This document shows, one piece after another, positions 1-64,000 of a stretch of 64,000 bases of DNA. The notes beneath the pieces are model-generated. The model was given only the letters and a program-made list of their open reading frames with translations, made no database searches and was not told the origin of the DNA. The DNA comes from Shinella sp. H4-D48. GTDB taxonomy: Bacteria; Pseudomonadota; Alphaproteobacteria; Rhizobiales; Rhizobiaceae. The stretch is taken from positions 62,001 to 126,000 of the forward strand of contig NZ_CP093337.1 of the NCBI RefSeq assembly GCF_022637395.1, given 5' to 3'. The position numbers and the translations under genes were made by a program. Position 1 is the first letter of the stretch. Each line of letters starts with the position of its first letter.

Positions 1-2026
1 TTGCCGGATACTTGTTGAGCGTATCGGCAATGTAGCCCTGCGAATAGGCGATGCCCGTCTGGCGCAGGTAGCGCGAATAGGTCCGGAGCGCCATGATTTC
101 GCGGGCGGAAAGACCGGCGGTGATGATGAGGCGGTTCAACGCGTCGTCGTCCACCTCGCCGTGCCAGGCGGCGAGGAAGGCCTCCTCCAGCATCGGGCGC
201 AGCTTGGCGAGATTGATCTCGATGCCGTCGCGGTGCTTCAGCTCCATGTCATGCAGCAGCACGCGCCGCTGCTCACCGTCGAGACCGACGACGGTCAGGT
301 CATGGGTCTGCTCGCTGATGACGTTGAAACCGAGATTTTCAAGCAGCGGCACGCGACGGGAGAGCGAGACCGGCTCGTCGGCATGGAAGATCTTCAGCTC
401 GACGGAGCTGAGATTGGTGTTCCAGGCCTTGCGGTAGAAGGCGATGCTGATCGGGTTGTCGGCGGTCGCGGTTGTGATGAGCGCGAGGTCCGCATGGGCT
501 TCGGCGGGTGTGAAGTCCTCCTGATAGCCGCGATCGGCAATCAGCCTGAGACCGTCCCTGTTGGACAGCGCCTCGAAGCGGTCCGTCCAGCGCGTCGCGA
601 TCTCGCGCACGGCCTGTTCGAGCTTGTTCTGCGCGATGCGCGGCGTCTTGCCGCCGGAGCGGCCGATGATGAAATGCACGCGCGCGAGGCCGCCTTCCGG
701 GAAGGCCGGATAATAGGCGGAGACGCGGCCATCGTAGGCCGACTTCAGGTAGTTGCCGATCTTCTCGCGCACATCCGAATCATATTGCTCGCGCGGCACA
801 TAGACGATGACGGAGACGAAGCGGTCGAAGCGGTCGATGCGCGGCAGGACGCGGATGCGCGGCCGGTCGGACAGTTCGTTGATCTGTTCGCAGAAGGTGG
901 CGAGCAGGCCGGTATCGATCTGGAAGAGATCGTCGCGCGGATAGGATTCCAGCGTGTTCATCAGCATCTTGCCGGAATGGCTCTTCGGGTCGTAGCCGAA
1001 ATGCTCAACGACATGTTCCACCTTGGAGCGCAGCAGCGGGATCTGGCTGGCGGCGTGGGTATAGGCGGTGGAGGTGAACAGGCCGACGATACGCAATTCG
1101 CCGATGACCTTGCCCTTCTCATCGAAGCGCTTGAGCCCGATATAGTCCATGTAGGCGCGCCGGTGCACGACGGACTTGGCGTTGGCCTTGGTGACGATGA
1201 GGAAGTCCGGTCCTTCGAGGAATTCGAGGATCTCCGGTGTCGTCGTCACGGCATCCTTGCCGAGGCGCAGCACGCGCACATCGGGATCGGCCAGAATGCC
1301 GAGGCCTTCGCCGCCCCGCTCCACGGTCGCATCCGCACCCTTGCCGGAATAGCTGTATTCCCGCATGCCGAGGAAGGTGAAGTTGTTGCCGCGCAGCCAG
1401 TCGAGGAAAGCGAGCGCTTCGCTCTTTCCGGGTTTTTCCCTGGCAAAGCGCTCCAGATCGCTTCTCATGCCGTCGAGCTTTTCCAGCATGGCCGGCCAGT
1501 CGTCCACGGCGAGGTGAACCTGATTGAGAACATGCCTCACCCGCTCTGTAAGGGCCGCGGCTTCCGCCGGCGACATTTCCGGCAGGTGAATCTCGATATG
1601 GCTGACGCGCTGGCCGGGCTCGCTCGGCTCGTCCGGTGAAAACAGCTTCGGCGCGGCACCGGGTGCCACAACGAGAATGGGGTGGATCGCCAGAAGAATG
1701 TCGCGATAGCTGCTGGTCACCTCGCCCATCACCGAATCGTACAGGAACGGCTGGTTGCGGTCTGTGACGGCAAGAACGGAAACCGGCTGGCCCTGCGGCT
1801 TCACGTCCGGCAAGGTGGTGACGGTCACGCGCGGGGCAGTGCCGTCCCAGGCTTCCAGCTCGCCCATGGCATGGGCGGAAGCAACGGCCAGCATCGCGCC
1901 GGTATAGTGGTCAAGATCGTCCTTGCTGGCGCGTCCAAAAAGGATGTCCGGGTTCAGTGTTTTCGCGCCGAGGGCTGCGGCAGCGGCCTTGGCGGCCTCG
2001 ATATGCTTCTCTCTTTTCATGCTCAT
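1..2026 (-). CDS. NAD-specific glutamate dehydrogenase, N-terminal part (runs off the window)
   Basis: Large (about 180 kDa class) NAD-glutamate dehydrogenase of the GdhB/GdhZ type, which oxidatively deaminates glutamate to 2-oxoglutarate and ammonia in the cytoplasm. Only the N-terminal 675 residues of a protein that is usually about 1,600 residues lie here. The reading frame on the minus strand is open from the start codon to the window edge. The N-terminus reads MSMKREKHIEAAKAAA, followed by a segment like NPDILFGRASKDDLDHYT that is characteristic of the family. The start at 2026 has an AGGGG ribosome binding site seven bases upstream; an in-frame ATG at 2020 is an alternative. The catalytic Rossmann part is outside the window. 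The long plus-strand frame opposite it (161-1639) is a high-GC shadow. Confidence 0.9.
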   Translation of the reverse strand, partial: MSMKREKHIEAAKAAAAALGAKTLNPDILFGRASKDDLDHYTGAMLAVASAHAMGELEAWDGTAPRVTVTTLPDVKPQGQPVSVLAVTDRNQPFLYDSVMGEVTSSYRDILLAIHPILVVAPGAAPKLFSPDEPSEPGQRVSHIEIHLPEMSPAEAAALTERVRHVLNQVHLAVDDWPAMLEKLDGMRSDLERFAREKPGKSEALAFLDWLRGNNFTFLGMREYSYSGKGADATVERGGEGLGILADPDVRVLRLGKDAVTTTPEILEFLEGPDFLIVTKANAKSVVHRRAYMDYIGLKRFDEKGKVIGELRIVGLFTSTAYTHAASQIPLLRSKVEHVVEHFGYDPKSHSGKMLMNTLESYPRDDLFQIDTGLLATFCEQINELSDRPRIRVLPRIDRFDRFVSVIVYVPREQYDSDVREKIGNYLKSAYDGRVSAYYPAFPEGGLARVHFIIGRSGGKTPRIAQNKLEQAVREIATRWTDRFEALSNRDGLRLIADRGYQEDFTPAEAHADLALITTATADNPISIAFYRKAWNTNLSSVELKIFHADEPVSLSRRVPLLENLGFNVISEQTHDLTVVGLDGEQRRVLLHDMELKHRDGIEINLAKLRPMLEEAFLAAWHGEVDDDALNRLIITAGLSAREIMALRTYSRYLRQTGIAYSQGYIADTLNKYPA

Positions 2027-2314
2027 CCTGGAACCCCTGGAAATTACCCTCGAATCCGATGCCGGGACGTTACCAGAAGAAAAAAACGGCGCGATGAAAT
2101 TTGTGTTTTCTTGAGAAAATTCAATCGATTTTGTCCAGAATAGGTCAGTTATACTGTCTTTTTGGCGGGAAATTCATGGATTTTCGTCGAAATGTCGCAA
2201 CAAGCCGACACAACTGGTGTCGGACGTCGGTCTGCGCGGTGGCTTTGGGACGCACCGGCGTTGACAGGGTGTGGCGCTGTTTGCCATCACTTTTGCGCAG
2301 AAGGGGACCAGGCA

Positions 2315-3190
2315 ATGGGTGAGAGCGACAAGGGCGCCGTCATCGTCATTTCGAGCCATGTCGTGCGCGGCACGGTGGGCAATCGTGCGGCCGTGTTCGC
2401 GCTGGAGACGCTTGGCCATCCAGTCTGGGCGCTGCCGACGGTCATTTTGCCGTGGCACCCCGGCCATGGAAAATCCACACGGGTGGTGCTGTCGCCGGAG
2501 GACTTCGACGCGATGATCTTCGACCTGATCCACGCGCCCTGGCGCGGTGAGATCAAGGCCGTCCTGACCGGCTATCTCGGCAGTGCCGCGCAGGTTCGCT
2601 CCGTGGCGCGCCTGGTCGAAAGCCTCAGGGGCGACAATCCTGATCTGCTTTATATGTGCGATCCGGTCTGCGGCGACGAGAAGGGTCTCTACATCGCCGA
2701 AGAGACGGCGGTCGCCATTCGCGACAGCCTCATCCCGCTGGCATCGATCGCGACACCCAACCGGTTCGAACTTGCCTGGCTCGCCGGCGCGCCGCTGGAG
2801 ACGAATGGGCAGATCATGGAGGCGGCTCTGGCGCTCGGTCCGTCGCGCATGCTGGTCACCTCGGCGATGCCGCTGATGGCCGGCAGCACGGGCAATCTCT
2901 ATCTGTCAGGTCGCAACGCACTTTTGGCCGAGCACCGGCTCGTGCCGAACCCGCCGAACGGCACCGGCGACCTGCTGGCCGCCATCTTCCTGTCGCGCCT
3001 TATGGAGGATCTGACGGAGGAGCGGCGCCTGATGACGGCGACGGCCAGCGTCTTCGAGATCGTTGCGCGCACGGCCAAGCGCGGTGCCGACGAGCTCACG
3101 CTGGAGCAGGATGCGTCCAGCATCTCCACGCCGATGGCGATGGTGCACATGCGCCGCCTGATGCATCCGGCGCAGACACGCAAGACCTGA
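2315..3190 (+). CDS. pdxY: Pyridoxal kinase
   Basis: ATP-dependent kinase of the ribokinase/PfkB superfamily that phosphorylates pyridoxal in the B6 salvage pathway; 291 residues, the usual length. The start at 2315 was chosen because AAGGGGA lies at 2301-2307 and the product then begins MGESDKGAVIVISSHVVRG, the normal N-terminal beta strand and substrate loop. The frame is open further upstream to 2162, but that part does not look like the family. Near the C-terminus the segment NPPNGTGDLLAAIFLSRL carries the GTGD anion-hole and catalytic aspartate motif. It is divergent from the glutamate dehydrogenase gene and is followed 92 bases later by the carbonic anhydrase gene. PdxY and PdxK are hard to separate by eye; PdxY is preferred on overall resemblance. 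Confidence 0.88.
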   Translation: MGESDKGAVIVISSHVVRGTVGNRAAVFALETLGHPVWALPTVILPWHPGHGKSTRVVLSPEDFDAMIFDLIHAPWRGEIKAVLTGYLGSAAQVRSVARLVESLRGDNPDLLYMCDPVCGDEKGLYIAEETAVAIRDSLIPLASIATPNRFELAWLAGAPLETNGQIMEAALALGPSRMLVTSAMPLMAGSTGNLYLSGRNALLAEHRLVPNPPNGTGDLLAAIFLSRLMEDLTEERRLMTATASVFEIVARTAKRGADELTLEQDASSISTPMAMVHMRRLMHPAQTRKT

Positions 3191-3282
3191 CGCGATCTGG
3201 CCTTGCGCGGTGGCCTGCAGGATGGTTTATGCAAAACCGGATGAGGCCATCCGCCAGATCGCACACGGGGTATTCCGACACC

Positions 3283-3924
3283 ATGAACCGCTTTCCCGAT
3301 CGCCTCCTGAACGGCTACCGCAATTTCATGTCCGGGCGTTATGCCGAGCAGTCGGCGCGTTACCGCGCTCTGGCCGAGACTGGCCAGAAACCCAAGACGC
3401 TCGTGGTCGCCTGTTGCGACTCCCGCGCCGCACCGGAGACGATCTTCGACAGCGGCCCGGGTGAACTCTTCGTCGTGCGCAACGTGGCCAATCTCGTGCC
3501 ACCCTACGAGCCGGACGGGCAGTTTCATGCTACGTCGGCCGCGCTCGAATTCGCGGTTCAGTCGTTGAAGGTCACAGACATCCTCGTCATGGGCCATGGC
3601 CGCTGTGGCGGTATCTCGGCTGCGCTCGATCCGGAAGCCGAACCGCTGTCGCCAGGCGATTTCATCGGCAAGTGGATGGGCATGCTCAAGCCGGTCGCCG
3701 AGCAGATCCAGGGCGCGGGGATGCTCACGCAAGGCGAACGCCAGCGTGCCCTGGAGCGCGTTTCCATCCGCAATTCCATCGCCAATCTCAGGACCTTCCC
3801 CTGTGTGCGCATCCTTGAGGAAAAGGGTCGCCTCCAGCTGCATGGCGCCTGGTTCGATATCTCGACGGGTGAACTGTGGATCATGGACGCGGCCACCGGC
3901 GATTTCAGGCGCCCGAGCGCATGA
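3283..3924 (+). CDS. Beta-class carbonic anhydrase
   Basis: Zinc enzyme that interconverts CO2 and bicarbonate in the cytoplasm; 213 residues, normal for the beta class. The zinc ligands are visible in the two family motifs: the cysteine and aspartate of VVACCDSRAAPE near residue 40, and the histidine and second cysteine of MGHGRCGG near residue 105. The start at 3283 (MNRFPDRLLNGYRNF) fits the family; the longer frame from 2656 overlaps pdxY in another frame and is not supported. A strong hairpin follows the stop codon directly, so transcription probably ends here. Confidence 0.92.
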   Translation: MNRFPDRLLNGYRNFMSGRYAEQSARYRALAETGQKPKTLVVACCDSRAAPETIFDSGPGELFVVRNVANLVPPYEPDGQFHATSAALEFAVQSLKVTDILVMGHGRCGGISAALDPEAEPLSPGDFIGKWMGMLKPVAEQIQGAGMLTQGERQRALERVSIRNSIANLRTFPCVRILEEKGRLQLHGAWFDISTGELWIMDAATGDFRRPSA

Positions 3925-3928
3925 AAAA

Positions 3929-3952
3929 ACCGGCGTGGGCAACCACGCCGGT
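3929..3952 (+). terminator. Hairpin terminator after the carbonic anhydrase gene
   Basis: A perfect ten-base-pair stem ACCGGCGTGG / CCACGCCGGT with a GCAA loop begins four bases after the stop codon. The T-run on the plus strand is weak (TCTCATTT), but an A-run precedes the stem, so it may also stop minus-strand transcription arriving from mltB. Confidence 0.75.
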
Positions 3953-4013
3953 CTCATTTCGAATGAGTTCGTAGCCCAGCCGCGGCGCCATGCGACGCGC
4001 CGCAAGACTTTCC

Positions 4014-4835
4014 TCAGTTCCCGTCGATTTCCGCGGCAATGATGGCGATCGCGCGCTGGTAGACGCTTGCGGCGTTCCAGCCCTGCAGCGCGCCGAAATT
4101 CGGCTGGCCGGGCTGGTAGCCTGCGCCCGCGCTCCAGCCGTGGCCGCGCAGGAAGTTGGCTGTCGAGGCAAGCGCATCGGCCTTTGAGCCGACGAGGTCG
4201 ATGCGGCCGTTGCCGTCGCCGTCGACGCCGTATTTCAGGACGTTCGCCGGCAGGAACTGCGTCTGGCCGATCTCGCCATGCGCCGCGCCGCGGGCCGTGG
4301 TGGAAAGCGTACCGTTCTGCACGAGCTGCAGCGTGGCGTAGAGCTGGTTGGTGAAGTATTCCGAGCGACGGCAGTCATAGGCGAGCGTCGCGACGGCGGA
4401 GATGGTGTGTTCCTTGCCGAGGAAGCTGCCGAAGCCGGTTTCCATGCCCCAGATCGCGAGAAGCGGGCCGGCGGGAACGCCGTAGCGGGCTTCGATGCGG
4501 TTGAAGAGGGCCGCGTTCTGCTGCTTCAGGCTCTTGCCGCGGCGAATGATCGCCTGGCCGCCGCGCTTCTGCATGAACTGTTCGAGGGAAAGCTTGAAGC
4601 TCTTCTGTCCGCGGTCCGCGCGGATCGTTGCGCGGGCGTAGCTGACATTGGAGAAGGCCTTGTCCAGCGTCGAACGGCTGATGCCGCGGCTTGCCGCCTC
4701 GCCCTTGAAGGCTTCGATCCAGGCGGGGAAACCGCCCGCGTCGTTGCCACACTTGGCAGCGTGTGCCGCCGCCGGCATCGCCGCGATGGCGATCATTGCG
4801 GCCAGAACCTTGCCCGCGCTCTTTTTCATGCCCAT
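4014..4835 (-). CDS. Lytic murein transglycosylase, MltB family
   Basis: Periplasmic enzyme that cleaves peptidoglycan glycan strands non-hydrolytically to give 1,6-anhydromuramyl ends. The 273-residue product starts MGMKKSAGKV and has a signal peptide ending in an AHA-A type site near residue 25. An SLT_2 (MltB) domain fills the rest. The catalytic glutamate is in WGMETGFGSFLG, and the family motif GEIGQTQFLPANVLKYG is present. There is no C-terminal PGRP-type peptidoglycan-binding domain, so this is a short form. The upstream in-frame start at 4880 is less likely, because the hydrophobic leader then sits too far from the N-terminus. It may be soluble or a lipoprotein; no lipobox is seen. 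Confidence 0.87.
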   Translation of the reverse strand: MGMKKSAGKVLAAMIAIAAMPAAAHAAKCGNDAGGFPAWIEAFKGEAASRGISRSTLDKAFSNVSYARATIRADRGQKSFKLSLEQFMQKRGGQAIIRRGKSLKQQNAALFNRIEARYGVPAGPLLAIWGMETGFGSFLGKEHTISAVATLAYDCRRSEYFTNQLYATLQLVQNGTLSTTARGAAHGEIGQTQFLPANVLKYGVDGDGNGRIDLVGSKADALASTANFLRGHGWSAGAGYQPGQPNFGALQGWNAASVYQRAIAIIAAEIDGN

Positions 4836-4930
4836 CAAGAACCCCGTGATCTCGTCAATACCGCTGCGGGAGCATGCCATGCTCCCCTGTTCCTGTCATC
4901 GCAACTCGGCGTGAACCGGCCGACGGCCTC

Positions 4931-4971
4931 AAAACAAAGCCCCGACTGTTCTTTAACGGAACAACCGGGAC
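4931..4971 (-). terminator. Probable terminator of asd
   Basis: On the minus strand an imperfect stem pairs 4959-4971 with 4939-4951, with a seven-base loop and three mismatches. It is followed by TTTGTTTT (4938-4931). It lies downstream of asd and upstream of mltB, so it separates the two transcripts. Confidence 0.6.
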
Positions 4972-5043
4972 TTTTATTGAAACATCATTAAGAGAACGTT
5001 GCCATTTTTTGAGAAAGCCGGCAGATGCGTTCCCTGTACCTTA

Positions 5044-6078
5044 TCAGGCGGCCTGCTTCTTTGCCTTGATCAGGCCGCGGGCCACGAGGAGTTCCGCGAT
5101 CTGGATGGCATTGAGGGCAGCACCCTTGCGCAGGTTGTCGGAAACGACCCAGATGTTCAGGCCGTTTTCGACCGTTGCGTCCTCGCGGATGCGCGAGATG
5201 TAGGTGGCATCTTCGCCGGCAGACTCGTAAGGCGTGATGTAGCCGCCGTTTTCGTGCTTGTCGATCACCTGGCAACCCGGCGCCTCGCGCAGGATCTCGC
5301 GGGCCTCGTCGGCGGTGATTTCCTTCTCGAACTCGATGTTGACCGATTCCGAATGGCCGATGAAGACGGGAACGCGCACGGCCGTGCAGGTCACCTTGAT
5401 CTTCGGGTCGAGCATCTTCTTGGTTTCGGCCAGAACCTTCCACTCTTCCTTCGTGTAGCCGTCTTCCATGAAGCTATCGATGTGCGGGATGACGTTGAAG
5501 GCGATGCGCTTGGTGAACTTCTTCGATTCGACGGGATCGGCGACGAAGACGGCGCGGGTCTGCTGGAAGAGTTCGTCCATGCCTTCCTTGCCGGCGCCGG
5601 AGACCGACTGGTAGGTCGAGACGACGACGCGCTTGATGGTGGCGCGGTCATGCAGCGGCTTCAGCGCGACGACGAGCTGGGCGGTCGAGCAATTCGGGTT
5701 GGCGATGATGTTCTTCTTGCGGAAGCCTGCAATCGCGTCCGGGTTCACTTCGGGAACGATCAGCGGAACCTCGGAATCGTAGCGCCAGGCCGAGGAGTTG
5801 TCGATGACGACGCAGCCCTGGGCGCCGATCTTCGGAGAATACTTCTGCGAAACGGTGCCGCCGGCCGACATCAGGCAGATATCCGTGTCGGAAAAATCGT
5901 AGTTCTCGAGGTTCTGAACCTTCAGTGTCTTGTCGCCGAAGGAGACCTCGGTGCCCTGCGAACGGGCGGACGCGAGCGCCACGACCTCATCGGCCGGAAA
6001 ACCGCGCTCGGAAAGGATGTTCAGCATTTCACGGCCGACATTGCCGGTCGCGCCGGCGACTGCGATCTTAAAACCCAT
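5044..6078 (-). CDS. asd: Aspartate-semialdehyde dehydrogenase
   Basis: NADPH-dependent enzyme that converts aspartyl phosphate to aspartate semialdehyde, the branch point to lysine/diaminopimelate, threonine and methionine. The 344-residue product has the N-terminal dinucleotide-binding motif VAGATGNVGREML, the active-site cysteine in ANPNCSTAQLV near residue 130, and the substrate-binding region STYQSVSGAGKEGMDEL. Length and start (MGFKIAVAG) match the family. The gene stands alone on the minus strand. Two hairpins at 6122-6170 lie about 45 bases upstream of the start, and beyond them is a possible small gene. Confidence 0.96.
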   Translation of the reverse strand: MGFKIAVAGATGNVGREMLNILSERGFPADEVVALASARSQGTEVSFGDKTLKVQNLENYDFSDTDICLMSAGGTVSQKYSPKIGAQGCVVIDNSSAWRYDSEVPLIVPEVNPDAIAGFRKKNIIANPNCSTAQLVVALKPLHDRATIKRVVVSTYQSVSGAGKEGMDELFQQTRAVFVADPVESKKFTKRIAFNVIPHIDSFMEDGYTKEEWKVLAETKKMLDPKIKVTCTAVRVPVFIGHSESVNIEFEKEITADEAREILREAPGCQVIDKHENGGYITPYESAGEDATYISRIREDATVENGLNIWVVSDNLRKGAALNAIQIAELLVARGLIKAKKQAA

Positions 6079-6121
6079 GTCTAAAGCTCTCTTTCTCTGT
6101 CTCTCCGCGGGGTCAGGAGGG

Positions 6122-6170
6122 GAAACCCGTCAGCCATGACGCGGGTTTCAGTCCCCGGCCATACCGGGGA
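6122..6170 (-). terminator. Two consecutive hairpins between a small ORF and asd
   Basis: Two inverted repeats sit back to back: TCCCCGG/CCGGGGA (6152-6158 with 6164-6170) and GAAACCCG/CGGGTTTC (6122-6129 with 6142-6149). Read on the minus strand, the second ends in GGGTTTCCCC. They could terminate the small gene upstream or act in the asd leader; neither has a clean T-run. The role is an inference from structure only. Confidence 0.4.
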
Positions 6171-6190
6171 GAGAGCGGTGGCCAGAGACG

Positions 6191-6310
6191 TCAGACGGTT
6201 TTCGTCGTCGTTTTGGCCGCTGTTTTGGAAATCGATACGCAATGAGGAACCCGTCCGGCGTTGAAGGCCGGAGCGATCATGCGAGCGATGGAGTGTCCAA
6301 GGCGAAACAT
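6191..6310 (-). CDS. Possible small protein upstream of asd
   Basis: A 39-codon frame starting MFRLGHSIARMIAPAF and ending TAAKTTTKTV. It is preceded by AAAAGGAACCGCC-ATG, one of the better ribosome binding sites in this part of the window. The product is basic, with an amphipathic N-terminal half. I recognise no family. It is the only credible coding signal in the 491-base interval between asd and the MFS transporter gene. It could also be a leader peptide or a chance frame; the strong ribosome binding site is the main argument for it. Confidence 0.35.
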   Translation of the reverse strand: MFRLGHSIARMIAPAFNAGRVPHCVSISKTAAKTTTKTV

Positions 6311-6569
6311 GGCGGTTCCTTTTGCGTGCGTGCTGAATACGCTCATCTGGTGAAGAGTCAAGTCTTCCTTCACGGCCGGCGGCATTCCGTCGCCTGCCCC
6401 GCCTTCCACTTAAGTCTTACGCCAAAAGTCATAAGCCGAAAGCAGCGGTGATGTCACAATCTGTTTTCTGTCATCCTTTCATCAGGCGCACCCTGCCTTG
6501 TGTTCTCGGGAGGAACATGGGGCCTTTCACGGGCTGCCCCGACACGCCGTTTTTGTGGAGGACAATGAA

Positions 6570-8459
6570 ATGGCAAATGTTTCGACCGTGGCCGGCGCCA
6601 AGGCCGCGCCCATGACGGGCGAGCAGAAGAAGGTGATCTTCGCCTCTTCGCTCGGCACCGTCTTCGAGTGGTACGACTTCTATCTTTACGGTTCGCTGGC
6701 CATCTATATTGGCGCGACCTTCTTCAGCCAGTACCCGGAAACGACCCGCAACATCTTTGCGCTTCTGGCGTTCGCCGCCGGCTTCCTGGTGCGTCCCTTC
6801 GGCGCGCTGGTGTTCGGCCGTCTCGGCGATCTCGTCGGGCGCAAATACACCTTCCTCGTGACCATCCTGATCATGGGCGTCTCGACCTTCGTGGTGGGCC
6901 TTCTGCCCGGTGCCGCCACCATCGGTATCGCCGCTCCGATCATCCTGATCCTCCTGCGCATGCTCCAGGGCCTGGCGCTCGGTGGCGAATACGGCGGTGC
7001 CGCAACCTATGTTGCCGAACATGCGCCGCAGGGCCGGCGCGGCTACTTCACGTCATGGATCCAGACGACGGCGACGCTCGGCTTGTTCCTGTCGCTGGTG
7101 GTCATCCTCTCGGTGCAGTTCATCGTCGGCAAGGAAGCCTTCGCCGAATGGGGCTGGCGCATTCCGTTCCTGCTTTCGGTCATTCTGCTCGGCGTTTCCG
7201 TCTGGATCCGCCTCAAGATGAACGAGTCGCCGGCCTTCAAGAAGATGAAGGAAGAGGGCAAGGGTTCCAAGGCACCGCTTACGGAAGCCTTCGGCCAGTG
7301 GCGCAATGCCAAGATCGCGCTGCTCGCGCTGTTCGGCGCCGTCGTCGGCCAGGCCGTCGTCTGGTATTCCGGCCAGTTCTATGCGCTGTTCTTCCTGACG
7401 GGCGTGCTGAAGGTGGACGGTCAGTCAGCCAATATCATGGTCGCCTGTTCGCTTCTCATCGGCACGGGTTTCTTCGTCCTGTTCGGCTGGCTGTCCGACA
7501 AGATCGGCCGCAAGCCCATCATCATGGCCGGCCTGCTTCTGGCAATGCTGACCTACTTCCCGCTCTTCAAGGCGCTGACCTGGGCAGGTAACCCGGCACT
7601 CGCAGAGGCGCAGGCGACGATCCGCGCGACCGTCACCGCCGCTCCCGGGGATTGCAAGTTCCAGTTCAACCCGACGGGCACGGCGAAGTTCACGACATCG
7701 TGCGATATCGCAACCTCGTTCCTCACCCGCAACTCGGTGCCCTATGACGTCGTCACGACGGCGCCCGCCGGCACGCCGGCCACGGTGAAGATCGGCGAGC
7801 AGACGATCTCGAGCTATGACGCGATCGCTGCCGGCGACCAGGCCAAGGCCCTTGACGGCGCCTTCCAGAAGCAGACGAACATCGCTCTTCACGACGCCGG
7901 CTATCCGCTGGTGCGCGGCGCGGCCAAGGTTCCGGACTCCAAGCTCGATGCTTTTGTAGCCGCCAACCCGGAACTTGCGCTCGATGCAACGGCGATCCGT
8001 GCCGGCGAGAAGGCGCCCACGCCGGTCGCCGATCTGGTCACGGCCAAGCTGCTGACGGCCGAAGAGGCTGCCGGTGCCACCGAGATGGATGTCTACACGA
8101 TTGCCAATGGCGGCGCCTTCACCATGGTCGCCGACCCGGCAAACGTGAACTGGATCGGCACCATCGCGGTCCTGACCGTCCTCGTGATCTATGTCACGAT
8201 GGTCTACGGGCCGATCGCTGCGCTGCTGGTCGAACTGTTCCCGACCCGCATCCGCTACACCGGCATGTCGCTGCCCTACCATATCGGTAACGGCTGGTTC
8301 GGCGGCCTGCTGCCGGCAACGGCCTTCGCGATGAGCGCGGCCCAGGGCGATATCTACTACGGCCTCTGGTATCCGATCATCTTCGCAGGCATCACGCTGG
8401 TCATCGGCCTTCTGTTCCTGCCGGAAACGAAGGACCGCGACATCCACGCCATGGATTGA
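6570..8459 (+). CDS. MHS-family MFS transporter with a large periplasmic insertion
   Basis: Major facilitator of the metabolite:H+ symporter type (relatives of ProP, ShiA and KgtP), in the inner membrane; the substrate is unknown. The 629-residue product is much longer than the usual 430-450. Twelve membrane segments can be placed, with the MHS signature around VFEWYDFYLYGSLA in helix 1 and the loop 2-3 motif GRLGDLVGRK. Between helices 9 and 10 (about residues 341-525) lies an insertion of about 180 residues. It is polar and rich in A, T and D, with two cysteines about 18 residues apart, and by topology it should be periplasmic. The start at 6570 follows GTGGAGGACA; the frame opens further upstream without family resemblance. 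A strong terminator follows. Confidence 0.88.
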   Translation: MANVSTVAGAKAAPMTGEQKKVIFASSLGTVFEWYDFYLYGSLAIYIGATFFSQYPETTRNIFALLAFAAGFLVRPFGALVFGRLGDLVGRKYTFLVTILIMGVSTFVVGLLPGAATIGIAAPIILILLRMLQGLALGGEYGGAATYVAEHAPQGRRGYFTSWIQTTATLGLFLSLVVILSVQFIVGKEAFAEWGWRIPFLLSVILLGVSVWIRLKMNESPAFKKMKEEGKGSKAPLTEAFGQWRNAKIALLALFGAVVGQAVVWYSGQFYALFFLTGVLKVDGQSANIMVACSLLIGTGFFVLFGWLSDKIGRKPIIMAGLLLAMLTYFPLFKALTWAGNPALAEAQATIRATVTAAPGDCKFQFNPTGTAKFTTSCDIATSFLTRNSVPYDVVTTAPAGTPATVKIGEQTISSYDAIAAGDQAKALDGAFQKQTNIALHDAGYPLVRGAAKVPDSKLDAFVAANPELALDATAIRAGEKAPTPVADLVTAKLLTAEEAAGATEMDVYTIANGGAFTMVADPANVNWIGTIAVLTVLVIYVTMVYGPIAALLVELFPTRIRYTGMSLPYHIGNGWFGGLLPATAFAMSAAQGDIYYGLWYPIIFAGITLVIGLLFLPETKDRDIHAMD

Positions 8460-8486
8460 TCACCCCCTTCCGATCCGCCCATGGCG

Positions 8487-8519
8487 ACCCGGCTCGTGGC
8501 AACACGGGCCGGGTTTTTT
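8487..8519 (+). terminator. Rho-independent terminator of the MFS transporter gene
   Basis: Twelve-base-pair stem ACCCGGCTCGTG / CACGGGCCGGGT (one G-T pair) with a GCAA loop and a run of six T. It abuts the stop codon of the convergent PAP2 gene. Confidence 0.9.
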
Positions 8520-9214
8520 CATTTTGAGGGTGGAAGAAGGGTTGTGAGCCGGGGCCAGCCGTTTTCGCCGGTGCGAAAGAGCCATTGCCGGCTGGCGAAG
8601 AAAAAGGCGGTCGCCACCGCCGTCCAGAGGCCGAGCAGGAGGCCTGCGGCAACGTCGCTGGGATAATGCGCGCCGACGATGACACGCGAGACGCCGATGA
8701 CGAGTGCACCCAGCAGAAAAAGCGGCCGCAGCCGCGGCGCCAGCATGGAAAAGGCCCCGAAGAAGGCCCCGACGGCCGCCGAATGGCCGGACGGGAAGCT
8801 GGAATAGAGATCGTCATAAGCGAATGGTGTCAGGCTGTAGGCGCCGTGGTCGGCAAACAGTTCCGGCCGTGCCCGTCCGACGATCAGCTTGAAGAGATGC
8901 ACCAGCGCGCTTGTCGCGCCGATGGTCACGAAGAAATAGAGCGCCAGCCATCCTCCCGCCGTTGCCCGCTCTCCCAGCCCATGGTTCCAGCTCACGCGCC
9001 CGAGAATGTAGGCGAGGATCACGACCAGCCCGGAGCCGTAGATCATCCAGCGGAAGGTGCCGAAATCCGTGATGTGCCGGTTGAAGGTGACGATGGCGTC
9101 CGGAAGCCCCTGCGCGTGTTGTGAAATCAGCGGATCCAAGGGAAGCAGCGCCACGACGAGGACGGCGGTGGCGGCGAAAATCCAGAGCGAGGAGGTCGCA
9201 AGCGATCGGTTCAT
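8519..9214 (-). CDS. PAP2-superfamily membrane phosphatase
   Basis: Integral membrane acid phosphatase of the PAP2 type; family members dephosphorylate lipid phosphates such as undecaprenyl pyrophosphate or phosphatidic acid. The 231-residue product has about six membrane segments. All three catalytic motifs are present: KLIVGRARPELF, SFPSGHSAAVGAFF and SRVIVGAHYPSDVAAG, giving the lysine/arginine, serine/histidine and arginine/histidine/aspartate sets. The start at 9214 (MNRSLATSSLWIF) has AAAGGA five bases upstream; the frame continues to 9316 but that part is not family-like. The substrate cannot be told from sequence. Confidence 0.87.
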   Translation of the reverse strand: MNRSLATSSLWIFAATAVLVVALLPLDPLISQHAQGLPDAIVTFNRHITDFGTFRWMIYGSGLVVILAYILGRVSWNHGLGERATAGGWLALYFFVTIGATSALVHLFKLIVGRARPELFADHGAYSLTPFAYDDLYSSFPSGHSAAVGAFFGAFSMLAPRLRPLFLLGALVIGVSRVIVGAHYPSDVAAGLLLGLWTAVATAFFFASRQWLFRTGENGWPRLTTLLPPSK

Positions 9215-9282
9215 GATGGTCCTTTGCAACACGCGTCGTCTGCATGTGTTCGCCGGTTGTGGCTTTTCAAGGGATGCAAACG

Positions 9283-9344
9283 AAAAAGCTCCCGGCGCGC
9301 TGGCGACGGGAGCCATTCCTTGGGCCAGCCGGCGATGCCGGCTG
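9283..9344 (-). terminator. Terminator region of leuB
   Basis: Two hairpins follow leuB on the minus strand. The first is CAGCCGGC/GCCGGCTG (9326-9344, loop of three). The second is GCTCCCG/CGGGAGC (9288-9313), followed on that strand by TTTTT (9287-9283). The second is the more convincing rho-independent site. Confidence 0.75.
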
Positions 9345-9351
9345 AGTGTTC

Positions 9352-10461
9352 TCAGGCCGAGAGCGTCTTGAAGGCGGCGAGGATGGCGTCGCCCATTTCG
9401 ACGGTGCCGACCTGGCGGCAGCCTTCGGCCATGATGTCACCGGTGCGCACGCCGCTGTCGAGGACCTCGGCGATGGCCTTCTCGAGATTGTCGGCCTCGG
9501 CAACCATGTTGAACGAATAGCGCAGGCACATCGCGAACGAGGCGATCATGGCGATCGGATTGGCAATGCCCTTGCCGGCAATGTCAGGTGCCGAGCCGTG
9601 GACCGGCTCATAGAGCGCCTTGCGCTGGCCCTTGACGTCAGGTGCGCCGAGCGAGGCCGACGGCAGCATGCCGAGCGAGCCGGTCAGCATGGCGGCGACG
9701 TCGGAGAGCATGTCGCCGAACAGGTTGTCCGTCACGATGACGTCGAACTGCTTGGGGGCACGCACCAGCTGCATGCCGCCGGCATCGGCCAGCATGTGTT
9801 CCAGCTGCACGTCGGAATAGCTGCGCTTGTGCGTTTCCGTGACCACCTGGTTCCACAGAACGCCGGACTTCATGACGTTGCGCTTTTCCATCGAGCAGAC
9901 GCGATTGTTGCGTGTGCGGGCCAGTTCGAAGGCGACGCCCGCGATGCGCTCGATTTCGTAGGTGTCGTAGACCTGCGTATCGATGCCGCGCTTCTGGCCG
10001 TTGCCGAGATCGACGATTTCCTTCGGCTCGCCGAAATAGACGCCACCGGTCAGTTCGCGCACGATGAGAATGTCGAGGCCTTCCACCAGCTCGGGTTTCA
10101 GCGAGGAGGCATTGGCAAGCGCCGGGTAGCAGATGGCCGGGCGCAGGTTCGCGAAGAGCTGGAGGTCCTTGCGCAGGCGCAGAAGGCCGGCTTCGGGGCG
10201 GACTTCATAGGGCACGGCATCCCACTTCGGGCCGCCCACGGCGCCGAACAGAACGGCGTCGGCCGCAAGCGCCTTCTCCATGTCGCCTTCCGAGATCGCC
10301 GCGCCATGGGCGTCGTAGGCGCAGCCGCCGACGAGGCCTTCGTCGGTGGTGAAGCCTGCGCCGAGTTCAGCGTTCATATAGGCGATGATCTTGCGGACTT
10401 CCGCCATGGCTTCCGGGCCGATGCCGTCGCCGGGCAGAAGGAGGAGGTTACGCGCTGTCAT
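9352..10461 (-). CDS. leuB: 3-isopropylmalate dehydrogenase
   Basis: NAD-dependent oxidative decarboxylation of 3-isopropylmalate to 2-oxoisocaproate precursors, third step of leucine biosynthesis. The 369-residue product starts [19 protein letters not shown]. It carries the metal- and substrate-binding signature [22 protein letters not shown] and the NAD-binding loop [15 protein letters not shown]. It lies 108 bases downstream of a RidA gene and leuD, all on the minus strand, so the three may be co-transcribed. Confidence 0.96.
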
Positions 10462-10569
10462 GGGATTGTCCTTGATGTCACGGAATGGTCGCGCGCTTCT
10501 TAGCGCAACTTCCGTTCAAGGAAAATCGCCGAAAAGAAAGAATTTTGCGCGATTGCCTCGGCCTTTCGG

Positions 10570-10950
10570 CTAGGTCCGGCGCAGCGCCGTCACTTCGATC
10601 TCGATCAGCATTTCGGGCCTGATCAGATCGCAGACGACCATGGTCGCGGCGGGCCGGATCGTGCCGAAGGTTTCGCCGAGAATGGGGAAGACGCGGTCGG
10701 CAAAGGCGGCGTCCGTCACATAATAGTGGCAGCGCACGACATCTTCGAAGGAAAAGCCGGACTCAGTCAGGACCCTGCCAATCGTCGCAAGGCAGTTGCG
10801 CGTCTGGTCCTCGACGCTGTCGGGCATGATCATGGTGGCGTAGTCGTAACCGGTCGTGCCGGACACGAAGCACCAGTCGCCCTGCACGACGGCGCGCGAA
10901 TAGCCCGCCGTCGCTTCGAATGGGGAGCCGGACGAGATCAGCCGGCGCAT
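10570..10950 (-). CDS. RidA/YjgF-family enamine/imine deaminase-like protein
   Basis: 126-residue protein of the RidA (Rid) superfamily. Members hydrolyse reactive enamine and imine intermediates released by PLP enzymes, which fits its place between leuD and leuB in a branched-chain amino acid setting. The N-terminus MRRLISSGSPFEATAGYSRA and the segment FVSGTTGYDYATMIMPDSVEDQ, followed by QTRNCLATIGRVL, are family-typical. The C-terminal segment PEMLIEIEVTALRR retains the E-EVTA pattern, but the canonical arginine of archetypal RidA (in R-x-A-V) is not obvious, so it may belong to a Rid subfamily without deaminase activity. The start at 10950 sits four bases after the leuD stop. Confidence 0.82.
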   Translation of the reverse strand: MRRLISSGSPFEATAGYSRAVVQGDWCFVSGTTGYDYATMIMPDSVEDQTRNCLATIGRVLTESGFSFEDVVRCHYYVTDAAFADRVFPILGETFGTIRPAATMVVCDLIRPEMLIEIEVTALRRT

Positions 10951-10954
10951 CGCA

Positions 10955-11560
10955 TCACGCCCAGGGGCGCGAAGACGCGGTCTGCTTCTCGTAGCTGTCG
11001 ATCGCCGTCGCCTTTTCCAGCGTGAGGCCGATGTCATCCAGGCCGTTCAGCAGGCAGTGGCGGCGGAAGGCGTCGATTTCGAAGCCGATGCGGCCGCCGT
11101 CGGGACCGGTAATTTCCTGAGCTTCCAGGTCGACGGTCAGGATAGCGTTGGAGCCGCGGCTGGCGTCGTCCATCAGCTTGTCCAAGTCTTCCTGGCTGAC
11201 GACGATCGGCAGAATGCCGTTCTTGAAACAGTTGTTATAGAAGATGTCGGCGAAGCTCGTGGAGATGACGCAGCGGATACCGAAGTCGAGCAGGGCCCAC
11301 GGCGCATGCTCGCGCGAGGAGCCGCAACCGAAATTGTCCCCAGCGACGAGGATCGAGGCGTTCTGATAGGCGGGCTTGTTCAGCACGAACGTTTCGTTGA
11401 GGCTGCCGTCCTCATTGTAGCGCGCTTCGGCGAAGAGGCCCTTGCCCAGGCCGGTGCGCTTGATGGTCTTGAGGTAGTCCTTCGGAATGATCATGTCCGT
11501 GTCGATATTGACGACGGGGAGCGGCGCGGCGACGCCGGTCAGCTTGACGAACTTGTCCAT
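10955..11560 (-). CDS. leuD: 3-isopropylmalate dehydratase small subunit
   Basis: Small subunit of isopropylmalate isomerase, which pairs with LeuC to convert 2- to 3-isopropylmalate. The 201-residue product starts [31 protein letters not shown]. It has the aconitase swivel-domain signature [23 protein letters not shown] near residue 75. Length and start match the family. leuC is not in the window, as is usual in rhizobia. It is the first gene of the leuD-ridA-leuB run. Confidence 0.96.
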
Positions 11561-11710
11561 GCGGAAACCCTCGGAATACGTGAAGTCGATTTCGCCAAGC
11601 GTTTAAATCAGTTTTCCCGGGATTTGAAGGAAAATCTTGCTCGAGCCGCAAGGAAGGCACCGGGCGCGGAGGCAGGCGCCCGGATATCCTCTCTCGGGAG
11701 GTAGCCTCTG

Positions 11711-11965
11711 TCAGAGGTCGATGATCGTGCCGCGGCCGTCGTTCCAGATGCGCGGCTCGCGCTGGCCTGTGGCCGCGCGCTCGTTGCGGGCACGCGCGGT
11801 TGCACGAACCGGAGTCGGCTGGAATTTCGCAGCAAGCAGGGAGCCGAGCATCAGCACGGCGGTAATGCCGACGATGGCAAGGCCGACCGACGCGGCGAAC
11901 ACGAGCGTTGCGCCGGCAACAAGCATGGCGAAGACGGTGAAGATGATGGAGCGAATGCGCTGCAT
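11711..11965 (-). CDS. Small membrane protein, unknown function
   Basis: An 84-residue protein starting MQRIRSIIFTVFAMLVAG. It has two closely spaced hydrophobic segments (about residues 5-25 and 27-47) and then a basic, soluble tail ending WNDGRGTIIDL. The start at 11965 has AAAGGG upstream; a longer frame to 12055 lacks such a site. It resembles short rhizobial hypothetical proteins, but I cannot name a family. It is divergent from the CitE-like gene, with about 110 bases between them. Confidence 0.65.
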   Translation of the reverse strand: MQRIRSIIFTVFAMLVAGATLVFAASVGLAIVGITAVLMLGSLLAAKFQPTPVRATARARNERAATGQREPRIWNDGRGTIIDL

Positions 11966-12074
11966 TTTGATTTGCCCTTTTCTCTGATGAACAATGTGGG
12001 GGGCGAATTTGTCCATTGCAAGGCCGAATCTCGTCGTGCTTGCGGGTTGCGACAAAGCGCGTCACAAAGGGAAG

Positions 12075-12983
12075 ATGAACAGGACACCGCATCACCATCC
12101 GCTTCGCCTGCGCCGCTCCCTGTTGAGCGTTCCGGCGGTCAATGCGCGGGCACTCGCGAAATCCGCGACGCTCGATTGCGACGCGATCATCTATGATCTC
12201 GAAGACTCGGTCCTGCCGGAGAAGAAGGCCGAGGCGCGCGCCGCGCTCATTGCGCATTTCGCCGCGCTCGACCGCAGCGACGGGCGCGAGCACGTGATGC
12301 GGATCAATCCGCCCGACGGGCCGGACGGCCTGCGCGATCTGGAGGCCGCGCTTCAGTGCATGCCCGATGCCGTGCTTTTGCCAAAGGTCTCAGGGCCGCA
12401 GGATATTCTCACGGCCGCCGACTGGTTTTCCGAAGCCGGCGCCGATGACGGGCCGCGCCTCTGGGCAATGATCGAGACGGCCGCCGCGCTTCTCAACATT
12501 TCCTCCATCGCCGAGACCGGCCGTACGCAGGGCGGACGGCTGGATTGCTTCGTCGTCGGGCTGAACGATCTGCGCAAGGAAACGGGGATCGCCGATATCG
12601 CCGGCCGGCCCTTTCTCGTACCCCTGCTGCTTCAGGTGGTCGTTGCCGCACGTGCCTGCGGCCTCGATGTCGTCGACAGCGTCTTCAACGATTTTGCCGA
12701 CAGCGACGGCCTTGCCGCCGAATGCCGTCAGGGCCGCCAGATGGGGTTCGACGGCAAGATGCTGATCCATCCCGCGCAGATAGCCGCCGCCAATGACGCC
12801 TTCGGCGTGACAGAGGCGGAAGCCGCCGAGGCCATTGCCATCGTCGCTGCCTTTTCGGCGCCCGAAAATGCCGGCAAGGCTGTCGTCAATATTGCCGGCC
12901 GCATGGTGGAGAAGCTGCATGCCGATCAGGCAGAGCGTCTCCTGAACAAGGCCGATCTGATCAACGAGAGAAAGAAAACATGA
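12075..12983 (+). CDS. HpcH/HpaI aldolase / citrate lyase (CitE)-like protein
   Basis: CoA-ester lyase-type TIM-barrel protein, 302 residues. Family members cleave or hydrolyse malyl-, citramalyl- or citryl-CoA using Mg2+. Visible motifs are RRSLLSVPAVNARALAKSA at the N-terminus, IIYDLEDSVLPEKKAEAR (acidic metal and substrate region), VMRINPP, DAVLLPKVSGPQDI, a conserved glutamate in MIETAAALLN, and GFDGKMLIHPAQIAAAN. The start at 12075 (MNRTPHHHPLRLRRS) has AAAGGGAAG upstream. Its stop codon overlaps the start of the DUF1737 gene (ATGA), so the two are translationally coupled. The exact CoA substrate is unknown. Confidence 0.87.
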   Translation: MNRTPHHHPLRLRRSLLSVPAVNARALAKSATLDCDAIIYDLEDSVLPEKKAEARAALIAHFAALDRSDGREHVMRINPPDGPDGLRDLEAALQCMPDAVLLPKVSGPQDILTAADWFSEAGADDGPRLWAMIETAAALLNISSIAETGRTQGGRLDCFVVGLNDLRKETGIADIAGRPFLVPLLLQVVVAARACGLDVVDSVFNDFADSDGLAAECRQGRQMGFDGKMLIHPAQIAAANDAFGVTEAEAAEAIAIVAAFSAPENAGKAVVNIAGRMVEKLHADQAERLLNKADLINERKKT

Positions 12984-13186
12984 AAGTCTATCGATTCCTC
13001 ACCGGCCCTGATGACGCTTCCTTCTGCCACAAGGTCACGCTGGCGCTGAACAAGGGATGGGAGCTGCATGGCTCGCCGACCTACGCCTATAACGGCGAAG
13101 CCAGGCTGATGCATTGCGGTCAGGCCGTGGTGAAGGATGTGCCCGGCAAGGACTACACCCCCGACATCAAGCTCTCCGAGCAGTGA
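12980..13186 (+). CDS. DUF1737-family small protein
   Basis: A 68-residue protein starting MKVYRFLTGPDDASFCHKVTLALNKGWELHGSPTY. This matches the DUF1737 family, usually short soluble proteins or C-terminal domains of unknown function in Proteobacteria. The ATGA overlap with the CitE-like gene upstream indicates one operon. No catalytic motif can be named. Confidence 0.8.
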   Translation: MKVYRFLTGPDDASFCHKVTLALNKGWELHGSPTYAYNGEARLMHCGQAVVKDVPGKDYTPDIKLSEQ

Positions 13187-13279
13187 GCGCAGTATAAAAG
13201 CGGCGGGTCCGCACACCGTGGACTCCTTTCAAGCCCGAAGACATGCCTGTGGTCATGCATCGGGCTTGACCGATGTGCT

Positions 13280-13723
13280 TCAGGAGGATTGCTCCGCCGC
13301 GATCTCCGCGCTCGCCTCGATGCGTTCCATATCGTCGTCGGACAGGCCGAAATGGTGGCCGATCTCGTGGATGAGGACATGGGTGACGATGTCGCCCAGC
13401 GTTTCCTCGTTCTCCGCCCAGTAATCGAGAATCGGGCGGCGATAGAGCGTGATGCGGTTCGGCATCTCGCCTGTCTCGACCGTAAAACGCTCCGTGATGC
13501 CGCGGCCCTCGAAGAGGCCGAGCAGGTCGAAGGGCGTTTCCAGCGCCATGTCCTCGAAGACATCGTCGCTGGGGAATTCGGAGATCTCGATGATCAGGTT
13601 GCCCGTCAGCGCACGGAACTCCTCCGGCAGGTGGCCATAGGCCTCCAGCGCAAGGGATTCAAATGTGCTGATGGTCGGGGCGTGGCGGTTGCGCCAATCC
13701 TCGGTCTGGTCAATTCGGGCCAT
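13280..13723 (-). CDS. Minimal zincin-like metallopeptidase family protein (DUF1025 type)
   Basis: A 147-residue protein of the small MMP-like zincin family. The zinc motif HEIGHHFGLSDDDMERIEA near the C-terminus gives the HExxH ligands and catalytic glutamate. The mid-region TLYRRPILDYW followed by ENEETLGDIVTHVLIHE is typical of this family. The start at 13723 (MARIDQTEDW) follows AAAGGAGAC with good spacing; an upstream in-frame start at 13744 is weaker. The biological substrate is unknown for the family. Confidence 0.83.
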   Translation of the reverse strand: MARIDQTEDWRNRHAPTISTFESLALEAYGHLPEEFRALTGNLIIEISEFPSDDVFEDMALETPFDLLGLFEGRGITERFTVETGEMPNRITLYRRPILDYWAENEETLGDIVTHVLIHEIGHHFGLSDDDMERIEASAEIAAEQSS

Positions 13724-13971
13724 GTAGTCTCCTTTGATCGTCATATAGACGATTTCCAGCGGTTTTCGAGGGCTGAATTTGCAGGCCGGGCATGCGCGCC
13801 CGGCGTTTCTCGATGGCGGGCAGGTCGATTCATGTCGTCATGCACAAGACGAAGGCGCCAAAACGCCAGTTATGCAATAAAACGTGATCGGTCAGTTTGT
13901 CGCACTTTATCGTCAATTTCGTCTGCCTCTTTGCATCATAAGCACATGAAAAGACGATACTTTTAATCAAG

Positions 13972-13988
13972 ATTAGAATGACTCTAAG
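13972..13988 (+). promoter_or_regulatory. Iron control element (Irr box) upstream of bfd-bfr
   Basis: The 17-mer ATTAGAATGACTCTAAG matches the rhizobial iron control element TTTAGAA-N3-TTCTAAA at 11 of 14 specified positions and contains a perfect inverted repeat TTAGA-N5-TCTAA. It lies 102 bases before bfd and about 33 bases upstream of a -35-like TTGACA. In Rhizobiales the Irr regulator binds such elements and represses iron-storage genes under iron limitation; that Irr acts here is an inference. Confidence 0.7.
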
Positions 13989-14020
13989 TTTTCTGGCGGC
14001 GGCGAACGACGCAATCATTC

Positions 14021-14049
14021 TTGACAGTCAATGTCCTCTTTTGCTTAAT
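14021..14049 (+). promoter_or_regulatory. Likely sigma-70 promoter of bfd-bfr
   Basis: TTGACA at 14021-14026, then exactly 17 bases, then CTTAAT at 14044-14049. The bfd start codon is at 14090, leaving a leader of roughly 35 bases. The iron control element lies just upstream. The rest of the 366-base gap between the metallopeptidase and bfd genes shows nothing else I can name. Confidence 0.55.
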
Positions 14050-14089
14050 CCCGGAAACTCAGTGCTTTGCGTATGACGGGCAAGTCGAA

Positions 14090-14401
14090 ATGCTGGTTTG
14101 CAGCTGCAATTTCATCACCGAAAAAGACATCGTGGACGTGATCAACGGCCTCCTCGACGAGGACTGTTGGCAGCTCATCGTGCCTGCGAAAGTCTATCAC
14201 GCGATGCAGAAGCGTGGCCGTTGCTGCGGCTGTTTTCCGAACGTCGTGGACATCATCATCCGCACGACGGAGCAATACCACGCCCGCGGTGACTCGACGG
14301 ATGCCGAGATTTTTGATTTCATGACCCGCCTCAAACAATTCCATGAAGAAAACAGGAGAGCGGATCTTGAAAGGCGACAAAAGAGTCATCGAGCAGCTTA
14401 A
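14090..14401 (+). CDS. bfd: Bacterioferritin-associated ferredoxin
   Basis: [2Fe-2S] protein that docks on bacterioferritin and passes electrons to release stored iron. The 103-residue product starts [20 protein letters not shown]. It has the Cys-X-Cys pair near the N-terminus and a second cysteine cluster [10 protein letters not shown] around residues 48-52, giving the cluster ligands. The C-terminal extension (about 40 residues, basic) is longer than the E. coli Bfd of 64 residues. It overlaps the start of bfr, so the two are one operon, under the putative Irr box and promoter upstream. Confidence 0.9.
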
Positions 14402-14852
14402 CGAAGCGCTCTATCTCGAGCTGGGTGCTGTCAACCAGTACTGGCTCCACTACCGCCTTCTCGAGGACTGGGGTTACACGCTTCTCGCCAAGAAGGAACG
14501 TGCCGAGTCCATCGAAGAAATGCAACACGCCGACAAGCTCGTCGCCCGCATCATCTTCCTTGAAGGCCACCCGAACCTGCAGACCGTCGCACCGCTGCGC
14601 ATCGGCCAGAACGTCAAGGAAGTTCTGGAAGCCGACCTTGCTGGTGAATACGATGCCCGCACGGCTTACAAGAAGTCGCGTGACATCTGTCACGACGCCG
14701 GTGACTACGTCACCATGAAGCTGTTCGAAGAGCTGCTGATCGACGAGGAAGGCCATATCGACTTCCTGGAGACCCAGCTGGAGCTGCTCGGCAAGCTGGG
14801 CGAGGAAAAGTACGGCCAGCTGAACGCAGCGCCGGCAAACGAAGCCGAATAA
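14367..14852 (+). CDS. bfr: Bacterioferritin
   Basis: Heme-containing ferritin that oxidises and stores iron as a 24-subunit cage. I place the start at TTG 14367, giving (M)[19 protein letters not shown] and 161 residues. This is the canonical bacterioferritin N-terminus, and AGGAGAG lies about ten bases upstream at 14354-14360. The ATG at 14343 would add eight residues that include the ribosome binding site itself. Ferroxidase glutamates and histidine are visible in [29 protein letters not shown] and [13 protein letters not shown]. The heme-ligating methionine is in the IEEMQHAD segment. The coding region overlaps bfd by 35 bases, indicating translational coupling. Confidence 0.93.
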
Positions 14853-14880
14853 GGCGGTCGTTCCACCATCACGAATACGA

Positions 14881-14905
14881 AAATCCCCGGCCTTGCCGGG
14901 GATTT
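14881..14905. terminator. Bidirectional terminator between bfr and rppH
   Basis: Perfect eleven-base-pair stem AAATCCCCGGC / GCCGGGGATTT with a three-base loop, T-rich on both strands. It serves the convergent bfr (plus) and rppH (minus) genes. Confidence 0.92.
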
Positions 14906-14912
14906 TTGTTTG

Positions 14913-15440
14913 TCAGGGCGCGAGATGGGCGAAGGTCGCCACGACCTCCTCGTAAACCTTGCGCTTGAAAGGCACGATGAGATCAGGCAGTTCGCGCATG
15001 GGTTTCCACGCCCATTCGTCGAATTCCGCCGTATGGCCGCCCGGCGGCGGGTTGATGGCGATCTCGCTTTCATCACCTTCGAAGCGGAAGGCGAACCAGC
15101 GCTGCGTCTGGCCGCGATATTTGCCTTTCAGACCGATGCCGATCAGATGCGCCGGCAGGTCATAATTGATCCAGCGGCCCGCATCTGCGATCAGCGACAC
15201 GCTTTTCATGCCGGTCTCTTCGTAGAGTTCGCGATAGGCGGCTTCCAGCGGGTCCTCGCCCTTGTCGATGCCGCCTTGCGGCATTTGCCAGAGCTGCGGC
15301 GAGCCGTCATATTCCGAATTGCCGACCGCGAGCCGATGGCCGGCCCAGACCTTGTTTTCGGCGTTCAGCACCATGATGCCGACACAGGGGCGGTAGGGCA
15401 GGTCCTCGGCCCTGACCATCTTGTCCTTTTCCTTGCCCAT
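14913..15440 (-). CDS. rppH: RNA pyrophosphohydrolase
   Basis: Nudix hydrolase that removes pyrophosphate from the 5' end of mRNAs (and cleaves diadenosine polyphosphates), starting RNA decay. The 175-residue product has the full Nudix box, [23 protein letters not shown], near residue 58, and the RppH-specific surroundings [12 protein letters not shown] and QLWQMPQGG. The start at 15440 ([18 protein letters not shown]) lies nine bases after the stop of the deacetylase gene, so the two are probably one transcript. Confidence 0.92.
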
Positions 15441-15449
15441 CGGGAGTTC

Positions 15450-16643
15450 CTATCGTTTGGCGGGAATGTCTGCGAGCGATGCGACGCCGACGATCTCGAT
15501 GCCGCGTGTGCTGGCTTCCTCGCACCATTCGCGGATGGCGTCCACACTTTCGTCGAAGGCCGAGGCGATGCCGATTGCGGTGCCGTTGCGCCGCGCAATG
15601 CGTTCCAGCTCATCGAGCTTCTTGAGCACCGCTGTGCGCGAGAGATCGGCGTCGAGCTGGAGGTCGGCAAAGGCATGCGGAGCGGAGACCGCGCCGGCAA
15701 TGGTGCCCGAAAGCGACTGGGCGGAGCTGGCGTCGTCCAGGAAAAGCAGGCCGCGGCTCGCCACGTCGCGCATGACCGGCTCCAGCGCGTCGGCACTGGA
15801 GAGGAAGCGGCCGCCCATGAAGTTCACGACGCCGGTATAGTTGGTGATCCGCGCCATGGCGCGGTGCAGTTCAGCGAGGTTCTGCGCCTCGCTCATGTCG
15901 GTGCGCAGCGTATAGGGGCCCGGGTCGTTCTGCGGATAGTCGAAGGGTTCGAGCGGCAATTGCAACAGGATCTCGTGTCCGGCGCGCCGCGCCTCCTGCA
16001 TCCAGCGCTCAAGGCTGTTGCCGCTCGCGGCAAAGGCCAACGTCACCTCTCCTGGCAGTTCGCGAATGGCGCGCTGTGTGCCCGTCTGGCTGAGGCCGAG
16101 GCCACCCACCACGATGGCGATGCGTGTGCCGCGTGCACCGGACCACGGACGGGCATACTGGTCCATCGGGCGCGTCCCGTCGAGACCGATGATCGGGATC
16201 TTGCCGTCTGAGGTGTCTTCCAGGAGATCTTCGTTCGGAAAAGCCGCCGTGCGTGCATCCTGGCCGACGCGGTTTGCCTCGAGAATGACGGGGCCGGTGC
16301 CGTCGCGCGCGCCGGGCGCATATTTGCGCACTACGCTTCCGTCGTCGTTGACGGTTTCTTCGACGCGTGCGCCGGAAAGGCCGTTGGCCCGGCGTACGCC
16401 GTCGCCAGCTTCCGCGGCCTTTTGATCGGGTCTGGCGTCTGCGGTTTCGACGGTTTCAGCCGCGGTGGGGAATGGTTCGGTGCGCAGGCCGCTTGGCGCC
16501 AGCGCCGTCCAGCCGGACAGTCCGATCAGGCCGACGACGGCCAGGGTAGACACGACCTTGCCGGCGGAGAACCGTGACGGTCCCGTCCGTCCTGGCCTTG
16601 CCTTGCGGTCCTGGCCGAGAGGTGCGTGAATGTCTGTGCCCAA
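15450..16643 (-). CDS. Divergent polysaccharide deacetylase family protein
   Basis: A 397-residue protein with one N-terminal membrane anchor (about residues 30-52) and a long Pro/Asp/Glu/Arg-rich periplasmic linker. A C-terminal divergent polysaccharide deacetylase domain begins near residue 170 (IAIVVGGLGLSQTGTQRAIREL). The motif VTLAFAASGNSLERWMQEAR and the HEILLQLPLEPFDYP segment are typical of this family (PF04748), which has a NodB-like fold; catalytic activity of the family is not well established. The envC-ctpA-deacetylase-rppH order is common in Rhizobiaceae. A hairpin upstream (16677-16702) may attenuate transcription from ctpA. Confidence 0.85.
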   Translation of the reverse strand: MGTDIHAPLGQDRKARPGRTGPSRFSAGKVVSTLAVVGLIGLSGWTALAPSGLRTEPFPTAAETVETADARPDQKAAEAGDGVRRANGLSGARVEETVNDDGSVVRKYAPGARDGTGPVILEANRVGQDARTAAFPNEDLLEDTSDGKIPIIGLDGTRPMDQYARPWSGARGTRIAIVVGGLGLSQTGTQRAIRELPGEVTLAFAASGNSLERWMQEARRAGHEILLQLPLEPFDYPQNDPGPYTLRTDMSEAQNLAELHRAMARITNYTGVVNFMGGRFLSSADALEPVMRDVASRGLLFLDDASSAQSLSGTIAGAVSAPHAFADLQLDADLSRTAVLKKLDELERIARRNGTAIGIASAFDESVDAIREWCEEASTRGIEIVGVASLADIPAKR

Positions 16644-16672
16644 GGTCAGTCCGCGCTGGCCGGAAGGTGCGT

Positions 16673-16702
16673 AAAACAGGGCCCGTGCGGTGACGGGCCC
16701 TG
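16673..16702 (-). terminator. Terminator or attenuator after ctpA
   Basis: Perfect ten-base-pair stem CAGGGCCCGT / ACGGGCCCTG (16677-16702) with a six-base loop, followed on the minus strand by TTTTA. It lies between ctpA and the deacetylase gene, so expression of the latter may need readthrough or its own promoter. Confidence 0.8.
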
Positions 16703-16712
16703 CGGATGCGTC

Positions 16713-18035
16713 TTACTGCTTCAGCTCGGCCTTTTCCGGATTTGCCGGGAAGGACGGGTCGGACTTCTGGCCACGCAGCAGTTCGAGTGCGTATTGAAGC
16801 TGAACGTCGTCCTTGGCTTCCGGCGGCACATAGGCGGAGGAGCCGGAGCCCGCTTCCGTCTCGCTCTGGCCCTGGATATGGCCGCGCAGGCTGGATTCGG
16901 CCGCGTTCTCGATCTTACCCTGCAACTCGGGCGGCAGCGGCTGCTCGACGGTGATGTCGGGCGTGATGCCCGTGCCCTGGATCGATTTGCCCGACGGCGT
17001 GTAGTAGAGCGCGGTCGTCAGACGCAACGCACCGGCTTCGCCCATCGGGATGATGGTCTGGACCGAGCCCTTGCCGAACGAACGCGTGCCGAGGACGGTT
17101 GCGCGGCGCAGGTCCTGCAGCGCGCCGGCGACGATTTCGGAAGCCGAGGCCGAGCCGCCGTTGATCAGCACGACGACCGGCTTGCCATCGGTGATGTCGC
17201 CCGGGGTCGCATTGAAGCGGCGGGTCTCGTCATCGTTACGGCCGCGCGTCGAAACGACCTCGCCGCGCTCCAGGAAGGCGTCGGAGACGTTGATCGCCTG
17301 ATCGAGCAGGCCGCCCGGGTTGAGGCGCAGGTCGAGCACGTAACCCTTCAGCTTGTCGGCCGGAACCTCTTCCTTGATCTTGGTGATCGCGGCTTCGAGA
17401 TCGTCATAGGTCTTCTCGGTGAAGGAGATGACGCGCAGATAGCCGACATTGTCCTCGACACGCGACTTGACGGCCCTGACAGCGATGATGTCGCGCTTGA
17501 TCGTCAGTTCGATCGGCTTGTCGGCGCCCTTGCGGATCAGCGTGAGCTTGATCGGCGTGTTGACCGCGCCGCGCATCTTCTCGACCGCTTCCTCGAGCTT
17601 GAGGCCGCGCACGTCCTGTCCGTCGATCTTGGAAATGAAGTCGCCGGCCAGAACGCCCGCACGCGAAGCCGGTGTGTCGTCGATCGGCGTGATGACCTTG
17701 ACGAGTTCGTCCTCCATCGTGACCTCGATACCAAGGCCGCCGAATTCACCCTTGGTCTGGGTGCGCATGTCCTCGGCATCCTTGGCATTCATGTAGGACG
17801 AATGCGGGTCGAGCGAGGTCAGCATGCCATTGATGGCATTTTCGATGAGCTGGTCTTCCTTCGGCGGCGTCACATACTGGGCGCGCACGCGTTCGAAGAC
17901 ATCCCCGAAAATGGAAAGCTCGCGATAGGTTGACGAGCCGGCGGCTTCCGCGGGCAGCGTAACCGTGTTGATGACGCTCATGGCCGTGGCACCCATGAGT
18001 GCACCGACGATAACAAGTGAAGCCCTACGTATCAT
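16713..18035 (-). CDS. ctpA: S41-family C-terminal processing peptidase
   Basis: Periplasmic, membrane-tethered serine protease of the CtpA/Prc family, 440 residues. The order is a signal-anchor (about residues 5-30), an N-terminal region, a PDZ domain (about residues 90-170, with GEFGGLGIEVTMED and SRAGVLAGDFISKIDGQDV), and the S41 catalytic core. The nucleophile serine is in LINGGSASASEIVAGAL and the general-base lysine in RSFGKGSVQT. The start at 18035 (MIRRASLVIVGAL) puts the hydrophobic anchor at the N-terminus. It overlaps the end of the envC-like gene by 11 bases, indicating coupling between the protease and the murein hydrolase regulator. Confidence 0.92.
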   Translation of the reverse strand: MIRRASLVIVGALMGATAMSVINTVTLPAEAAGSSTYRELSIFGDVFERVRAQYVTPPKEDQLIENAINGMLTSLDPHSSYMNAKDAEDMRTQTKGEFGGLGIEVTMEDELVKVITPIDDTPASRAGVLAGDFISKIDGQDVRGLKLEEAVEKMRGAVNTPIKLTLIRKGADKPIELTIKRDIIAVRAVKSRVEDNVGYLRVISFTEKTYDDLEAAITKIKEEVPADKLKGYVLDLRLNPGGLLDQAINVSDAFLERGEVVSTRGRNDDETRRFNATPGDITDGKPVVVLINGGSASASEIVAGALQDLRRATVLGTRSFGKGSVQTIIPMGEAGALRLTTALYYTPSGKSIQGTGITPDITVEQPLPPELQGKIENAAESSLRGHIQGQSETEAGSGSSAYVPPEAKDDVQLQYALELLRGQKSDPSFPANPEKAELKQ

Positions 18036-19455
18036 TGCGTGCCTTTCCAGAAATTTTGGCGGACCACCACGGCCGGGAATCAACCGGTTTTCCGTTCTTT
18101 CGAAATTCAATGTAAAGTGTCGGCTTGTCCGTTTCCAGCGTCAAAGCGTTCACACTTGCGATCCTCTTTTCGCCCATCACGGCGAGCGGCTCTCCAGCCA
18201 CGACGAACTGACCTTCGCGCACGTTCACCTTGTCCATGCCGGACAGGACGAGGTGGTAGCCCTCCCCCGCGTTCAGAATGATCATGCGTCCGTAACTGCG
18301 AAACGTTCCGGCAAAGACGATCCATCCGTCGGCAGGGGCTGTGACGAGCGCGCCGGGATTGGTGGCGAGCGTCAGTCCCTGGGAATCGTGGCCGGTTCCG
18401 TCTGCGTCGCCGAACTGGCGCAGCGGGTCGCCTGCCACGGGATAATCGAGTTTTGCCTGCAACTGCGAGAATTCATATGCGGGAGCAATGCGGTTTTTGT
18501 CGGGCACGCTGTCGCGCGCCAGCGCCCTCGCCTTCTCGCGTTCGGCCTCGCTCTGGCCGCGCCGTTCTTCTTCCTTGGCGCGGGCGAGTGCGGCGGCGTC
18601 ACGCACCGAACCGATCTCCTTCTCCAGGCTTCCGATCAGGCCCTCCAGGCTTGTTGCGCGGCCGGCGAGTTCCTCCGCGCGCCGCCGTTCGGCGGCAAGG
18701 GTGCGGCTGCTCGTTTCCGTCAGGGCCTCGTTCTGGGCGACCAGCAATTCCGAGCGCTTCTCCTCGTCCAGGCGGATCTGCATGGCGTCGGTCAGCTCGG
18801 TCTTTTCGCGATCGATGTCGCTCTTGATGTCCATCAGCGCGGCCAGATCGTCGATCAGCGCATCGGTTTCCTTGCGGATACCGGGCACGACGGCGCCGAG
18901 CAGGATGGCGCTGCGCACCGAGCCCAGCGCGTCGTCGGGCGTTACCAGCAGGGCGGGCGGAGGATTGCGGCCCATGCGCTGAAGGGCGGCGAGCACCTCG
19001 GCCAGTACGCCGCGCCGCTCGTGCAGCGAGGCGCGCACGCCCGCTTCCTGCTCGCGCATGCCTTCCAGACGCTTTTCGCCGGCGAGAATCTTTTCTTCCA
19101 TCTGCTTGCGCAGGGCGGCGGACTGGACGATGGCGTCGCGCAGCGTCTGGCGGGACTTGTCGAGCCGGGCAATTTCCGCCTCCAGCTCTTTCGTCTTCTC
19201 CTCGGAAACGCTGATGGATTGGGAGAGCGATTCGAGTTCCCGGCGCGTGCTGTCGCGGCGAAGGGCAAGGGCTGCGGCGGGATCCGCCTCGACACGGGGC
19301 AGCGAACCGGTCTTTTCGGTCGTGACCACCGTTTCGTCGGGTTCAGCGAAGACAGGATGGGTTAGTGCGGCCACGAAGAGCGCGGCCGACAGCATTGCCG
19401 GCCGCAACAGGCGGCTGACACCTTCACCGGAATGGGCTGTGCCGGTTTTCCTCAT
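18025..19455 (-). CDS. EnvC-like murein hydrolase activator (degenerate M23 domain)
   Basis: A 476-residue periplasmic protein. It has a signal peptide (hydrophobic stretch LLRPAMLSAALFVAALTHPVFA), a long coiled coil (about residues 60-300, heptad-like E/L/R/K-rich), and a C-terminal LytM/M23 domain. In the M23 domain the usual H-xxx-D and H-x-H zinc ligands are not intact: the positions read GTGHDSQGLTL and GYHLVLSGMD. So it is probably a non-catalytic activator of amidases, as EnvC is for AmiA/AmiB in cell division. The ATG at 19455 has GGAAG upstream and was preferred over a TTG at 19509. It lies directly upstream of and overlaps ctpA. Confidence 0.87.
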   Translation of the reverse strand: MRKTGTAHSGEGVSRLLRPAMLSAALFVAALTHPVFAEPDETVVTTEKTGSLPRVEADPAAALALRRDSTRRELESLSQSISVSEEKTKELEAEIARLDKSRQTLRDAIVQSAALRKQMEEKILAGEKRLEGMREQEAGVRASLHERRGVLAEVLAALQRMGRNPPPALLVTPDDALGSVRSAILLGAVVPGIRKETDALIDDLAALMDIKSDIDREKTELTDAMQIRLDEEKRSELLVAQNEALTETSSRTLAAERRRAEELAGRATSLEGLIGSLEKEIGSVRDAAALARAKEEERRGQSEAEREKARALARDSVPDKNRIAPAYEFSQLQAKLDYPVAGDPLRQFGDADGTGHDSQGLTLATNPGALVTAPADGWIVFAGTFRSYGRMIILNAGEGYHLVLSGMDKVNVREGQFVVAGEPLAVMGEKRIASVNALTLETDKPTLYIEFRKNGKPVDSRPWWSAKISGKARNDT

Positions 19456-19577
19456 CGTCTTCCGAACATCCGTTCCCTTCGCTCTATGCTGATTTGCGGA
19501 CTTCGCCAAGAAAGAGCGCCAAAAATAGGGCTGGCGTCAGAGTGCACGCTCAGGCTTGCGCGGCCATGGCGCGCGTG

Positions 19578-20060
19578 TCAGCTGCGGTGATAGGGGTGGC
19601 CCGAGAGAATGGTGACGGCTCGGTAGAGCTGTTCGGCCAAAAGGATACGCACGAGTTGGTGCGGCCAGGTCATCTTGCCGAGGCAGAGCGTGGCATCCGC
19701 GCGGTCGTAGAGGGCGGGATCGAGCCCATCGGCGCCGCCGATCGCAATCATCAGCTCGCGTTTTCCGGCATCGCGGAAGCCGCCGAGAAGATTGGCGAAG
19801 CCAGGAGAATCGAGCGACTTGCCGCGCTCGTCGAGCAGGATCAGCACGGCGCTGTCGGGGAGCGCCTTCTCCAGCATGGCCGCTTCCTCGCGCTTGCGCG
19901 TATCGGCGTTGCCGGCGCGGCTTTCGCCGACCTCCGTCATCTTGCCGAGTTCGAGGCCGATGGCGGGACCGGCCTTGGCGAAACGGTCGATATAGCGGGC
20001 CGCAAGATCCTTCTCAGGGCCGGCCTTGAGCCGTCCAACCGCAAAAAGTCCCACCCGCAT
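19578..20060 (-). CDS. rlmH: 23S rRNA (pseudouridine-1915-N3)-methyltransferase
   Basis: SPOUT-class methyltransferase that modifies pseudouridine 1915 in helix 69 of 23S rRNA on assembled 70S ribosomes. The 160-residue product starts MRVGLFAVGRLKAGPEKDL. It has the knotted C-terminal SAM-binding region LILLDERGKSLDSPGFAN, FAIGGADGLDP-like (here MIAIGGADGLDPALYDRA) and KMTWPHQLVRILLAEQLYRA, all family signatures. It is next to rsfS and nadD, as in most Proteobacteria. Confidence 0.95.
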   Translation of the reverse strand: MRVGLFAVGRLKAGPEKDLAARYIDRFAKAGPAIGLELGKMTEVGESRAGNADTRKREEAAMLEKALPDSAVLILLDERGKSLDSPGFANLLGGFRDAGKRELMIAIGGADGLDPALYDRADATLCLGKMTWPHQLVRILLAEQLYRAVTILSGHPYHRS

Positions 20061-20196
20061 CGCCTAAGCCCTGTCCGTTTGTCGTGGCGCGGCGATCTCG
20101 GCGCACGCACCCCTTATCCTCGCCGGACAGGTGCCCGGCGTTTTGTCAAAGCGCAGCTCCTCACGCAAACCCGCGTCGCGGTCTTGCCGGATCCGC

Positions 20197-20601
20197 TCAG
20201 TGAACCGTGCCGTCCTCGATTTCGGGAGCCGCCCACATCCTTTCGATGTTGTAGAACTCCCGGATCTCCGGCCGGAACACATGGATGATGATATCGCCCG
20301 TGTCGATCAGCACCCAGTCGCCGGCTTCAAGGCCCTCGACGCGGGCATTGCCCAGGCCTTCGTCCTTGAGATCGGAGATGAGGTGATCGGCAATCGCCAT
20401 CACATGACGGTTCGAGCGTCCGGACACGACCACCATGTAGTCGCCCAGCACCGATTTCCCGGCAATGTTGATGGAGACGATATCTTCTGCTTTCGAGTCC
20501 TCGAGGCTGGCGAGGACCAGTTGAAGGGCACGGTCGGCTGCATCGTCGCTGCGTCCCGCGCTCTTGGAGAAAACGCCGTAGACGTTCCCCTTTGCGTGCA
20601 C
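20197..20601 (-). CDS. rsfS: Ribosomal silencing factor
   Basis: Binds ribosomal protein uL14 and blocks subunit joining, reducing translation in starvation. The family core is clear: KAEDIVSINIAGKSVLGDYMVVVSGRSNRHVMAIAD and EGLEAGDWVLIDTGDIIIHVFRPEIREFYNIERMW. The start is uncertain. GTG 20601 gives 134 residues. The family N-terminus (TTVHAKG) may begin three codons earlier at a CTG (20610) that is better placed behind AAAGGA. The longest frame begins with TTG at 20688. Confidence 0.9.
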   Translation of the reverse strand: MHAKGNVYGVFSKSAGRSDDAADRALQLVLASLEDSKAEDIVSINIAGKSVLGDYMVVVSGRSNRHVMAIADHLISDLKDEGLGNARVEGLEAGDWVLIDTGDIIIHVFRPEIREFYNIERMWAAPEIEDGTVH

Positions 20602-20708
20602 TGTTGTCAGGTTCGTTCCTTTCTGGATCAGAACAGCACGTCCCGTATCGGCAAAAGCGCGCCGATACCTACCGAATGTAGGCACCAATGGGTACCAGTT
20701 TCAAGACG

Positions 20709-21353
20709 TCACTTCTGAGGGATGGTTTTATCTAGGTCCGTGCGCGTGCGCAGGGCCGTGGAACTGAGCGCCGAGCGCGGCCCGTGAATGAAGGTCCAGG
20801 CGGGTGCGCGCCGCCCCGGCAGGGTCATGGCGTCTTCCTCGTCGACGCGGGCATAGTCGAAGGTCTTGGCCATGCGCGAGGAGAGATAGGCGAGGGTCGA
20901 GCCCGGCCGGTCGATAACGGCGATGGGGAAGGTGCAGGCGATCTTCTGCCAGTTCTGCCATTTGTGGAACGTCGCCAGATTGTCAGCGCCCATGATCCAG
21001 ACGAAGTTCACACCACGGTTCAGCGCCTGCACGCGCTCCAGCGTTTTGGCGGTATAGCTCTGGCCGAGCCGTTTCTCGAAGGCCGTCACCTTTATGCGCG
21101 GTCCGGGCGCGATGGCCTCGCTCATGCGGATGCGTTCTGCGAGCGGTGCGAGCTGCTTGTGGTCCTTGAGCGGGTTGCCGGGCGTCACCATCCACCAGAG
21201 CTGGTCGAGCCCAAGGCGGCGCAGCGCCGTTTCGGCCACGAGAGCATGGCCCTGGTGCGGCGGATTGAACGAGCCGCCGAACAGGCCGACCGCCATGCCT
21301 TTCTCGACATGGGGCATTCTCAGATAGCGCTCTTCGACCCTGTCCGACGTCAC
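20709..21353 (-). CDS. nadD: Nicotinate-nucleotide adenylyltransferase
   Basis: Transfers AMP from ATP to nicotinate mononucleotide, the penultimate step of NAD synthesis. The nucleotidyltransferase motif FGGSFNPPHQGH and the C-terminal SALSSTALRTR motif are both present. Also seen are WWMVTPGNPLKDHKQLAPLAERI and FVWIMGADNLATFHKW. I place the start at GTG 21353, one base after the proA stop; this gives 214 residues and the N-terminal extension (VTSDRVEERYLRMPHVEKG) seen in rhizobial homologues. ATG 21317 is the alternative. It lies in the proB-proA-nadD-rsfS-rlmH run. Confidence 0.93.
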   Translation of the reverse strand: MTSDRVEERYLRMPHVEKGMAVGLFGGSFNPPHQGHALVAETALRRLGLDQLWWMVTPGNPLKDHKQLAPLAERIRMSEAIAPGPRIKVTAFEKRLGQSYTAKTLERVQALNRGVNFVWIMGADNLATFHKWQNWQKIACTFPIAVIDRPGSTLAYLSSRMAKTFDYARVDEEDAMTLPGRRAPAWTFIHGPRSALSSTALRTRTDLDKTIPQK

Positions 21354-21354
21354 C

Positions 21355-22632
21355 TCAGGGCCGCACCTGTCCGGTGCCGCGCACTCGGTACTTGAAGGAG
21401 GTGAGCTGCTCGACACCGACGGGGCCGCGCGCATGCATCTTGCCCGTGGCGATGCCGATCTCGCCGCCCATGCCGAATTCTCCGCCATCGGCGAACTGCG
21501 TGGAAGCATTATGCACGAGGATCGCCGAATCGATCTCGTTAAAGAAGCGTGCGACGACGTCGGGGTCTTCGGCGATGACGGCTTCCGTATGGGCAGACGA
21601 CCATCGGTTGATATGGTCGATGGCGCCCGAGATACCGTCTACCAGCGAAACAGCGATGATCGCGTCGAGATATTCGGTCGACCAGTCCGCGTCGGTTGCC
21701 GGTACAAGATCGGGAATGCGGGCGCGGATCTCGTCCGTGGCGCGGACTTCGCAGCCGGCGGCCAGCAGGCCCTCGACAAGCGGCGCAAGATGGGTATCGG
21801 CGACGGCGCGGTCGACCAGCAGCGTTTCGGCAGCGCCGCAGATGCCTGTACGGCGCATCTTGGCGTTGACGACGATTTTCTTCGCCATCTCCAGATCGGC
21901 CGACCTGTCGACATAGATGTGGCAGAGTCCTTCGAGATGAGCGAAGACGGGCACGCGGGCCTCGCTCTGCACGCGCGCGACGAGGCTCTTGCCGCCGCGC
22001 GGCACGATGACGTCGATGGCGCCGCCGAGGCCCGAAAGCATGGCGCCGACGGCTGCGCGATCCGTGACCGGCACGTACTGGATGGCATGCTCCGGCAGGC
22101 CGGCGGCCTTGAGGCCGGCCACCAGGCAGGAATGGATAGCCTGCGATGAATTCACGCTGTCCGACCCGCCGCGCAGGATCACCGCATTGCCGGCTTTCAG
22201 GCACAGCGCGCCGGCATCGGCCGTCACGTTCGGGCGGCTCTCGTAGATCACGCCGATGACGCCGAGCGGCGTACGCACGCGTTCTATATGCAGGCCATTC
22301 GGGCGGTCCCATTCCGCAATGACGTCGCCCACCGGATCCTTGAGGCCGGCGATATCGCGGATGGCAGAGGCGATTCCCTCGATGCGCTCAGGCGTCAATG
22401 TCAGCCGGTCGAGGAAGGATGCGGCGACGCCGCTTTCCTTCGCATTGGCAAGGTCGAGCGCATTGGCGGCGAGGATCGCGTCGCTGTTTGCCAGGATTTC
22501 GGCGGCCATGGCCTCGAGCGCGCGGTTCTTCTGTTCCGCGCTGGCGATGGAAAGCGGACGGGCGGCGGCGCGGGCGTTGCGGCCGATCGTGTCCATCAGC
22601 GCATCGATATCGGTCTTGACCTGATCAAGCAT
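21355..22632 (-). CDS. proA: Glutamate-5-semialdehyde dehydrogenase (gamma-glutamyl phosphate reductase)
   Basis: NADPH-dependent reduction of gamma-glutamyl phosphate, second step of proline biosynthesis. The 425-residue product has the catalytic cysteine in [15 protein letters not shown], the NADP region [31 protein letters not shown], and a typical N-terminus. It overlaps the end of proB by eight bases, consistent with co-translation of the two interacting enzymes. Confidence 0.96.
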
Positions 22633-23797
22633 GGCTCAAATCCTTCCCTGTCTCGGCGGCGGCCGGCGCGGCAAGGCCGGTCACAACGAGATCGTCCCGG
22701 TGCACCATGGCGGTGCGGCCGGCATAGCCCAGAATGGCGGCGATATCCGCCGATTTCTTGCCGACGATCAGCCGCGCCTCGTCGGCATCGTAGCCCGCGA
22801 GGCCGCGGGCGATCTCGCGACCGTTCGTCCCGTAGATCGAAACCGTATCGCCGCGCGAAAACGAACCCCACACGCCGCGCACACCGGCGGGCAGCAGGCT
22901 TTTGCCGGCACTCAGCGCGGTTTCGGCACCCGCATCGATCTCAAGCCGGCCAGCCGGCTGCAACTGCCCGGCAATCCAGGTTTTCCGTGCGGTGACGGGC
23001 GAACCCGACGGCGCAAACCATGAGGACCGCGCACCGTCCTCGATGGCGCGCAGCGGATGGTCGACCTTGCCCGACGCGATGATCATGGCGCAGCCTGCGC
23101 CCGTCGCAATCTTGCCGGCGTCGATCTTGGTGCGCATTCCGCCGCGCGACAGTTCCGAGGCCGCGCCACCGGCCATCGCCTCGATTTCGGGCGTGATGGC
23201 AGGGATCGTCTCGAGGAAACGCGCGTCTGGATCGAGATGCGGAGGCGCCGTATAGAGCCCGTCGATGTCCGACAGCAGCACCAGCAGGTCGGCGCCCGCC
23301 ATGGTGGCGACGCGCGCGGCCAGCCGGTCGTTGTCACCATAGCGGATTTCCGTCGTGGCGACCGTGTCGTTCTCATTGATGATCGGCACGGCACCCAGTT
23401 TCAGGAGCTGGTTGATCGTCGCGCGCGCATTGAGATAGCGGCGGCGCTCCTCGGTATCGCCGAGCGTCAACAGGATCTGGCCGGCGACGATATCGTCGGC
23501 CGACAGGCTTTGCGACCATGCGCGGGCCAGCGCGATCTGGCCCACGGCGGCGGCGGCCTGGCTTTCCTCCAGCTTCAGGGCGCCGGCCGGCACTTTCAGC
23601 ACGGAGCGGCCGAGCGCGATGGCGCCGGAGGAGACGACGAGAACCTCGGTGCCGCCGGACTTGAGCGCGGCGATATCCGCGCACATCGCATCGAGCCAGG
23701 CCTTCTTGAGGCCGCTCGCGCGGTCGACAAGCAGCGCCGAGCCGATCTTGATCACAATCCGGCGGTACTTCCCGAGCGGTTTGCGGTTTCTGGTCAT
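22625..23797 (-). CDS. proB: Glutamate 5-kinase
   Basis: Phosphorylates glutamate at the gamma-carboxyl, first and feedback-inhibited step of proline synthesis. The 390-residue product has an amino-acid kinase domain ([59 protein letters not shown]) and a C-terminal PUA domain (about residues 290-375). The start at 23797 ([19 protein letters not shown]) falls one base after the obgE stop. The upstream in-frame ATG at 23818 would overlap obgE. It is in one operon with obgE and proA. Confidence 0.95.
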
Positions 23798-23798
23798 C

Positions 23799-25754
<1,956 letters not shown>

Positions 25755-25755
<1 letters not shown>

Positions 25756-25782
25756 ACCGGGGCGGATCGCTCCGCCCCGGTC
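25755..25782. terminator. Hairpin between convergent EEP and GNAT genes
   Basis: Perfect twelve-base-pair stem GACCGGGGCGGA / TCCGCCCCGGTC with a TCGC loop, beginning at the last base of the EEP stop codon. It lacks a T-run but is well placed to end both convergent transcripts. Confidence 0.7.
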
Positions 25783-25786
25783 GATG

Positions 25787-26377
25787 TCAGTGCCGCGGTG
25801 AGGCCGGGCGAAAATCGCCCGGCGCCAGTACGGTCTCGAGATGCGGCACCATGGCGGCGCGCGCGACGCTGAAGACCTCGCTGCAGCCGGTGATGCGGAA
25901 TCCCGCCTTTTCCTGCACGCGAAGAGATGCGAGGTTGTCGGCGAAGATGCCGGAGTGGATTTCCGTGCCCGGCATGCGCATCAGGAAGCGGGAAATGGCC
26001 GCATGCACGGCCTCGCTCATATAGCCTCGCCGCCAGTAGAAGCGGTTCAGCCAATAGCCGATTTCCCAGCCGCTGGACCGCCTCTCGAACGAAACGCATC
26101 CAATATGCACGTCGTCGCCGGCGGTGATGGCGAAGGCCCAGCCGTCGTTGAGGTCCGTGGTCGCGACGGCAAGCCACTCGCTGGCGTCCTGGCGATCATA
26201 GGGGGCGGGAACCCGCGCCAGCATGCGCGAGACCTGGAAATCGGCAAGCGACTGGGCGATGGCGTCCGCATCGGACATGCGGTGCGGACGCAGCGTCAGA
26301 CGCGCCGTCGTGATGGTCGGGCAGGGGCCGGGACCGGTGATGCAGGCCCGTTCGACCGAGTTCTGCATGGCGTTCAT
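25787..26377 (-). CDS. GNAT-family N-acetyltransferase (RimJ/RimL-like)
   Basis: A 196-residue acetyl-CoA-dependent acetyltransferase of the RimJ/RimL-like group. It shows TARLTLRPHRMSDADAIAQ at the start of the domain, the segment GCVSFERRSSGWEIGYWLNRFYWRRGYMSEAVHAAI (acetyl-CoA pyrophosphate loop R-RGY-S-A), and DNLASLRVQEKAGFR near the C-terminus. The target is unknown. Its start overlaps the stop of the next GNAT gene (ATGA), and the two proteins resemble each other, suggesting an old tandem duplication. Confidence 0.87.
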   Translation of the reverse strand: MNAMQNSVERACITGPGPCPTITTARLTLRPHRMSDADAIAQSLADFQVSRMLARVPAPYDRQDASEWLAVATTDLNDGWAFAITAGDDVHIGCVSFERRSSGWEIGYWLNRFYWRRGYMSEAVHAAISRFLMRMPGTEIHSGIFADNLASLRVQEKAGFRITGCSEVFSVARAAMVPHLETVLAPGDFRPASPRH

Positions 26378-27006
26378 CGCATGCCCCCCCAGCTCTTCAG
26401 CGAAACCCAGGTCTTGCGGTCGAGCCTATACCATTCGACGGGAACCATGCCGCCGACGGCAAGGCTCTGTACCATGCCGGTCGCCTGGAACTGGAAGCCG
26501 CACTTCTGGATGACCCGCCGCGAGGGGATGTTCATGACCCGGCAGCGCGCATCGATCTGCTCGATATCGCGGGTGCGGAAGACCATGTCGATCAGCGCAT
26601 GGGCCGCTTCCGTGACATAGCCCTGGTTCCAGTAGGGCTCGCCCAGCCAGTAGCCCAGTTCGACCGTGCGTCCGTCCTCATGCGGCTCGATACCGCAGCA
26701 ACCGAGGAAGGCGCCGTTGTCGGCTTTCGTAATGGCATAGACGCACTTGCCAATCGCGCCGTCGCGCGTGCGTCGCACAAAATCGGCGGCATCCGCAACC
26801 GTGTAGGGGTGCGGCATGCGGGCGACCATGTTGGCGATATTGGCGTTGTTGGCGAGATGGGCAAGGGCGTCGATGTCGTCTTCGTGCGGAGCTCTCATGA
26901 CGAGCCGCGGCGACAGCAAGATCGGGCAATCGGTCCTCGACCGTTCAGGCCTTGGCCTTTCCTGGGGAGACCTTGATTGGTCTTCCCGCAACAATTCGGT
27001 TTGCAT
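26374..27006 (-). CDS. GNAT-family N-acetyltransferase (RimJ/RimL-like)
   Basis: A 210-residue relative of its downstream neighbour. It shows SPRLVMRAPHEDDIDALAHLANN, LGCCGIEPHEDGRTVELGYWLGEPYWNQGYVTEAAHALI and RVIQKCGFQF, which are the N-terminal strand, the acetyl-CoA loop and the C-terminal family motif. The first 25 residues (MQTELLREDQSRSPQERPRP) are polar and may be outside the fold. It lies upstream of and overlaps the other GNAT gene by four bases. A terminator separates it from rpmA, so the GNAT pair has its own promoter. The substrate is unknown; ribosomal protein N-termini are a family possibility only. Confidence 0.87.
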   Translation of the reverse strand: MQTELLREDQSRSPQERPRPERSRTDCPILLSPRLVMRAPHEDDIDALAHLANNANIANMVARMPHPYTVADAADFVRRTRDGAIGKCVYAITKADNGAFLGCCGIEPHEDGRTVELGYWLGEPYWNQGYVTEAAHALIDMVFRTRDIEQIDARCRVMNIPSRRVIQKCGFQFQATGMVQSLAVGGMVPVEWYRLDRKTWVSLKSWGGMR

Positions 27007-27025
27007 GTTCAGTCCTCCAGAACGA

Positions 27026-27062
27026 AAAAAGGGAGATAAGGTCTTGCCTCATCTCCCTTTTT
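27026..27062. terminator. Terminator of the rplU-rpmA operon
   Basis: Long stem AAAAAGGGAGATAAGG / CCTCATCTCCCTTTTT with one mismatch and a five-base loop, T-rich on both strands, between rpmA and the upstream GNAT gene. Confidence 0.88.
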
Positions 27063-27133
27063 CTTCTTCAGGCCTGAAACCTGTCGCGCCAGCCGGGTCG
27101 ATGAGACGCCGGCTGTTTTAGAGCGCTACCGGC

Positions 27134-27403
27134 TTATTCCGCTGCTTCCGCTTTCGGGGCCACAGACACGTAAACGCGACCGTTGGCCTTCGTACGGAAA
27201 TTCACATTGCCAGCCGTAAGAGCGAAGATCGTGTGATCCTTGCCGAGACCGACATTGGCACCGGGATGCCACTGCGTACCGCGCTGACGCACGATAATGT
27301 TGCCTGCGAGGACGGCTTCGCCGCCGAACTTCTTCACGCCAAGACGCTTGGACTCGGAATCGCGACCGTTGCGCGAGGAACCGCCAGCTTTTTTGTGTGC
27401 CAT
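27134..27403 (-). CDS. rpmA: 50S ribosomal protein L27 (bL27)
   Basis: 89 residues beginning [29 protein letters not shown], the universally conserved L27 N-terminus that reaches toward the peptidyl transferase centre. The stretch [26 protein letters not shown] is also invariant. It lies 25 bases downstream of rplU in the usual rplU-rpmA operon and ends before a strong terminator. Confidence 0.98.
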
Positions 27404-27428
27404 GGGAGTTCTCCTTTACCTGTCCGGG

Positions 27429-27803
27429 TTATTCGGCTGCTGCAACGGTTTCGGCTTCAGACTTCTTGGAAGCCTTCTTTGCCTTGCCGCCGGCGGCTGC
27501 GATGTCGATGATACGGACAGTCGTGTTGTGCTGACGATGACCGCGCGAACGCTTCGAGTTCTGGCGACGACGCTTCTTGAAGGCGATGACCTTCTTGGCG
27601 CGGCCGTGCTCGACGACTTCTGCGGTAACGATCGCGCCTTCGACGAAGGGCGCACCGATCGTCGCATCGGCGCCGACGCCGACCATCAGCACTTCGGTGA
27701 ATTCGATCTTTGCACCAGCGTCGCCCGACAGCTTTTCGATTGTCAGAACGTCGTTGGCGGCCACGCGGTACTGCTTACCGCCGGTCTTGATGACTGCGAA
27801 CAT
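27429..27803 (-). CDS. rplU: 50S ribosomal protein L21 (bL21)
   Basis: 124 residues starting [25 protein letters not shown], with the L21 signature [28 protein letters not shown] near residues 70-100. An Ala/Lys/Glu-rich C-terminal tail (about 20 residues) extends beyond the E. coli length, as is common in alphaproteobacteria. The start at 27803 is the family start; a longer frame from 27818 adds MKGYK only. Confidence 0.97.
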
Positions 27804-27999
27804 TTTGTATCCTTTCATGTTCGTGCCGGCTCTGCGCCCTGGGGCACGGCCGTCTTTTTATCAGTCGACAGGGATGGCGATGCATTGGCGCATCGCCGGC
27901 TCGGGTGGTTCCTGCAAGGTGCGGCGCCGAAAATTCAGGCCGCTCGGCACAAAGAACCAGTGTCGCGGCACAGGTAAGACCCATGCCACTGCACCTTGC

Positions 28000-28028
28000 G
28001 CAATAGGTGAGGCGCGGAAAACTGTCAA
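28000..28028 (-). promoter_or_regulatory. Probable promoter of rplU-rpmA
   Basis: On the minus strand TTGACA (28028-28023) and TATTGC (28005-28000) are separated by exactly 17 bases. This would give a leader of nearly 190 bases before rplU, long enough for autoregulatory structure, although I see no specific motif in it. The rest of the 339-base gap to the tRNA gene shows nothing else. Confidence 0.5.
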
Positions 28029-28142
28029 GGGAATTTCCGTCACCATGACAAATAGATGAACTTTCAACGCCCAAGCCCTCTTGCAAGCCCGCGCCACACC
28101 CGCTATGTACCGCCCGCGCCTCAAAGGTGCCGACCGACATCC

Positions 28143-28232
28143 GGAGAGGTGGCAGAGTGGTCGAATGCACCGCACTCGAAATGCGGCATACCTGCAAGGG
28201 TATCGTGGGTTCGAATCCCACCCTCTCCGCCA
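28143..28232 (+). tRNA. tRNA-Ser (anticodon CGA)
   Basis: A 90-base class II tRNA. The acceptor stem GGAGAGG (28143-28149) pairs with CCTCTCC (28222-28228). It has discriminator G and an encoded CCA (28230-28232). The anticodon stem CCGCA/TGCGG encloses the loop CTCGAAA with anticodon CGA at 28177-28179. A long variable arm (TACCTGCAAGGGTA) and the T-arm GTGGGTTCGAATCCCAC are present. It reads serine UCG. Island-type genes begin immediately downstream, and serine tRNA genes are frequent integration targets for tyrosine recombinases. Confidence 0.97.
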
Positions 28233-28346
28233 TCACGGACCTTGGGCTACAAGGTTTTTCCGACAAGCCTGATAGTATCTCGTTATTTAAGAGGCCGACG
28301 CAAATTTAGCGGGGGCCACACTCTGGGCACGATCGGGCGACTAAAC

Positions 28347-28730
28347 TCACTCTTCCGACTTCCCGGTAGATTTTCCTACAGCAATGCCGGCGACGATTAG
28401 GAACGCGCTGCCGAGAACCTTCAATATGTCGGCTAGCCACTCGCGTTCGGTGACGAGTGCGCCGACGATCACGATCAGCAGTATTAAGGCTAGTATGGCG
28501 AATGAAAGCGTCAAGGCGGCAGCATGACCTTTGTCATCGGTGCCATAAGCAAAGCCCCACTTCGAAAAGTGGAATACCTGGTTCGGTGCATGTCCGTCTG
28601 TGAAGCATGGATCTTTGCGAGTAGCGGTATCTGGCTGATCAGGAATCTGGGCCGGAGGCGATGGGATCTTCCATTGCCCCGGCGATTTCCCCTGGTCAGT
28701 TTGTGGCGTCGAGCTTTGATCGGAAGACAT
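28347..28730 (-). CDS. Small two-helix membrane protein, candidate toxin partner of a Panacea antitoxin
   Basis: A 127-residue protein of no recognised family. The first 75 residues are Pro/Gln/Asp-rich and soluble. Two hydrophobic segments follow (about residues 70-92, AAALTLSFAILALILLIVIVG, and 102-118), then a short polar tail ending GKSTGKSEE. Its start lies inside the 3' end of the Panacea-domain gene (overlap of about 35 bases), so the two are translationally linked. Membrane-active toxins are among the known partners of Panacea antitoxins, so a toxin role is a reasonable guess from position and topology, not from homology. Confidence 0.6.
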   Translation of the reverse strand: MSSDQSSTPQTDQGKSPGQWKIPSPPAQIPDQPDTATRKDPCFTDGHAPNQVFHFSKWGFAYGTDDKGHAAALTLSFAILALILLIVIVGALVTEREWLADILKVLGSAFLIVAGIAVGKSTGKSEE

Positions 28731-29235
28731 CACGGATCAATGTATTAGGAATTCTAGGCTTAGAGTCCAGCGTCCCGTAGCTTTCCTTAACAATTGTCCA
28801 AGGTTCCCCTGGTGCGTGCGTTGCATTTGAAAGCTGCACGCCAGACATGCCTTTATGGGTTTCCCAGACGTTCTTCAGAAATGAGAGCACTTCAGGATCT
28901 GGGGGATCTGGAAGCTCAAATTTCATAAACGGACCATTTCCTGATCGCGTCAGAACGTTGGCTTTTTTCCCCTGGATGGGCTTTCTGCCGAACTCTTTGA
29001 AACTTCCGTATATGTCACCGACAACCGGACCCCAGGGCCAAGCTTCAATGTCGTCACCGAACAGGGGCTGCCCCGTGTGAGCAAGCCACCAAGCATGAGC
29101 GTAGAAGACAAGCTTCTGTAGCTTCATCTGATCGATCAGCGGAAATTGCGAACGATCGTTTGCCTGGATGTCGAGAAAAGCGTTAGCTACCGCTGCCGCA
29201 GTAGTCCGAGCACCTTCCGCTGTAGTGTCTACCAT
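28696..29235 (-). CDS. Panacea-domain (DUF4065, SocA/GepA-like) protein, probable antitoxin
   Basis: A 179-residue protein with the DUF4065/Panacea fold. The segments IDQMKLQKLVFYAHAWWLAHTGQPLF and DDIEAWPWGPVVGDIYGSFKEFGRKPI are the family hallmark (L-KLQKL-YYA ... I-AW-GPV). The C-terminal part, LSNATHAPGEPWTIV, is also typical. Panacea domains act as antitoxins that neutralise many unrelated toxins. The gene is monocistronic except for the overlapping membrane protein gene downstream. It lies 460 bases from the tRNA-Ser gene in a region unlike the core in base use, consistent with horizontal transfer. Confidence 0.85.
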   Translation of the reverse strand: MVDTTAEGARTTAAAVANAFLDIQANDRSQFPLIDQMKLQKLVFYAHAWWLAHTGQPLFGDDIEAWPWGPVVGDIYGSFKEFGRKPIQGKKANVLTRSGNGPFMKFELPDPPDPEVLSFLKNVWETHKGMSGVQLSNATHAPGEPWTIVKESYGTLDSKPRIPNTLIRDVFRSKLDATN

Positions 29236-29429
29236 GCGAGTGCCTCCCTTCTGCGAATCACAAAGACAGCGCCGGAGCCTCGGCCCCCGCGCTGATTTTC
29301 CAGTTGAATATAGGTTGATTCTTGTGTGTTTGCTAGAGCCTAGGGGTTGACTCGCTGAGAATCAGTTGTGGAGAACAGTTAAGCCCGGGATCGTATCACA
29401 ACAGTTAGAGCGGGCGGACTGACATGAAT

Positions 29430-30713
29430 TTAATCCAGACTAATGACCTTAGCTGGCGAGAAGGTCTCAAGCTTCTTTACGCCGGATACCATTTCCTTGC
29501 CGAAGACGGGCGAGCCGATCGAGCCCTTTAACCAGCACTCTCGTTTAGCCTTGATATATGTGAACGCGATGCAAAGAGCTTCGTCTACGCAGGCCAATCG
29601 ACAGGCGAGCGGCGTTTTCGCCGACTGATGAGGACGTCGTGAAAGATCACCGCCCGGCAGATCGACATTGTCAAACAGCGCGGTTTGAGGATCGTTTACG
29701 CTCATTGTGAAAGCTGATGGATCTTCCTCGGCTCCGCTCAGGAAGCGCCCTGAGAAAGCTACGCTGTTTCCATCGGCTCGGCCGGCACTCGATTTCAAAA
29801 AGCAGTTCGGCCCCTTCCTGAGCCTTGGATTCGTATTAAAGGTGAACGCCTTGCACTGACCGTTCATGACCAGGCAGCTACTAGCGCATGCCGCAGGATC
29901 GTTGACACGAATGGAGGAGATGTCGTCACCGAACAGATCGAGGCCGGTGTAGATGGCTATTCGGTTTGGTCGCTTGGTGAACTCTTCGATCGGGGAAAGT
30001 GCCGTATCTCGAGGCAGGCTGGCTTGGTGAGAGTCGGGTGTTGGCTGATCAGAGGTTGAAGATTGCTTGTCGGACGATTCACTTCCATCGATAGGCTTGG
30101 TTGTGGTTTGCGGCTCGTGACTGGATGCGGCCAATTCATCCGATCGCTGGCTCGCGTTTCGGTTCAACCCGTAACGTCGAATCTCGTCTTGACTAAATAC
30201 GTGCATGTCATCAGGCGGAGTCTTGAACATGACGTGCATCACGTCGATCGGCGTGCCGAAGCGGTTCAGCACTTCAATAATGTCGGAGATCGCCAGCTGT
30301 GCGCCGACGAGATCAGACGAGCCGGAGGAGATCTGGTGGACGCCCAGGTCGCCATCGGCCTTTCGTTCAGCACCAGCAAGAAAGACGAAGGCGCATGCCG
30401 AGAAGCATTTGCTGCCACTCGGGATATACGTGGCCAACTTACGTTGATGGATGTCGTCTGCGATGAGCAGACCGATTTGAACGTTACCGCCGGGACTGTT
30501 GAGAATAACTAGCTTTGCTTCCGGTGCCGCTTGAAGTGCGCGGCGAAAATTCAGGCCGGAATTGATGTCAATCTCACCATTTAGCGTGATGACGCCCGGC
30601 GTGGAATCGTCAACGCTGAAGGGGCCAAAAGCTTTCTCTCCGGCGGTTGCATCAAGAACAGAGGCGACCGACAGCAGAATGCTAGCGAGCGCAGCCCAAA
30701 AATGATTACGCAT
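29430..30713 (-). CDS. Secreted ClpP/crotonase-fold protein fused to two PAN/Apple-like domains
   Basis: A 427-residue protein with a signal peptide (about residues 1-25). A ClpP-like domain of the COG3904 type follows (about residues 35-190): SPGGNVQIGLLIADDIH is the glycine-rich strand, KCFSACAFVFLAG holds the candidate nucleophile serine, and LGVHQISSG holds a candidate histidine. After a low-complexity Ser/Asp/Gln linker (about residues 195-245) come two cysteine-containing segments that look like PAN/Apple domains. One is at about residues 260-335 (NDPAACASSCLVMNGQCKAFTFN). The other is at about 350-420 (LACRLACVDEALCIAFTY, then ECWLKG). PAN domains usually bind carbohydrate or protein. 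The enzymatic role is unproven, and I know of no named system with this architecture. Confidence 0.72.
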   Translation of the reverse strand: MRNHFWAALASILLSVASVLDATAGEKAFGPFSVDDSTPGVITLNGEIDINSGLNFRRALQAAPEAKLVILNSPGGNVQIGLLIADDIHQRKLATYIPSGSKCFSACAFVFLAGAERKADGDLGVHQISSGSSDLVGAQLAISDIIEVLNRFGTPIDVMHVMFKTPPDDMHVFSQDEIRRYGLNRNASQRSDELAASSHEPQTTTKPIDGSESSDKQSSTSDQPTPDSHQASLPRDTALSPIEEFTKRPNRIAIYTGLDLFGDDISSIRVNDPAACASSCLVMNGQCKAFTFNTNPRLRKGPNCFLKSSAGRADGNSVAFSGRFLSGAEEDPSAFTMSVNDPQTALFDNVDLPGGDLSRRPHQSAKTPLACRLACVDEALCIAFTYIKAKRECWLKGSIGSPVFGKEMVSGVKKLETFSPAKVISLD

Positions 30714-30895
30714 AACAACATACCCTTACCCGTGCTCATCAAACTACATCGATCGCTACTGAGCAAGAGTTGGATGGAATCGGCTCAATCTACCTGGGAG
30801 TGCAGTTAATCGTCGAGTTTATCGGCGCCGGAATGTCCCTTGGCGCCCCTGGCGGGGCATCCTACGCATGATCTCCATTACAACAGGAGATCGAA

Positions 30896-31915
30896 ATGGC
30901 AACTATCAGAAAGCTCAGAGGGCGCTGGCAAGCTCAGGTGCGTCGTCGCGGGATGAAGCCACGCGCGAAGAGCTTCGACAGCAAAGCAGACGCCGAGAAG
31001 TGGGCGCGAGATCTGGAAACGCAGGTCGACCGCTTCGGGGCAGCCCCGGACACAAAGATCCTCGAGACCACGACGCTCGGTGCGCTCCTAGAGCGATATC
31101 AGCGGGAGATCACGCCTACCAAGCGCGGAGCGGTGCAGGAAGGACAGCGTATCGATGTTCTTCGGCGTCATGATCTCTCGCACCGAACGCTGATCGGGTT
31201 GAGCCAGCAGGACGTTGCGTCGTTCCGCGATGAGCGCCTGCAGTCGGTAGCTCCATCTACCGCTGTGAGAGAGATGGCGATCCTCAGTCATGCTGTTGAG
31301 GTTGCGATGCGTGATTGGGGAATGCCGCTCGCGAAGAACGTGGTGAAGCTCGTGCGCCGTCCGGTCATTCGAAATGAGCGCAGCCGACGCCTGACGGGCG
31401 ATGAGGAGCAGCGCCTTCTCGATGGCTGTAACGCCGGGTTGGTTCCCCATCTCAAAACGCTGATCATTCTGGCGATCGAGACCGGGATGCGCCGAGGGGA
31501 GATCCTGGGTCTTGAGTGGAAGGACTTCTCTCACAATCGCCGGGTGATCACCCTGATGATGACGAAGAACGGATCCGGGAGAGAGGTCCCTCTGTCTCAG
31601 CGTGCCTTTGACGCACTGACAGAATGGAGAGATCGAGCAGAAGTAGATCAATCTCTCATCTTCCCAATGAAGCCAGGCGCGCTCGAACAAGCTTGGCGTC
31701 GTCTGCTTGTCCGCTCGAACGTCAAGGCTTTGCGCTTCCACGACCTTCGTCACGAGGGTGTAAGCCGAATGTTCGAGCGCGGCTTGAATGTTATCGAAGT
31801 AAGCAGCATCTCAGGTCACAAGGAACTACGGATGCTCAAGCGCTATACGCATCTCGCCGTGGCCTGCTGGCCTGCTGCCGGTTTCTTGGACACCGAGTTA
31901 AGGTGTTTCCAATGA
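30896..31915 (+). CDS. Tyrosine-type site-specific integrase, C-terminus replaced by IS sequence
   Basis: A 339-residue phage-type integrase. It has an N-terminal AP2-like/arm-binding region (MATIRKLRGRWQAQVRRRGMKPRAKSF), a core-binding SAM-like domain (about residues 60-150), and a catalytic domain with the first arginine in ETGMRRGEILGLEW, H-xx-R in FHDLRHEGVSRMFERG, and the histidine and nucleophile tyrosine in SGHKELRMLKRYTHL. Right after the tyrosine motif the frame runs into the left end of the IS3 element at 31868 and adds 16 foreign residues. All catalytic residues remain, so activity is possible. It probably drove integration next to tRNA-Ser, but I cannot find a second copy of the tRNA 3' end. 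Confidence 0.87.
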   Translation: MATIRKLRGRWQAQVRRRGMKPRAKSFDSKADAEKWARDLETQVDRFGAAPDTKILETTTLGALLERYQREITPTKRGAVQEGQRIDVLRRHDLSHRTLIGLSQQDVASFRDERLQSVAPSTAVREMAILSHAVEVAMRDWGMPLAKNVVKLVRRPVIRNERSRRLTGDEEQRLLDGCNAGLVPHLKTLIILAIETGMRRGEILGLEWKDFSHNRRVITLMMTKNGSGREVPLSQRAFDALTEWRDRAEVDQSLIFPMKPGALEQAWRRLLVRSNVKALRFHDLRHEGVSRMFERGLNVIEVSSISGHKELRMLKRYTHLAVACWPAAGFLDTELRCFQ

Positions 31916-31930
31916 AACTGGAGCGCATGG

Positions 31931-32221
31931 ATGCAACGAAGGAAGTTCAGCCGCGAGTACAAGCTTGAGGCGGTGAGATTGGTTCGAGAGCGTGGGGTCG
32001 GCGTTGCGCAGGCATCTCGCGATCTGGATGTTCATGAGAATGTCCTGCGCAAGTGGGTCAGGGAATATGGTTCGGACCCCGCACAGGCTTTTCCTGGTCA
32101 GGGACAGATGAAGCCTGAGCAGCTTGAGATCGAGAGGCTTCGGAAAGAGGTGGCCAAGCTGAAGGCGGAGCGTGATATCTTAAAAAAGGCCGCCGCCTAC
32201 TTTGCGAAGGACGTGATATGA
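31931..32221 (+). CDS. IS3-family transposase OrfA (left copy)
   Basis: A 96-residue helix-turn-helix protein, MQRRKFSREYKLEAVRLVRE to AAAYFAKDVI. It has the usual IS3 OrfA layout: an N-terminal HTH (residues 5-50) and a C-terminal leucine zipper (LEIERLRKEVAKLKAERDIL). A TTAAAAAAGG heptamer-like slippery run near the 3' end (around 32180) is where programmed frameshifting to OrfB happens in IS3 elements. orfA and orfB also overlap by ATGA. Confidence 0.92.
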   Translation: MQRRKFSREYKLEAVRLVRERGVGVAQASRDLDVHENVLRKWVREYGSDPAQAFPGQGQMKPEQLEIERLRKEVAKLKAERDILKKAAAYFAKDVI

Positions 32222-33078
32222 AGTTCGCGTTCATTGCAAAGCACCGTTCGATCTGGCCGGTGGCATGGCTCTGCGAAGCGCTGGGTGTATCGCGTTCCGG
32301 CTTTCACGCCTGGTTAAACCGGTCTCCGAGCCAGCATGCCCGGTATGATGAGGCTCTGCTCGACAAGATCAAGGACAGCTTCAAGGATAGCGACCGCACC
32401 TACGGCGCGCGGCGTGTCTGGCACGACCTCCTTGCCGAAGGTCTCTCCTGTGGTCTGCATCGTGTCGAGCGTCTCATGCGCGCCAATGCATTGAGAGCAA
32501 GACCGAGACGGCGAGGCTTGCCGAGAGACGACGGCGAGCGCCCGGTCATCATGCCGAATGTGCTAGACCGATAGTTCGCGGCAGCAAGACCGAACCAGAA
32601 GTGGGTGGCCGATTTTGCATATCTTTGGACGGCTGAGGGCTGGCTCTATGTGGCTGCCGTCATCGACCTGTTCTCGCGCCGTGTCGTTGGCTGGTCGATG
32701 AATGCCAACATGACGGCCCAGCTCGTCACAGATGCGCTGATCATGGCCATCTGGCGCAGAGGCAAGCCGGATGCGCTTCTCCACCATTCGGACCAGGGCA
32801 GCCAATACACGAGCGAGCAGTTCCAGCGTCTCATGGCTGATCATGGAATCACCTGCTCGATGAGCCGATCCGGCAATGTCTGGGACAATGCCGCGATGGA
32901 AAGCTTCTTCTCATCACTCAAAACGGAAAGGACAGCTCGCAACGTCTACAGGACCAGGGACGATGCAAAGGCGGACGTGTTCGACTACATCGAGCGCTTC
33001 TACAACCCAAAGCGTCGCCATTCGACACTGGGCTATCTCAGCCCTATGGAATTTGAAAACAAGGTAGGATTAGCCTAA
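32218..33078 (+). pseudogene. IS3-family transposase OrfB interrupted by an amber codon (left copy)
   Basis: A single frame of 286 codons broken by TAG at codon 119 (32572-32574). The first part (MKFAFIAKHRSIWPVAWLCE to MPNVLDR) is the HTH_21-like N-terminal region. The second part is the rve integrase core with DDE residues in WVADFAYLWT, HHSDQGSQYTS and NAAMESFFSSLKTE. The amber codon stands where related transposases continue DRQFAAARPNQKW, so a CAG to TAG change is likely. The same change is in the right copy. The element could move only by suppression or with help in trans. Confidence 0.85.
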
Positions 33079-33108
33079 CTCGGTGTCCGAAAAACCGGCA
33101 GCAGGCCA

Positions 33109-33546
33109 GGTCTTCATAGCCCAATTCCTTCTCAAGCAAGGTTGCGGGTCAGGCCCTCGTTTGGTGTTCCACCACCAGCGAGGGCCGCTTAAGTGCCAGG
33201 GATCGTTTGACTATCCGGCACGTCCAGACTTAGCCCGGAGATCGCTCGCCGACAAGGAGAATAGAACGCATCCGGAACGAAGAGCTCAGGTATGGTTAAT
33301 TTTTCTGTTCTTGATCGACGCCAGAGCAACAGCCGGAAAATTCTAGTTCCCGGCGGTCCAAGGTTTGGTCCCATAGCGAGCAAACCCAAGACTCTCCTGA
33401 AATTCGAAGGGAAGTTGGGTCTCAGGTCAGAAAAGCCGTATACTGATCTGGAGGCTACTCAGAACGCACCTGGTTGGTAGGTCAACGAATCTGCCTTAAA
33501 AAGAGCTACAAGGATCGCATCGCAGAGACTGAATGGTGCAGAACAC
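33109..33546. other. Non-coding or degraded interval between the IS and pseG
   Basis: A 438-base stretch with only short, non-overlapping frames in both directions and no family resemblance that I can see. It should contain the promoter of the pseG fusion, but no clear -35/-10 pair stands out. It may be debris from the IS-mediated rearrangement. Confidence 0.4.
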
Positions 33547-35088
33547 ATGAGAGTTATAATCCGGACAGACGCCTCATCGGTGATCGGCACAGGCCACGTG
33601 ATGAGGTGCCTGACCTTGGCACGACGACTGCGGTTGCGAGGCGCCACGGTGGTTTTCCTAATGCGACCGCTAAGCGGCAATCTGATGGCGCGCGTCAGGG
33701 AGGACGGTTTCTCGGTTGTGGAAATCGGGCAACTCCAAGGAAGCGCAAACCTTACGGAGAAGGATGATGCGGAACTTTGCATTGATGCGATTCAACGAGG
33801 CTCTGCTCTCAAGGAACGGCCCGGGGCCTCAAATACGTGGGTCATCGTGGACCATTACAGCTTAGGACAGGCGTGGGAACAGCGAATCCGTTCCGTTGCG
33901 CCGCGCATTCTGGCCATCGATGATCTCGCCAACCGAGTTCACGATGCTGATGTGCTTCTCGATCAGAACCTCGTTGCCAATTATCAGGATAGATATAAGG
34001 GGCTCGTCCCAGCGGATTGCGTTACGCTGCTTGGCCCGGCCTATGCATTGATCGCGGACCGTTATAGTTCGCTGAGGAAGGAGGTTACCCGCGTCGGCAA
34101 GACAATCCGGTCCATCCTTGTCTATTTTGGGGGAGCCGACAAGGAGATGACGTTGATGACGGCGGAAGCCTTGTCTCGCCTTTCGTCTGACTTTGCCGCT
34201 CGCGTTATTCTCGATCAGGCCAATCTTCAGTTTGACCAAGTAGAAGTAGTCTGCGCCGCTGATCGGCGCCTTGTGCTCTCGGGTCAGCTTCCTGATCTAG
34301 CGCAGGCAATGGCGGATGCGGACCTATTCGTCGGCGCGTCTGGGACCACCAGCTGGGAAAGACTAGCACTTGGCCTCCCCGCCGCGGTCGTCACTCTTGC
34401 CGATAACCAGGAGCTACTTTCTCGGGAACTGGAACGACGGGGTTTCATCACCTGGTTGGGGCGCAGTGAAACGATCACCCTCGACTCCCTTGTGCGCGGT
34501 CTTCGACAATCCCTTGCTGCGCCGCTTGATCCCGCCGCCTCCGGCCGGATGATGTCGCTGGTGGACGCCCTCGGAGCGGAGCGGGTTGCCGATATCCTGA
34601 TGCATGTGGGAGGAGAAGGTCTTGAGCTGCGGCTTGCCAGATCCTCGGATAGCGACGTCATCCTCGGTTGGGCTAACGACCCGGTTACGAGAAGGAACGC
34701 GTTTAACCCTCGCCCGATCTCTGTTCGGGAGCATCAGGCTTGGTATCAGCGTCGCTTGTCGTCACCAGACGTCGTCTTCCTTCTGGCTGAAACACGCAGC
34801 TGTATCCCTGTTGGCCAGGTCCGATTTGAGCGTCAGCCCGACCAGAGCTGGGAGGTTTCCTATCTAGTTGCCCCGCTGTTTCGAGGGCGCCAAATTGCAC
34901 GCCCAATGCTGGACATGGCCATTCGATGGCTTCGCTCGGATCCCGCCCGAGAGCTCATCTCGGGATACGTGAAACCCATAAACCGGGCCTCAATAAAGGT
35001 CTTTGAAGGGCTCGGCTTTCAGCCGTCGGCACAACAGGACCACTCGGAGGCCATACGCTACGAGCTCCCTCTGCGCGGCGGGAGCTAG
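33547..35088 (+). CDS. PseG-acetyltransferase fusion (UDP-sugar hydrolase plus PseH-like GNAT domain)
   Basis: A 513-residue fusion. Residues 1-345 are PseG: a GT-B-fold hydrolase that removes UDP from UDP-2,4-diacetamido-2,4,6-trideoxy-L-altrose. It shows MRVIIRTDASSVIGTGHVMRCLTLA (the GxGHxxR loop) and SGTTSWERLALGLPAAVVTLADNQ (the nucleotide-binding end). Residues 355-505 are a GNAT domain (LRLARSSDSDVILGWANDPVTRRNAF, VAPLFRGRQIARPMLDMA, NRASIKVFEGLGF) that resembles PseH, the N4-acetyltransferase acting one step earlier. No separate pseH is present, so the fusion may supply both steps. It is convergent with the pse operon. The start ATG at 33547 gives the family N-terminus. Confidence 0.87.
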   Translation: MRVIIRTDASSVIGTGHVMRCLTLARRLRLRGATVVFLMRPLSGNLMARVREDGFSVVEIGQLQGSANLTEKDDAELCIDAIQRGSALKERPGASNTWVIVDHYSLGQAWEQRIRSVAPRILAIDDLANRVHDADVLLDQNLVANYQDRYKGLVPADCVTLLGPAYALIADRYSSLRKEVTRVGKTIRSILVYFGGADKEMTLMTAEALSRLSSDFAARVILDQANLQFDQVEVVCAADRRLVLSGQLPDLAQAMADADLFVGASGTTSWERLALGLPAAVVTLADNQELLSRELERRGFITWLGRSETITLDSLVRGLRQSLAAPLDPAASGRMMSLVDALGAERVADILMHVGGEGLELRLARSSDSDVILGWANDPVTRRNAFNPRPISVREHQAWYQRRLSSPDVVFLLAETRSCIPVGQVRFERQPDQSWEVSYLVAPLFRGRQIARPMLDMAIRWLRSDPARELISGYVKPINRASIKVFEGLGFQPSAQQDHSEAIRYELPLRGGS

Positions 35089-35247
35089 CAACAATAGCAG
35101 GCTTAGTGAAGTTATAACTGGTCTGTCTACTGGCTCTAGCGCCGAGCGGCCTTCGCTACGCACGCAGCGGAAGCAGGAAGCTAGTAAATCCGGGTTCTAT
35201 TCTCATACACGCTAGCCGGAGCTTCTCCACGCGGCGGGACACGATCT

Positions 35248-36018
35248 CTAAGCAGGTTTATAGGCTTTGCGCACCAAGATCTTTGCCTCCGCCAAGGCCT
35301 GCTTTGCGCCTGCCGGAGTCAGTTCGGTGAAGTGAAATATGCTGGCTGCGGCAACGGCTGAAGCACCGGCGTCTCGGACAGCCTCAACCATGTGCTGGTA
35401 GTTTCCCGCGCCGCCTGACGCGATCACGGGGATCGAGACCGCGCTAACGACGGCTTCAACAAGCTTGAGATCGTACCCTTGGAACGTCCCATCCCGTTCA
35501 ATCGAGGTGAGAAGAATCTCGCCCGCGCCCCTGTCCTCCACCTCTTTTGCCCAGGCAATCACGTCTTTGCCGGTGTCGAGTGTTCCTGACCGGCTGAAGC
35601 ATTTCCAGCCCGACCCCTCGCTTCGAACATCCAGGCTTGCGACAACACACTGCGTCCCGTGCCGCTTAGCGATTTGGGTCACAAGATCGGGCTTTTCATA
35701 AAGGGACGTGTTTAGACTGACTTTGTCGACGCCAGCGCGCAATAGCACCTGGACCTGGTCGATATGCCTGATCCCGCCGCCGAACGTCAGCGGAATGAAG
35801 CAGTCCCTGCCGAAATCATTGATGGACTCATAATCCGGGTCGCTATTGTTGATCACAGCAGTGATGTCGACGAGAATCAATTCGTCGACCTCGCGTTGAT
35901 TGTAGACCTTGATCGCTGGTAGCACCGGTCCCACCCGACGCCAACTGTCGAAACCTACACCTTTCACAAGGCCAAATTGCTTCCACAAAAGGGTCGGTAT
36001 GACGCGAGTTTTTAACAT
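35248..36018 (-). CDS. HisF-like subunit of a sugar amidotransferase (set 1)
   Basis: A 256-residue TIM barrel homologous to imidazole glycerol phosphate synthase HisF. It is not a histidine enzyme. The catalytic Asp11 of HisF (in CLDVKDG) is replaced, as the N-terminus reads RVIPTLLWKQFGLVKGVGF, while the second aspartate survives in VVASLDVRSEG. In P. aeruginosa HisF2/HisH2 channel ammonia to WbpG, and this trio is arranged the same way: HisF (here), HisH three bases away, amidotransferase eight bases beyond. The gene is the last of the pse operon on the minus strand. Confidence 0.88.
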   Translation of the reverse strand: MLKTRVIPTLLWKQFGLVKGVGFDSWRRVGPVLPAIKVYNQREVDELILVDITAVINNSDPDYESINDFGRDCFIPLTFGGGIRHIDQVQVLLRAGVDKVSLNTSLYEKPDLVTQIAKRHGTQCVVASLDVRSEGSGWKCFSRSGTLDTGKDVIAWAKEVEDRGAGEILLTSIERDGTFQGYDLKLVEAVVSAVSIPVIASGGAGNYQHMVEAVRDAGASAVAAASIFHFTELTPAGAKQALAEAKILVRKAYKPA

Positions 36019-36020
36019 TA

Positions 36021-36650
36021 TCAGATACTCGCGAAATTCTTGAGAACTGCGAATCCGGCACGCGAGCTCTTCTCAGGATGGAACTGCGTGCCCCAGACAT
36101 TCCTGTTGTGCACTGCGGCCACAAATTCGGTTCCGTAGAAAGAGACAGCCGCGACATGGTCTTGGTTCTCAGCAATGAAGGCATAGCTGTGAACAAAATA
36201 GAAGTCGGAACCGTTGGGTATTCCCGAAAACAGAGTGTCGCCGGAGCTCCGGTGGTAAACTTCGTTCCAGCCGACATGCGGAAGCCTGAGCTTTTGTTCC
36301 GAAGCTGGCATCCTGAGGACGGTCCCAGGCACGAAGCCCAGCCCGGGAGTGCCCTTTTCGTCCGCTGCGCCCTCCGCCCCGAAGTCCGAGAGAAGCTGCA
36401 TTCCCACGCAAACGCCCAGTAATGGTATTCGTTTTTCGGTGACACTCTCTTGGAGAGCATCGACCCATCCTCCGGCATGAAGGCGCATCATACACTCTGT
36501 ATAGCTGCCGACCCCGGGCAGGACGATCTTTTCCACACCCATAATCTGGGAAGGGTCTGTCAGTAACTTTCCGGTTACAGCCAGTTCCTCAAGCGCGCGC
36601 TCGATGGACCCAATGTTCCCCACCCCGTAGTCAATAATCCCGATGTTCAT
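36021..36650 (-). CDS. HisH-like glutaminase subunit of a sugar amidotransferase (set 1)
   Basis: A 209-residue class I glutamine amidotransferase. The nucleophile cysteine is in LLGVCVGMQLLSDFG, and the histidine-glutamate pair is in WGTQFHPEKSSRAG. It releases ammonia from glutamine, which the adjoining HisF-like barrel would channel. The N-terminus MNIGIIDYGVGNIGSIERAL is typical of HisH. The downstream HisF-like gene starts two bases after its stop, so they are co-translated. Linkage to pseudaminic acid genes, not his genes, indicates a role in sugar amidination. Confidence 0.9.
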   Translation of the reverse strand: MNIGIIDYGVGNIGSIERALEELAVTGKLLTDPSQIMGVEKIVLPGVGSYTECMMRLHAGGWVDALQESVTEKRIPLLGVCVGMQLLSDFGAEGAADEKGTPGLGFVPGTVLRMPASEQKLRLPHVGWNEVYHRSSGDTLFSGIPNGSDFYFVHSYAFIAENQDHVAAVSFYGTEFVAAVHNRNVWGTQFHPEKSSRAGFAVLKNFASI

Positions 36651-36657
36651 CGCGGTT

Positions 36658-37809
36658 TCAAACGTTATCGTAGTTTATCTTGGTCAAGTTGCCATGCTTG
36701 TCTTTGATTAGGCTACCATCGGGGTGGCGCTTAAATATTCTCTTGTTCGTAAAGCGGTCGCAGATCTTAATGAATTCCTCGACTGAGATGTCTAGAGGTG
36801 CGAGAATCTCCTCCAGTGGCTTGTCTAGATAGACCCAAGGGAATTTGCCGTCGTGGTTCTTTACGACATCCAAGCCATCCTGGCGCGTCAACCTTCCCCT
36901 CCTGATATGGAGGCAAGCCAGATCAGTTGCCCGTCCGAATCCAAACTTGAGGAATTTGAAATAGTCGTGAATTCCGGTCTGATAGTTGTCCAGGTTCTCA
37001 TAATTGACGATTGAACCCTCCACCGCCTTGTGAAAGCTGGTGAATCCGTTTGCGACTGAAACGAGCGTATTGCTCAACCCGTCCCATGGCAGATAGTGGC
37101 CCAAAAACAGACCCGTCACGCCCACTCGGGCCAGTTCCTCGTCGCTGGGATAGCTGTAGTTGATCAGATCCTTAGCCTGGATACCGTGCTGCCCAATTAT
37201 GTCGGTGACGCGCATGCCGAGCAGGCCGCCAAATTCCTCAAGCCATCGCCGATTAAGTACATTATTTTCCGCCGCTGTTGCGGGGCCGCCATACTCATTC
37301 TGCGAGTTTTCTCCCCATATAATCAGCGGAACGTTGAACTGGACGGCGGCGCGAACTGGAATTGTAAAAATGCCAACATGCTCGGGCCACGATATATCGC
37401 CGACCTGCGTCAGGCCTATGCGGTTGAGCTTGGCGCGAACGAGCGGGTTGGGCGAAACCTCAATGTAATCGACGCCCAATCGCTTGATATTATCGATGTT
37501 CTTGCGACCGATGCCGGAAAGGTCGCAGGTGGTAGATGTGATGCAGAGCGGATTGAGGCCGAGTTGCAGCATCTTCACCACTTGATAGGTGCTATCCTTG
37601 CCGCCGCTGACTGGCACGATGCAATCCCAGTTGGATCCGTCTGTGCAGCGGTACCGGCCCAGAACCTCGGTGAGTTCATTGCGCCGCTTGTCCCAATCCA
37701 CCGTCTTACGATTCTCATAACTCCGGCACGCGTTGCACACGAATTCTTCATCGAGACGAAGGTCCGGCTTCGTGTCGGGCATGATACAATTTCGGCAATA
37801 GATCAGCAT
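36658..37809 (-). CDS. N-acetyl sugar amidotransferase, WbpG/PseA type (set 1)
   Basis: A 383-residue ATP-pyrophosphatase enzyme of the family that turns an N-acetyl into an acetamidino group. Two CxxC pairs at the N-terminus (YCRNCIMPDTK and VCNACRSYE) probably bind zinc. The ATP loop VPVSGGKDSTYQVVKM is intact. Family relatives are PseA of Campylobacter (Pse5Ac7Ac to Pse5Ac7Am) and WbpG of Pseudomonas. Sitting between the pse-associated methylase and its own HisH-HisF pair, it most likely makes an acetamidino pseudaminic acid. It overlaps the methylase gene by one base. Confidence 0.88.
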   Translation of the reverse strand: MLIYCRNCIMPDTKPDLRLDEEFVCNACRSYENRKTVDWDKRRNELTEVLGRYRCTDGSNWDCIVPVSGGKDSTYQVVKMLQLGLNPLCITSTTCDLSGIGRKNIDNIKRLGVDYIEVSPNPLVRAKLNRIGLTQVGDISWPEHVGIFTIPVRAAVQFNVPLIIWGENSQNEYGGPATAAENNVLNRRWLEEFGGLLGMRVTDIIGQHGIQAKDLINYSYPSDEELARVGVTGLFLGHYLPWDGLSNTLVSVANGFTSFHKAVEGSIVNYENLDNYQTGIHDYFKFLKFGFGRATDLACLHIRRGRLTRQDGLDVVKNHDGKFPWVYLDKPLEEILAPLDISVEEFIKICDRFTNKRIFKRHPDGSLIKDKHGNLTKINYDNV

Positions 37810-38465
37810 CAGCGATTGGCCCCGACAGTTGCCGCCTTTTCCATCAGGAACCAGGTGATGTCGTCCTGCGGGAACTTGGGATCTCGGCGATAGGTGAAGC
37901 CATAGTCCACGAGCTTCATCTCTGGATGCCTTTCCATAATCTCGCCCGCGAAATCACGCTTGAATAGACGATCGGAATGGCCACGGTAAGGTATCGCAAC
38001 CGGCTCCGGGTTGTAATACTCGCACACTAGCATGTAGCGGGATGTCGACTGGACAAGACGGCTGTATACTTGGTCGAGGACATCGGGATTGATGTGGATG
38101 AGAACGCCCTTGATGAGGGCGATGTCCCACTGCCCGGTCGGGGAGAATTCCGTAATCGACTGGCAATGCACATTCCCCGGGCCGATCACTTTGCCCAGCT
38201 CTTCAGCGGCCTGGGAGTTGATTTCTATTGCGTTGAACTTCATGTCGGGATGCAGGAGTTTCAACGCCCGGATGTTCATCCCGATATTGGCTCCGAACTC
38301 GATGCAGCTTTCGCAACGGACTGTTTGCGCAAGCGCCTTGCTGAAAAACTGCAGGTTTGACGCGAGTAGCTGGTCGCCCTGATTTCGCCCGATATAGTCA
38401 TTCCCGAAATCGCCCGCCCAGAATGCCTCTTGTTCCGTAGCGTAGTGATCTTTATTCATAATCAT
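37809..38465 (-). CDS. Pseudaminic acid biosynthesis-associated SAM methyltransferase
   Basis: A 218-residue class I methyltransferase. SCIEFGANIGMNIRALKLLHPDM is SAM motif I, followed by FNAIEINSQAAEELG and IALIKGVLIHINPDVLDQVYSRLV. The N-terminal EQEAFWAGDFGNDYIGRNQ is the hallmark of the methylases found with pse genes (TIGR03587 type). An in-frame ATG two codons in (38459) is an equally good start. It probably methylates the sugar or a precursor; the exact position is unknown. Confidence 0.86.
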   Translation of the reverse strand: MIMNKDHYATEQEAFWAGDFGNDYIGRNQGDQLLASNLQFFSKALAQTVRCESCIEFGANIGMNIRALKLLHPDMKFNAIEINSQAAEELGKVIGPGNVHCQSITEFSPTGQWDIALIKGVLIHINPDVLDQVYSRLVQSTSRYMLVCEYYNPEPVAIPYRGHSDRLFKRDFAGEIMERHPEMKLVDYGFTYRRDPKFPQDDITWFLMEKAATVGANR

Positions 38466-38474
38466 CCTCGTGGA

Positions 38475-39173
38475 TTAGGTTGTGCTCATTTCACGCAACT
38501 GCCTGAACATCCATTCTGCACGTTCCCAATCTTCTGGCGTATCCATATCTTGGACCCGATACCGCGGCAACAGAAATGCAGTTGAACGCTCGCAAAAGAT
38601 GGGTCTGTTCTCTCGCCAAGCGGCCCGGGAACCCCAGTAGAACTGGCCAGCGTCATGATAGGCGTGGACAAGATCTTGGGATCGTGTGGTTTGGTGTTCG
38701 GGATAGAACATCTGAACATGGTTTTGGTCATCTAGCCGGAGCGCCCTCTGGATCGGAAACGCGAAGCTAGTGGCGGAAAAGACGTAGTCGACGTCCGTGG
38801 TCCTGAATACTTCCAGGGCATCGTCAATGTCGCTCTGCCGCACGAAGGGCGCGGTGGCATAGATGCAGCAGACCGGCTCCTCCTGCCCGTCTTGGTCTGA
38901 CATCCAGTTGACCACGTGCTTCATCACCGCGCCGGTTGTAGCGAAGTCATCGGCAAGTTCGGCCGGCCGGATGAATGGGGTCTCGGCGCCATGGGCACGC
39001 GCCACCTCGGCAATCTCCGCGTCATCTGTTGACACAATGATTCTGTGGATGTGCCGGCTTGCGGCGGCCGCCTCGATGCTCCACACGATTAACGGCTTTC
39101 CGCCGAAACTGCGGATGTTTTTCCGCTCAATGCGTTTGCTCCCACCGCGCGCGGGAATGACTGCCGTTGTCAT
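38475..39173 (-). CDS. pseF: Pseudaminic acid cytidylyltransferase
   Basis: Activates pseudaminic acid with CTP to CMP-Pse, the donor for glycosyltransfer. The 232-residue product has the CMP-NeuAc synthetase-like N-terminal loop IPARGGSKRIERKNIRSFGGKPLIVW, the segment STDDAEIAEVARAHGAETPFIRPAELADD, and CCIYATAPFVRQSDIDDALEV. Its start overlaps the pseC stop (ATGA). Assignment to PseF rather than NeuA or LegF rests on the neighbouring pseB, pseC and pseI. Confidence 0.92.
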   Translation of the reverse strand: MTTAVIPARGGSKRIERKNIRSFGGKPLIVWSIEAAAASRHIHRIIVSTDDAEIAEVARAHGAETPFIRPAELADDFATTGAVMKHVVNWMSDQDGQEEPVCCIYATAPFVRQSDIDDALEVFRTTDVDYVFSATSFAFPIQRALRLDDQNHVQMFYPEHQTTRSQDLVHAYHDAGQFYWGSRAAWRENRPIFCERSTAFLLPRYRVQDMDTPEDWERAEWMFRQLREMSTT

Positions 39174-40324
39174 CTGAGTTGGTCCAACAAACGGAGAATC
39201 TGCGCCGCAACATAGTCGACATCCTTCTCAGTCATCGAAGCATACACTGGAATCGAGATCGCTTCCGCGTAGTACTTCGCTGCCGCGGGATAGAGCGCGG
39301 GATCGTGCCCAAGATTGCGGTAATGGGGCTGGCTGGGTACCGGTATGTAGTGCACGTTGACGCCGATGTCGGCCTTGCGTAGGCCCTCGAATAGTCTGCG
39401 GCGCAGTTCGGACTGGACGCGAATTACATAGAGATGCCACGAGGAGGCGGCGTCCTCGATCAGCGTGGGCAGCTGTAATCCGCTGTCCTTGAGTTTGTCC
39501 TCGTAGCGTGCCGCGATCTCGCGTCGGCGCGCCACGAATTGCCCGAGCCGGGACATCTGGCTGAGCCCAAGGGCCGCCTGGATATCCGTTATCCGGTAAT
39601 TCAGGCCGAGCGCCACCTGCTGATAGTACCATGGCCCGTCTGAGGCGTGCGTCATCTCGCTCCCGTCTCTGGTTATGCCGTGACTGCGGAAAAGCTGCAT
39701 GCTGCGCGCCAAGGCGGCATCGTTCGTGGTGCAAAGCCCGCCCTCTGCTGTCGTGATAATCTTCACCGGATGGAAGCTGAACACGGCAATGTCGCTGTGG
39801 GTGCATTTGCCCACGGGCGCACCAGCATACTCAGCGCCGATTGCGTGAGAGGCATCCTCGATGATCTTAAAGCCATAGGTTTTGGCAAGGGTTCCAATCG
39901 CCGCCATGTCGCAGGACTGACCGCACAGGTGAACAGGAACAACGACCTTGGGCAACTTGCCTATTCCCTTGGCCTGTTCTAGCTTCGCTGCTAGCTTCTG
40001 TGGGCACATGTTCCATGTGCGATCGTCAATGTCGACGAAATCTACATCAGCGCCGCAGTAGAGCGCGCAGTTGGCGCTTGCCACGAACGTGATCGGCGAC
40101 GTCCAAACCACATCGCCCGGCCCGACGCCTAGCGCCAAGCAGGCGATGTGTAGGGCGCTTGTGGCGCTGTTCACAGCTACCGCATGGCGCACGCCGCAAT
40201 GGTCGGCGACCACCGCCTCAAACGCAGGGACGGCAGGCCCCTGGGTCAGAAAATCGGAGGTGAGCGTCGCAATGACAGCGTCGATGTCATCCTGTGAGAT
40301 GTCCTGGCGGCCGTAGGGGATCAT
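39170..40324 (-). CDS. pseC: UDP-4-amino-4,6-dideoxy-N-acetyl-beta-L-altrosamine transaminase
   Basis: PLP aminotransferase of the DegT/DnrJ/EryC1 family, second step of the Pse pathway. The 384-residue product starts MIPYGRQDISQDDIDAVIATL, as PseC does. It has the cofactor lysine in VFSFHPVKIITTAEGGLC, EDASHAIGAEYAGAPVGKCTHSD before it, and the family tail ISIPVYASMTEKDVDYVA. It sits 16 bases downstream of pseB and overlaps pseF. Confidence 0.93.
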   Translation of the reverse strand: MIPYGRQDISQDDIDAVIATLTSDFLTQGPAVPAFEAVVADHCGVRHAVAVNSATSALHIACLALGVGPGDVVWTSPITFVASANCALYCGADVDFVDIDDRTWNMCPQKLAAKLEQAKGIGKLPKVVVPVHLCGQSCDMAAIGTLAKTYGFKIIEDASHAIGAEYAGAPVGKCTHSDIAVFSFHPVKIITTAEGGLCTTNDAALARSMQLFRSHGITRDGSEMTHASDGPWYYQQVALGLNYRITDIQAALGLSQMSRLGQFVARRREIAARYEDKLKDSGLQLPTLIEDAASSWHLYVIRVQSELRRRLFEGLRKADIGVNVHYIPVPSQPHYRNLGHDPALYPAAAKYYAEAISIPVYASMTEKDVDYVAAQILRLLDQLR

Positions 40325-40340
40325 GGCTGGGCTTCCGTTG

Positions 40341-41375
40341 TTAGCACTTTACCACATGATCGGCGATCAACGCGCGCAACTGTTCAATTGTGAGGAAGTC
40401 TTCATTAGTGCCGCTATTATAGCTGAAGTCCATTTCGACGCGACGGCCGCCGGTCTTGGCGAGATACTGGTCGACGACATTGTCGGCGCTCACTGGGAGG
40501 ATCGCATAGTAATCGCCAATATCGACCGTGTTGAGGCTGTCGCTGACCGTGATCATCTCCTCGTGGATCTTCTCGCCCGGCCTGATGCCCACGACCGGTT
40601 TTTCACACTCGGGACCGATCGCTTCAGCGACATCCAAAATGCGGTAGGACGGGATTTTGGGAACGAGAATTTCCGCACCCTGGGCGTTCTTGATCGACCA
40701 GAGCACCATATTTACGCCCTCTTCGAGCGTGATGTTGAACCGGGTCATGCGCTGGTCGGTAATGGGCAGCACTCCTGAAGCCTTAGCGTTTAGGAAGAAG
40801 GGGATTACCGATCCGCGGCTTCCCATCACATTGCCATAGCGGACGACGGAAAAGCGAAGATCCCTGGATCCGCGGATGTTGTTGGCGGCGACGAATAGCT
40901 TGTCTGAGCACAGCTTGGTCGCGCCATAGAGATTGATGGGTGCGGCGGCTTTATCGGTCGATAGGGCGATGACGACCTTGACCTTGTTGGACAGGCAGGC
41001 CTCGATGAGGTTTTCCGCGCCGAGCACATTGGTGTTGATATATTCCATCGGGTTGTATTCTGCGGCAACCACTTGCTTGAGGGCAGCGGCGTGGACCACG
41101 ATATCTATCCCTTCCAGAGCCCTGACAAGCCGACTCCGGTCCCGTACGTCCCCAAGCATGTAGCGCAGGCCAGGATACTTGTGGTCCGGAAAGCGCTGCT
41201 GCATCTCGAATTGCTTGAGTTCGTCACGCGAGAATACCACAAGACGACGGATATTCGGACATTGGTCGAGCACCCTCTTCACGAATGCCTGGCCAAAGGA
41301 ACCGGTGCCGCCCGTCACGAAAATGGACATGTCTTCCGTGATGAGCGTCGCGTCATAGGTCTTAAGCGTCATCAT
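40341..41375 (-). CDS. pseB: UDP-N-acetylglucosamine 4,6-dehydratase (inverting)
   Basis: First committed step of pseudaminic acid synthesis: dehydration and C5 inversion of UDP-GlcNAc. The 344-residue product is an extended SDR with MSIFVTGGTGSFGQAFVKRVL (NADP loop), VFSRDELKQFEMQQRFPDH, HAAALKQVVAAEYNPMEYINTNVLG and the TDKAAAPINLYGATKLCSD catalytic segment. VRYGNVMGSRGSVIPFF is also typical. The first 15 residues before MSIF may or may not be translated. Confidence 0.94.
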   Translation of the reverse strand: MMTLKTYDATLITEDMSIFVTGGTGSFGQAFVKRVLDQCPNIRRLVVFSRDELKQFEMQQRFPDHKYPGLRYMLGDVRDRSRLVRALEGIDIVVHAAALKQVVAAEYNPMEYINTNVLGAENLIEACLSNKVKVVIALSTDKAAAPINLYGATKLCSDKLFVAANNIRGSRDLRFSVVRYGNVMGSRGSVIPFFLNAKASGVLPITDQRMTRFNITLEEGVNMVLWSIKNAQGAEILVPKIPSYRILDVAEAIGPECEKPVVGIRPGEKIHEEMITVSDSLNTVDIGDYYAILPVSADNVVDQYLAKTGGRRVEMDFSYNSGTNEDFLTIEQLRALIADHVVKC

Positions 41376-41552
41376 CTTGCTTTCTCAACTCAAGGGCTTC
41401 TTAAAGTGCGTCACTGCAATGCCATTCGGCCGGCGGGGGGTCAATCGGGGCGCAGCACTTGCGCATAGCCGCTGAAGTAGGAAGAGATCTAGCCAATGTA
41501 GAGTATTCTGCGCCGGCCGGCGAAAACGGACACTAGATGGGTGATGTATTCG

Positions 41553-41915
41553 TCAATGGGACGGGACAAGATCGGGTTGGTTGGCTTCGATATACTCATG
41601 GAGCATACGCGCCATGGAGTGAAGCATGCGGAGCGCATCGGACGAGTGCATGTTCCGAAGCAACCGGCAGCGGCGGATCACGTCCTCGTTTTGCGCCTGG
41701 CTTAAACCGGACGACTCCGCTTGGTCGCCCCAGTGGCAACAGAGCCGCGCGCGGCTGTCTTCGGTGCCCAGCTTCCTTCCCTCGCACACAATGCGATAAT
41801 CGAACTCGTTATTCAGGGCGCACGCATTGTCTTGGGATCGCTGGGAGATGTGGGCACGACCGAAGACAAGTACAACCGGCAGGTCAGGCCTTGCGACTGC
41901 TGCCTTTCGTCTCAT
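41553..41915 (-). pseudogene. Truncated gene coupled to pseI, family not recognised
   Basis: A frame of 120 codons whose ATG overlaps the pseI stop (ATGA), so it was once a coupled operon member. The sequence is protein-like in composition (LPVVLVFGRAHISQRSQDNA, EFDYRIVCEGRKLGTEDSRA, NEDVIRRCRLLRNM) and ends abruptly at EANQPDLVPSH. The downstream 177 bases before pseB do not continue it in any frame that I can join. It looks like the N-terminal piece of a larger surface-polysaccharide protein, cut by a deletion. It could instead be a real small protein. Confidence 0.5.
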
Positions 41916-42955
41916 GCGATCATGTCCCAACTGACCCGCTCGCCCTTGGCTACGTCGCGCGTGACCGGCTTGCCCAGCACGATCTCGTAAAACTTTGGAT
42001 CGAGGCCGTAGCCGGGGCGCACGATCCGCAGGGTCTCGCTCGTGAACATGTCGCCCGACTTCATGTCCTGGGCGACATAGAGAGAGCGCCTGAAAGCACG
42101 GGAGCCTGACTCGGCCTTGGTGCCGCCATAGACGATTTGCCCCAGCGATTGCCAGGCCCTTTCGGTCTCGACCCGGAGCTGAGCGAACTCATCAGGCTCG
42201 AGGGAAAATTTCGAATCGACGCCGCCGTCGGCCCGCCGCAGGGTGAAGTGCTTCTCGATGAGGCTGGCGCCGAAGGCCACGGCCACCACGGACACGCCGC
42301 AACCCATCGTGTGATCCGAAAGCCCTACTTCACAGTCGAAGGTGTCGCGCATATTGGAGATGGTGCGGACATTGGTGTTTTCCGGTGTCGCCGGATATGT
42401 GCTGGTGCATTTCAGGATCGCCAGGTCGCCGCAGCCGTTTTCGCGTGCGGTCTGAACCGCCGCATCGATTTCCCCCACGGTTGCCATGCCGGTGGAAATG
42501 ATCATCGGCTTTCCTGTGCGTGCCACTTTTGCGATCAAGGGAAGATCGGTGCATTCGAAGGAGGCGATTTTGTAGGCGGTCACCCCTAAAGTCTCAAGAA
42601 AATCCACCGACGTATCGTCAAACGCGGAGCTGAAGCAGTCCATACCAAGAGCCTTGGCGTGGTCCATAATTGGCTTGTGCCATTCCCAAGGGGTATGTGC
42701 CTCATCATAGAGGTCGTAAAGCCTGTAGCCGTTCCAAAGGCTCTCTGAATCGTTGATCACAAAATCAGGTCTGGAAGAGTCTAGAGTAATTGTGTCGGCG
42801 GTGTATGTCTGCAGTTTGACCGCATCGGCGCCAGATCTGGCCGCGGCTTCAACAATCTCCAGGGCCCGTTCCAGCGACTGATTATGGTTGCCCGACATCT
42901 CTGCAATAAGATACGGCCGATGGCCAAGTCCAATGCTGCGATTACCGATCTTCAT
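41912..42955 (-). CDS. pseI: Pseudaminic acid synthase
   Basis: Condenses 6-deoxy-AltdiNAc with phosphoenolpyruvate to give pseudaminic acid. The 347-residue product is a NeuB-type barrel (YLIAEMSGNHNQSLERALEIVEAAARSGADAVKLQTY, STGMATVGEIDAAV, LKCTSTYPATPENTNVR, GLSDHTMGCGVSVVAVAFGASLIEKHFTLRR) plus a C-terminal SAF/antifreeze-like domain (RSLYVAQDMKSGDMFTSETLRIVRPG). The EMSGNHN and SSAFDDTSVDFLE forms favour PseI over NeuB or LegI. It heads the pse gene series on the minus strand. Confidence 0.93.
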   Translation of the reverse strand: MKIGNRSIGLGHRPYLIAEMSGNHNQSLERALEIVEAAARSGADAVKLQTYTADTITLDSSRPDFVINDSESLWNGYRLYDLYDEAHTPWEWHKPIMDHAKALGMDCFSSAFDDTSVDFLETLGVTAYKIASFECTDLPLIAKVARTGKPMIISTGMATVGEIDAAVQTARENGCGDLAILKCTSTYPATPENTNVRTISNMRDTFDCEVGLSDHTMGCGVSVVAVAFGASLIEKHFTLRRADGGVDSKFSLEPDEFAQLRVETERAWQSLGQIVYGGTKAESGSRAFRRSLYVAQDMKSGDMFTSETLRIVRPGYGLDPKFYEIVLGKPVTRDVAKGERVSWDMIA

Positions 42956-43207
42956 GAGCTTTTAGTTCCATTTTGCGTCCGCGTTAACATGGCTCCCGTT
43001 TGCTGTCCATCGTTGCTTTGGCAACTCTCGCGGATTGCCGAAAGTTTAAACTCGCCACACTGCGGAGCGGCGAGACGCAAGCTCCGAGCAGATTTTGGCG
43101 GGTTGTCCGCGCGATGGCGTTCGAAAACCTGGTGTAATTTGGTGTGTGTGGTAATGATCGCGGCCGCATGATTGGCCTTACGAAAAAGAGAGAGCAGGTT
43201 GTGTGCC
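42956..43207. other. Intergenic region upstream of pseI
   Basis: About 250 bases that should carry the promoter of the minus-strand pse operon. Short frames on both strands show no family resemblance, and I see no clear -35/-10 pair. Confidence 0.35.
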
Positions 43208-43288
43208 ATGGACGTGTCGGATGCCCGCAAGCTGAAGGCGATCGAGGACGAGAACGCCAGGCGGAAGAAGCTGCTCTCAAGCTATTAG
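43208..43288 (+). pseudogene. Fragment of an IS3-family OrfA
   Basis: A 26-codon piece, MDVSDARKLKAIEDENARRK then KLLSSY and TAG. The D-S-A-R-KLKA-E-EN pattern is the conserved leucine-zipper linker of IS3-type OrfA proteins that normally continues LKKLLAE. It overlaps the 3' end of the adjoining glycosyltransferase gene. It marks an old transposition or recombination joint and is unrelated in sequence to the flanking IS copies. Confidence 0.55.
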
Positions 43289-44425
43289 AGTCCTGTCTGA
43301 ATAATATTTCAATTCCAGTACTCTAATGATTGTCTCGTTGACTTTAGTTGCATCAAATCGCTCTTCGGCAAGTTCTCGGCTTCGCCGACCCATAGTCGCG
43401 ATCAACTCAGGTTTTTGAATGAACTTATGCATTGCGGCAGCAAGGGCATTCGTGTCGCGAGGCTCTATCAAGAAGCCGTTTTGCCCATCAATTACTGTTT
43501 CGCGACAACCAGGAACGTCGGTAGTAATTACAGCACGTCCCATTGCCATTGCTTCCTGTGTGCTCCGAGGGACGCCTTCGCGATATGATGGAAGAACGAA
43601 GACGCTGGTATGCTCCAAGTGTGGGCCAACAGGGACGTGCCCCGTCCACTCAACCAGACCAGCATTGACCCAGTCCGATAGCTGAGTTTCCGTCACTGAC
43701 TCAGGATTTTTGTCGCGACCACCTACCAGCACAAAACGAACTCCAGGATTTTCGCTCTTTATGATACGCGCGGCTTCTACGAACTCAATAACGCCTTTGT
43801 CACGCAATAACCGCGCCACCATTGTGAATGTTATCGGTGTTAACTGAGGCGGCGCTGGGCGCCACTGAGATAGGTCGACTCCAATGCCGCCAATTTTTAC
43901 CGGCTTAGACTGCGAAAGCAGTCTCATGTGTACAAAGTCGGAGATGTCATCATCGTTTAGGAAGAACACCCGATTTGAACGCTTGAATGAAAAGCGATAG
44001 AGGTGTTTCACCAACCAACGCACGGCAGTTTTGAAAACACCGTCGCGCGGATTGGAGATAAACACATAACCCAGCCCCTCAATCATCGAGAAGCGTTTAG
44101 GAACGCCTGCGATCCAAGCGGCGACAATGCCGTAAATCACCGGCTTTGCCGCATAGGCCAGGATAAGATCTGGCTTGAGCCGTATCATACATCTGACAAT
44201 CGAGATCAGGCTCTTCAAATCGGCCAACGGATTGGTTCCAGTGCGAGACAACGATATCGCGACAGGAACAGCTCCGAGTTTACGTATGGCACTTTCCGAA
44301 TCTTCATCGAGTTCTGGGACCAAAGCGTAAACCGTCATCCCCTTTGCCACCAGAGCTTCAATTAGAGTCCCGCGAAAGTTTATCATCGAAAAGGCCTGAT
44401 TTCCGACAATGGTGATCACAGTCAT
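43277..44425 (-). CDS. Glycosyltransferase family 4
   Basis: A 382-residue cytoplasmic GT-B enzyme. The N-terminal half opens MTVITIVGNQAFSMINFRGTLIEAL and includes FSMIEGLGYVF. The C-terminal donor domain has FTMVARLLRDKGVIEFVEAA, VLPSYREGVPRSTQEAMAMGRAVITTDVPGCRETV (the E-x7-E motif) and GFLIEPRDTNALA. It resembles GT4 enzymes that extend undecaprenyl-linked amino sugars (PglA/WbpX-like). The sugar donor cannot be deduced. It is divergent from wbpA, with a 279-base spacer likely to hold both promoters. Confidence 0.87.
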   Translation of the reverse strand: MTVITIVGNQAFSMINFRGTLIEALVAKGMTVYALVPELDEDSESAIRKLGAVPVAISLSRTGTNPLADLKSLISIVRCMIRLKPDLILAYAAKPVIYGIVAAWIAGVPKRFSMIEGLGYVFISNPRDGVFKTAVRWLVKHLYRFSFKRSNRVFFLNDDDISDFVHMRLLSQSKPVKIGGIGVDLSQWRPAPPQLTPITFTMVARLLRDKGVIEFVEAARIIKSENPGVRFVLVGGRDKNPESVTETQLSDWVNAGLVEWTGHVPVGPHLEHTSVFVLPSYREGVPRSTQEAMAMGRAVITTDVPGCRETVIDGQNGFLIEPRDTNALAAAMHKFIQKPELIATMGRRSRELAEERFDATKVNETIIRVLELKYYSDRTLIA

Positions 44426-44704
44426 TTCAATTTTCCGTTTGAGCTCGAATTTCCAATGAAGAGATGGGGTAGCAGATTGTGATGTTGAAGCTAGGCACGT
44501 AGTCGGATGGCAGCGACCGTGCCACGGATCTTAATCCAGATCGGACCCAAGATCAGAATAGCACATCAGGTCAGAAGCATTTACGCGGAGGCTCGACCAC
44601 CGCGAAATTCCCGCTTCGCGGCTAGCGATTCGCGTCTGTGGGTGATAGTGGTCCGACCGACTCACGGAACATTCTGTCGAAATTCGCTAACAACGGGTTT
44701 AAAA

Positions 44705-46027
44705 ATGAATAGTGTAAGATTGAGCGTTAGCCTAGTTCGGAAACTTGAGTCGAAAGAAGCTGTCATTGGTATTGTCGGGCTAGGTTACGTTGGTTTACCC
44801 TTGGTGTTGCGCTATGCCGAAGTCGGCTACAAGGTAATTGGCTTCGACATTGATCCTACCAAGGTGATGAAGCTTGCTGCTGGCGAGAGTTACATCAGGC
44901 ATATTTCTCGTGCGCGACTGGAGTCTGCCCTTAGCAAAAATTTTGAAGCGACGACAGACTTTAGTCGCTCCCGCGAAGTTGACGCACTGATTCTGTGCGT
45001 GCCAACGCCTCTTGACGATCACAGAGAACCGGACCTTAGTTTCGTTGTAGGTACTGTTGACTCGCTGCTGCCGTATTTGCGCGAAGGTCAAGTTATGTCG
45101 CTGGAGAGTACCACCTATCCAGGCACGACGGACGAGGAGCTTTTTCCGCGAATTGAATCCGCTGGTCTCAAAGTCGGGGAAGATTTCTTCTTGGTCTATT
45201 CGCCCGAGCGCGAAGATCCAGGTAATAATAATTTCACAACAAGTAGTATTCCAAAGGTATGTGGAGGCTATTCGTCAACTTGCCTTGATGTTGGGCTTGC
45301 GCTCTATAGCAAAGTGATCGATCAATTGGTGCCCGTGTCGTCCACACGTGCAGCTGAAATGACCAAACTGCTCGAGAACATTCACCGTGCGGTTAACATC
45401 GGTCTAGTGAATGAGATGAAGATTGTGGCCGACCGGATGGAGATCGACATTCATGAGGTGATCCGCGCCGCGGCAACGAAGCCCTTTGGTTTCGTGCCAT
45501 ACTATCCCGGTCCGGGCCTCGGGGGCCATTGCATACCGATCGATCCTTTCTATCTCACATGGAAGGCGCGGGAATATGGCGTTTCCACGCGCTTCATAGA
45601 GCTTGCGGGCGAGATAAATGCAAGTATGCCCGACTATGTGATTGCAAAAGTAACTGACGCGCTCAATCGTCTTCGCAAGTCCGTCAATGGCTCGACCATA
45701 CTGATCTTGGGTATTGCCTACAAGAAGAACGTTGATGACATGCGCGAATCGCCGTCAGTCGTCCTGATGGAGAAGCTTCGGGCTCTGGGTGCCCAAGTGA
45801 GCTACAATGATCCCTATGTGCCAGTGTTTCCGAAGCTTCGCGGCCATGCGCATTTTGATTTGTCGAGCGTGCCTCTGACTGCGGAGAGTGTAGCGAGCTA
45901 CGACTGTGTGCTGCTCGCCACCGACCATGATGAATACGACTATGAACTCATTCGCGTTAATGCCCATATGATCGTTGACACGCGCGGGCGCTATCTTGAG
46001 CCAGCGAAATCTGTTGTTAAGGCCTGA
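44705..46027 (+). CDS. wbpA: UDP-N-acetyl-D-glucosamine 6-dehydrogenase (WbpA type)
   Basis: NAD-dependent four-electron oxidation of UDP-GlcNAc to UDP-GlcNAcA. The 440-residue product has the Rossmann motif [21 protein letters not shown] and [17 protein letters not shown]. Also present are [13 protein letters not shown], the catalytic cysteine in [22 protein letters not shown] and the tail [18 protein letters not shown]. The start at 44705 ([19 protein letters not shown]) gives the normal length; upstream codons of the open frame are not family-like. The stop lies one base before the wbpB start. It begins the plus-strand operon of the locus. Confidence 0.9.
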
Positions 46028-46028
46028 T

Positions 46029-47090
46029 ATGCGTCACTTTCCTGCTCCAATAACCGATCGAAACATACGCTTTGCCTTGGTCGGGGCTGGCCGAATCGCC
46101 CAGAACCATTTCGCCGCGATTGCTCAGCACAGCGACCGGGCTGACTTGGTTGATGTTTGTGACATTAATCCCGCTGCGCTGGAGAGTGCAGTCTCAAAAA
46201 CAGGGGCGACCGGGCACAGCAGTCTTGATGAGCTGCTTTCCAAAACGTCTGCTGATGTGGTCGTGCTGACTACGCCGAGCGGATTGCACAGCGCTCAAGC
46301 CCAGCAGGTTGCAGCCTCAGGTCGCAGCGTGGTGACTGAAAAGCCGATGTCAACGCGCTGGCGCGACGGCCTCGATATGGTCAAGGCCTGTGACGATGCA
46401 GCTGTACGCCTTTTCGTAGTCAAGCAGAACCGGCGCAATGCGACGCTGCAGCTGCTTAAACGAGCGATCGAGCAGAAGCGTTTCGGTCGAATCTACATGG
46501 TCAATGTAAATGTTTTTTGGACTCGTCCGCAAGAGTACTATGACGCTGCTAGCTGGCGCGGCACGTGGGAATTTGACGGTGGCGCGTTCATGAACCAGGC
46601 GAGTCATTACGTCGATCTACTCGACTGGCTGATCGGTCCGATTGAAAGCCTGCATGCGTACACAGGTACTTTGGCACGCAATATCGAAGTTGAGGACACA
46701 GGCGTGATCAGCGTCAGATGGCGTTCCGGTGCCATGGGATCAATGAATGTGACTATGCTGACCTACCCCAAAAATCTTGAAGGTAGCATCACAATCATCG
46801 GTGAGAAGGGTACCGTTCGCGTTGGAGGAGTAGCTGTTAACGAGATCCAGCATTGGGAATTTGCTGAACAGCACGAGGACGATGAGAAAGTCGCCACCGC
46901 AAGTTATGAAACCACCTCGGTCTATGGCTTCGGACACCCCCTCTATTACGACAACGTTATCCGCGTGATGCGTGGTGAATGCGAGCCAGAGACGGATGGG
47001 CGGGAAGGCCTTAGAAGCCTTGAAACTCTCGTTGCTATCTATAAGTCAGCGCGCGATGGAAAGCGTATCCAACTGCCGCTAGAATACTGA
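46029..47090 (+). CDS. wbpB: UDP-GlcNAcA 3-dehydrogenase, Gfo/Idh/MocA family (WbpB type)
   Basis: Oxidises C3 of UDP-GlcNAcA so that a transaminase can add nitrogen. The 353-residue product has the NAD motif [18 protein letters not shown], the EKPMSTRW family motif with the catalytic lysine, [20 protein letters not shown] and [25 protein letters not shown]. The start at 46029 is one base beyond the wbpA stop. WbpB works in a redox cycle with WbpE, and the wbpA-B-D-E order here supports the assignment. Confidence 0.9.
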
Positions 47091-47095
47091 GGGAC

Positions 47096-47668
47096 ATGAT
47101 TCATACAACAGCGATCATCGATGAAGGTGCAACGATCGGAGCGCAGACGCGCATCTGGCATTGGGTTCATGTATGTGCAGGCGCTGTAGTCGGTGAGCGA
47201 TGCTCGCTCGGCCAGGGTGTTTTCATAGGCAATGACGTGACCATCGGCAATAACGTGAAGATTCAGAACAACGTTTCAGTCTATGACGCAGTAACCTTGG
47301 AGGACGACGTCTTTTGTGGGCCTTCGATGGTCTTCACCAACGTCTATAACCCACGCTCGGCTGTAGTGCGGAAGGGTGAGTATCGCCACACCCTGGTCCA
47401 GAAAGGTGCTACCATTGGCGCCAATGCAACCATCGTGTGCGGTACAACGATAGGCCGCTATGCTTTCGTCGGTGCAGGATCGGTAGTTAACCGGGACGTG
47501 CCTGCGCATGCGCTTGTAGTCGGAGTTCCGGGGCGGCAGATTGGTTGGATGAGCCGCTTCGGCGAACGTCTTGATTTGCCGGTTGCGGGAACCGGTGTCA
47601 CTGAATGTCCCCACTCTGGGGAACGTTACGTACTTAAGAACGGAGTTCTTGATGTCATCGAGCCATGA
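47096..47668 (+). CDS. wbpD: UDP-2-acetamido-3-amino-2,3-dideoxy-glucuronate N-acetyltransferase (WbpD type)
   Basis: Left-handed beta-helix acetyltransferase, 190 residues, that acetylates the 3-amino group. Hexapeptide repeats run from about residue 8 to 140 ([77 protein letters not shown]). The segment FVFTN-like [19 protein letters not shown] is characteristic of WbpD. It starts five bases after wbpB and overlaps wbpE by 17 bases. Confidence 0.9.
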
Positions 47669-48758
47669 CATTCCCTTTATCGACCTGAAGGGACAGTATG
47701 CTGCGCTCAAGGGTGACATTGATGCGCGAATCCAGCGTGTACTTGACCACGGCCAATACATTATGGGGCCGGAGGTCCAGGAGCTGGAGCAAAAGTTGCA
47801 GGCCTGGTCAGGCGCCGACCATTGTGTCACTGTTTCTAGCGGTACCGAAGCGCTTCTGATCTCCCTTATGTCGCTGGGACTCAAGCCAGGCGATGAGGTA
47901 ATCACCACGCCATTTACTTTCGCTGCAACCGCTGAGGTCATCGTGCTGGCCGGTGCCACGCCGGTTTTTGTCGATATTGAGCCCGAAACGGCCAACATGG
48001 ATGCGTCCCTCATCCGCGCTGCCATTACTGACCGCACCCGGGCCATCATTCCGGTTTCGCTATATGGCCAGCCGGCGGATATGGACGACATCAACGCCAT
48101 TGCTACCGAGCATGGTATCATTGTCATCGAGGACGCCGCGCAGAGCTTTGGAGCTCAGTATCGCAATAGGAAAAGCTGTAATCTATCGACCTTTGGCTGC
48201 GCAAGTTTTTTCCCGTCAAAGCCGCTCGGTTGTTATGGCGATGGTGGCGCAATTTTTACCAATAATACCTACTTGGCTCAGATTGTTCGGGAAATTCGTG
48301 TGCATGGACAGTCGCAGCGATATGTGCATTCTCGTATCGGAGTTGGTGGTCGAATGGACACGATCCAGTGTGCGGTCGTGTTGGGGAAGCTGACCCGCTT
48401 CGACTGGGAAATCGAACAGCGCATCGCAATTGGCACCCGCTACAATGCTATGCTTGACGCCCGAGGTGTTGATCGCATTAAGCAAAGGTCGGATCGCACG
48501 AGTGTTTATGCCCAGTACACGGTTCTCGTTGATGATCGAGAGAAGGTCGTGGCGCAGTTGACGCGTGAGGGTATCCCGACTGCCGTCCACTATCCCATTC
48601 CGCTCAATCGGCAAGAGGCCTATGCACCCCTTTCAAAGGGCGGCCCAAGCCCAGTGGCAGACATGCTAGCTAGCCGTGTCGTGAGCTTGCCTATGCATCC
48701 CAGTCTTGATGAGTCGACACAATTCAGGATCGTCGATGCGTTGGCGCGCGTGGCGTAA
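47652..48758 (+). CDS. wbpE: UDP-2-acetamido-2-deoxy-ribo-hexuluronate aminotransferase (WbpE type)
   Basis: PLP aminotransferase of the DegT family, 368 residues. It adds the 3-amino group, making UDP-GlcNAc3NA. It starts [27 protein letters not shown] and has [55 protein letters not shown] and the cofactor lysine in [20 protein letters not shown]. The start at 47652 lies inside the wbpD end, which suggests coupling. Together with wbpA, B and D it supplies UDP-GlcNAc3NAcA. A WbpI-type C2 epimerase is not seen. Confidence 0.91.
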
Positions 48759-50049
48759 GGTGGCTGCACTGAAATTGTTTCAGAATTCGTTGCTCTATCT
48801 GATAGGCAACATCATGAATGGCCTTGTGCCTTTTCTGCTGTTGCCGATACTTACACGCTACCTTTCGCCCGCTGAACTAGGTCTCGTTGTTAATTTTCAA
48901 TTGCTTTTTGCAGTTCTGGTCGCTTTCACGTCGCTCAACCTGCACGGCTCAATTTCGGTTGAATACTTCAAAGGTCACAGCGCTGCGTTTCCAAGCTACG
49001 TCGCGGCCTGTCTGGTAATTTTGATAGCGGCGGGTACAATCGCCATTTCCTTGTTGCAGATTTTGGCTCCTTATTTGGATTTCTTGGAGCTCAGCAAAGA
49101 ATGGATATTTTGGTGCGCGGTTAGTGCTATAGCAAGCGGCGGTTCGTCCATATTGCTCGTGCTTTGGCAGGCCGCCGAGCGCCCACTGCCTTACATAGCT
49201 TTTCAGTTTGCCCAGGTTGTTGCGAATGCAGTGATTTCAGTTTTGCTTGTAGTGACGTTTGAGGCCGGTGCAGATGGGAGAATAATTGGCTTGACTGCGC
49301 CAGTAACCCTGTTCGGTGTATTGGCCGTTGGGTGGTTGATACTCAGTGGCAGGGCGGCGGGCAGGGTTGGTTGGGAGGACGTGAGCCGTGCATTGAGGTT
49401 CGGTTTACCACTTCTTCCTCATGCAGTTGCAGGTATCGCTTTGGCGCAGGGCGATCGATTTATCATAGGCCAGCGTTTGGGTTATCATGATGCAGGGGTC
49501 TATTCGGTTGCAATGCAGTTAATGTTGCCGCTCATAATGGTTGCAGATGCCATCAACCGAGCCCTGTCACCGTGGATATTTAGACGCCTCAAACAGAGAT
49601 TTCACTCTCACGTGGCCGCGGTTCAGCTATCCTTTGTGTTCCTCTGCATTGGGGGATCATGTCTCTATGTGGCAGTGCTGTCTTTGAGCTTTGATTATCT
49701 ATTGGGTGACGCGTTTCATGATGCTTTGATGTATGTCTACCTATTGCTTCCAGGTGCTGTTGCTGCGAGCGTTTATTTCGCGGTAGTCAACCCGCTTTTC
49801 TATGCGGGACGCACCGAGTTGCTGGCTGCGGTCACCTTTTCCGGAGCGCTCGTCTACGCGCTCGCAGGTTGGAGTATTGCCGGAGTTTACGGTGGACTCG
49901 GGCTTGCGGCTGTGTACTCTTTGGTGAGTATAGGTCAGACGCTGGCTGTTTTCTTGCTGTCGCAGAAAATCAACAAGGTGCCAATGGCTGCGGGCTGGAA
50001 AATATTACGGATGAATTTCATTGATCTGATGAGGCGTTGCTTGCCATGA
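48736..50049 (+). CDS. wzx: Wzx-type O-antigen flippase (MOP superfamily)
   Basis: An integral membrane protein of about 437 residues with roughly twelve hydrophobic segments. It starts with an amphipathic stretch and LYLIGNIMNGLVPFLLLPILTRYLSPAELGLVV, the typical polysaccharide transporter N-terminus. FGLPLLPHAVAGIALAQGDRFIIGQRLGYHDAGVYSVAMQL is the second signature region. It would flip undecaprenyl-linked repeat units to the periplasm. The start is uncertain: ATG 48736 overlaps wbpE, and GTG 48760 lies just after the wbpE stop. Confidence 0.88.
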   Translation: MRWRAWRKVAALKLFQNSLLYLIGNIMNGLVPFLLLPILTRYLSPAELGLVVNFQLLFAVLVAFTSLNLHGSISVEYFKGHSAAFPSYVAACLVILIAAGTIAISLLQILAPYLDFLELSKEWIFWCAVSAIASGGSSILLVLWQAAERPLPYIAFQFAQVVANAVISVLLVVTFEAGADGRIIGLTAPVTLFGVLAVGWLILSGRAAGRVGWEDVSRALRFGLPLLPHAVAGIALAQGDRFIIGQRLGYHDAGVYSVAMQLMLPLIMVADAINRALSPWIFRRLKQRFHSHVAAVQLSFVFLCIGGSCLYVAVLSLSFDYLLGDAFHDALMYVYLLLPGAVAASVYFAVVNPLFYAGRTELLAAVTFSGALVYALAGWSIAGVYGGLGLAAVYSLVSIGQTLAVFLLSQKINKVPMAAGWKILRMNFIDLMRRCLP

Positions 50050-51305
50050 GGCTCTTCCATGCTGCTGCTAATCGGCTAAAGCGGATAAATTTCGATGACG
50101 ATCTGAGTCGTCTCACTAACGCTGATGTGCTGCTGGTCTGTCATGACGCAGACCGAGGGTTGACGATTGGCGGTAAGGCATACTCGCCCCTTTTAGACAG
50201 TGTCAGGGAGCGGCTTGAGCAGGCCGGTCGCAGCAGTTGCGTCGTTGCCTGGCAATTTTCCAGGCTGACCGGTCATCGAGCGCACGGTTCCCCCCATGCT
50301 CTTAACAGAAGTTACTTGGTCGCCACGATCCTATCACATTTGAACCGGCAACTTGGTACTCACGCAGACTGGCGTCGCCCGATAACAAATCTCCATCTGC
50401 GTATTTTGGATAGGGTGAGGCCGCGCCTCGTCATTTCTATTGGTTCGACATTTGAACTAGCGATGGCATGCCACCAGAAGGGGGTGCGACATGCAGAATT
50501 AATGCATGGTATGGGTTACACCTTTGTTCCTTGGGGCTGGGACAATTTTCCTACAGAGGCGTTGCCCACGGATCTCTTGACGCTTGATGGTAAATCCACT
50601 GAAGTCTTTGGGGCCCTAGTAGGCAAGGGGGTGATGATCCACCAAATACCGCACCCTTTTCTAGAGCGCTTCTTGGACAGTGTTCCAAAGGCTATGCCCG
50701 AGGAGTGGCGTGTAGCAGTGCCATCGGTCTCAAACGCTTATGCGAAGCGGGTTCTTGTGGCCCTCAGTTGGGGCTATGCAGGCGATCATGGTACGGATAC
50801 CGCTCTCGCAGGTATCTTGGACAACGGGCTCTTCCCAGATGTTGTGCGACAAATGATCGAAGAAACCTCGAGTTCTGTCTTTTGGTGCTTCCGGTTGCAT
50901 CCTGTGCAATTACGAGATCGGAACAAGTACGGCCAATTGATCGAGCGGTTGAATGCCTTCTGCCATACCCATGAGAACACAGAATGGAATTGGGGTAGTC
51001 AAGTTCCTCTGCCTGTGGCGTTGCAAAATGTTAGCGGAGTTGTAACCATGTCCAGCATGAGCTGCTACGATGCTGCTGCGATGCATGTGCCGTCTCTTGC
51101 TCTTTGTCCAACCCTTCGTGGAGATGGAAAGTATCGAGACATGTTCTCCGACCTCGTTGATGAAGGGTATGTCACCAAGGCGAACTGGTCCACTGATTCG
51201 TTTCGCAAATGGCTGGACAACATACCCCGGACGTTGAAATCCGCGAGTTGGCAGCGCGGAAGTAGGGATTTGGACAGCGTGCTAAAAGAATTGATCGATG
51301 GCTAA
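50046..51305 (+). CDS. Unrecognised polysaccharide-locus protein, possibly a GT-B-like glycosyltransferase
   Basis: A 419-residue cytoplasmic protein starting MRLFHAAANRLKRINFDDDLS. I do not recognise a family. The first half has LVCHDADRGLTIGGKAYSPLLDSVRERLEQAG and RPRLVISIGSTFELAMACHQKGVRHAELMHGMGY. The second half contains FRLHPVQLRDRNKYGQLI and VTMSSMSCYDAAAMHVPSLALCPT, which resembles the nucleotide-sugar end of GT-B enzymes and the HP/SS-S-E motifs of capsule glycerol-phosphate-type transferases. It overlaps wzx and the next gene (hisH), so it is in the operon. A role in transferring a sugar of this repeat unit is likely but unproven. Confidence 0.65.
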   Translation: MRLFHAAANRLKRINFDDDLSRLTNADVLLVCHDADRGLTIGGKAYSPLLDSVRERLEQAGRSSCVVAWQFSRLTGHRAHGSPHALNRSYLVATILSHLNRQLGTHADWRRPITNLHLRILDRVRPRLVISIGSTFELAMACHQKGVRHAELMHGMGYTFVPWGWDNFPTEALPTDLLTLDGKSTEVFGALVGKGVMIHQIPHPFLERFLDSVPKAMPEEWRVAVPSVSNAYAKRVLVALSWGYAGDHGTDTALAGILDNGLFPDVVRQMIEETSSSVFWCFRLHPVQLRDRNKYGQLIERLNAFCHTHENTEWNWGSQVPLPVALQNVSGVVTMSSMSCYDAAAMHVPSLALCPTLRGDGKYRDMFSDLVDEGYVTKANWSTDSFRKWLDNIPRTLKSASWQRGSRDLDSVLKELIDG

Positions 51306-51960
51306 TGACTGCAACAACTCGATAAGCGAGCGAACGATAGGTGTAATTGACGCCGGTTTAGGCAACACCGGCAGTGTCATGCGAATGATCGAAAAGGCAG
51401 GAGGACTTGGCACCCGTCTAGTTCGGCCAGAGGACCTTATGTCAGTGCGAAAAATAATTCTACCTGGCGTAGGTCATTTTGATAGTGGTATGCGGCTGTT
51501 GAACCAAAGTGGTTTCTCCTCCGCTCTGCTGGATTTCGTCACGCAGGAGAAAGTTGTTCTTCTAGGGATATGCCTCGGTATGCAGCTGCTTTTCGACGGC
51601 AGTGAAGAGGGGCAGCTTCGCGGACTAGGGCTCATGTCGGGTGAGGTGCGGCGGATAAGGCCGAACCCTGAGATGCTGAAGGTCCCCCACATGGGCTGGA
51701 ACGAATTGGACGTGATACGTGAGAATGTGCTTGTTGCCAGGCGTGAAGCTGACGGCCGTCATCCCTGCTTTTACTTTGTCCACTCTTATCATGCGGTCTG
51801 TCGTGATGCTGAAGACGTAATCGCTACCACACAATATGGGGGCACAATCACCGCCAGTGTGCAGCGCGGCAATGTCTTTGGCATGCAGTTCCACCCAGAA
51901 AAGAGTCACCGATTTGGACTGGCGCTACTAAGGCGATACGTGGAGTTGCGAACATGCTGA
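51298..51960 (+). CDS. HisH-like glutaminase subunit of a sugar amidotransferase (set 2)
   Basis: A 220-residue class I glutamine amidotransferase. It has a nucleophile cysteine in LLGICLGMQLLFDGSEEG and a histidine-glutamate pair in FGMQFHPEKSHRFG. The N-terminus is extended (MANDCNNSISERTIGVIDAGLGN). It is clearly a different version from the set 1 protein; by eye the two agree mainly at the catalytic motifs. It overlaps the upstream unknown gene and the downstream hisF-like gene by a few bases. Placed after wbpA-B-D-E, it probably serves a 2,3-diamino-uronate amidotransferase. Confidence 0.9.
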   Translation: MANDCNNSISERTIGVIDAGLGNTGSVMRMIEKAGGLGTRLVRPEDLMSVRKIILPGVGHFDSGMRLLNQSGFSSALLDFVTQEKVVLLGICLGMQLLFDGSEEGQLRGLGLMSGEVRRIRPNPEMLKVPHMGWNELDVIRENVLVARREADGRHPCFYFVHSYHAVCRDAEDVIATTQYGGTITASVQRGNVFGMQFHPEKSHRFGLALLRRYVELRTC

Positions 51961-52712
51961 AAAGCCGAGTCATTCCGATTTTGCTTTTGCGAGAAAGAGG
52001 GGTGGTCAAGACGACGAAGTTCCGAAACGCCAAGTACATCGGAGACCCGATCAACGCCATCCGGATCTTTAACGACAAGGAGGTGGACGAACTCATAGTA
52101 CTTGATATCGATGCGAGCCGGATGGGTCACGAACCCGATTATGAAATGATCGAGGCGTTGGCAAGTGAGTGCTTTATGCCGCTTGCTTACGGCGGCGGCA
52201 TACATTGTTTGAGACAGGCTGAGCAATTATTCCGCTTGGGTGTGGAAAAACTGTGTATGCAGAGTTCAGTGCTGGAAGACCAATCAATAATTCCGCTCCT
52301 CGCGAGCCATTTTGGGTCGCAAGCCATAACTGTTTCCGTCGATGTAAAACGGGACTTCCTGGGGCGTCCGCGGCTTTACTCTTCGCGGAACGGGAAGATC
52401 CTTACGAGCAACTGGCTAGAGTTCGCTCGCCATGCTGCGGACGCAGGGGCTGGCGAAATATTGCTTAATGCAGTTGATCGGGATGGAACGTTAGCTGGCC
52501 CAGACCTTGAGTTGATCAACAACTTATCAAAGACGGTAAACGTTCCCATGGTTGCTTGTGGTGGAATAGCATCGTTAGATGATATGAGAAATTCGATAAA
52601 TGCTGGCGCCCATGCGGTTGCAGCAGGCGCTTTTTTCGTCTTTAACGGTCCGCACCGCGCCGTTCTTATAACATACCCGAGTCATGGCGAGTTAGAGACG
52701 CTACGCGGATAG
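51954..52712 (+). CDS. HisF-like subunit of a sugar amidotransferase (set 2)
   Basis: A 252-residue HisF-fold barrel starting MLKSRVIPILLLRERGVVKTTKF. As in set 1, the catalytic Asp11 position of HisF is not aspartate (LLL), while SVDVKRDFLGRP keeps the second aspartate. LAYGGGIHCLRQAEQLFRLGVEKLCMQ, AGAGEILLNAVDRDGTLAGPDL and ACGGIASLDDM are HisF-like phosphate-binding segments. It is therefore probably an ammonia channel, not a cyclase. It overlaps the HisH-like gene by seven bases. Confidence 0.88.
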   Translation: MLKSRVIPILLLRERGVVKTTKFRNAKYIGDPINAIRIFNDKEVDELIVLDIDASRMGHEPDYEMIEALASECFMPLAYGGGIHCLRQAEQLFRLGVEKLCMQSSVLEDQSIIPLLASHFGSQAITVSVDVKRDFLGRPRLYSSRNGKILTSNWLEFARHAADAGAGEILLNAVDRDGTLAGPDLELINNLSKTVNVPMVACGGIASLDDMRNSINAGAHAVAAGAFFVFNGPHRAVLITYPSHGELETLRG

Positions 52713-52734
52713 GTTTATAAGGGACACTAAGATT

Positions 52735-53877
52735 TTGCTGCAGATCGACCGCTACCGCCGCTGCTCTCGTTGCATCATGGACACCACCGCTGGCGGGATC
52801 ACTTTCAACGCTGATGGCGTGTGCAACTATTGCTCAGAGTTCGAGGCCAACGCAGCAGGCATCGTTTTTGAAGATGAGTCGAGCCGCAGTAGCCGCCTCG
52901 CCTTGCTGCTCGAGAATGTCAAGCGGGCAGGCAGGGGCAAGCGATATGATTGCATAATTGGAGTGTCTGGCGGTGTTGATAGTTCCTGGGCGCTGGTAAA
53001 CGCGGTAGAACTCGGTCTGCGGCCATTGGCCGTTCACATGGACAACGGCTGGAACTCCGAACTGGCTCAGAACAACATTGCTAATCTCGTCCGTGGACTT
53101 GGTGTGGACCTCTACACTCATGTGATTAATTGGCCAGAGTATCGCGCCTTAATGCAGGCATTCTTTGATGCAGATGTCATCGATATCGAATTGCTTTATG
53201 ATAACGCAATGCTGGCCGTAAATTACCACCAGGCCCGAAAGTATGGTCTTAAACATATTCTCTCTGGTAGCAATTCTGCTACAGAAGGAATGAGCATCCC
53301 GCGAAATTGGAATTGGTTCAAGCGTGACAAAGCTAACATCAAGGGCATCGCTAAGACTTTTGCAAACGTCCGGCTGCAAACATTTCCTTCTATTGGTTCG
53401 TTGGAATATGTATATTATGAGTATGTCCGTAAAACTAAATGGATTTCTTTTTTGGACTTCTTGGATTTTGATAAGGAGAAATCTTTAGAGTCGCTTGAGA
53501 AGAATTACCGTTATAAGCGATATCCCTATAAGCACTACGAGTCTATATTTACTCGCTTTTATCAAGGTTATATTCTGCCTGAGAAATTCGGCGTCGATAA
53601 GCGTAAGCTGCACTTGTCGACACTAATCATGTCTGGCCAATTAAGCCGGACTAGGGCTTTAGAGTTGATTGAGCAATCGCCATATCCCTTTAAAGAGGAT
53701 CTTGATGCTGATAGGCAGTACTTCCTGAAGAAGATGGGGTGGACACCTGCTGTTTTGACAACGTATCTAAACCGACCGGAGGTCTCACATGACCATTATA
53801 CATCGGAGAAATGGGTGTGGGACTTGATGGTGTCGGCAAAGCAGGCGCTGAGGGGTTTCTTGGGGCCTACAAGCTAA
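52735..53877 (+). CDS. N-acetyl sugar amidotransferase, WbpG type (set 2)
   Basis: A 380-residue ATP-pyrophosphatase-type amidotransferase. Cysteine pairs [13 protein letters not shown] and VCNYCSEFE lie at the N-terminus, followed by the ATP loop [20 protein letters not shown], then [19 protein letters not shown] and [16 protein letters not shown]. The WbpG of P. aeruginosa does this chemistry on a ManNAc3NAcA unit. The start is a TTG (52735) after GGGACACTAAG. It closes the plus-strand operon; IS remnants follow. In the second half the base composition drops markedly (AT-rich), suggesting separate acquisition. Confidence 0.88.
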
Positions 53878-53889
53878 TAGATACACTGA

Positions 53890-54540
53890 ACTTTACCTCC
53901 GGAATGTCCGAGGACATCGCTGGAACTATAAGCGCGTATATCGCATCTATCGTGAGCTGGAGTTGAACCTCAGGATCAAGCCACGCAAGCGTTTGAAGCG
54001 GGACAAGTCCGACGCTCTGACTGTGCCTGATGCTCCGAACCTGGTCTGGTCAATGGATTTCATGGTGGATCGTTTGGAAGACGGCAGGCAATTCCGGCTG
54101 TTGAACGGTGTGGACGACTTCAATCGCGAGGGACTGGGCATTGAGGTGGACTTTTCGCTGCCTGTTGAACGTGTCATCCGCAGTTTGAACCAGATCATTG
54201 AATGATGAGGCAGACCATTCGCCATTCGTGTGGACAACGGTCCTGAGTATGTCAGTGATGGCAAGCTGATGGAATGGGCGGCAACGCAAGGAATTGCGTT
54301 GAGCCACATCCAGCCCGGAAAGCCGCAACAGAATGCCTATGTCGAGCGCTACAGCCGCACAGTCCGACACGAATGGGTCGACCAATACATCATCGAAAGT
54401 ATCGAGGAGGCGCAGGAATTCGCCACGCAGTGGCTATGGACCTATTAACAACGAACGGCCCAATATGGGCATCGGCGGTATAACGCCCGCGCAGAACTGA
54501 AAATGGCCGCGTGAATTCTACTGCGGAGCCCCGTTGAGAA
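53890..54540 (+). pseudogene. Degraded IS3-family OrfB remnant (IS407-like)
   Basis: From [17 protein letters not shown] onward the sequence matches the C-terminal two-thirds of an IS3-family OrfB. It includes [20 protein letters not shown], the VDNGPEYVSDGKLMEWA region and QPGKPQQNAYVERYSRTVRHEW. It is dead: two adjacent in-frame TGA codons at about 54203-54208, a +1 shift before NNERPNMG, and a -1 shift before KMAA. It is not related to the flanking IS copies. Confidence 0.8.
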
Positions 54541-54830
54541 TGGGGCATTGCCGGATGTGGGCCGGTTGTCGGTCCGCGCCCGCAGCGACATCGACACGGA
54601 CGCACTTGGCCGCATTCTCGATTGTGTGCTGGCTCGGTATGATCCTGGTTTTTGCTGCTGTGAAGGTCTGCTGGTGACCGGCTACACGGGCAGGCGCAAG
54701 GGTTTCCCCCGGAATTTTTTTGGACGCATGACCGCGAACGGCCCATCATGAGCATTGGGGCCATCGCACCCGCTCAGAAACTGAAAATGGCCGCGTGAAT
54801 TACGGCTGAAACTCGTTAAAACGGGAAGGA
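54541..54830 (+). pseudogene. Second IS3-type tail remnant plus unassigned sequence
   Basis: At 54729-54797 a second, diverged copy of the same transposase tail appears (RERPIMSIGAIAPAQKLKMAA, stop), followed by a related end sequence. Between the two tails about 190 bases do not match a family I recognise. Two related IS elements, each now reduced to a stub, seem to have landed here. No intact gene lies between 53,878 and 54,948. Confidence 0.55.
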
Positions 54831-54948
54831 TCACCGTACTTGACAATCATGTTGTGAGCAGTCGATAGCAAGGCGACTGCAGGCCACGACGGGCAGATGA
54901 ACACATCAAGTAGCTTTACGAGTCCGTTTAGGCGAAGGGAGATCGGCG

Positions 54949-56022
54949 TTGTCTAAAAGAGTGCTTCATGCAGCCTATCAAAGATATTTTTCTCCCGGCA
55001 TTTCCGCTCAAATGTATCAGGAGCAGCAAGCCGCTGACGAACTTGGTATTGTTTGGCATAGTCGCCTCTTTACTTCCGAGAGCCATGTCTCAACCGATGT
55101 AGTGTGCCGAGATCTAAGTTCTGATGGAGCAGCCAAAAGCGATTTCTATAGCTGGTTAACGCGAATGTCGGAGGACTATGATATTGTTCTCCTTCGGCAC
55201 TTGCCTGCGGACTATGGAGAATTTTGCTTCCTCAAAAGATCAAAGATCCCCGTACTTCTTATGCACCACACATTGGAAGTCCCAGAACTGATTGGGTCGC
55301 TAAATGTGAAGTCCTTGGCAAAGGCTGCAATAGAAGCGGTAGTCGCGCCGCAGTGTATTCGGCAGGCGTACGGAATTGTATCTGTAACTGAAGAGATAGC
55401 GCAGTATCAGATTCAGCGTTCCGGATTTCCTATGAATAAGTCTATCGTATACCCGAACGGGATTAGGATGGACGGTTCAATAGCGCATGAGGATGGTCGT
55501 ACAGGAGCTGTGCCTCGGTTGATATTTGTTTCGTCATACTTCCACCCTTGGCAAGGTCTTGATAGAGTTATCTACTCTGCTAGGTCGTTTGAAGAGGACT
55601 TTGTTGTAGATGTCGTGGGTGATGTTCATGACAATGATGCGCGCGCCGCGTTTGGGGATGCCCGGTTTGTTTTTCACGGTGCGCTCGATAACAAGCGTGT
55701 TGCAGCGATGCTATCGAAGAGCTGGCTGGCACTCTCTTCATTTGCTTTAGATCGGAAGAACATGAAGCAGGCGTGCACTTTGAAAGTTCGGCAATATTTG
55801 AGCCATGGGGTTCCTGTCTATGCAACGCATCTAGACGTCTTCCCGCGGAGCTTTCCTTATTTTAAAGTGGGCAGCTGCAACTTGAGTGATATGGTCGATT
55901 TTGCAAAAAATATGAGATTCGTTTCGCGAGAGGATGTGAGGAAAACGTCGCGGCCATATATCGACAAGACGATCTTGCTGCGTGGCTGCTATGAGCGCCT
56001 AATGGCTTTGGACGGCCTGTGA
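54949..56022 (+). CDS. Glycosyltransferase (GT-B fold, GT4-like)
   Basis: A 357-residue protein starting at TTG with GGGAG about eight bases upstream: (M)SKRVLHAAYQRYFSPGISAQMYQEQQAA. RLIFVSSYFHPWQGLDRVIYSA is the start of the C-terminal donor domain, and KQACTLKVRQYLSHGVPVYAT replaces the usual E-x7-E region. The acceptor domain has VLLRHLPADYGEFCFLK and LLMHHTLEVPELIG. The donor sugar is unknown. It starts a new run of genes after the IS remnants (this gene, then wzy, then a GT4). Confidence 0.78.
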   Translation: MSKRVLHAAYQRYFSPGISAQMYQEQQAADELGIVWHSRLFTSESHVSTDVVCRDLSSDGAAKSDFYSWLTRMSEDYDIVLLRHLPADYGEFCFLKRSKIPVLLMHHTLEVPELIGSLNVKSLAKAAIEAVVAPQCIRQAYGIVSVTEEIAQYQIQRSGFPMNKSIVYPNGIRMDGSIAHEDGRTGAVPRLIFVSSYFHPWQGLDRVIYSARSFEEDFVVDVVGDVHDNDARAAFGDARFVFHGALDNKRVAAMLSKSWLALSSFALDRKNMKQACTLKVRQYLSHGVPVYATHLDVFPRSFPYFKVGSCNLSDMVDFAKNMRFVSREDVRKTSRPYIDKTILLRGCYERLMALDGL

Positions 56023-56044
56023 ACGGCGATCAGGGAGCTGTTCG

Positions 56045-57130
56045 ATGACTGGTTGGGCCTACTGGCTGATGTTGATCGCCGCTGCTGCGCTGGTTCCCAT
56101 CGACCGCACCGCGTATGTGAAGCTTGGTCTCCCAGTTTTTGCGCTGATAGCAATCGTGCTTATAGGACTGCGACGAGATGTTGGTGGGGACTGGGACGTC
56201 TACATTGCTTGGCTCGATGCGGCAGTTGGTGCACCAATCACTGATTTTAGGACAGATCTTGGATATTCCTTACTTAATTGGGTGGGGGCAAATTTGGGAG
56301 GTGGCATATATCTGGTCAACACGGTATGTGCGGCGATTGCTGTGGGTTGCCTTGTTGTGTTCTCTGCACATCAGAACCGGCCTGGATTGGCGCTAGTTGC
56401 GGCAGTGCCCTATCTGATGGTCGTAGTGTATACGGGTTATACTCGGCAAAGTGTCGCCATCGGTTTGGGCATGCTGGCAATTATAGCTGCACAAAAGCAG
56501 TCGACTATCCCGTTCGTTGTGTTGGTCACCATAGCCGCCCTTTTCCATAAGTCGGCGGTTGTCCTGTTTGTATTCGCGCCAGCGATTTATAGGTTTCCAC
56601 TGGGCCCCGATTCTTTCTTTAAGGCTGGGGGGATGACCGTCTATGCTATCTGCCTAACGTTTCTTCTGTTTGTCAATTCTTTCGGAAATTTGCTCGGCGA
56701 TTATGTACTTGCTGCGCAAGCCGGGGCCTCGTCAGAGAACTTTGCTGATAATCAGAAGTGGGCTTCTACTGGTGCGGTATTTCGCCTGCTTCAACTCTCT
56801 TTGTTTGGGGCTATTGTAGTTATCTTTTGGAAGAGACTGGGGCGACAAGGTGAGGAGCCGGGGGTCTGGGGTATCGCGGCGGCAGCCGTTTTGACATTGT
56901 TAGTTCTCTCCTTTAGTCGATCGACGATCGCTGATCGGATTGGCCTCTATTTCATCCCATTGAGCATGTATGTTTACAGCGTAGCTCCAGGGTTACTTGG
57001 GCCAAAACTGGAAAAATTTGCTGCTGTAGGCTTATTCCTTGTAAGTGCGGGGTCATTGTGGGTATGGCTCGGTTACGGCACCCATAGTCGTTACTGGGTT
57101 CCTTACAACTGGGCTCTGCTACAACAATGA
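56045..57130 (+). CDS. wzy: EpsG/Wzy-like polysaccharide polymerase
   Basis: A 361-residue membrane protein with about ten hydrophobic segments and the EpsG-family pattern IGLRRDVGGDWDVYIAWLDAA near residue 40, followed by DLGYSLLNWVGANLGGG, YTGYTRQSVAIGLGMLAI and LFHKSAVVLFVFAPAI. It would polymerise flipped repeat units on the periplasmic side. It overlaps the next glycosyltransferase gene by four bases. No Wzz-type length regulator is found in the window. Confidence 0.85.
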   Translation: MTGWAYWLMLIAAAALVPIDRTAYVKLGLPVFALIAIVLIGLRRDVGGDWDVYIAWLDAAVGAPITDFRTDLGYSLLNWVGANLGGGIYLVNTVCAAIAVGCLVVFSAHQNRPGLALVAAVPYLMVVVYTGYTRQSVAIGLGMLAIIAAQKQSTIPFVVLVTIAALFHKSAVVLFVFAPAIYRFPLGPDSFFKAGGMTVYAICLTFLLFVNSFGNLLGDYVLAAQAGASSENFADNQKWASTGAVFRLLQLSLFGAIVVIFWKRLGRQGEEPGVWGIAAAAVLTLLVLSFSRSTIADRIGLYFIPLSMYVYSVAPGLLGPKLEKFAAVGLFLVSAGSLWVWLGYGTHSRYWVPYNWALLQQ

Positions 57131-58278
57131 CTTTTAAAGTGCTGCATGTCATAACTGGTCTTGATGATGGTGGCGCTGAGGCCGTGCTTTTTCGTCTTGT
57201 CTCTGCGGTGCCGGACAAAACCGAGCATGTCGTCGTGTCGCTTACCGATGCCGGCAAGTATGGGGCGTTGTTAGAAGCGCAAGGTACCCGAGTTTTATGT
57301 CTTGGTATGCAAAGGGGCCGCGCTAGTATCGGCGCCCTGCGCCAACTGGTAGCTTTCATGCGAAAGGAGCAACCTGATGTGGTTCAAACGTGGATGTATC
57401 ACGCCAATTTTTTAGGCGGCATTTGCGCGAAGGTGGCAAGGCTTCCAACCGTTGTATGGGGTATTCATCATACTCATCTAGTTCCCGGCATGGCGAGTCG
57501 TAGCACGCGGGCAATAGATTGGCTGTGCGCCCGTATATCGAACTTTGTCCCCACGAAAATCATCGCTTGCGCAAAGGCAGCTGAGGACGTCCATGTGGGG
57601 AAGGGCTATGACCAACGAAAAGTCAAAGTCGTAGCGAATGGTTACGACATAAACAGATGGTGCCGATCAGAAGACGCAAGGCAAGATATAAGGACGGAGC
57701 TCGGGATACCTGATAGTTGCCCTCTAATTGGTTTTGTCGCACGCTGGGACCCGCTTAAGGATCACTCTAATCTCGTTTCAGCAATCGCCTTGGTTCGCCA
57801 TAATCGCGCGGATTTGCGCGTTATGTTAGTAGGGAAGGGGTGTATACCCGAGAACAGTGAACTTGTGTCACTTCTAGAGCGAGCTGGGATCGCCAAAAGT
57901 GTCTGTTTGCTTGGCGCTCGCAGTGACGTTCCCAGGTTGATGTGTGCACTTGATCTTCATGTCCTGTCGTCGCGGAGCGAGGCGTTTCCGAACGTGGTTG
58001 CCGAAGCTATGGCATGTGAAACGCCATGTGTCGTCACCGCAGTTGGTGACGCGTCAGAGATCGTTGGCGCCACTGGCTGGTGCGTGCCTGTCGAGAATTC
58101 GCAGTTGTTGGCCGCTGCGATCGTCGATGCCTTGGAGGAATGGTCAAGTCGGCCAAGCTTGTGGTCGGAGCGCCGTCGGCAAGCAAGACAACGGATTGTG
58201 TCCCAATTTTCAATTGAAGCTATGGTCCAAGGCTATCAGGACGTTTGGGATGAATGTGGATCTTTAGCACGCAGCTAG
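57127..58278 (+). CDS. Glycosyltransferase family 4
   Basis: A 383-residue GT-B enzyme. The N-terminus VLHVITGLDDGGAEAVLFRLVSAV contains the G-GGAE loop. PTVVWGIHHTHLVPG and VVANGYDINRWCRSEDAR sit in the middle. The donor domain has IGFVARWDPLKDHSNLVSAI and DLHVLSSRSEAFPNVVAEAMACETPCVVTAVGDASEIV with the E-x7-E pair. The donor is unknown; amino-sugar GT4 enzymes share this pattern. It overlaps wzy and ends 47 bases before the convergent galE. Confidence 0.9.
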   Translation: MTFKVLHVITGLDDGGAEAVLFRLVSAVPDKTEHVVVSLTDAGKYGALLEAQGTRVLCLGMQRGRASIGALRQLVAFMRKEQPDVVQTWMYHANFLGGICAKVARLPTVVWGIHHTHLVPGMASRSTRAIDWLCARISNFVPTKIIACAKAAEDVHVGKGYDQRKVKVVANGYDINRWCRSEDARQDIRTELGIPDSCPLIGFVARWDPLKDHSNLVSAIALVRHNRADLRVMLVGKGCIPENSELVSLLERAGIAKSVCLLGARSDVPRLMCALDLHVLSSRSEAFPNVVAEAMACETPCVVTAVGDASEIVGATGWCVPVENSQLLAAAIVDALEEWSSRPSLWSERRRQARQRIVSQFSIEAMVQGYQDVWDECGSLARS

Positions 58279-58325
58279 CCTCTAAGATTATTGTATCTGG
58301 CGGCATGGCTTCATTATGAGTGCTA

Positions 58326-59339
58326 TCAGCCGCGATTGGAGGAATTTGTATAGAACCTCCACGAACTCTCACACATATCTTTAAGCGAGCGTTTCGCCTG
58401 CCATCCGAGAACAGTGTCCGCTTTCAACGCATCAGCGTAGCAAGCACCCACATCACCCGGTCGTCTGGTCATGATTTCTACAGGAATAGCTTGGCCGGAT
58501 GCAACTTTGTACGCTTCGACCATTTCAAGCACACTGTATCCTGCGCCTGTACCGAGGTTGAAGATCTCAAAGCCTTTTTCCTTGCCGATGTACTCCAGCG
58601 CCTTTCGGTGCCCTTCCGCTAAATCCATTACATGGATGAAGTCTCGGACTCCAGTGCCATCGGGCGTATCGTAGTCGTCTCCAAATACTTGAAGTCTGTC
58701 ACGAGAATTCAGCGCCACTTCCGATATAATCGGCATGAGATTGTTCGGACGAGAGGTTGGGCGTTCGCCGAGTAGACCGCTCTCGTGAGCCCCAGTAGGA
58801 TTAAAATAGCGCAGAGAAATGATCGACCAATTTGTAGAACTGACTGCCAGGTCTGATAGGATTCGCTCAGCGTGTAGCTTACTCCGCCCGTACGGGTTAA
58901 CTGGTCCGGTAGGGTGGAGCTCGTCGATCGGCAAATACGCAGGGACGCCATAGACTGTCGCGCTACTACTGAACACAAGGTTAAAGACTTGCGCATGCAA
59001 CATAGCATCCAGAAGCGACAGCGTGCCTAACACGTTTGTGGAGTAGTAATTAAGCGGTTCTTCTATCGATTCCGCTACCGCCTTCAGCCCAGCGAAATGC
59101 ATTACCGCATTGATCTTGAGCCTGCTTAGCGTGTCGGACAGAAGCGCTGTATCCCTGATGTCGCCTTGAATGAACTCGCATTTTCTGTTTGAGATCAGTT
59201 CTATCTGGTCAACCACTGCGGCGGAACTGTTCTGCAGGTTGTCGTATAGAACAACATCATATCCCCTTGTCGAAAGTTCGACTGCTGCGTGGCTACCGAT
59301 GTAACCAGTCCCGCCCGTTAGGAGAATCTTTTTGTTCAT
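58326..59339 (-). CDS. galE: UDP-glucose 4-epimerase
   Basis: A 337-residue SDR epimerase interconverting UDP-Glc and UDP-Gal (some members also UDP-GlcNAc/GalNAc). ILLTGGTGYIGSHAAVELSTRG is the NAD loop, and the catalytic YxxxK is in GPVNPYGRSKLHAERIL. VFSSSATVYGVPAYLPIDE and FNLGTGAGYSVLEMV are also typical. It probably supplies a galactose-type sugar for the repeat unit. It lies alone on the minus strand within the locus. Confidence 0.93.
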   Translation of the reverse strand: MNKKILLTGGTGYIGSHAAVELSTRGYDVVLYDNLQNSSAAVVDQIELISNRKCEFIQGDIRDTALLSDTLSRLKINAVMHFAGLKAVAESIEEPLNYYSTNVLGTLSLLDAMLHAQVFNLVFSSSATVYGVPAYLPIDELHPTGPVNPYGRSKLHAERILSDLAVSSTNWSIISLRYFNPTGAHESGLLGERPTSRPNNLMPIISEVALNSRDRLQVFGDDYDTPDGTGVRDFIHVMDLAEGHRKALEYIGKEKGFEIFNLGTGAGYSVLEMVEAYKVASGQAIPVEIMTRRPGDVGACYADALKADTVLGWQAKRSLKDMCESSWRFYTNSSNRG

Positions 59340-59426
59340 TGATGCCTCGTCTATCTCTCACTTGAGCTTGTTCTTTGGCTCATCAGCCATTTGATCGTGG
59401 TTCGAACCACAGACCATTCAGTCCTA

Positions 59427-60770
59427 TTACCTCCGATCATCGTCCGGAAGTGGTTGTGTCCTGACGGTCTGTGGGCGGATCAGTAGAGCAAAAACTACTC
59501 CCCCCATGAAGATGAAGAACGACTCTCCCAGAGCGAGGCGATTATTGGAATTCGTTGCAACAGTGCAAAAGAAAAAGAAGTTCATGCAATAAATGAAGCC
59601 TGTGAGGCTAGTAGATAGGTGGCCCTTTTTATGTGCATCGTTCACGATCTTGATCCCTGCGAACACGAAGACTGCGAGCATCGTCATCCCTAACAGTCCA
59701 TGGCGTACGATAATCTCTAGGTAGCCGTTATGGATTATCGTGTGAGGAACGTCGCCATAAGTTGTATGTTTCCACTTGGTTAACCACACATTTCCCGACC
59801 CGATCCAGGGGGAACTCTGGTAGACCTCGATCGCGTTGGAAATCAGCTTCAGACGCTCGCCCATCGAGGAAGGCGTCGCCGGATCATCAATCAGTCTTTG
59901 AAGCGCTATAGATGCGGAACGCTCTGATATCGCTACTCTAAAGAGTTCAGCAATGGCATCGATTGTAGGTCCCGCCACCTTTTGCACGTAGGGATACGCA
60001 AATATGGTGGCGAAGCCGGCCGTGACGGTTGCGGTGGCGAGCGAGAATACGCGCCATCTACCGCTATAAAAAAGCAGGCATAGTAGGCCGCTAAAAACCG
60101 TGGTAGCTGCAAGCGCCAGCCAAACGCCTTTCGATTGGGACCCGAGTACGCCTAAGAGGCCCAGCACTGCGGTCGCTACACCAAGCCCTATGGTGAGCCA
60201 CATCGAACGACCCCGGAGCTTCTGGACTTCGACACTGTATAGCGCCCAAAACACCGAGCACAAAAAAATCATCCCACTGCCAACGCCGGCATGTATCGGG
60301 TTGTTGTGCCATAGTGGTGCTGCACGCGCACCTGATAGCAAAGTCTCGAAATCAAGTGTCACAATTAGGCTGAATAAGCCGGCGACAATCAAAGCTGTGG
60401 CCGCCGCATAAATGACATTTCGAGTTGCGTGAAGAGCGATGCCGACGAGAGGAAAAAATATAGGGAAGACATAGAGCCACTCCGACGTTCCTCTTTCATC
60501 ATGTCCCAGGATTCCATAGATAAAACGCACGAACACGTAAGCTGCCCAGATGTAGCACAGTATCACCAGCCAGTGGGCCGAGATGCTTTTTGCTCTCTCC
60601 CTGAACGCGGTTCCAGCTAGTGCTACAAAGAAAAGTGTCGCGTATCGATAGGAATCGCTTTCCACAATCATGGCCGAAGCCATCGCTAACCATGCTAGGC
60701 TTGAAAAGATACTGCTTTTTCCAGTCCAGTTTTGTGAAGACGGGGCTTTCTTCATGTCCTCACTTTGCAT
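59427..60770 (-). CDS. O-antigen ligase family protein (WaaL-like)
   Basis: A membrane protein of about 447 residues with roughly eleven hydrophobic segments and a Wzy_C-type periplasmic loop. The loop has PSSMGERLKLISNAIEVYQSSPWIGSGNVWLTKWKH and PHTIIHNGYLEIIVRHGLLGM, with the conserved histidine and the R/G pattern of O-antigen ligases. It would join polymerised glycan to lipid A-core. As a second Wzy_C-type protein besides the EpsG polymerase, ligase is the better call. The start is uncertain: 60821, 60770 or 60755. Confidence 0.82.
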   Translation of the reverse strand: MQSEDMKKAPSSQNWTGKSSIFSSLAWLAMASAMIVESDSYRYATLFFVALAGTAFRERAKSISAHWLVILCYIWAAYVFVRFIYGILGHDERGTSEWLYVFPIFFPLVGIALHATRNVIYAAATALIVAGLFSLIVTLDFETLLSGARAAPLWHNNPIHAGVGSGMIFLCSVFWALYSVEVQKLRGRSMWLTIGLGVATAVLGLLGVLGSQSKGVWLALAATTVFSGLLCLLFYSGRWRVFSLATATVTAGFATIFAYPYVQKVAGPTIDAIAELFRVAISERSASIALQRLIDDPATPSSMGERLKLISNAIEVYQSSPWIGSGNVWLTKWKHTTYGDVPHTIIHNGYLEIIVRHGLLGMTMLAVFVFAGIKIVNDAHKKGHLSTSLTGFIYCMNFFFFCTVATNSNNRLALGESFFIFMGGVVFALLIRPQTVRTQPLPDDDRR

Positions 60771-60821
60771 CGACACTAGTCGCTCGGTTCTCGGCCCACG
60801 ATACGCGCACGTTTGCTTCAT

Positions 60822-61048
60822 GCGCGAGATCTTAAGCCCGCTGTTTGTATGATCGGTTCTAATACATGCTCCTCGACGGGATACAAGCTTTTCGCGATCC
60901 GAGCAGCTGCAGATGAACCCCGTTTTTGGGGGAGTGTTGCTGCTGATGAGCTATTGGAAGCCGGTCGCTGTTGACATTCTCGTCTTGATTGTCAAAACGG
61001 CCATGTCTGGTGCAGAACCGAGAGTTTGAGCGGCCGCCGTGAACAGGT
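60822..61048. other. Divergent intergenic region between waaL-like and the sugar transferase gene
   Basis: About 230 bases that must contain both promoters. There is no convincing gene and no clear promoter pair that I can defend. Confidence 0.3.
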
Positions 61049-61054
61049 TTGAAA

Positions 61055-62374
61055 ATGGCAATGCGGGTAAATAAACGGCGGCCAAGGTCCTTGAAGGAAA
61101 CGCCAGCGAGAGACTTATCGTACGTTACCGCTCAGGGCGCACGGATACGGAAGCATCAATACCTCCGAGAGTTGCGAACCATTTTGCCTCCGTTGTTGCT
61201 CGCTGTTTCTCTTCAGTCTGCCATCTATGCGGGCGTTATGATCAGTAACGGACGTGACGATTGGAACAACATCACATCGGCATTAGCCGTTCTGGCGTTT
61301 GTGCCCTTAGCAGCCTGCGCTATGTTTTCTGGCTTCAAAAGGCATTCCGCTCCCGTCATATCCGGCGCAATCGTGGTGACGGCGTTATTCTGCGTTGCAA
61401 TAAGTATTCTCGCTGGGCTTCGAATTTCGCTAAGCTTCCAGGCGCTGCTTCTATGTTACCCAGTACTTCTGTTTGCTCTCATCTATGCAAATTTGCGGCT
61501 TCACCGCGCCGTCAACGCACGGGTCGCGCTCCTCTCTTCCGCAAGATTAGCGATGATACAGGCTTACTTAGATAAGCTCAGAATTTTGCCGAACCCGGAG
61601 GCGAGTCTCGAGGACGTCGAGATCATACTGATTGATCCTGACGAGCACCACACGAGCGTTTGGTCATCATTCTTGGCACGGTGTTACCTTGGAGGTGTTG
61701 AGGTGATGCCTTGGACCCGTTATCTCGAAATTCGGCAGGGGCGTATCGAGGTCTCAAGCTTCGAAATCACTCACCTCAATTACACCCCCAGTCAGATACT
61801 CTACGCTCGCTGCAAGCGAGCCTTGGATGTATGTGCTGTACTGCTATCGTTGCCTCTCACGCTACCGCTTGCCGGTTTGGTGGCCGCCTATCTTTACGCG
61901 CTGGATAAAGGGCCGGTGCTTTTCGTCCAGGTAAGGCGCGGTTACGGCGGGCAGCGTTTCCGGATGTATAAGTTTAGGACTATGTATAAAGGTACCGGAG
62001 GCGGGTCAACCATTGCTGGTGATGCGCGCATCATGCCTGGCTGCAACATGTTGCGAAAGCTCCGTTTGGATGAGCTACCTCAACTTTTTAACATACTGAG
62101 GGGCGATATGAGCCTCATTGGACCTCGACCAGTAGCTGAGTATGTCGCCAAAGCCAGCGAGCGTGTCGAGCCCAAATACGCGCTCAGATCTCTGGTTCTG
62201 CCGGGGATTACAGGTTGGGCGCAGGTAACATCCGGCTATGCGTCGACTACGGAGGAAGAGATTGAAAAGCTCTCGTACGATCTTTACTATATCAAAAACC
62301 TATCGTTTGATCTGGATCTCATAGTCCTGTTCAAAACTATCAGGACCGTGGTGTTTGGGACGGGCGCCAGATAA
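61055..62374 (+). CDS. Polyprenyl-phosphate sugar-1-phosphate transferase (WbaP/WcaJ-like)
   Basis: Initiates repeat-unit synthesis by moving sugar-1-phosphate from a UDP-sugar to undecaprenyl phosphate. The 439-residue product has four N-terminal membrane segments (about residues 40-145), a linker, and a bacterial sugar transferase domain. That domain includes CKRALDVCAVLLSLPLTLPL with the re-entrant helix, VLFVQVRRGYGGQRFRMYKFRTMYK, LRLDELPQLFNILRGDMSLIGPRP with the catalytic aspartate-glutamate pair, and LPGITGWAQVTSGYAS. ATG 61055 has AGG upstream; TTG 61049 is an alternative. It lies at the right edge of the locus, just inside the IS. Confidence 0.9.
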   Translation: MAMRVNKRRPRSLKETPARDLSYVTAQGARIRKHQYLRELRTILPPLLLAVSLQSAIYAGVMISNGRDDWNNITSALAVLAFVPLAACAMFSGFKRHSAPVISGAIVVTALFCVAISILAGLRISLSFQALLLCYPVLLFALIYANLRLHRAVNARVALLSSARLAMIQAYLDKLRILPNPEASLEDVEIILIDPDEHHTSVWSSFLARCYLGGVEVMPWTRYLEIRQGRIEVSSFEITHLNYTPSQILYARCKRALDVCAVLLSLPLTLPLAGLVAAYLYALDKGPVLFVQVRRGYGGQRFRMYKFRTMYKGTGGGSTIAGDARIMPGCNMLRKLRLDELPQLFNILRGDMSLIGPRPVAEYVAKASERVEPKYALRSLVLPGITGWAQVTSGYASTTEEEIEKLSYDLYYIKNLSFDLDLIVLFKTIRTVVFGTGAR

Positions 62375-62389
62375 AGCAACCGCTCGTCA

Positions 62390-62513
62390 TCAGACCGCTG
62401 GATCAATTGGCTTCAAGCGTTCCAGAACTTCGGATGCCACAGTCTGCCATGTTCTGAGCGTAGGTTTTGCATCCATGATGCGGCATTTGATACGCTGACG
62501 GAAGTCCGCATCC
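62390..62513 (-). pseudogene. C-terminal fragment of a gene cut by the right IS copy, possibly a glycosyltransferase
   Basis: On the minus strand a 41-codon frame (DADFRQRIKCRIMDAKPTLR then TWQTVASEVLERLKPIDPAV and stop) begins at the IS boundary. Its composition and the D-x-x-FR ... TW-xVA-EVLERL pattern resemble the last helix of GT4 glycosyltransferases. The rest of the gene would lie beyond the IS and is not found there. The assignment is tentative. Confidence 0.4.
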
Positions 62514-62576
62514 TGGCCTGCTGCCGGTTTCTTGGACACCGAGTTAAGGTGTTTCCAATGAAACTGGAGCGCATGG

Positions 62577-62867
62577 ATGCAACGAAGGAAGTTCAGCCGC
62601 GAGTACAAGCTTGAGGCGGTGAGATTGGTTCGAGAGCGTGGGGTCGGCGTTGCGCAGGCATCTCGCGATCTGGATGTTCATGAGAATGTCCTGCGCAAGT
62701 GGGTCAGGGAATATGGTTCGGACCCCGCACAGGCTTTTCCTGGTCAGGGACAGATGAAGCCTGAGCAGCTTGAGATCGAGAGGCTTCGGAAAGAGGTGGC
62801 CAAGCTGAAGGCGGAGCGTGATATCTTAAAAAAGGCCGCCGCCTACTTTGCGAAGGACGTGATATGA
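62577..62867 (+). CDS. IS3-family transposase OrfA (right copy)
   Basis: The same 96-residue product as the left-copy OrfA, with HTH and leucine zipper, and the same slippery A-run before the orfB overlap. Confidence 0.92.
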   Translation: MQRRKFSREYKLEAVRLVRERGVGVAQASRDLDVHENVLRKWVREYGSDPAQAFPGQGQMKPEQLEIERLRKEVAKLKAERDILKKAAAYFAKDVI

Positions 62868-63724
62868 AGTTCGCGTTCATTGCAAAGCACCGTTCGATCT
62901 GGCCGGTGGCATGGCTCTGCGAAGCGCTGGGTGTATCGCGTTCCGGCTTTCACGCCTGGTTAAACCGGTCTCCGAGCCAGCATGCCCGGTATGATGAGGC
63001 TCTGCTCGACAAGATCAAGGACAGCTTCAAGGATAGCGACCGCACCTACGGCGCGCGGCGTGTCTGGCACGACCTCCTTGCCGAAGGTCTCTCCTGTGGT
63101 CTGCATCGTGTCGAGCGTCTCATGCGCGCCAATGCATTGAGAGCAAGACCGAGACGGCGAGGCTTGCCGAGAGACGACGGCGAGCGCCCGGTCATCATGC
63201 CGAATGTGCTAGACCGATAGTTCGCGGCAGCAAGACCGAACCAGAAGTGGGTGGCCGATTTTGCATATCTTTGGACGGCTGAGGGCTGGCTCTATGTGGC
63301 TGCCGTCATCGACCTGTTCTCGCGCCGTGTCGTTGGCTGGTCGATGAATGCCAACATGACGGCCCAGCTCGTCACAGATGCGCTGATCATGGCCATCTGG
63401 CGCAGAGGCAAGCCGGATGCGCTTCTCCACCATTCGGACCAGGGCAGCCAATACACGAGCGAGCAGTTCCAGCGTCTCATGGCTGATCATGGAATCACCT
63501 GCTCGATGAGCCGATCCGGCAATGTCTGGGACAATGCCGCGATGGAAAGCTTCTTCTCATCACTCAAAACGGAAAGGACAGCTCGCAACGTCTACAGGAC
63601 CAGGGACGATGCAAAGGCGGACGTGTTCGACTACATCGAGCGCTTCTACAACCCAAAGCGTCGCCATTCGACACTGGGCTATCTCAGCCCTATGGAATTT
63701 GAAAACAAGGTAGGATTAGCCTAA
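62864..63724 (+). pseudogene. IS3-family transposase OrfB interrupted by the same amber codon (right copy)
   Basis: A single 286-codon frame with TAG at codon 119 (63218-63220), exactly as in the left copy, and an intact DDE core beyond it. Sharing the same nonsense change shows that one copy was derived from the other after the mutation, or that the stop is tolerated by readthrough. Confidence 0.86.
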
Positions 63725-63754
63725 CTCGGTGTCCGAAAAACCGGCAGCAGGCCA

Positions 63755-64000
63755 GGTCTTCGTTATTTTCCTGGCTTGGTTTGGTGTGCCGTTCGCCCGC
63801 TAGGCCCCTGCAATTGTCGATGATACTTGCACGCGGTTACTACGCTCGGCCTCAAATTTCCAGGTGACGCAAACCTGTTCAAAATGCGACCGGATTTATG
63901 GTAGGTGCATCTCAGCCAAGTGTTGACATTTATTTTGAAATACTGCAGTCGAATGCAGGTCACAACATTGGTACACACGGCACAAAATCGACGGATCGAA
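63755..64000. other. Right flank of the IS, no gene recognised
   Basis: The last 246 bases contain only a short minus-strand frame (63763-63978) without family resemblance. The missing 3' end of the integrase gene is not found here. Confidence 0.35.

Follow-up and report, generated by a model that had tools for sequence, protein, structure and literature searches.

A Panacea gene overlapping a gene for a small membrane protein at the tRNA end of a Shinella island: a probable PanAT toxin–antitoxin pair

What might a Panacea gene and an overlapping gene for a small membrane protein be doing, side by side, at the tRNA end of a genomic island? The locus that raises this question lies in a 64,000-nucleotide stretch of the genome of Shinella sp. 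H4-D48 (the window, hereafter), and we think that the answer is probably a PanAT type II toxin–antitoxin module, in which PanA would bind the soluble part of a membrane-depolarising toxin. The biological role of such a pair, be it island maintenance or a layer of abortive infection beside restriction genes, is the least certain part of this account. The features concerned are collected in Table 1.

Table 1. Features of the pair and its surroundings, in window coordinates
Feature	Coordinates	Strand	Basis
panA, single-domain Panacea (DUF4065) antitoxin	28696..29235	-	PF13274; 179 aa
panT-like toxin candidate	28347..28733	-	Pro/Gln-rich N-terminus, conserved pre-membrane block, two-helix hairpin
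panA leader, conserved	29236..29360	-	four-way alignment, repeat search
accessory PAN-domain gene, outside the pair	29430..30713	-	PAN_4 1.9e-19
tRNA-Ser (CGA), 3' end = integration target	28143..28232	+	ARAGORN, Rfam RF00005
attL = tRNA 3' end, 18-mer	28215..28232	+	recurs as attR
attR, second 18-mer copy	64041-64058 (C1:126041-126058), 41 bp past window end		repeat search
tyrosine integrase of the island	30896..31915	+	PF00589 8.1e-31

The two proteins and their precedents

The initial annotation described a Panacea gene whose 3' end overlaps a gene for a 127-residue protein with a Pro/Gln-rich N-terminal part and two membrane helices, and this description holds. Both reading frames are present where it had put them, and PanA is a member of the Panacea/DUF4065 family by its match to PF13274 (E 1.5e-18, 68.2 bits, cut-off 25.7). 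The small protein has 128 residues from a GTG at 28733 or 127 from an ATG at 28730, for an overlap of 38 or 35 nt, respectively, with 15 Pro/Gln among residues 1-50 and hydrophobic stretches at about 76-94 and 101-119.

PanA also matches PHROG 1281 (E 3.8e-34), and its AlphaFold2 model, from a 10-row alignment, reaches a pLDDT of 90.5 and a pTM of 0.87. In this model a helix at residues 132-139 ends at the invariant H140, and W68 stands directly before the second strand (69-72); going by secondary structure rather than by alignment, these two residues are likely counterparts of H120 and Y56 in the NetFlax description, which reports that Y56A and H120E abolish neutralisation (PMC10440598). Candidates from two structural searches with PanA were rejected, namely the sole match among solved structures, an unrelated designed protein (E 0.15), and the best Foldseek match, a DarTG chain (E 0.055; none at 0.001).

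Could the Panacea protein instead deliver its partner to a protease, in the manner of the type VI system SocAB? SocA, from another alphaproteobacterium, is likewise a Panacea antitoxin, and PanA does match the NCBIfam SocA_antitoxin equivalog (E 3.9e-29), but the score of 101.6 bits lies well under the curated cut-off of 190 and does not make PanA a SocA. The partner, moreover, is a membrane hairpin with an architecture unlike that of SocB, a soluble protein, and we regard delivery of this kind as highly improbable.

Upstream of panA, the leader carries GGGAGG, which resembles a Shine-Dalgarno sequence, and an imperfect inverted repeat of 18 nt (29262-29279 and 29282-29299), along with repeated GATTC/AATCA words, and the inverted repeat or the words may represent an operator or a hairpin in the leader. 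The RNA fold of the leader is weakly better than that of shuffled sequences (z -1.78; 11 of 200 shuffles as good), and its conservation across four Rhizobiaceae elements exceeds expectation for intergenic DNA. A search for sigma-70-like promoters at the pair found 0, where shuffles gave a mean of 0.9, and this we count against the PanAT reading.

For PanT, AlphaFold2 places two helices at 68-93 and 98-120, with poor overall confidence (mean pLDDT 58.7, pTM 0.32). Among 10 sequences 34 positions are invariant, many of them in a soluble block before helix 1 (PD..T....F..GAP.QVF.F..WG..YGTDDKGHAA) and others within the hairpin. The earlier impression that this partner falls in no recognised toxin family is borne out: it lies below every curated cut-off in Pfam and NCBIfam, its best PHROG match has E 0.028, solved structures give no match up to E 10, and neither PanT nor PanA is a known defence protein in PADLOC-DB, where 0 families match either of them at E up to 1. 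A few sub-cut-off Pfam matches (LysE 0.003, CcmD 0.019, SPW 0.032) were rejected as membrane-helix similarity. PanT is best read, on its sequence, as a rare toxin family that has no match in the curated libraries.

Two further claims of the initial annotation, that the pair is of a new type and that an antitoxin-first order is unusual, are contradicted by what Kurata 2022 reports on both points (PMC8832971): three validated PanT toxins are membrane proteins and cause depolarisation in E. coli, and the antitoxin comes first in 943 cases and the toxin in 325. Membrane PanTs (E. coli T3; Bartonella apis/choladocola T12, which is NetFlax D11; and the Helicobacter sp. toxin) share with our pair a Panacea antitoxin in a two-gene, antitoxin-first operon and a small partner whose soluble N-terminus is followed by C-terminal membrane helices, as a likeness of architecture and gene arrangement, not of compared sequence. 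It might be argued that the small protein, having no known toxin domain and a conserved soluble block larger than a pore needs, is a membrane anchor or an element-specific factor that acts with PanA, for example in excluding a second element, but its agreement in architecture and arrangement with the validated membrane PanTs makes this unlikely. The Kurata 2022 and NetFlax datasets comprise 88 clusters (PMC8832971, PMC10440598). Belonging to such a pair is nonetheless no proof of toxicity, since among the 25 pairs that Kurata 2022 describes as tested, 8 toxins had no toxic effect in E. coli and for 5 others toxicity was seen without rescue (PMC8832971).

With the characterised relatives as our guide to toxicity, depolarisation and direct neutralisation, we infer that free PanT would insert in the inner membrane and depolarise it, and that PanA would keep it inactive by binding the soluble N-terminal part, most likely at the conserved pre-helix block. 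The overlap of the genes would couple their translation, and a loss of PanA, whether through loss of the island, proteolysis or a phage trigger, would free PanT.

A conserved but rare pairing

A search for conserved co-occurrence of the two genes had been proposed as a check, and here the result is clear. GTDB species genomes scanned with PanT alone gave nine loci (43-86% identity), in Shinella, Agrobacterium tumefaciens, Phyllobacterium, genera of the Rhodobacteraceae and a gammaproteobacterial MAG, and IMG/VR gave one; a Panacea gene lies immediately upstream in 9/9 and 1/1 of these, that is, in all ten loci found through PanT. The locus L063, found through PanA, has a divergent PanT copy (profile probability 99.5%), again with PanA directly upstream. 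Counted from the first start codon (that of PanT in L057 is doubtful), the genes overlap by 20-41 nt in nine of the ten PanT-found loci and in the window, while a 5-nt gap separates them in L063. Distinct loci number 12 with the window included (L002/L022, L023 and L024 repeat L051, L052 and L053, and L062 is the contig of L061).

Among the four Rhizobiaceae copies, panT has a dN of 0.05-0.14, with a dS of 3.8 in one comparison and saturation in the other five. Low dN against saturated dS, together with relatives in other genera and families, argues that panT is not a chance reading frame and points to a small protein that is under selection. Between the window and L051, dS is 0.53 for panA and about 3.8 for panT, which may point to a tract of recombination, or to exchange, inside the pair.

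The neighbouring PAN-domain gene has counterparts in L051 and L052 and none in L053-L059, L061 or L063, so the pair is not part of a longer conserved operon. The relatives of this gene in L051 (85%) and L052 (68%) stand at the matching position, and its 427-residue product has two PAN-domain stretches and, near the N-terminus, a ClpP-like stretch below cut-off (CLP_protease 0.012). On the IMG/VR contig (L061), the upstream genes resemble, by eye, those for a type I restriction subunit, a metallopeptidase and DNA polymerase IV.

The PanT family is rare: true matches occur in 2 of 61 relatives (of the 45 matches with E up to 1 the others are weak, the best at 0.005), close Panacea relatives (>300 bits) in 4 of the 297 genomes of the family, and the profile finds its own genome alone in the class and phylum samples (1/385 and 1/398); tblastn at E 0.01 gives no match in the plasmid and phage collections. 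In the Rhodobacteraceae-like family of the Paracoccus genome, too, the one genome of 394 with PanT is the centre genome itself.

How, then, does this family relate to the partners of other Panacea genes? At 20 of the 30 listed Rhizobiaceae Panacea loci the gene directly downstream encodes a small protein for which one or more membrane helices are predicted (a tally that includes L050, whose helices are marginal), 4 have a larger soluble protein and 6 have no partner by the criteria used; a membrane partner behind Panacea is therefore the commonest arrangement there. Compared with seven other membrane-partner groups, the PanT profile gives probabilities of 0.1-30%, at which homology is not demonstrable. 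The best of these groups, L027, falls from 29.7% to 6.8% with a wider profile, and L027 and L033 exceed their reversed controls yet stay at or below 11% with the wider profile, while groups C and D score below their own reversed controls. The Bartonella choladocola pair has no identifiable match in the two Rhizobiaceae genera searched. An E. coli pair reached through L066 (55 of 5426 genomes; annotated in L071) was rejected as a yardstick, its accessions differing from those of the tested E. coli pair.

Islands with PanAT at the tRNA end

The pair had also been placed at the tRNA end of an island, and the boundary is real: G+C drops from about 0.64 to 0.54 at tRNA-Ser, the attL 18-mer recurs 35,826 bp on (its first base differs, leaving 17 bp identical), and, going inwards, PanAT is the first pair of genes. 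Elsewhere in the genome the 18-mer has one further match (2 mismatches), at another tRNA, and the backward control has one match. The stretch starting 179 bp beyond attR has its counterpart in the closest relative, G019, about 1 kb beyond this tRNA (93% over 498 bp), and no right-flank match occurs in the other 22 relative loci tested; an empty site thus has the support of a single relative and is not a clean one.

Residues 1-321 of the island's integrase are 82-83% identical to the integrases of three sibling elements, and its last few codons are replaced by insertion sequence (similarity at the DNA level stops at 31854-31859; the IS begins at 31867). Two identical 1,249-bp IS3-like copies in the same orientation (31867-33115 and 62513-63761) flank a nonulosonate/O-antigen-type cluster with NeuB, aminotransferase, flippase, polymerase-like and sugar-transferase proteins (9 proteins by Pfam). 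Because the left IS copy replaces the last integrase codons, this sugar cluster may have arrived as a composite unit or by IS recombination.

Is this position peculiar to the window? The siblings suggest otherwise. In Shinella WSJ-2, A. tumefaciens UMA610 and Phyllobacterium ORS 1419 the tRNA end occurs twice on a single contig, at distances of 24.9, 13.8 and 11.9 kb, as identical repeats of 120, 117 and 94 bp, respectively, and in all three PanAT lies 111-122 bp from the tRNA. The WSJ-2 element sits at a different tRNA-Ser copy from the window's, and that genome has its counterpart of the window's left flank at another locus. The Paracoccus zeaxanthinifaciens element targets tRNA-Asn and has 36-bp repeats 11.1 kb apart, and its 473-aa integrase has an Arm-DNA-bind_3 domain that is absent from the other integrases; the plan is the same as in the Rhizobiaceae siblings despite the other tRNA and integrase.

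Of the 12 distinct loci, eight have a tRNA no more than 750 bp from the pair (the window, L051, L052, L053, L055, L056, L057 and L059); L054 (where the contig ends 410 bp on), L058, L061 and L063 do not. The comparison is with 3 of 26 other listed Panacea loci, whose flanks are about 1.5 kb or less (Fisher p 0.001; with the four tRNA-Ser(CGA) elements counted once, 5/9 and p 0.015). Repeats were sought in five tRNA-adjacent loci. The loci at tRNA-Ala, tRNA-Ser(TGA) and tRNA-Tyr show no second tRNA-end copy in the fetched locus, save a 14-bp match in L059.

Island maintenance or phage defence

The cargo of these elements bears on what the pair might be for. All four delimited sibling elements carry restriction genes, and one carries Zorya: in the 24.9-kb element of Shinella sp. 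WSJ-2 (L096 4344-11972) a complete Zorya type I set (ZorA-D) stands beside type I restriction genes, the scan of the latter covering HsdM and HsdS. One sibling element has a type II methyltransferase and nuclease, another a type II nuclease, Vsr and a methyltransferase, and yet another a type IIG enzyme in two ORFs with PDC-S02. In L098 (9672-13084) a type IIG RM protein is split over two overlapping ORFs that cover model positions 3-782 and 784-1135. The window's element has the surface-sugar cluster in place of restriction cargo.

Such company invites the idea that the pair is an antiphage abortive-infection module, in which PanA would sense a phage product and release PanT, and which would have little to do with the upkeep of the island. 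The defence genes of the four other elements fit this idea, as does the proposal, made by the NetFlax authors in their report, that Panacea acts as a sensor (PMC10440598), but PADLOC finds no match among 13 proteins of the window's island (10 cargo proteins and the three next to the tRNA), and defence cargo may simply be the usual load of such elements; we hold it to be a possible role, if not the probable one. A precedent for maintenance comes from Shewanella, where, as the report on CGI48 has it, HipAB genes stabilise a tRNA-integrated island (PMC8978831), which is likewise a case of toxin–antitoxin genes carried by an island inserted in a tRNA gene, with a different toxin family. In the open-licence literature we found no earlier paper on this PanT family or on Panacea at island ends.

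Coming back to the probable PanAT module, we are tempted to go further, more as speculation than as expectation. PanT, marked by its YGTDDKGHAA block, could be a separate membrane-toxin family carried as a module at the att end of unrelated defence islands that integrate at tRNA genes, kept convergently as PanAT by elements with different integrases and tRNA targets, and acting at excision or upon a phage hit on PanA by opening the cell membrane; this wider picture strikes us as rather doubtful at present.

What does the finding mean for the family? The Panacea network would gain a conserved membrane partner with a testable candidate binding block, and the field would gain a small number of tractable elements (11 to 36 kb, with their ends known) in which PanAT stays at the att end as the cargo varies, from Zorya and restriction genes to a surface-sugar cluster. 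With PanAT constant and the cargo varying, the choice between island maintenance and phage defence becomes directly testable by deletion.
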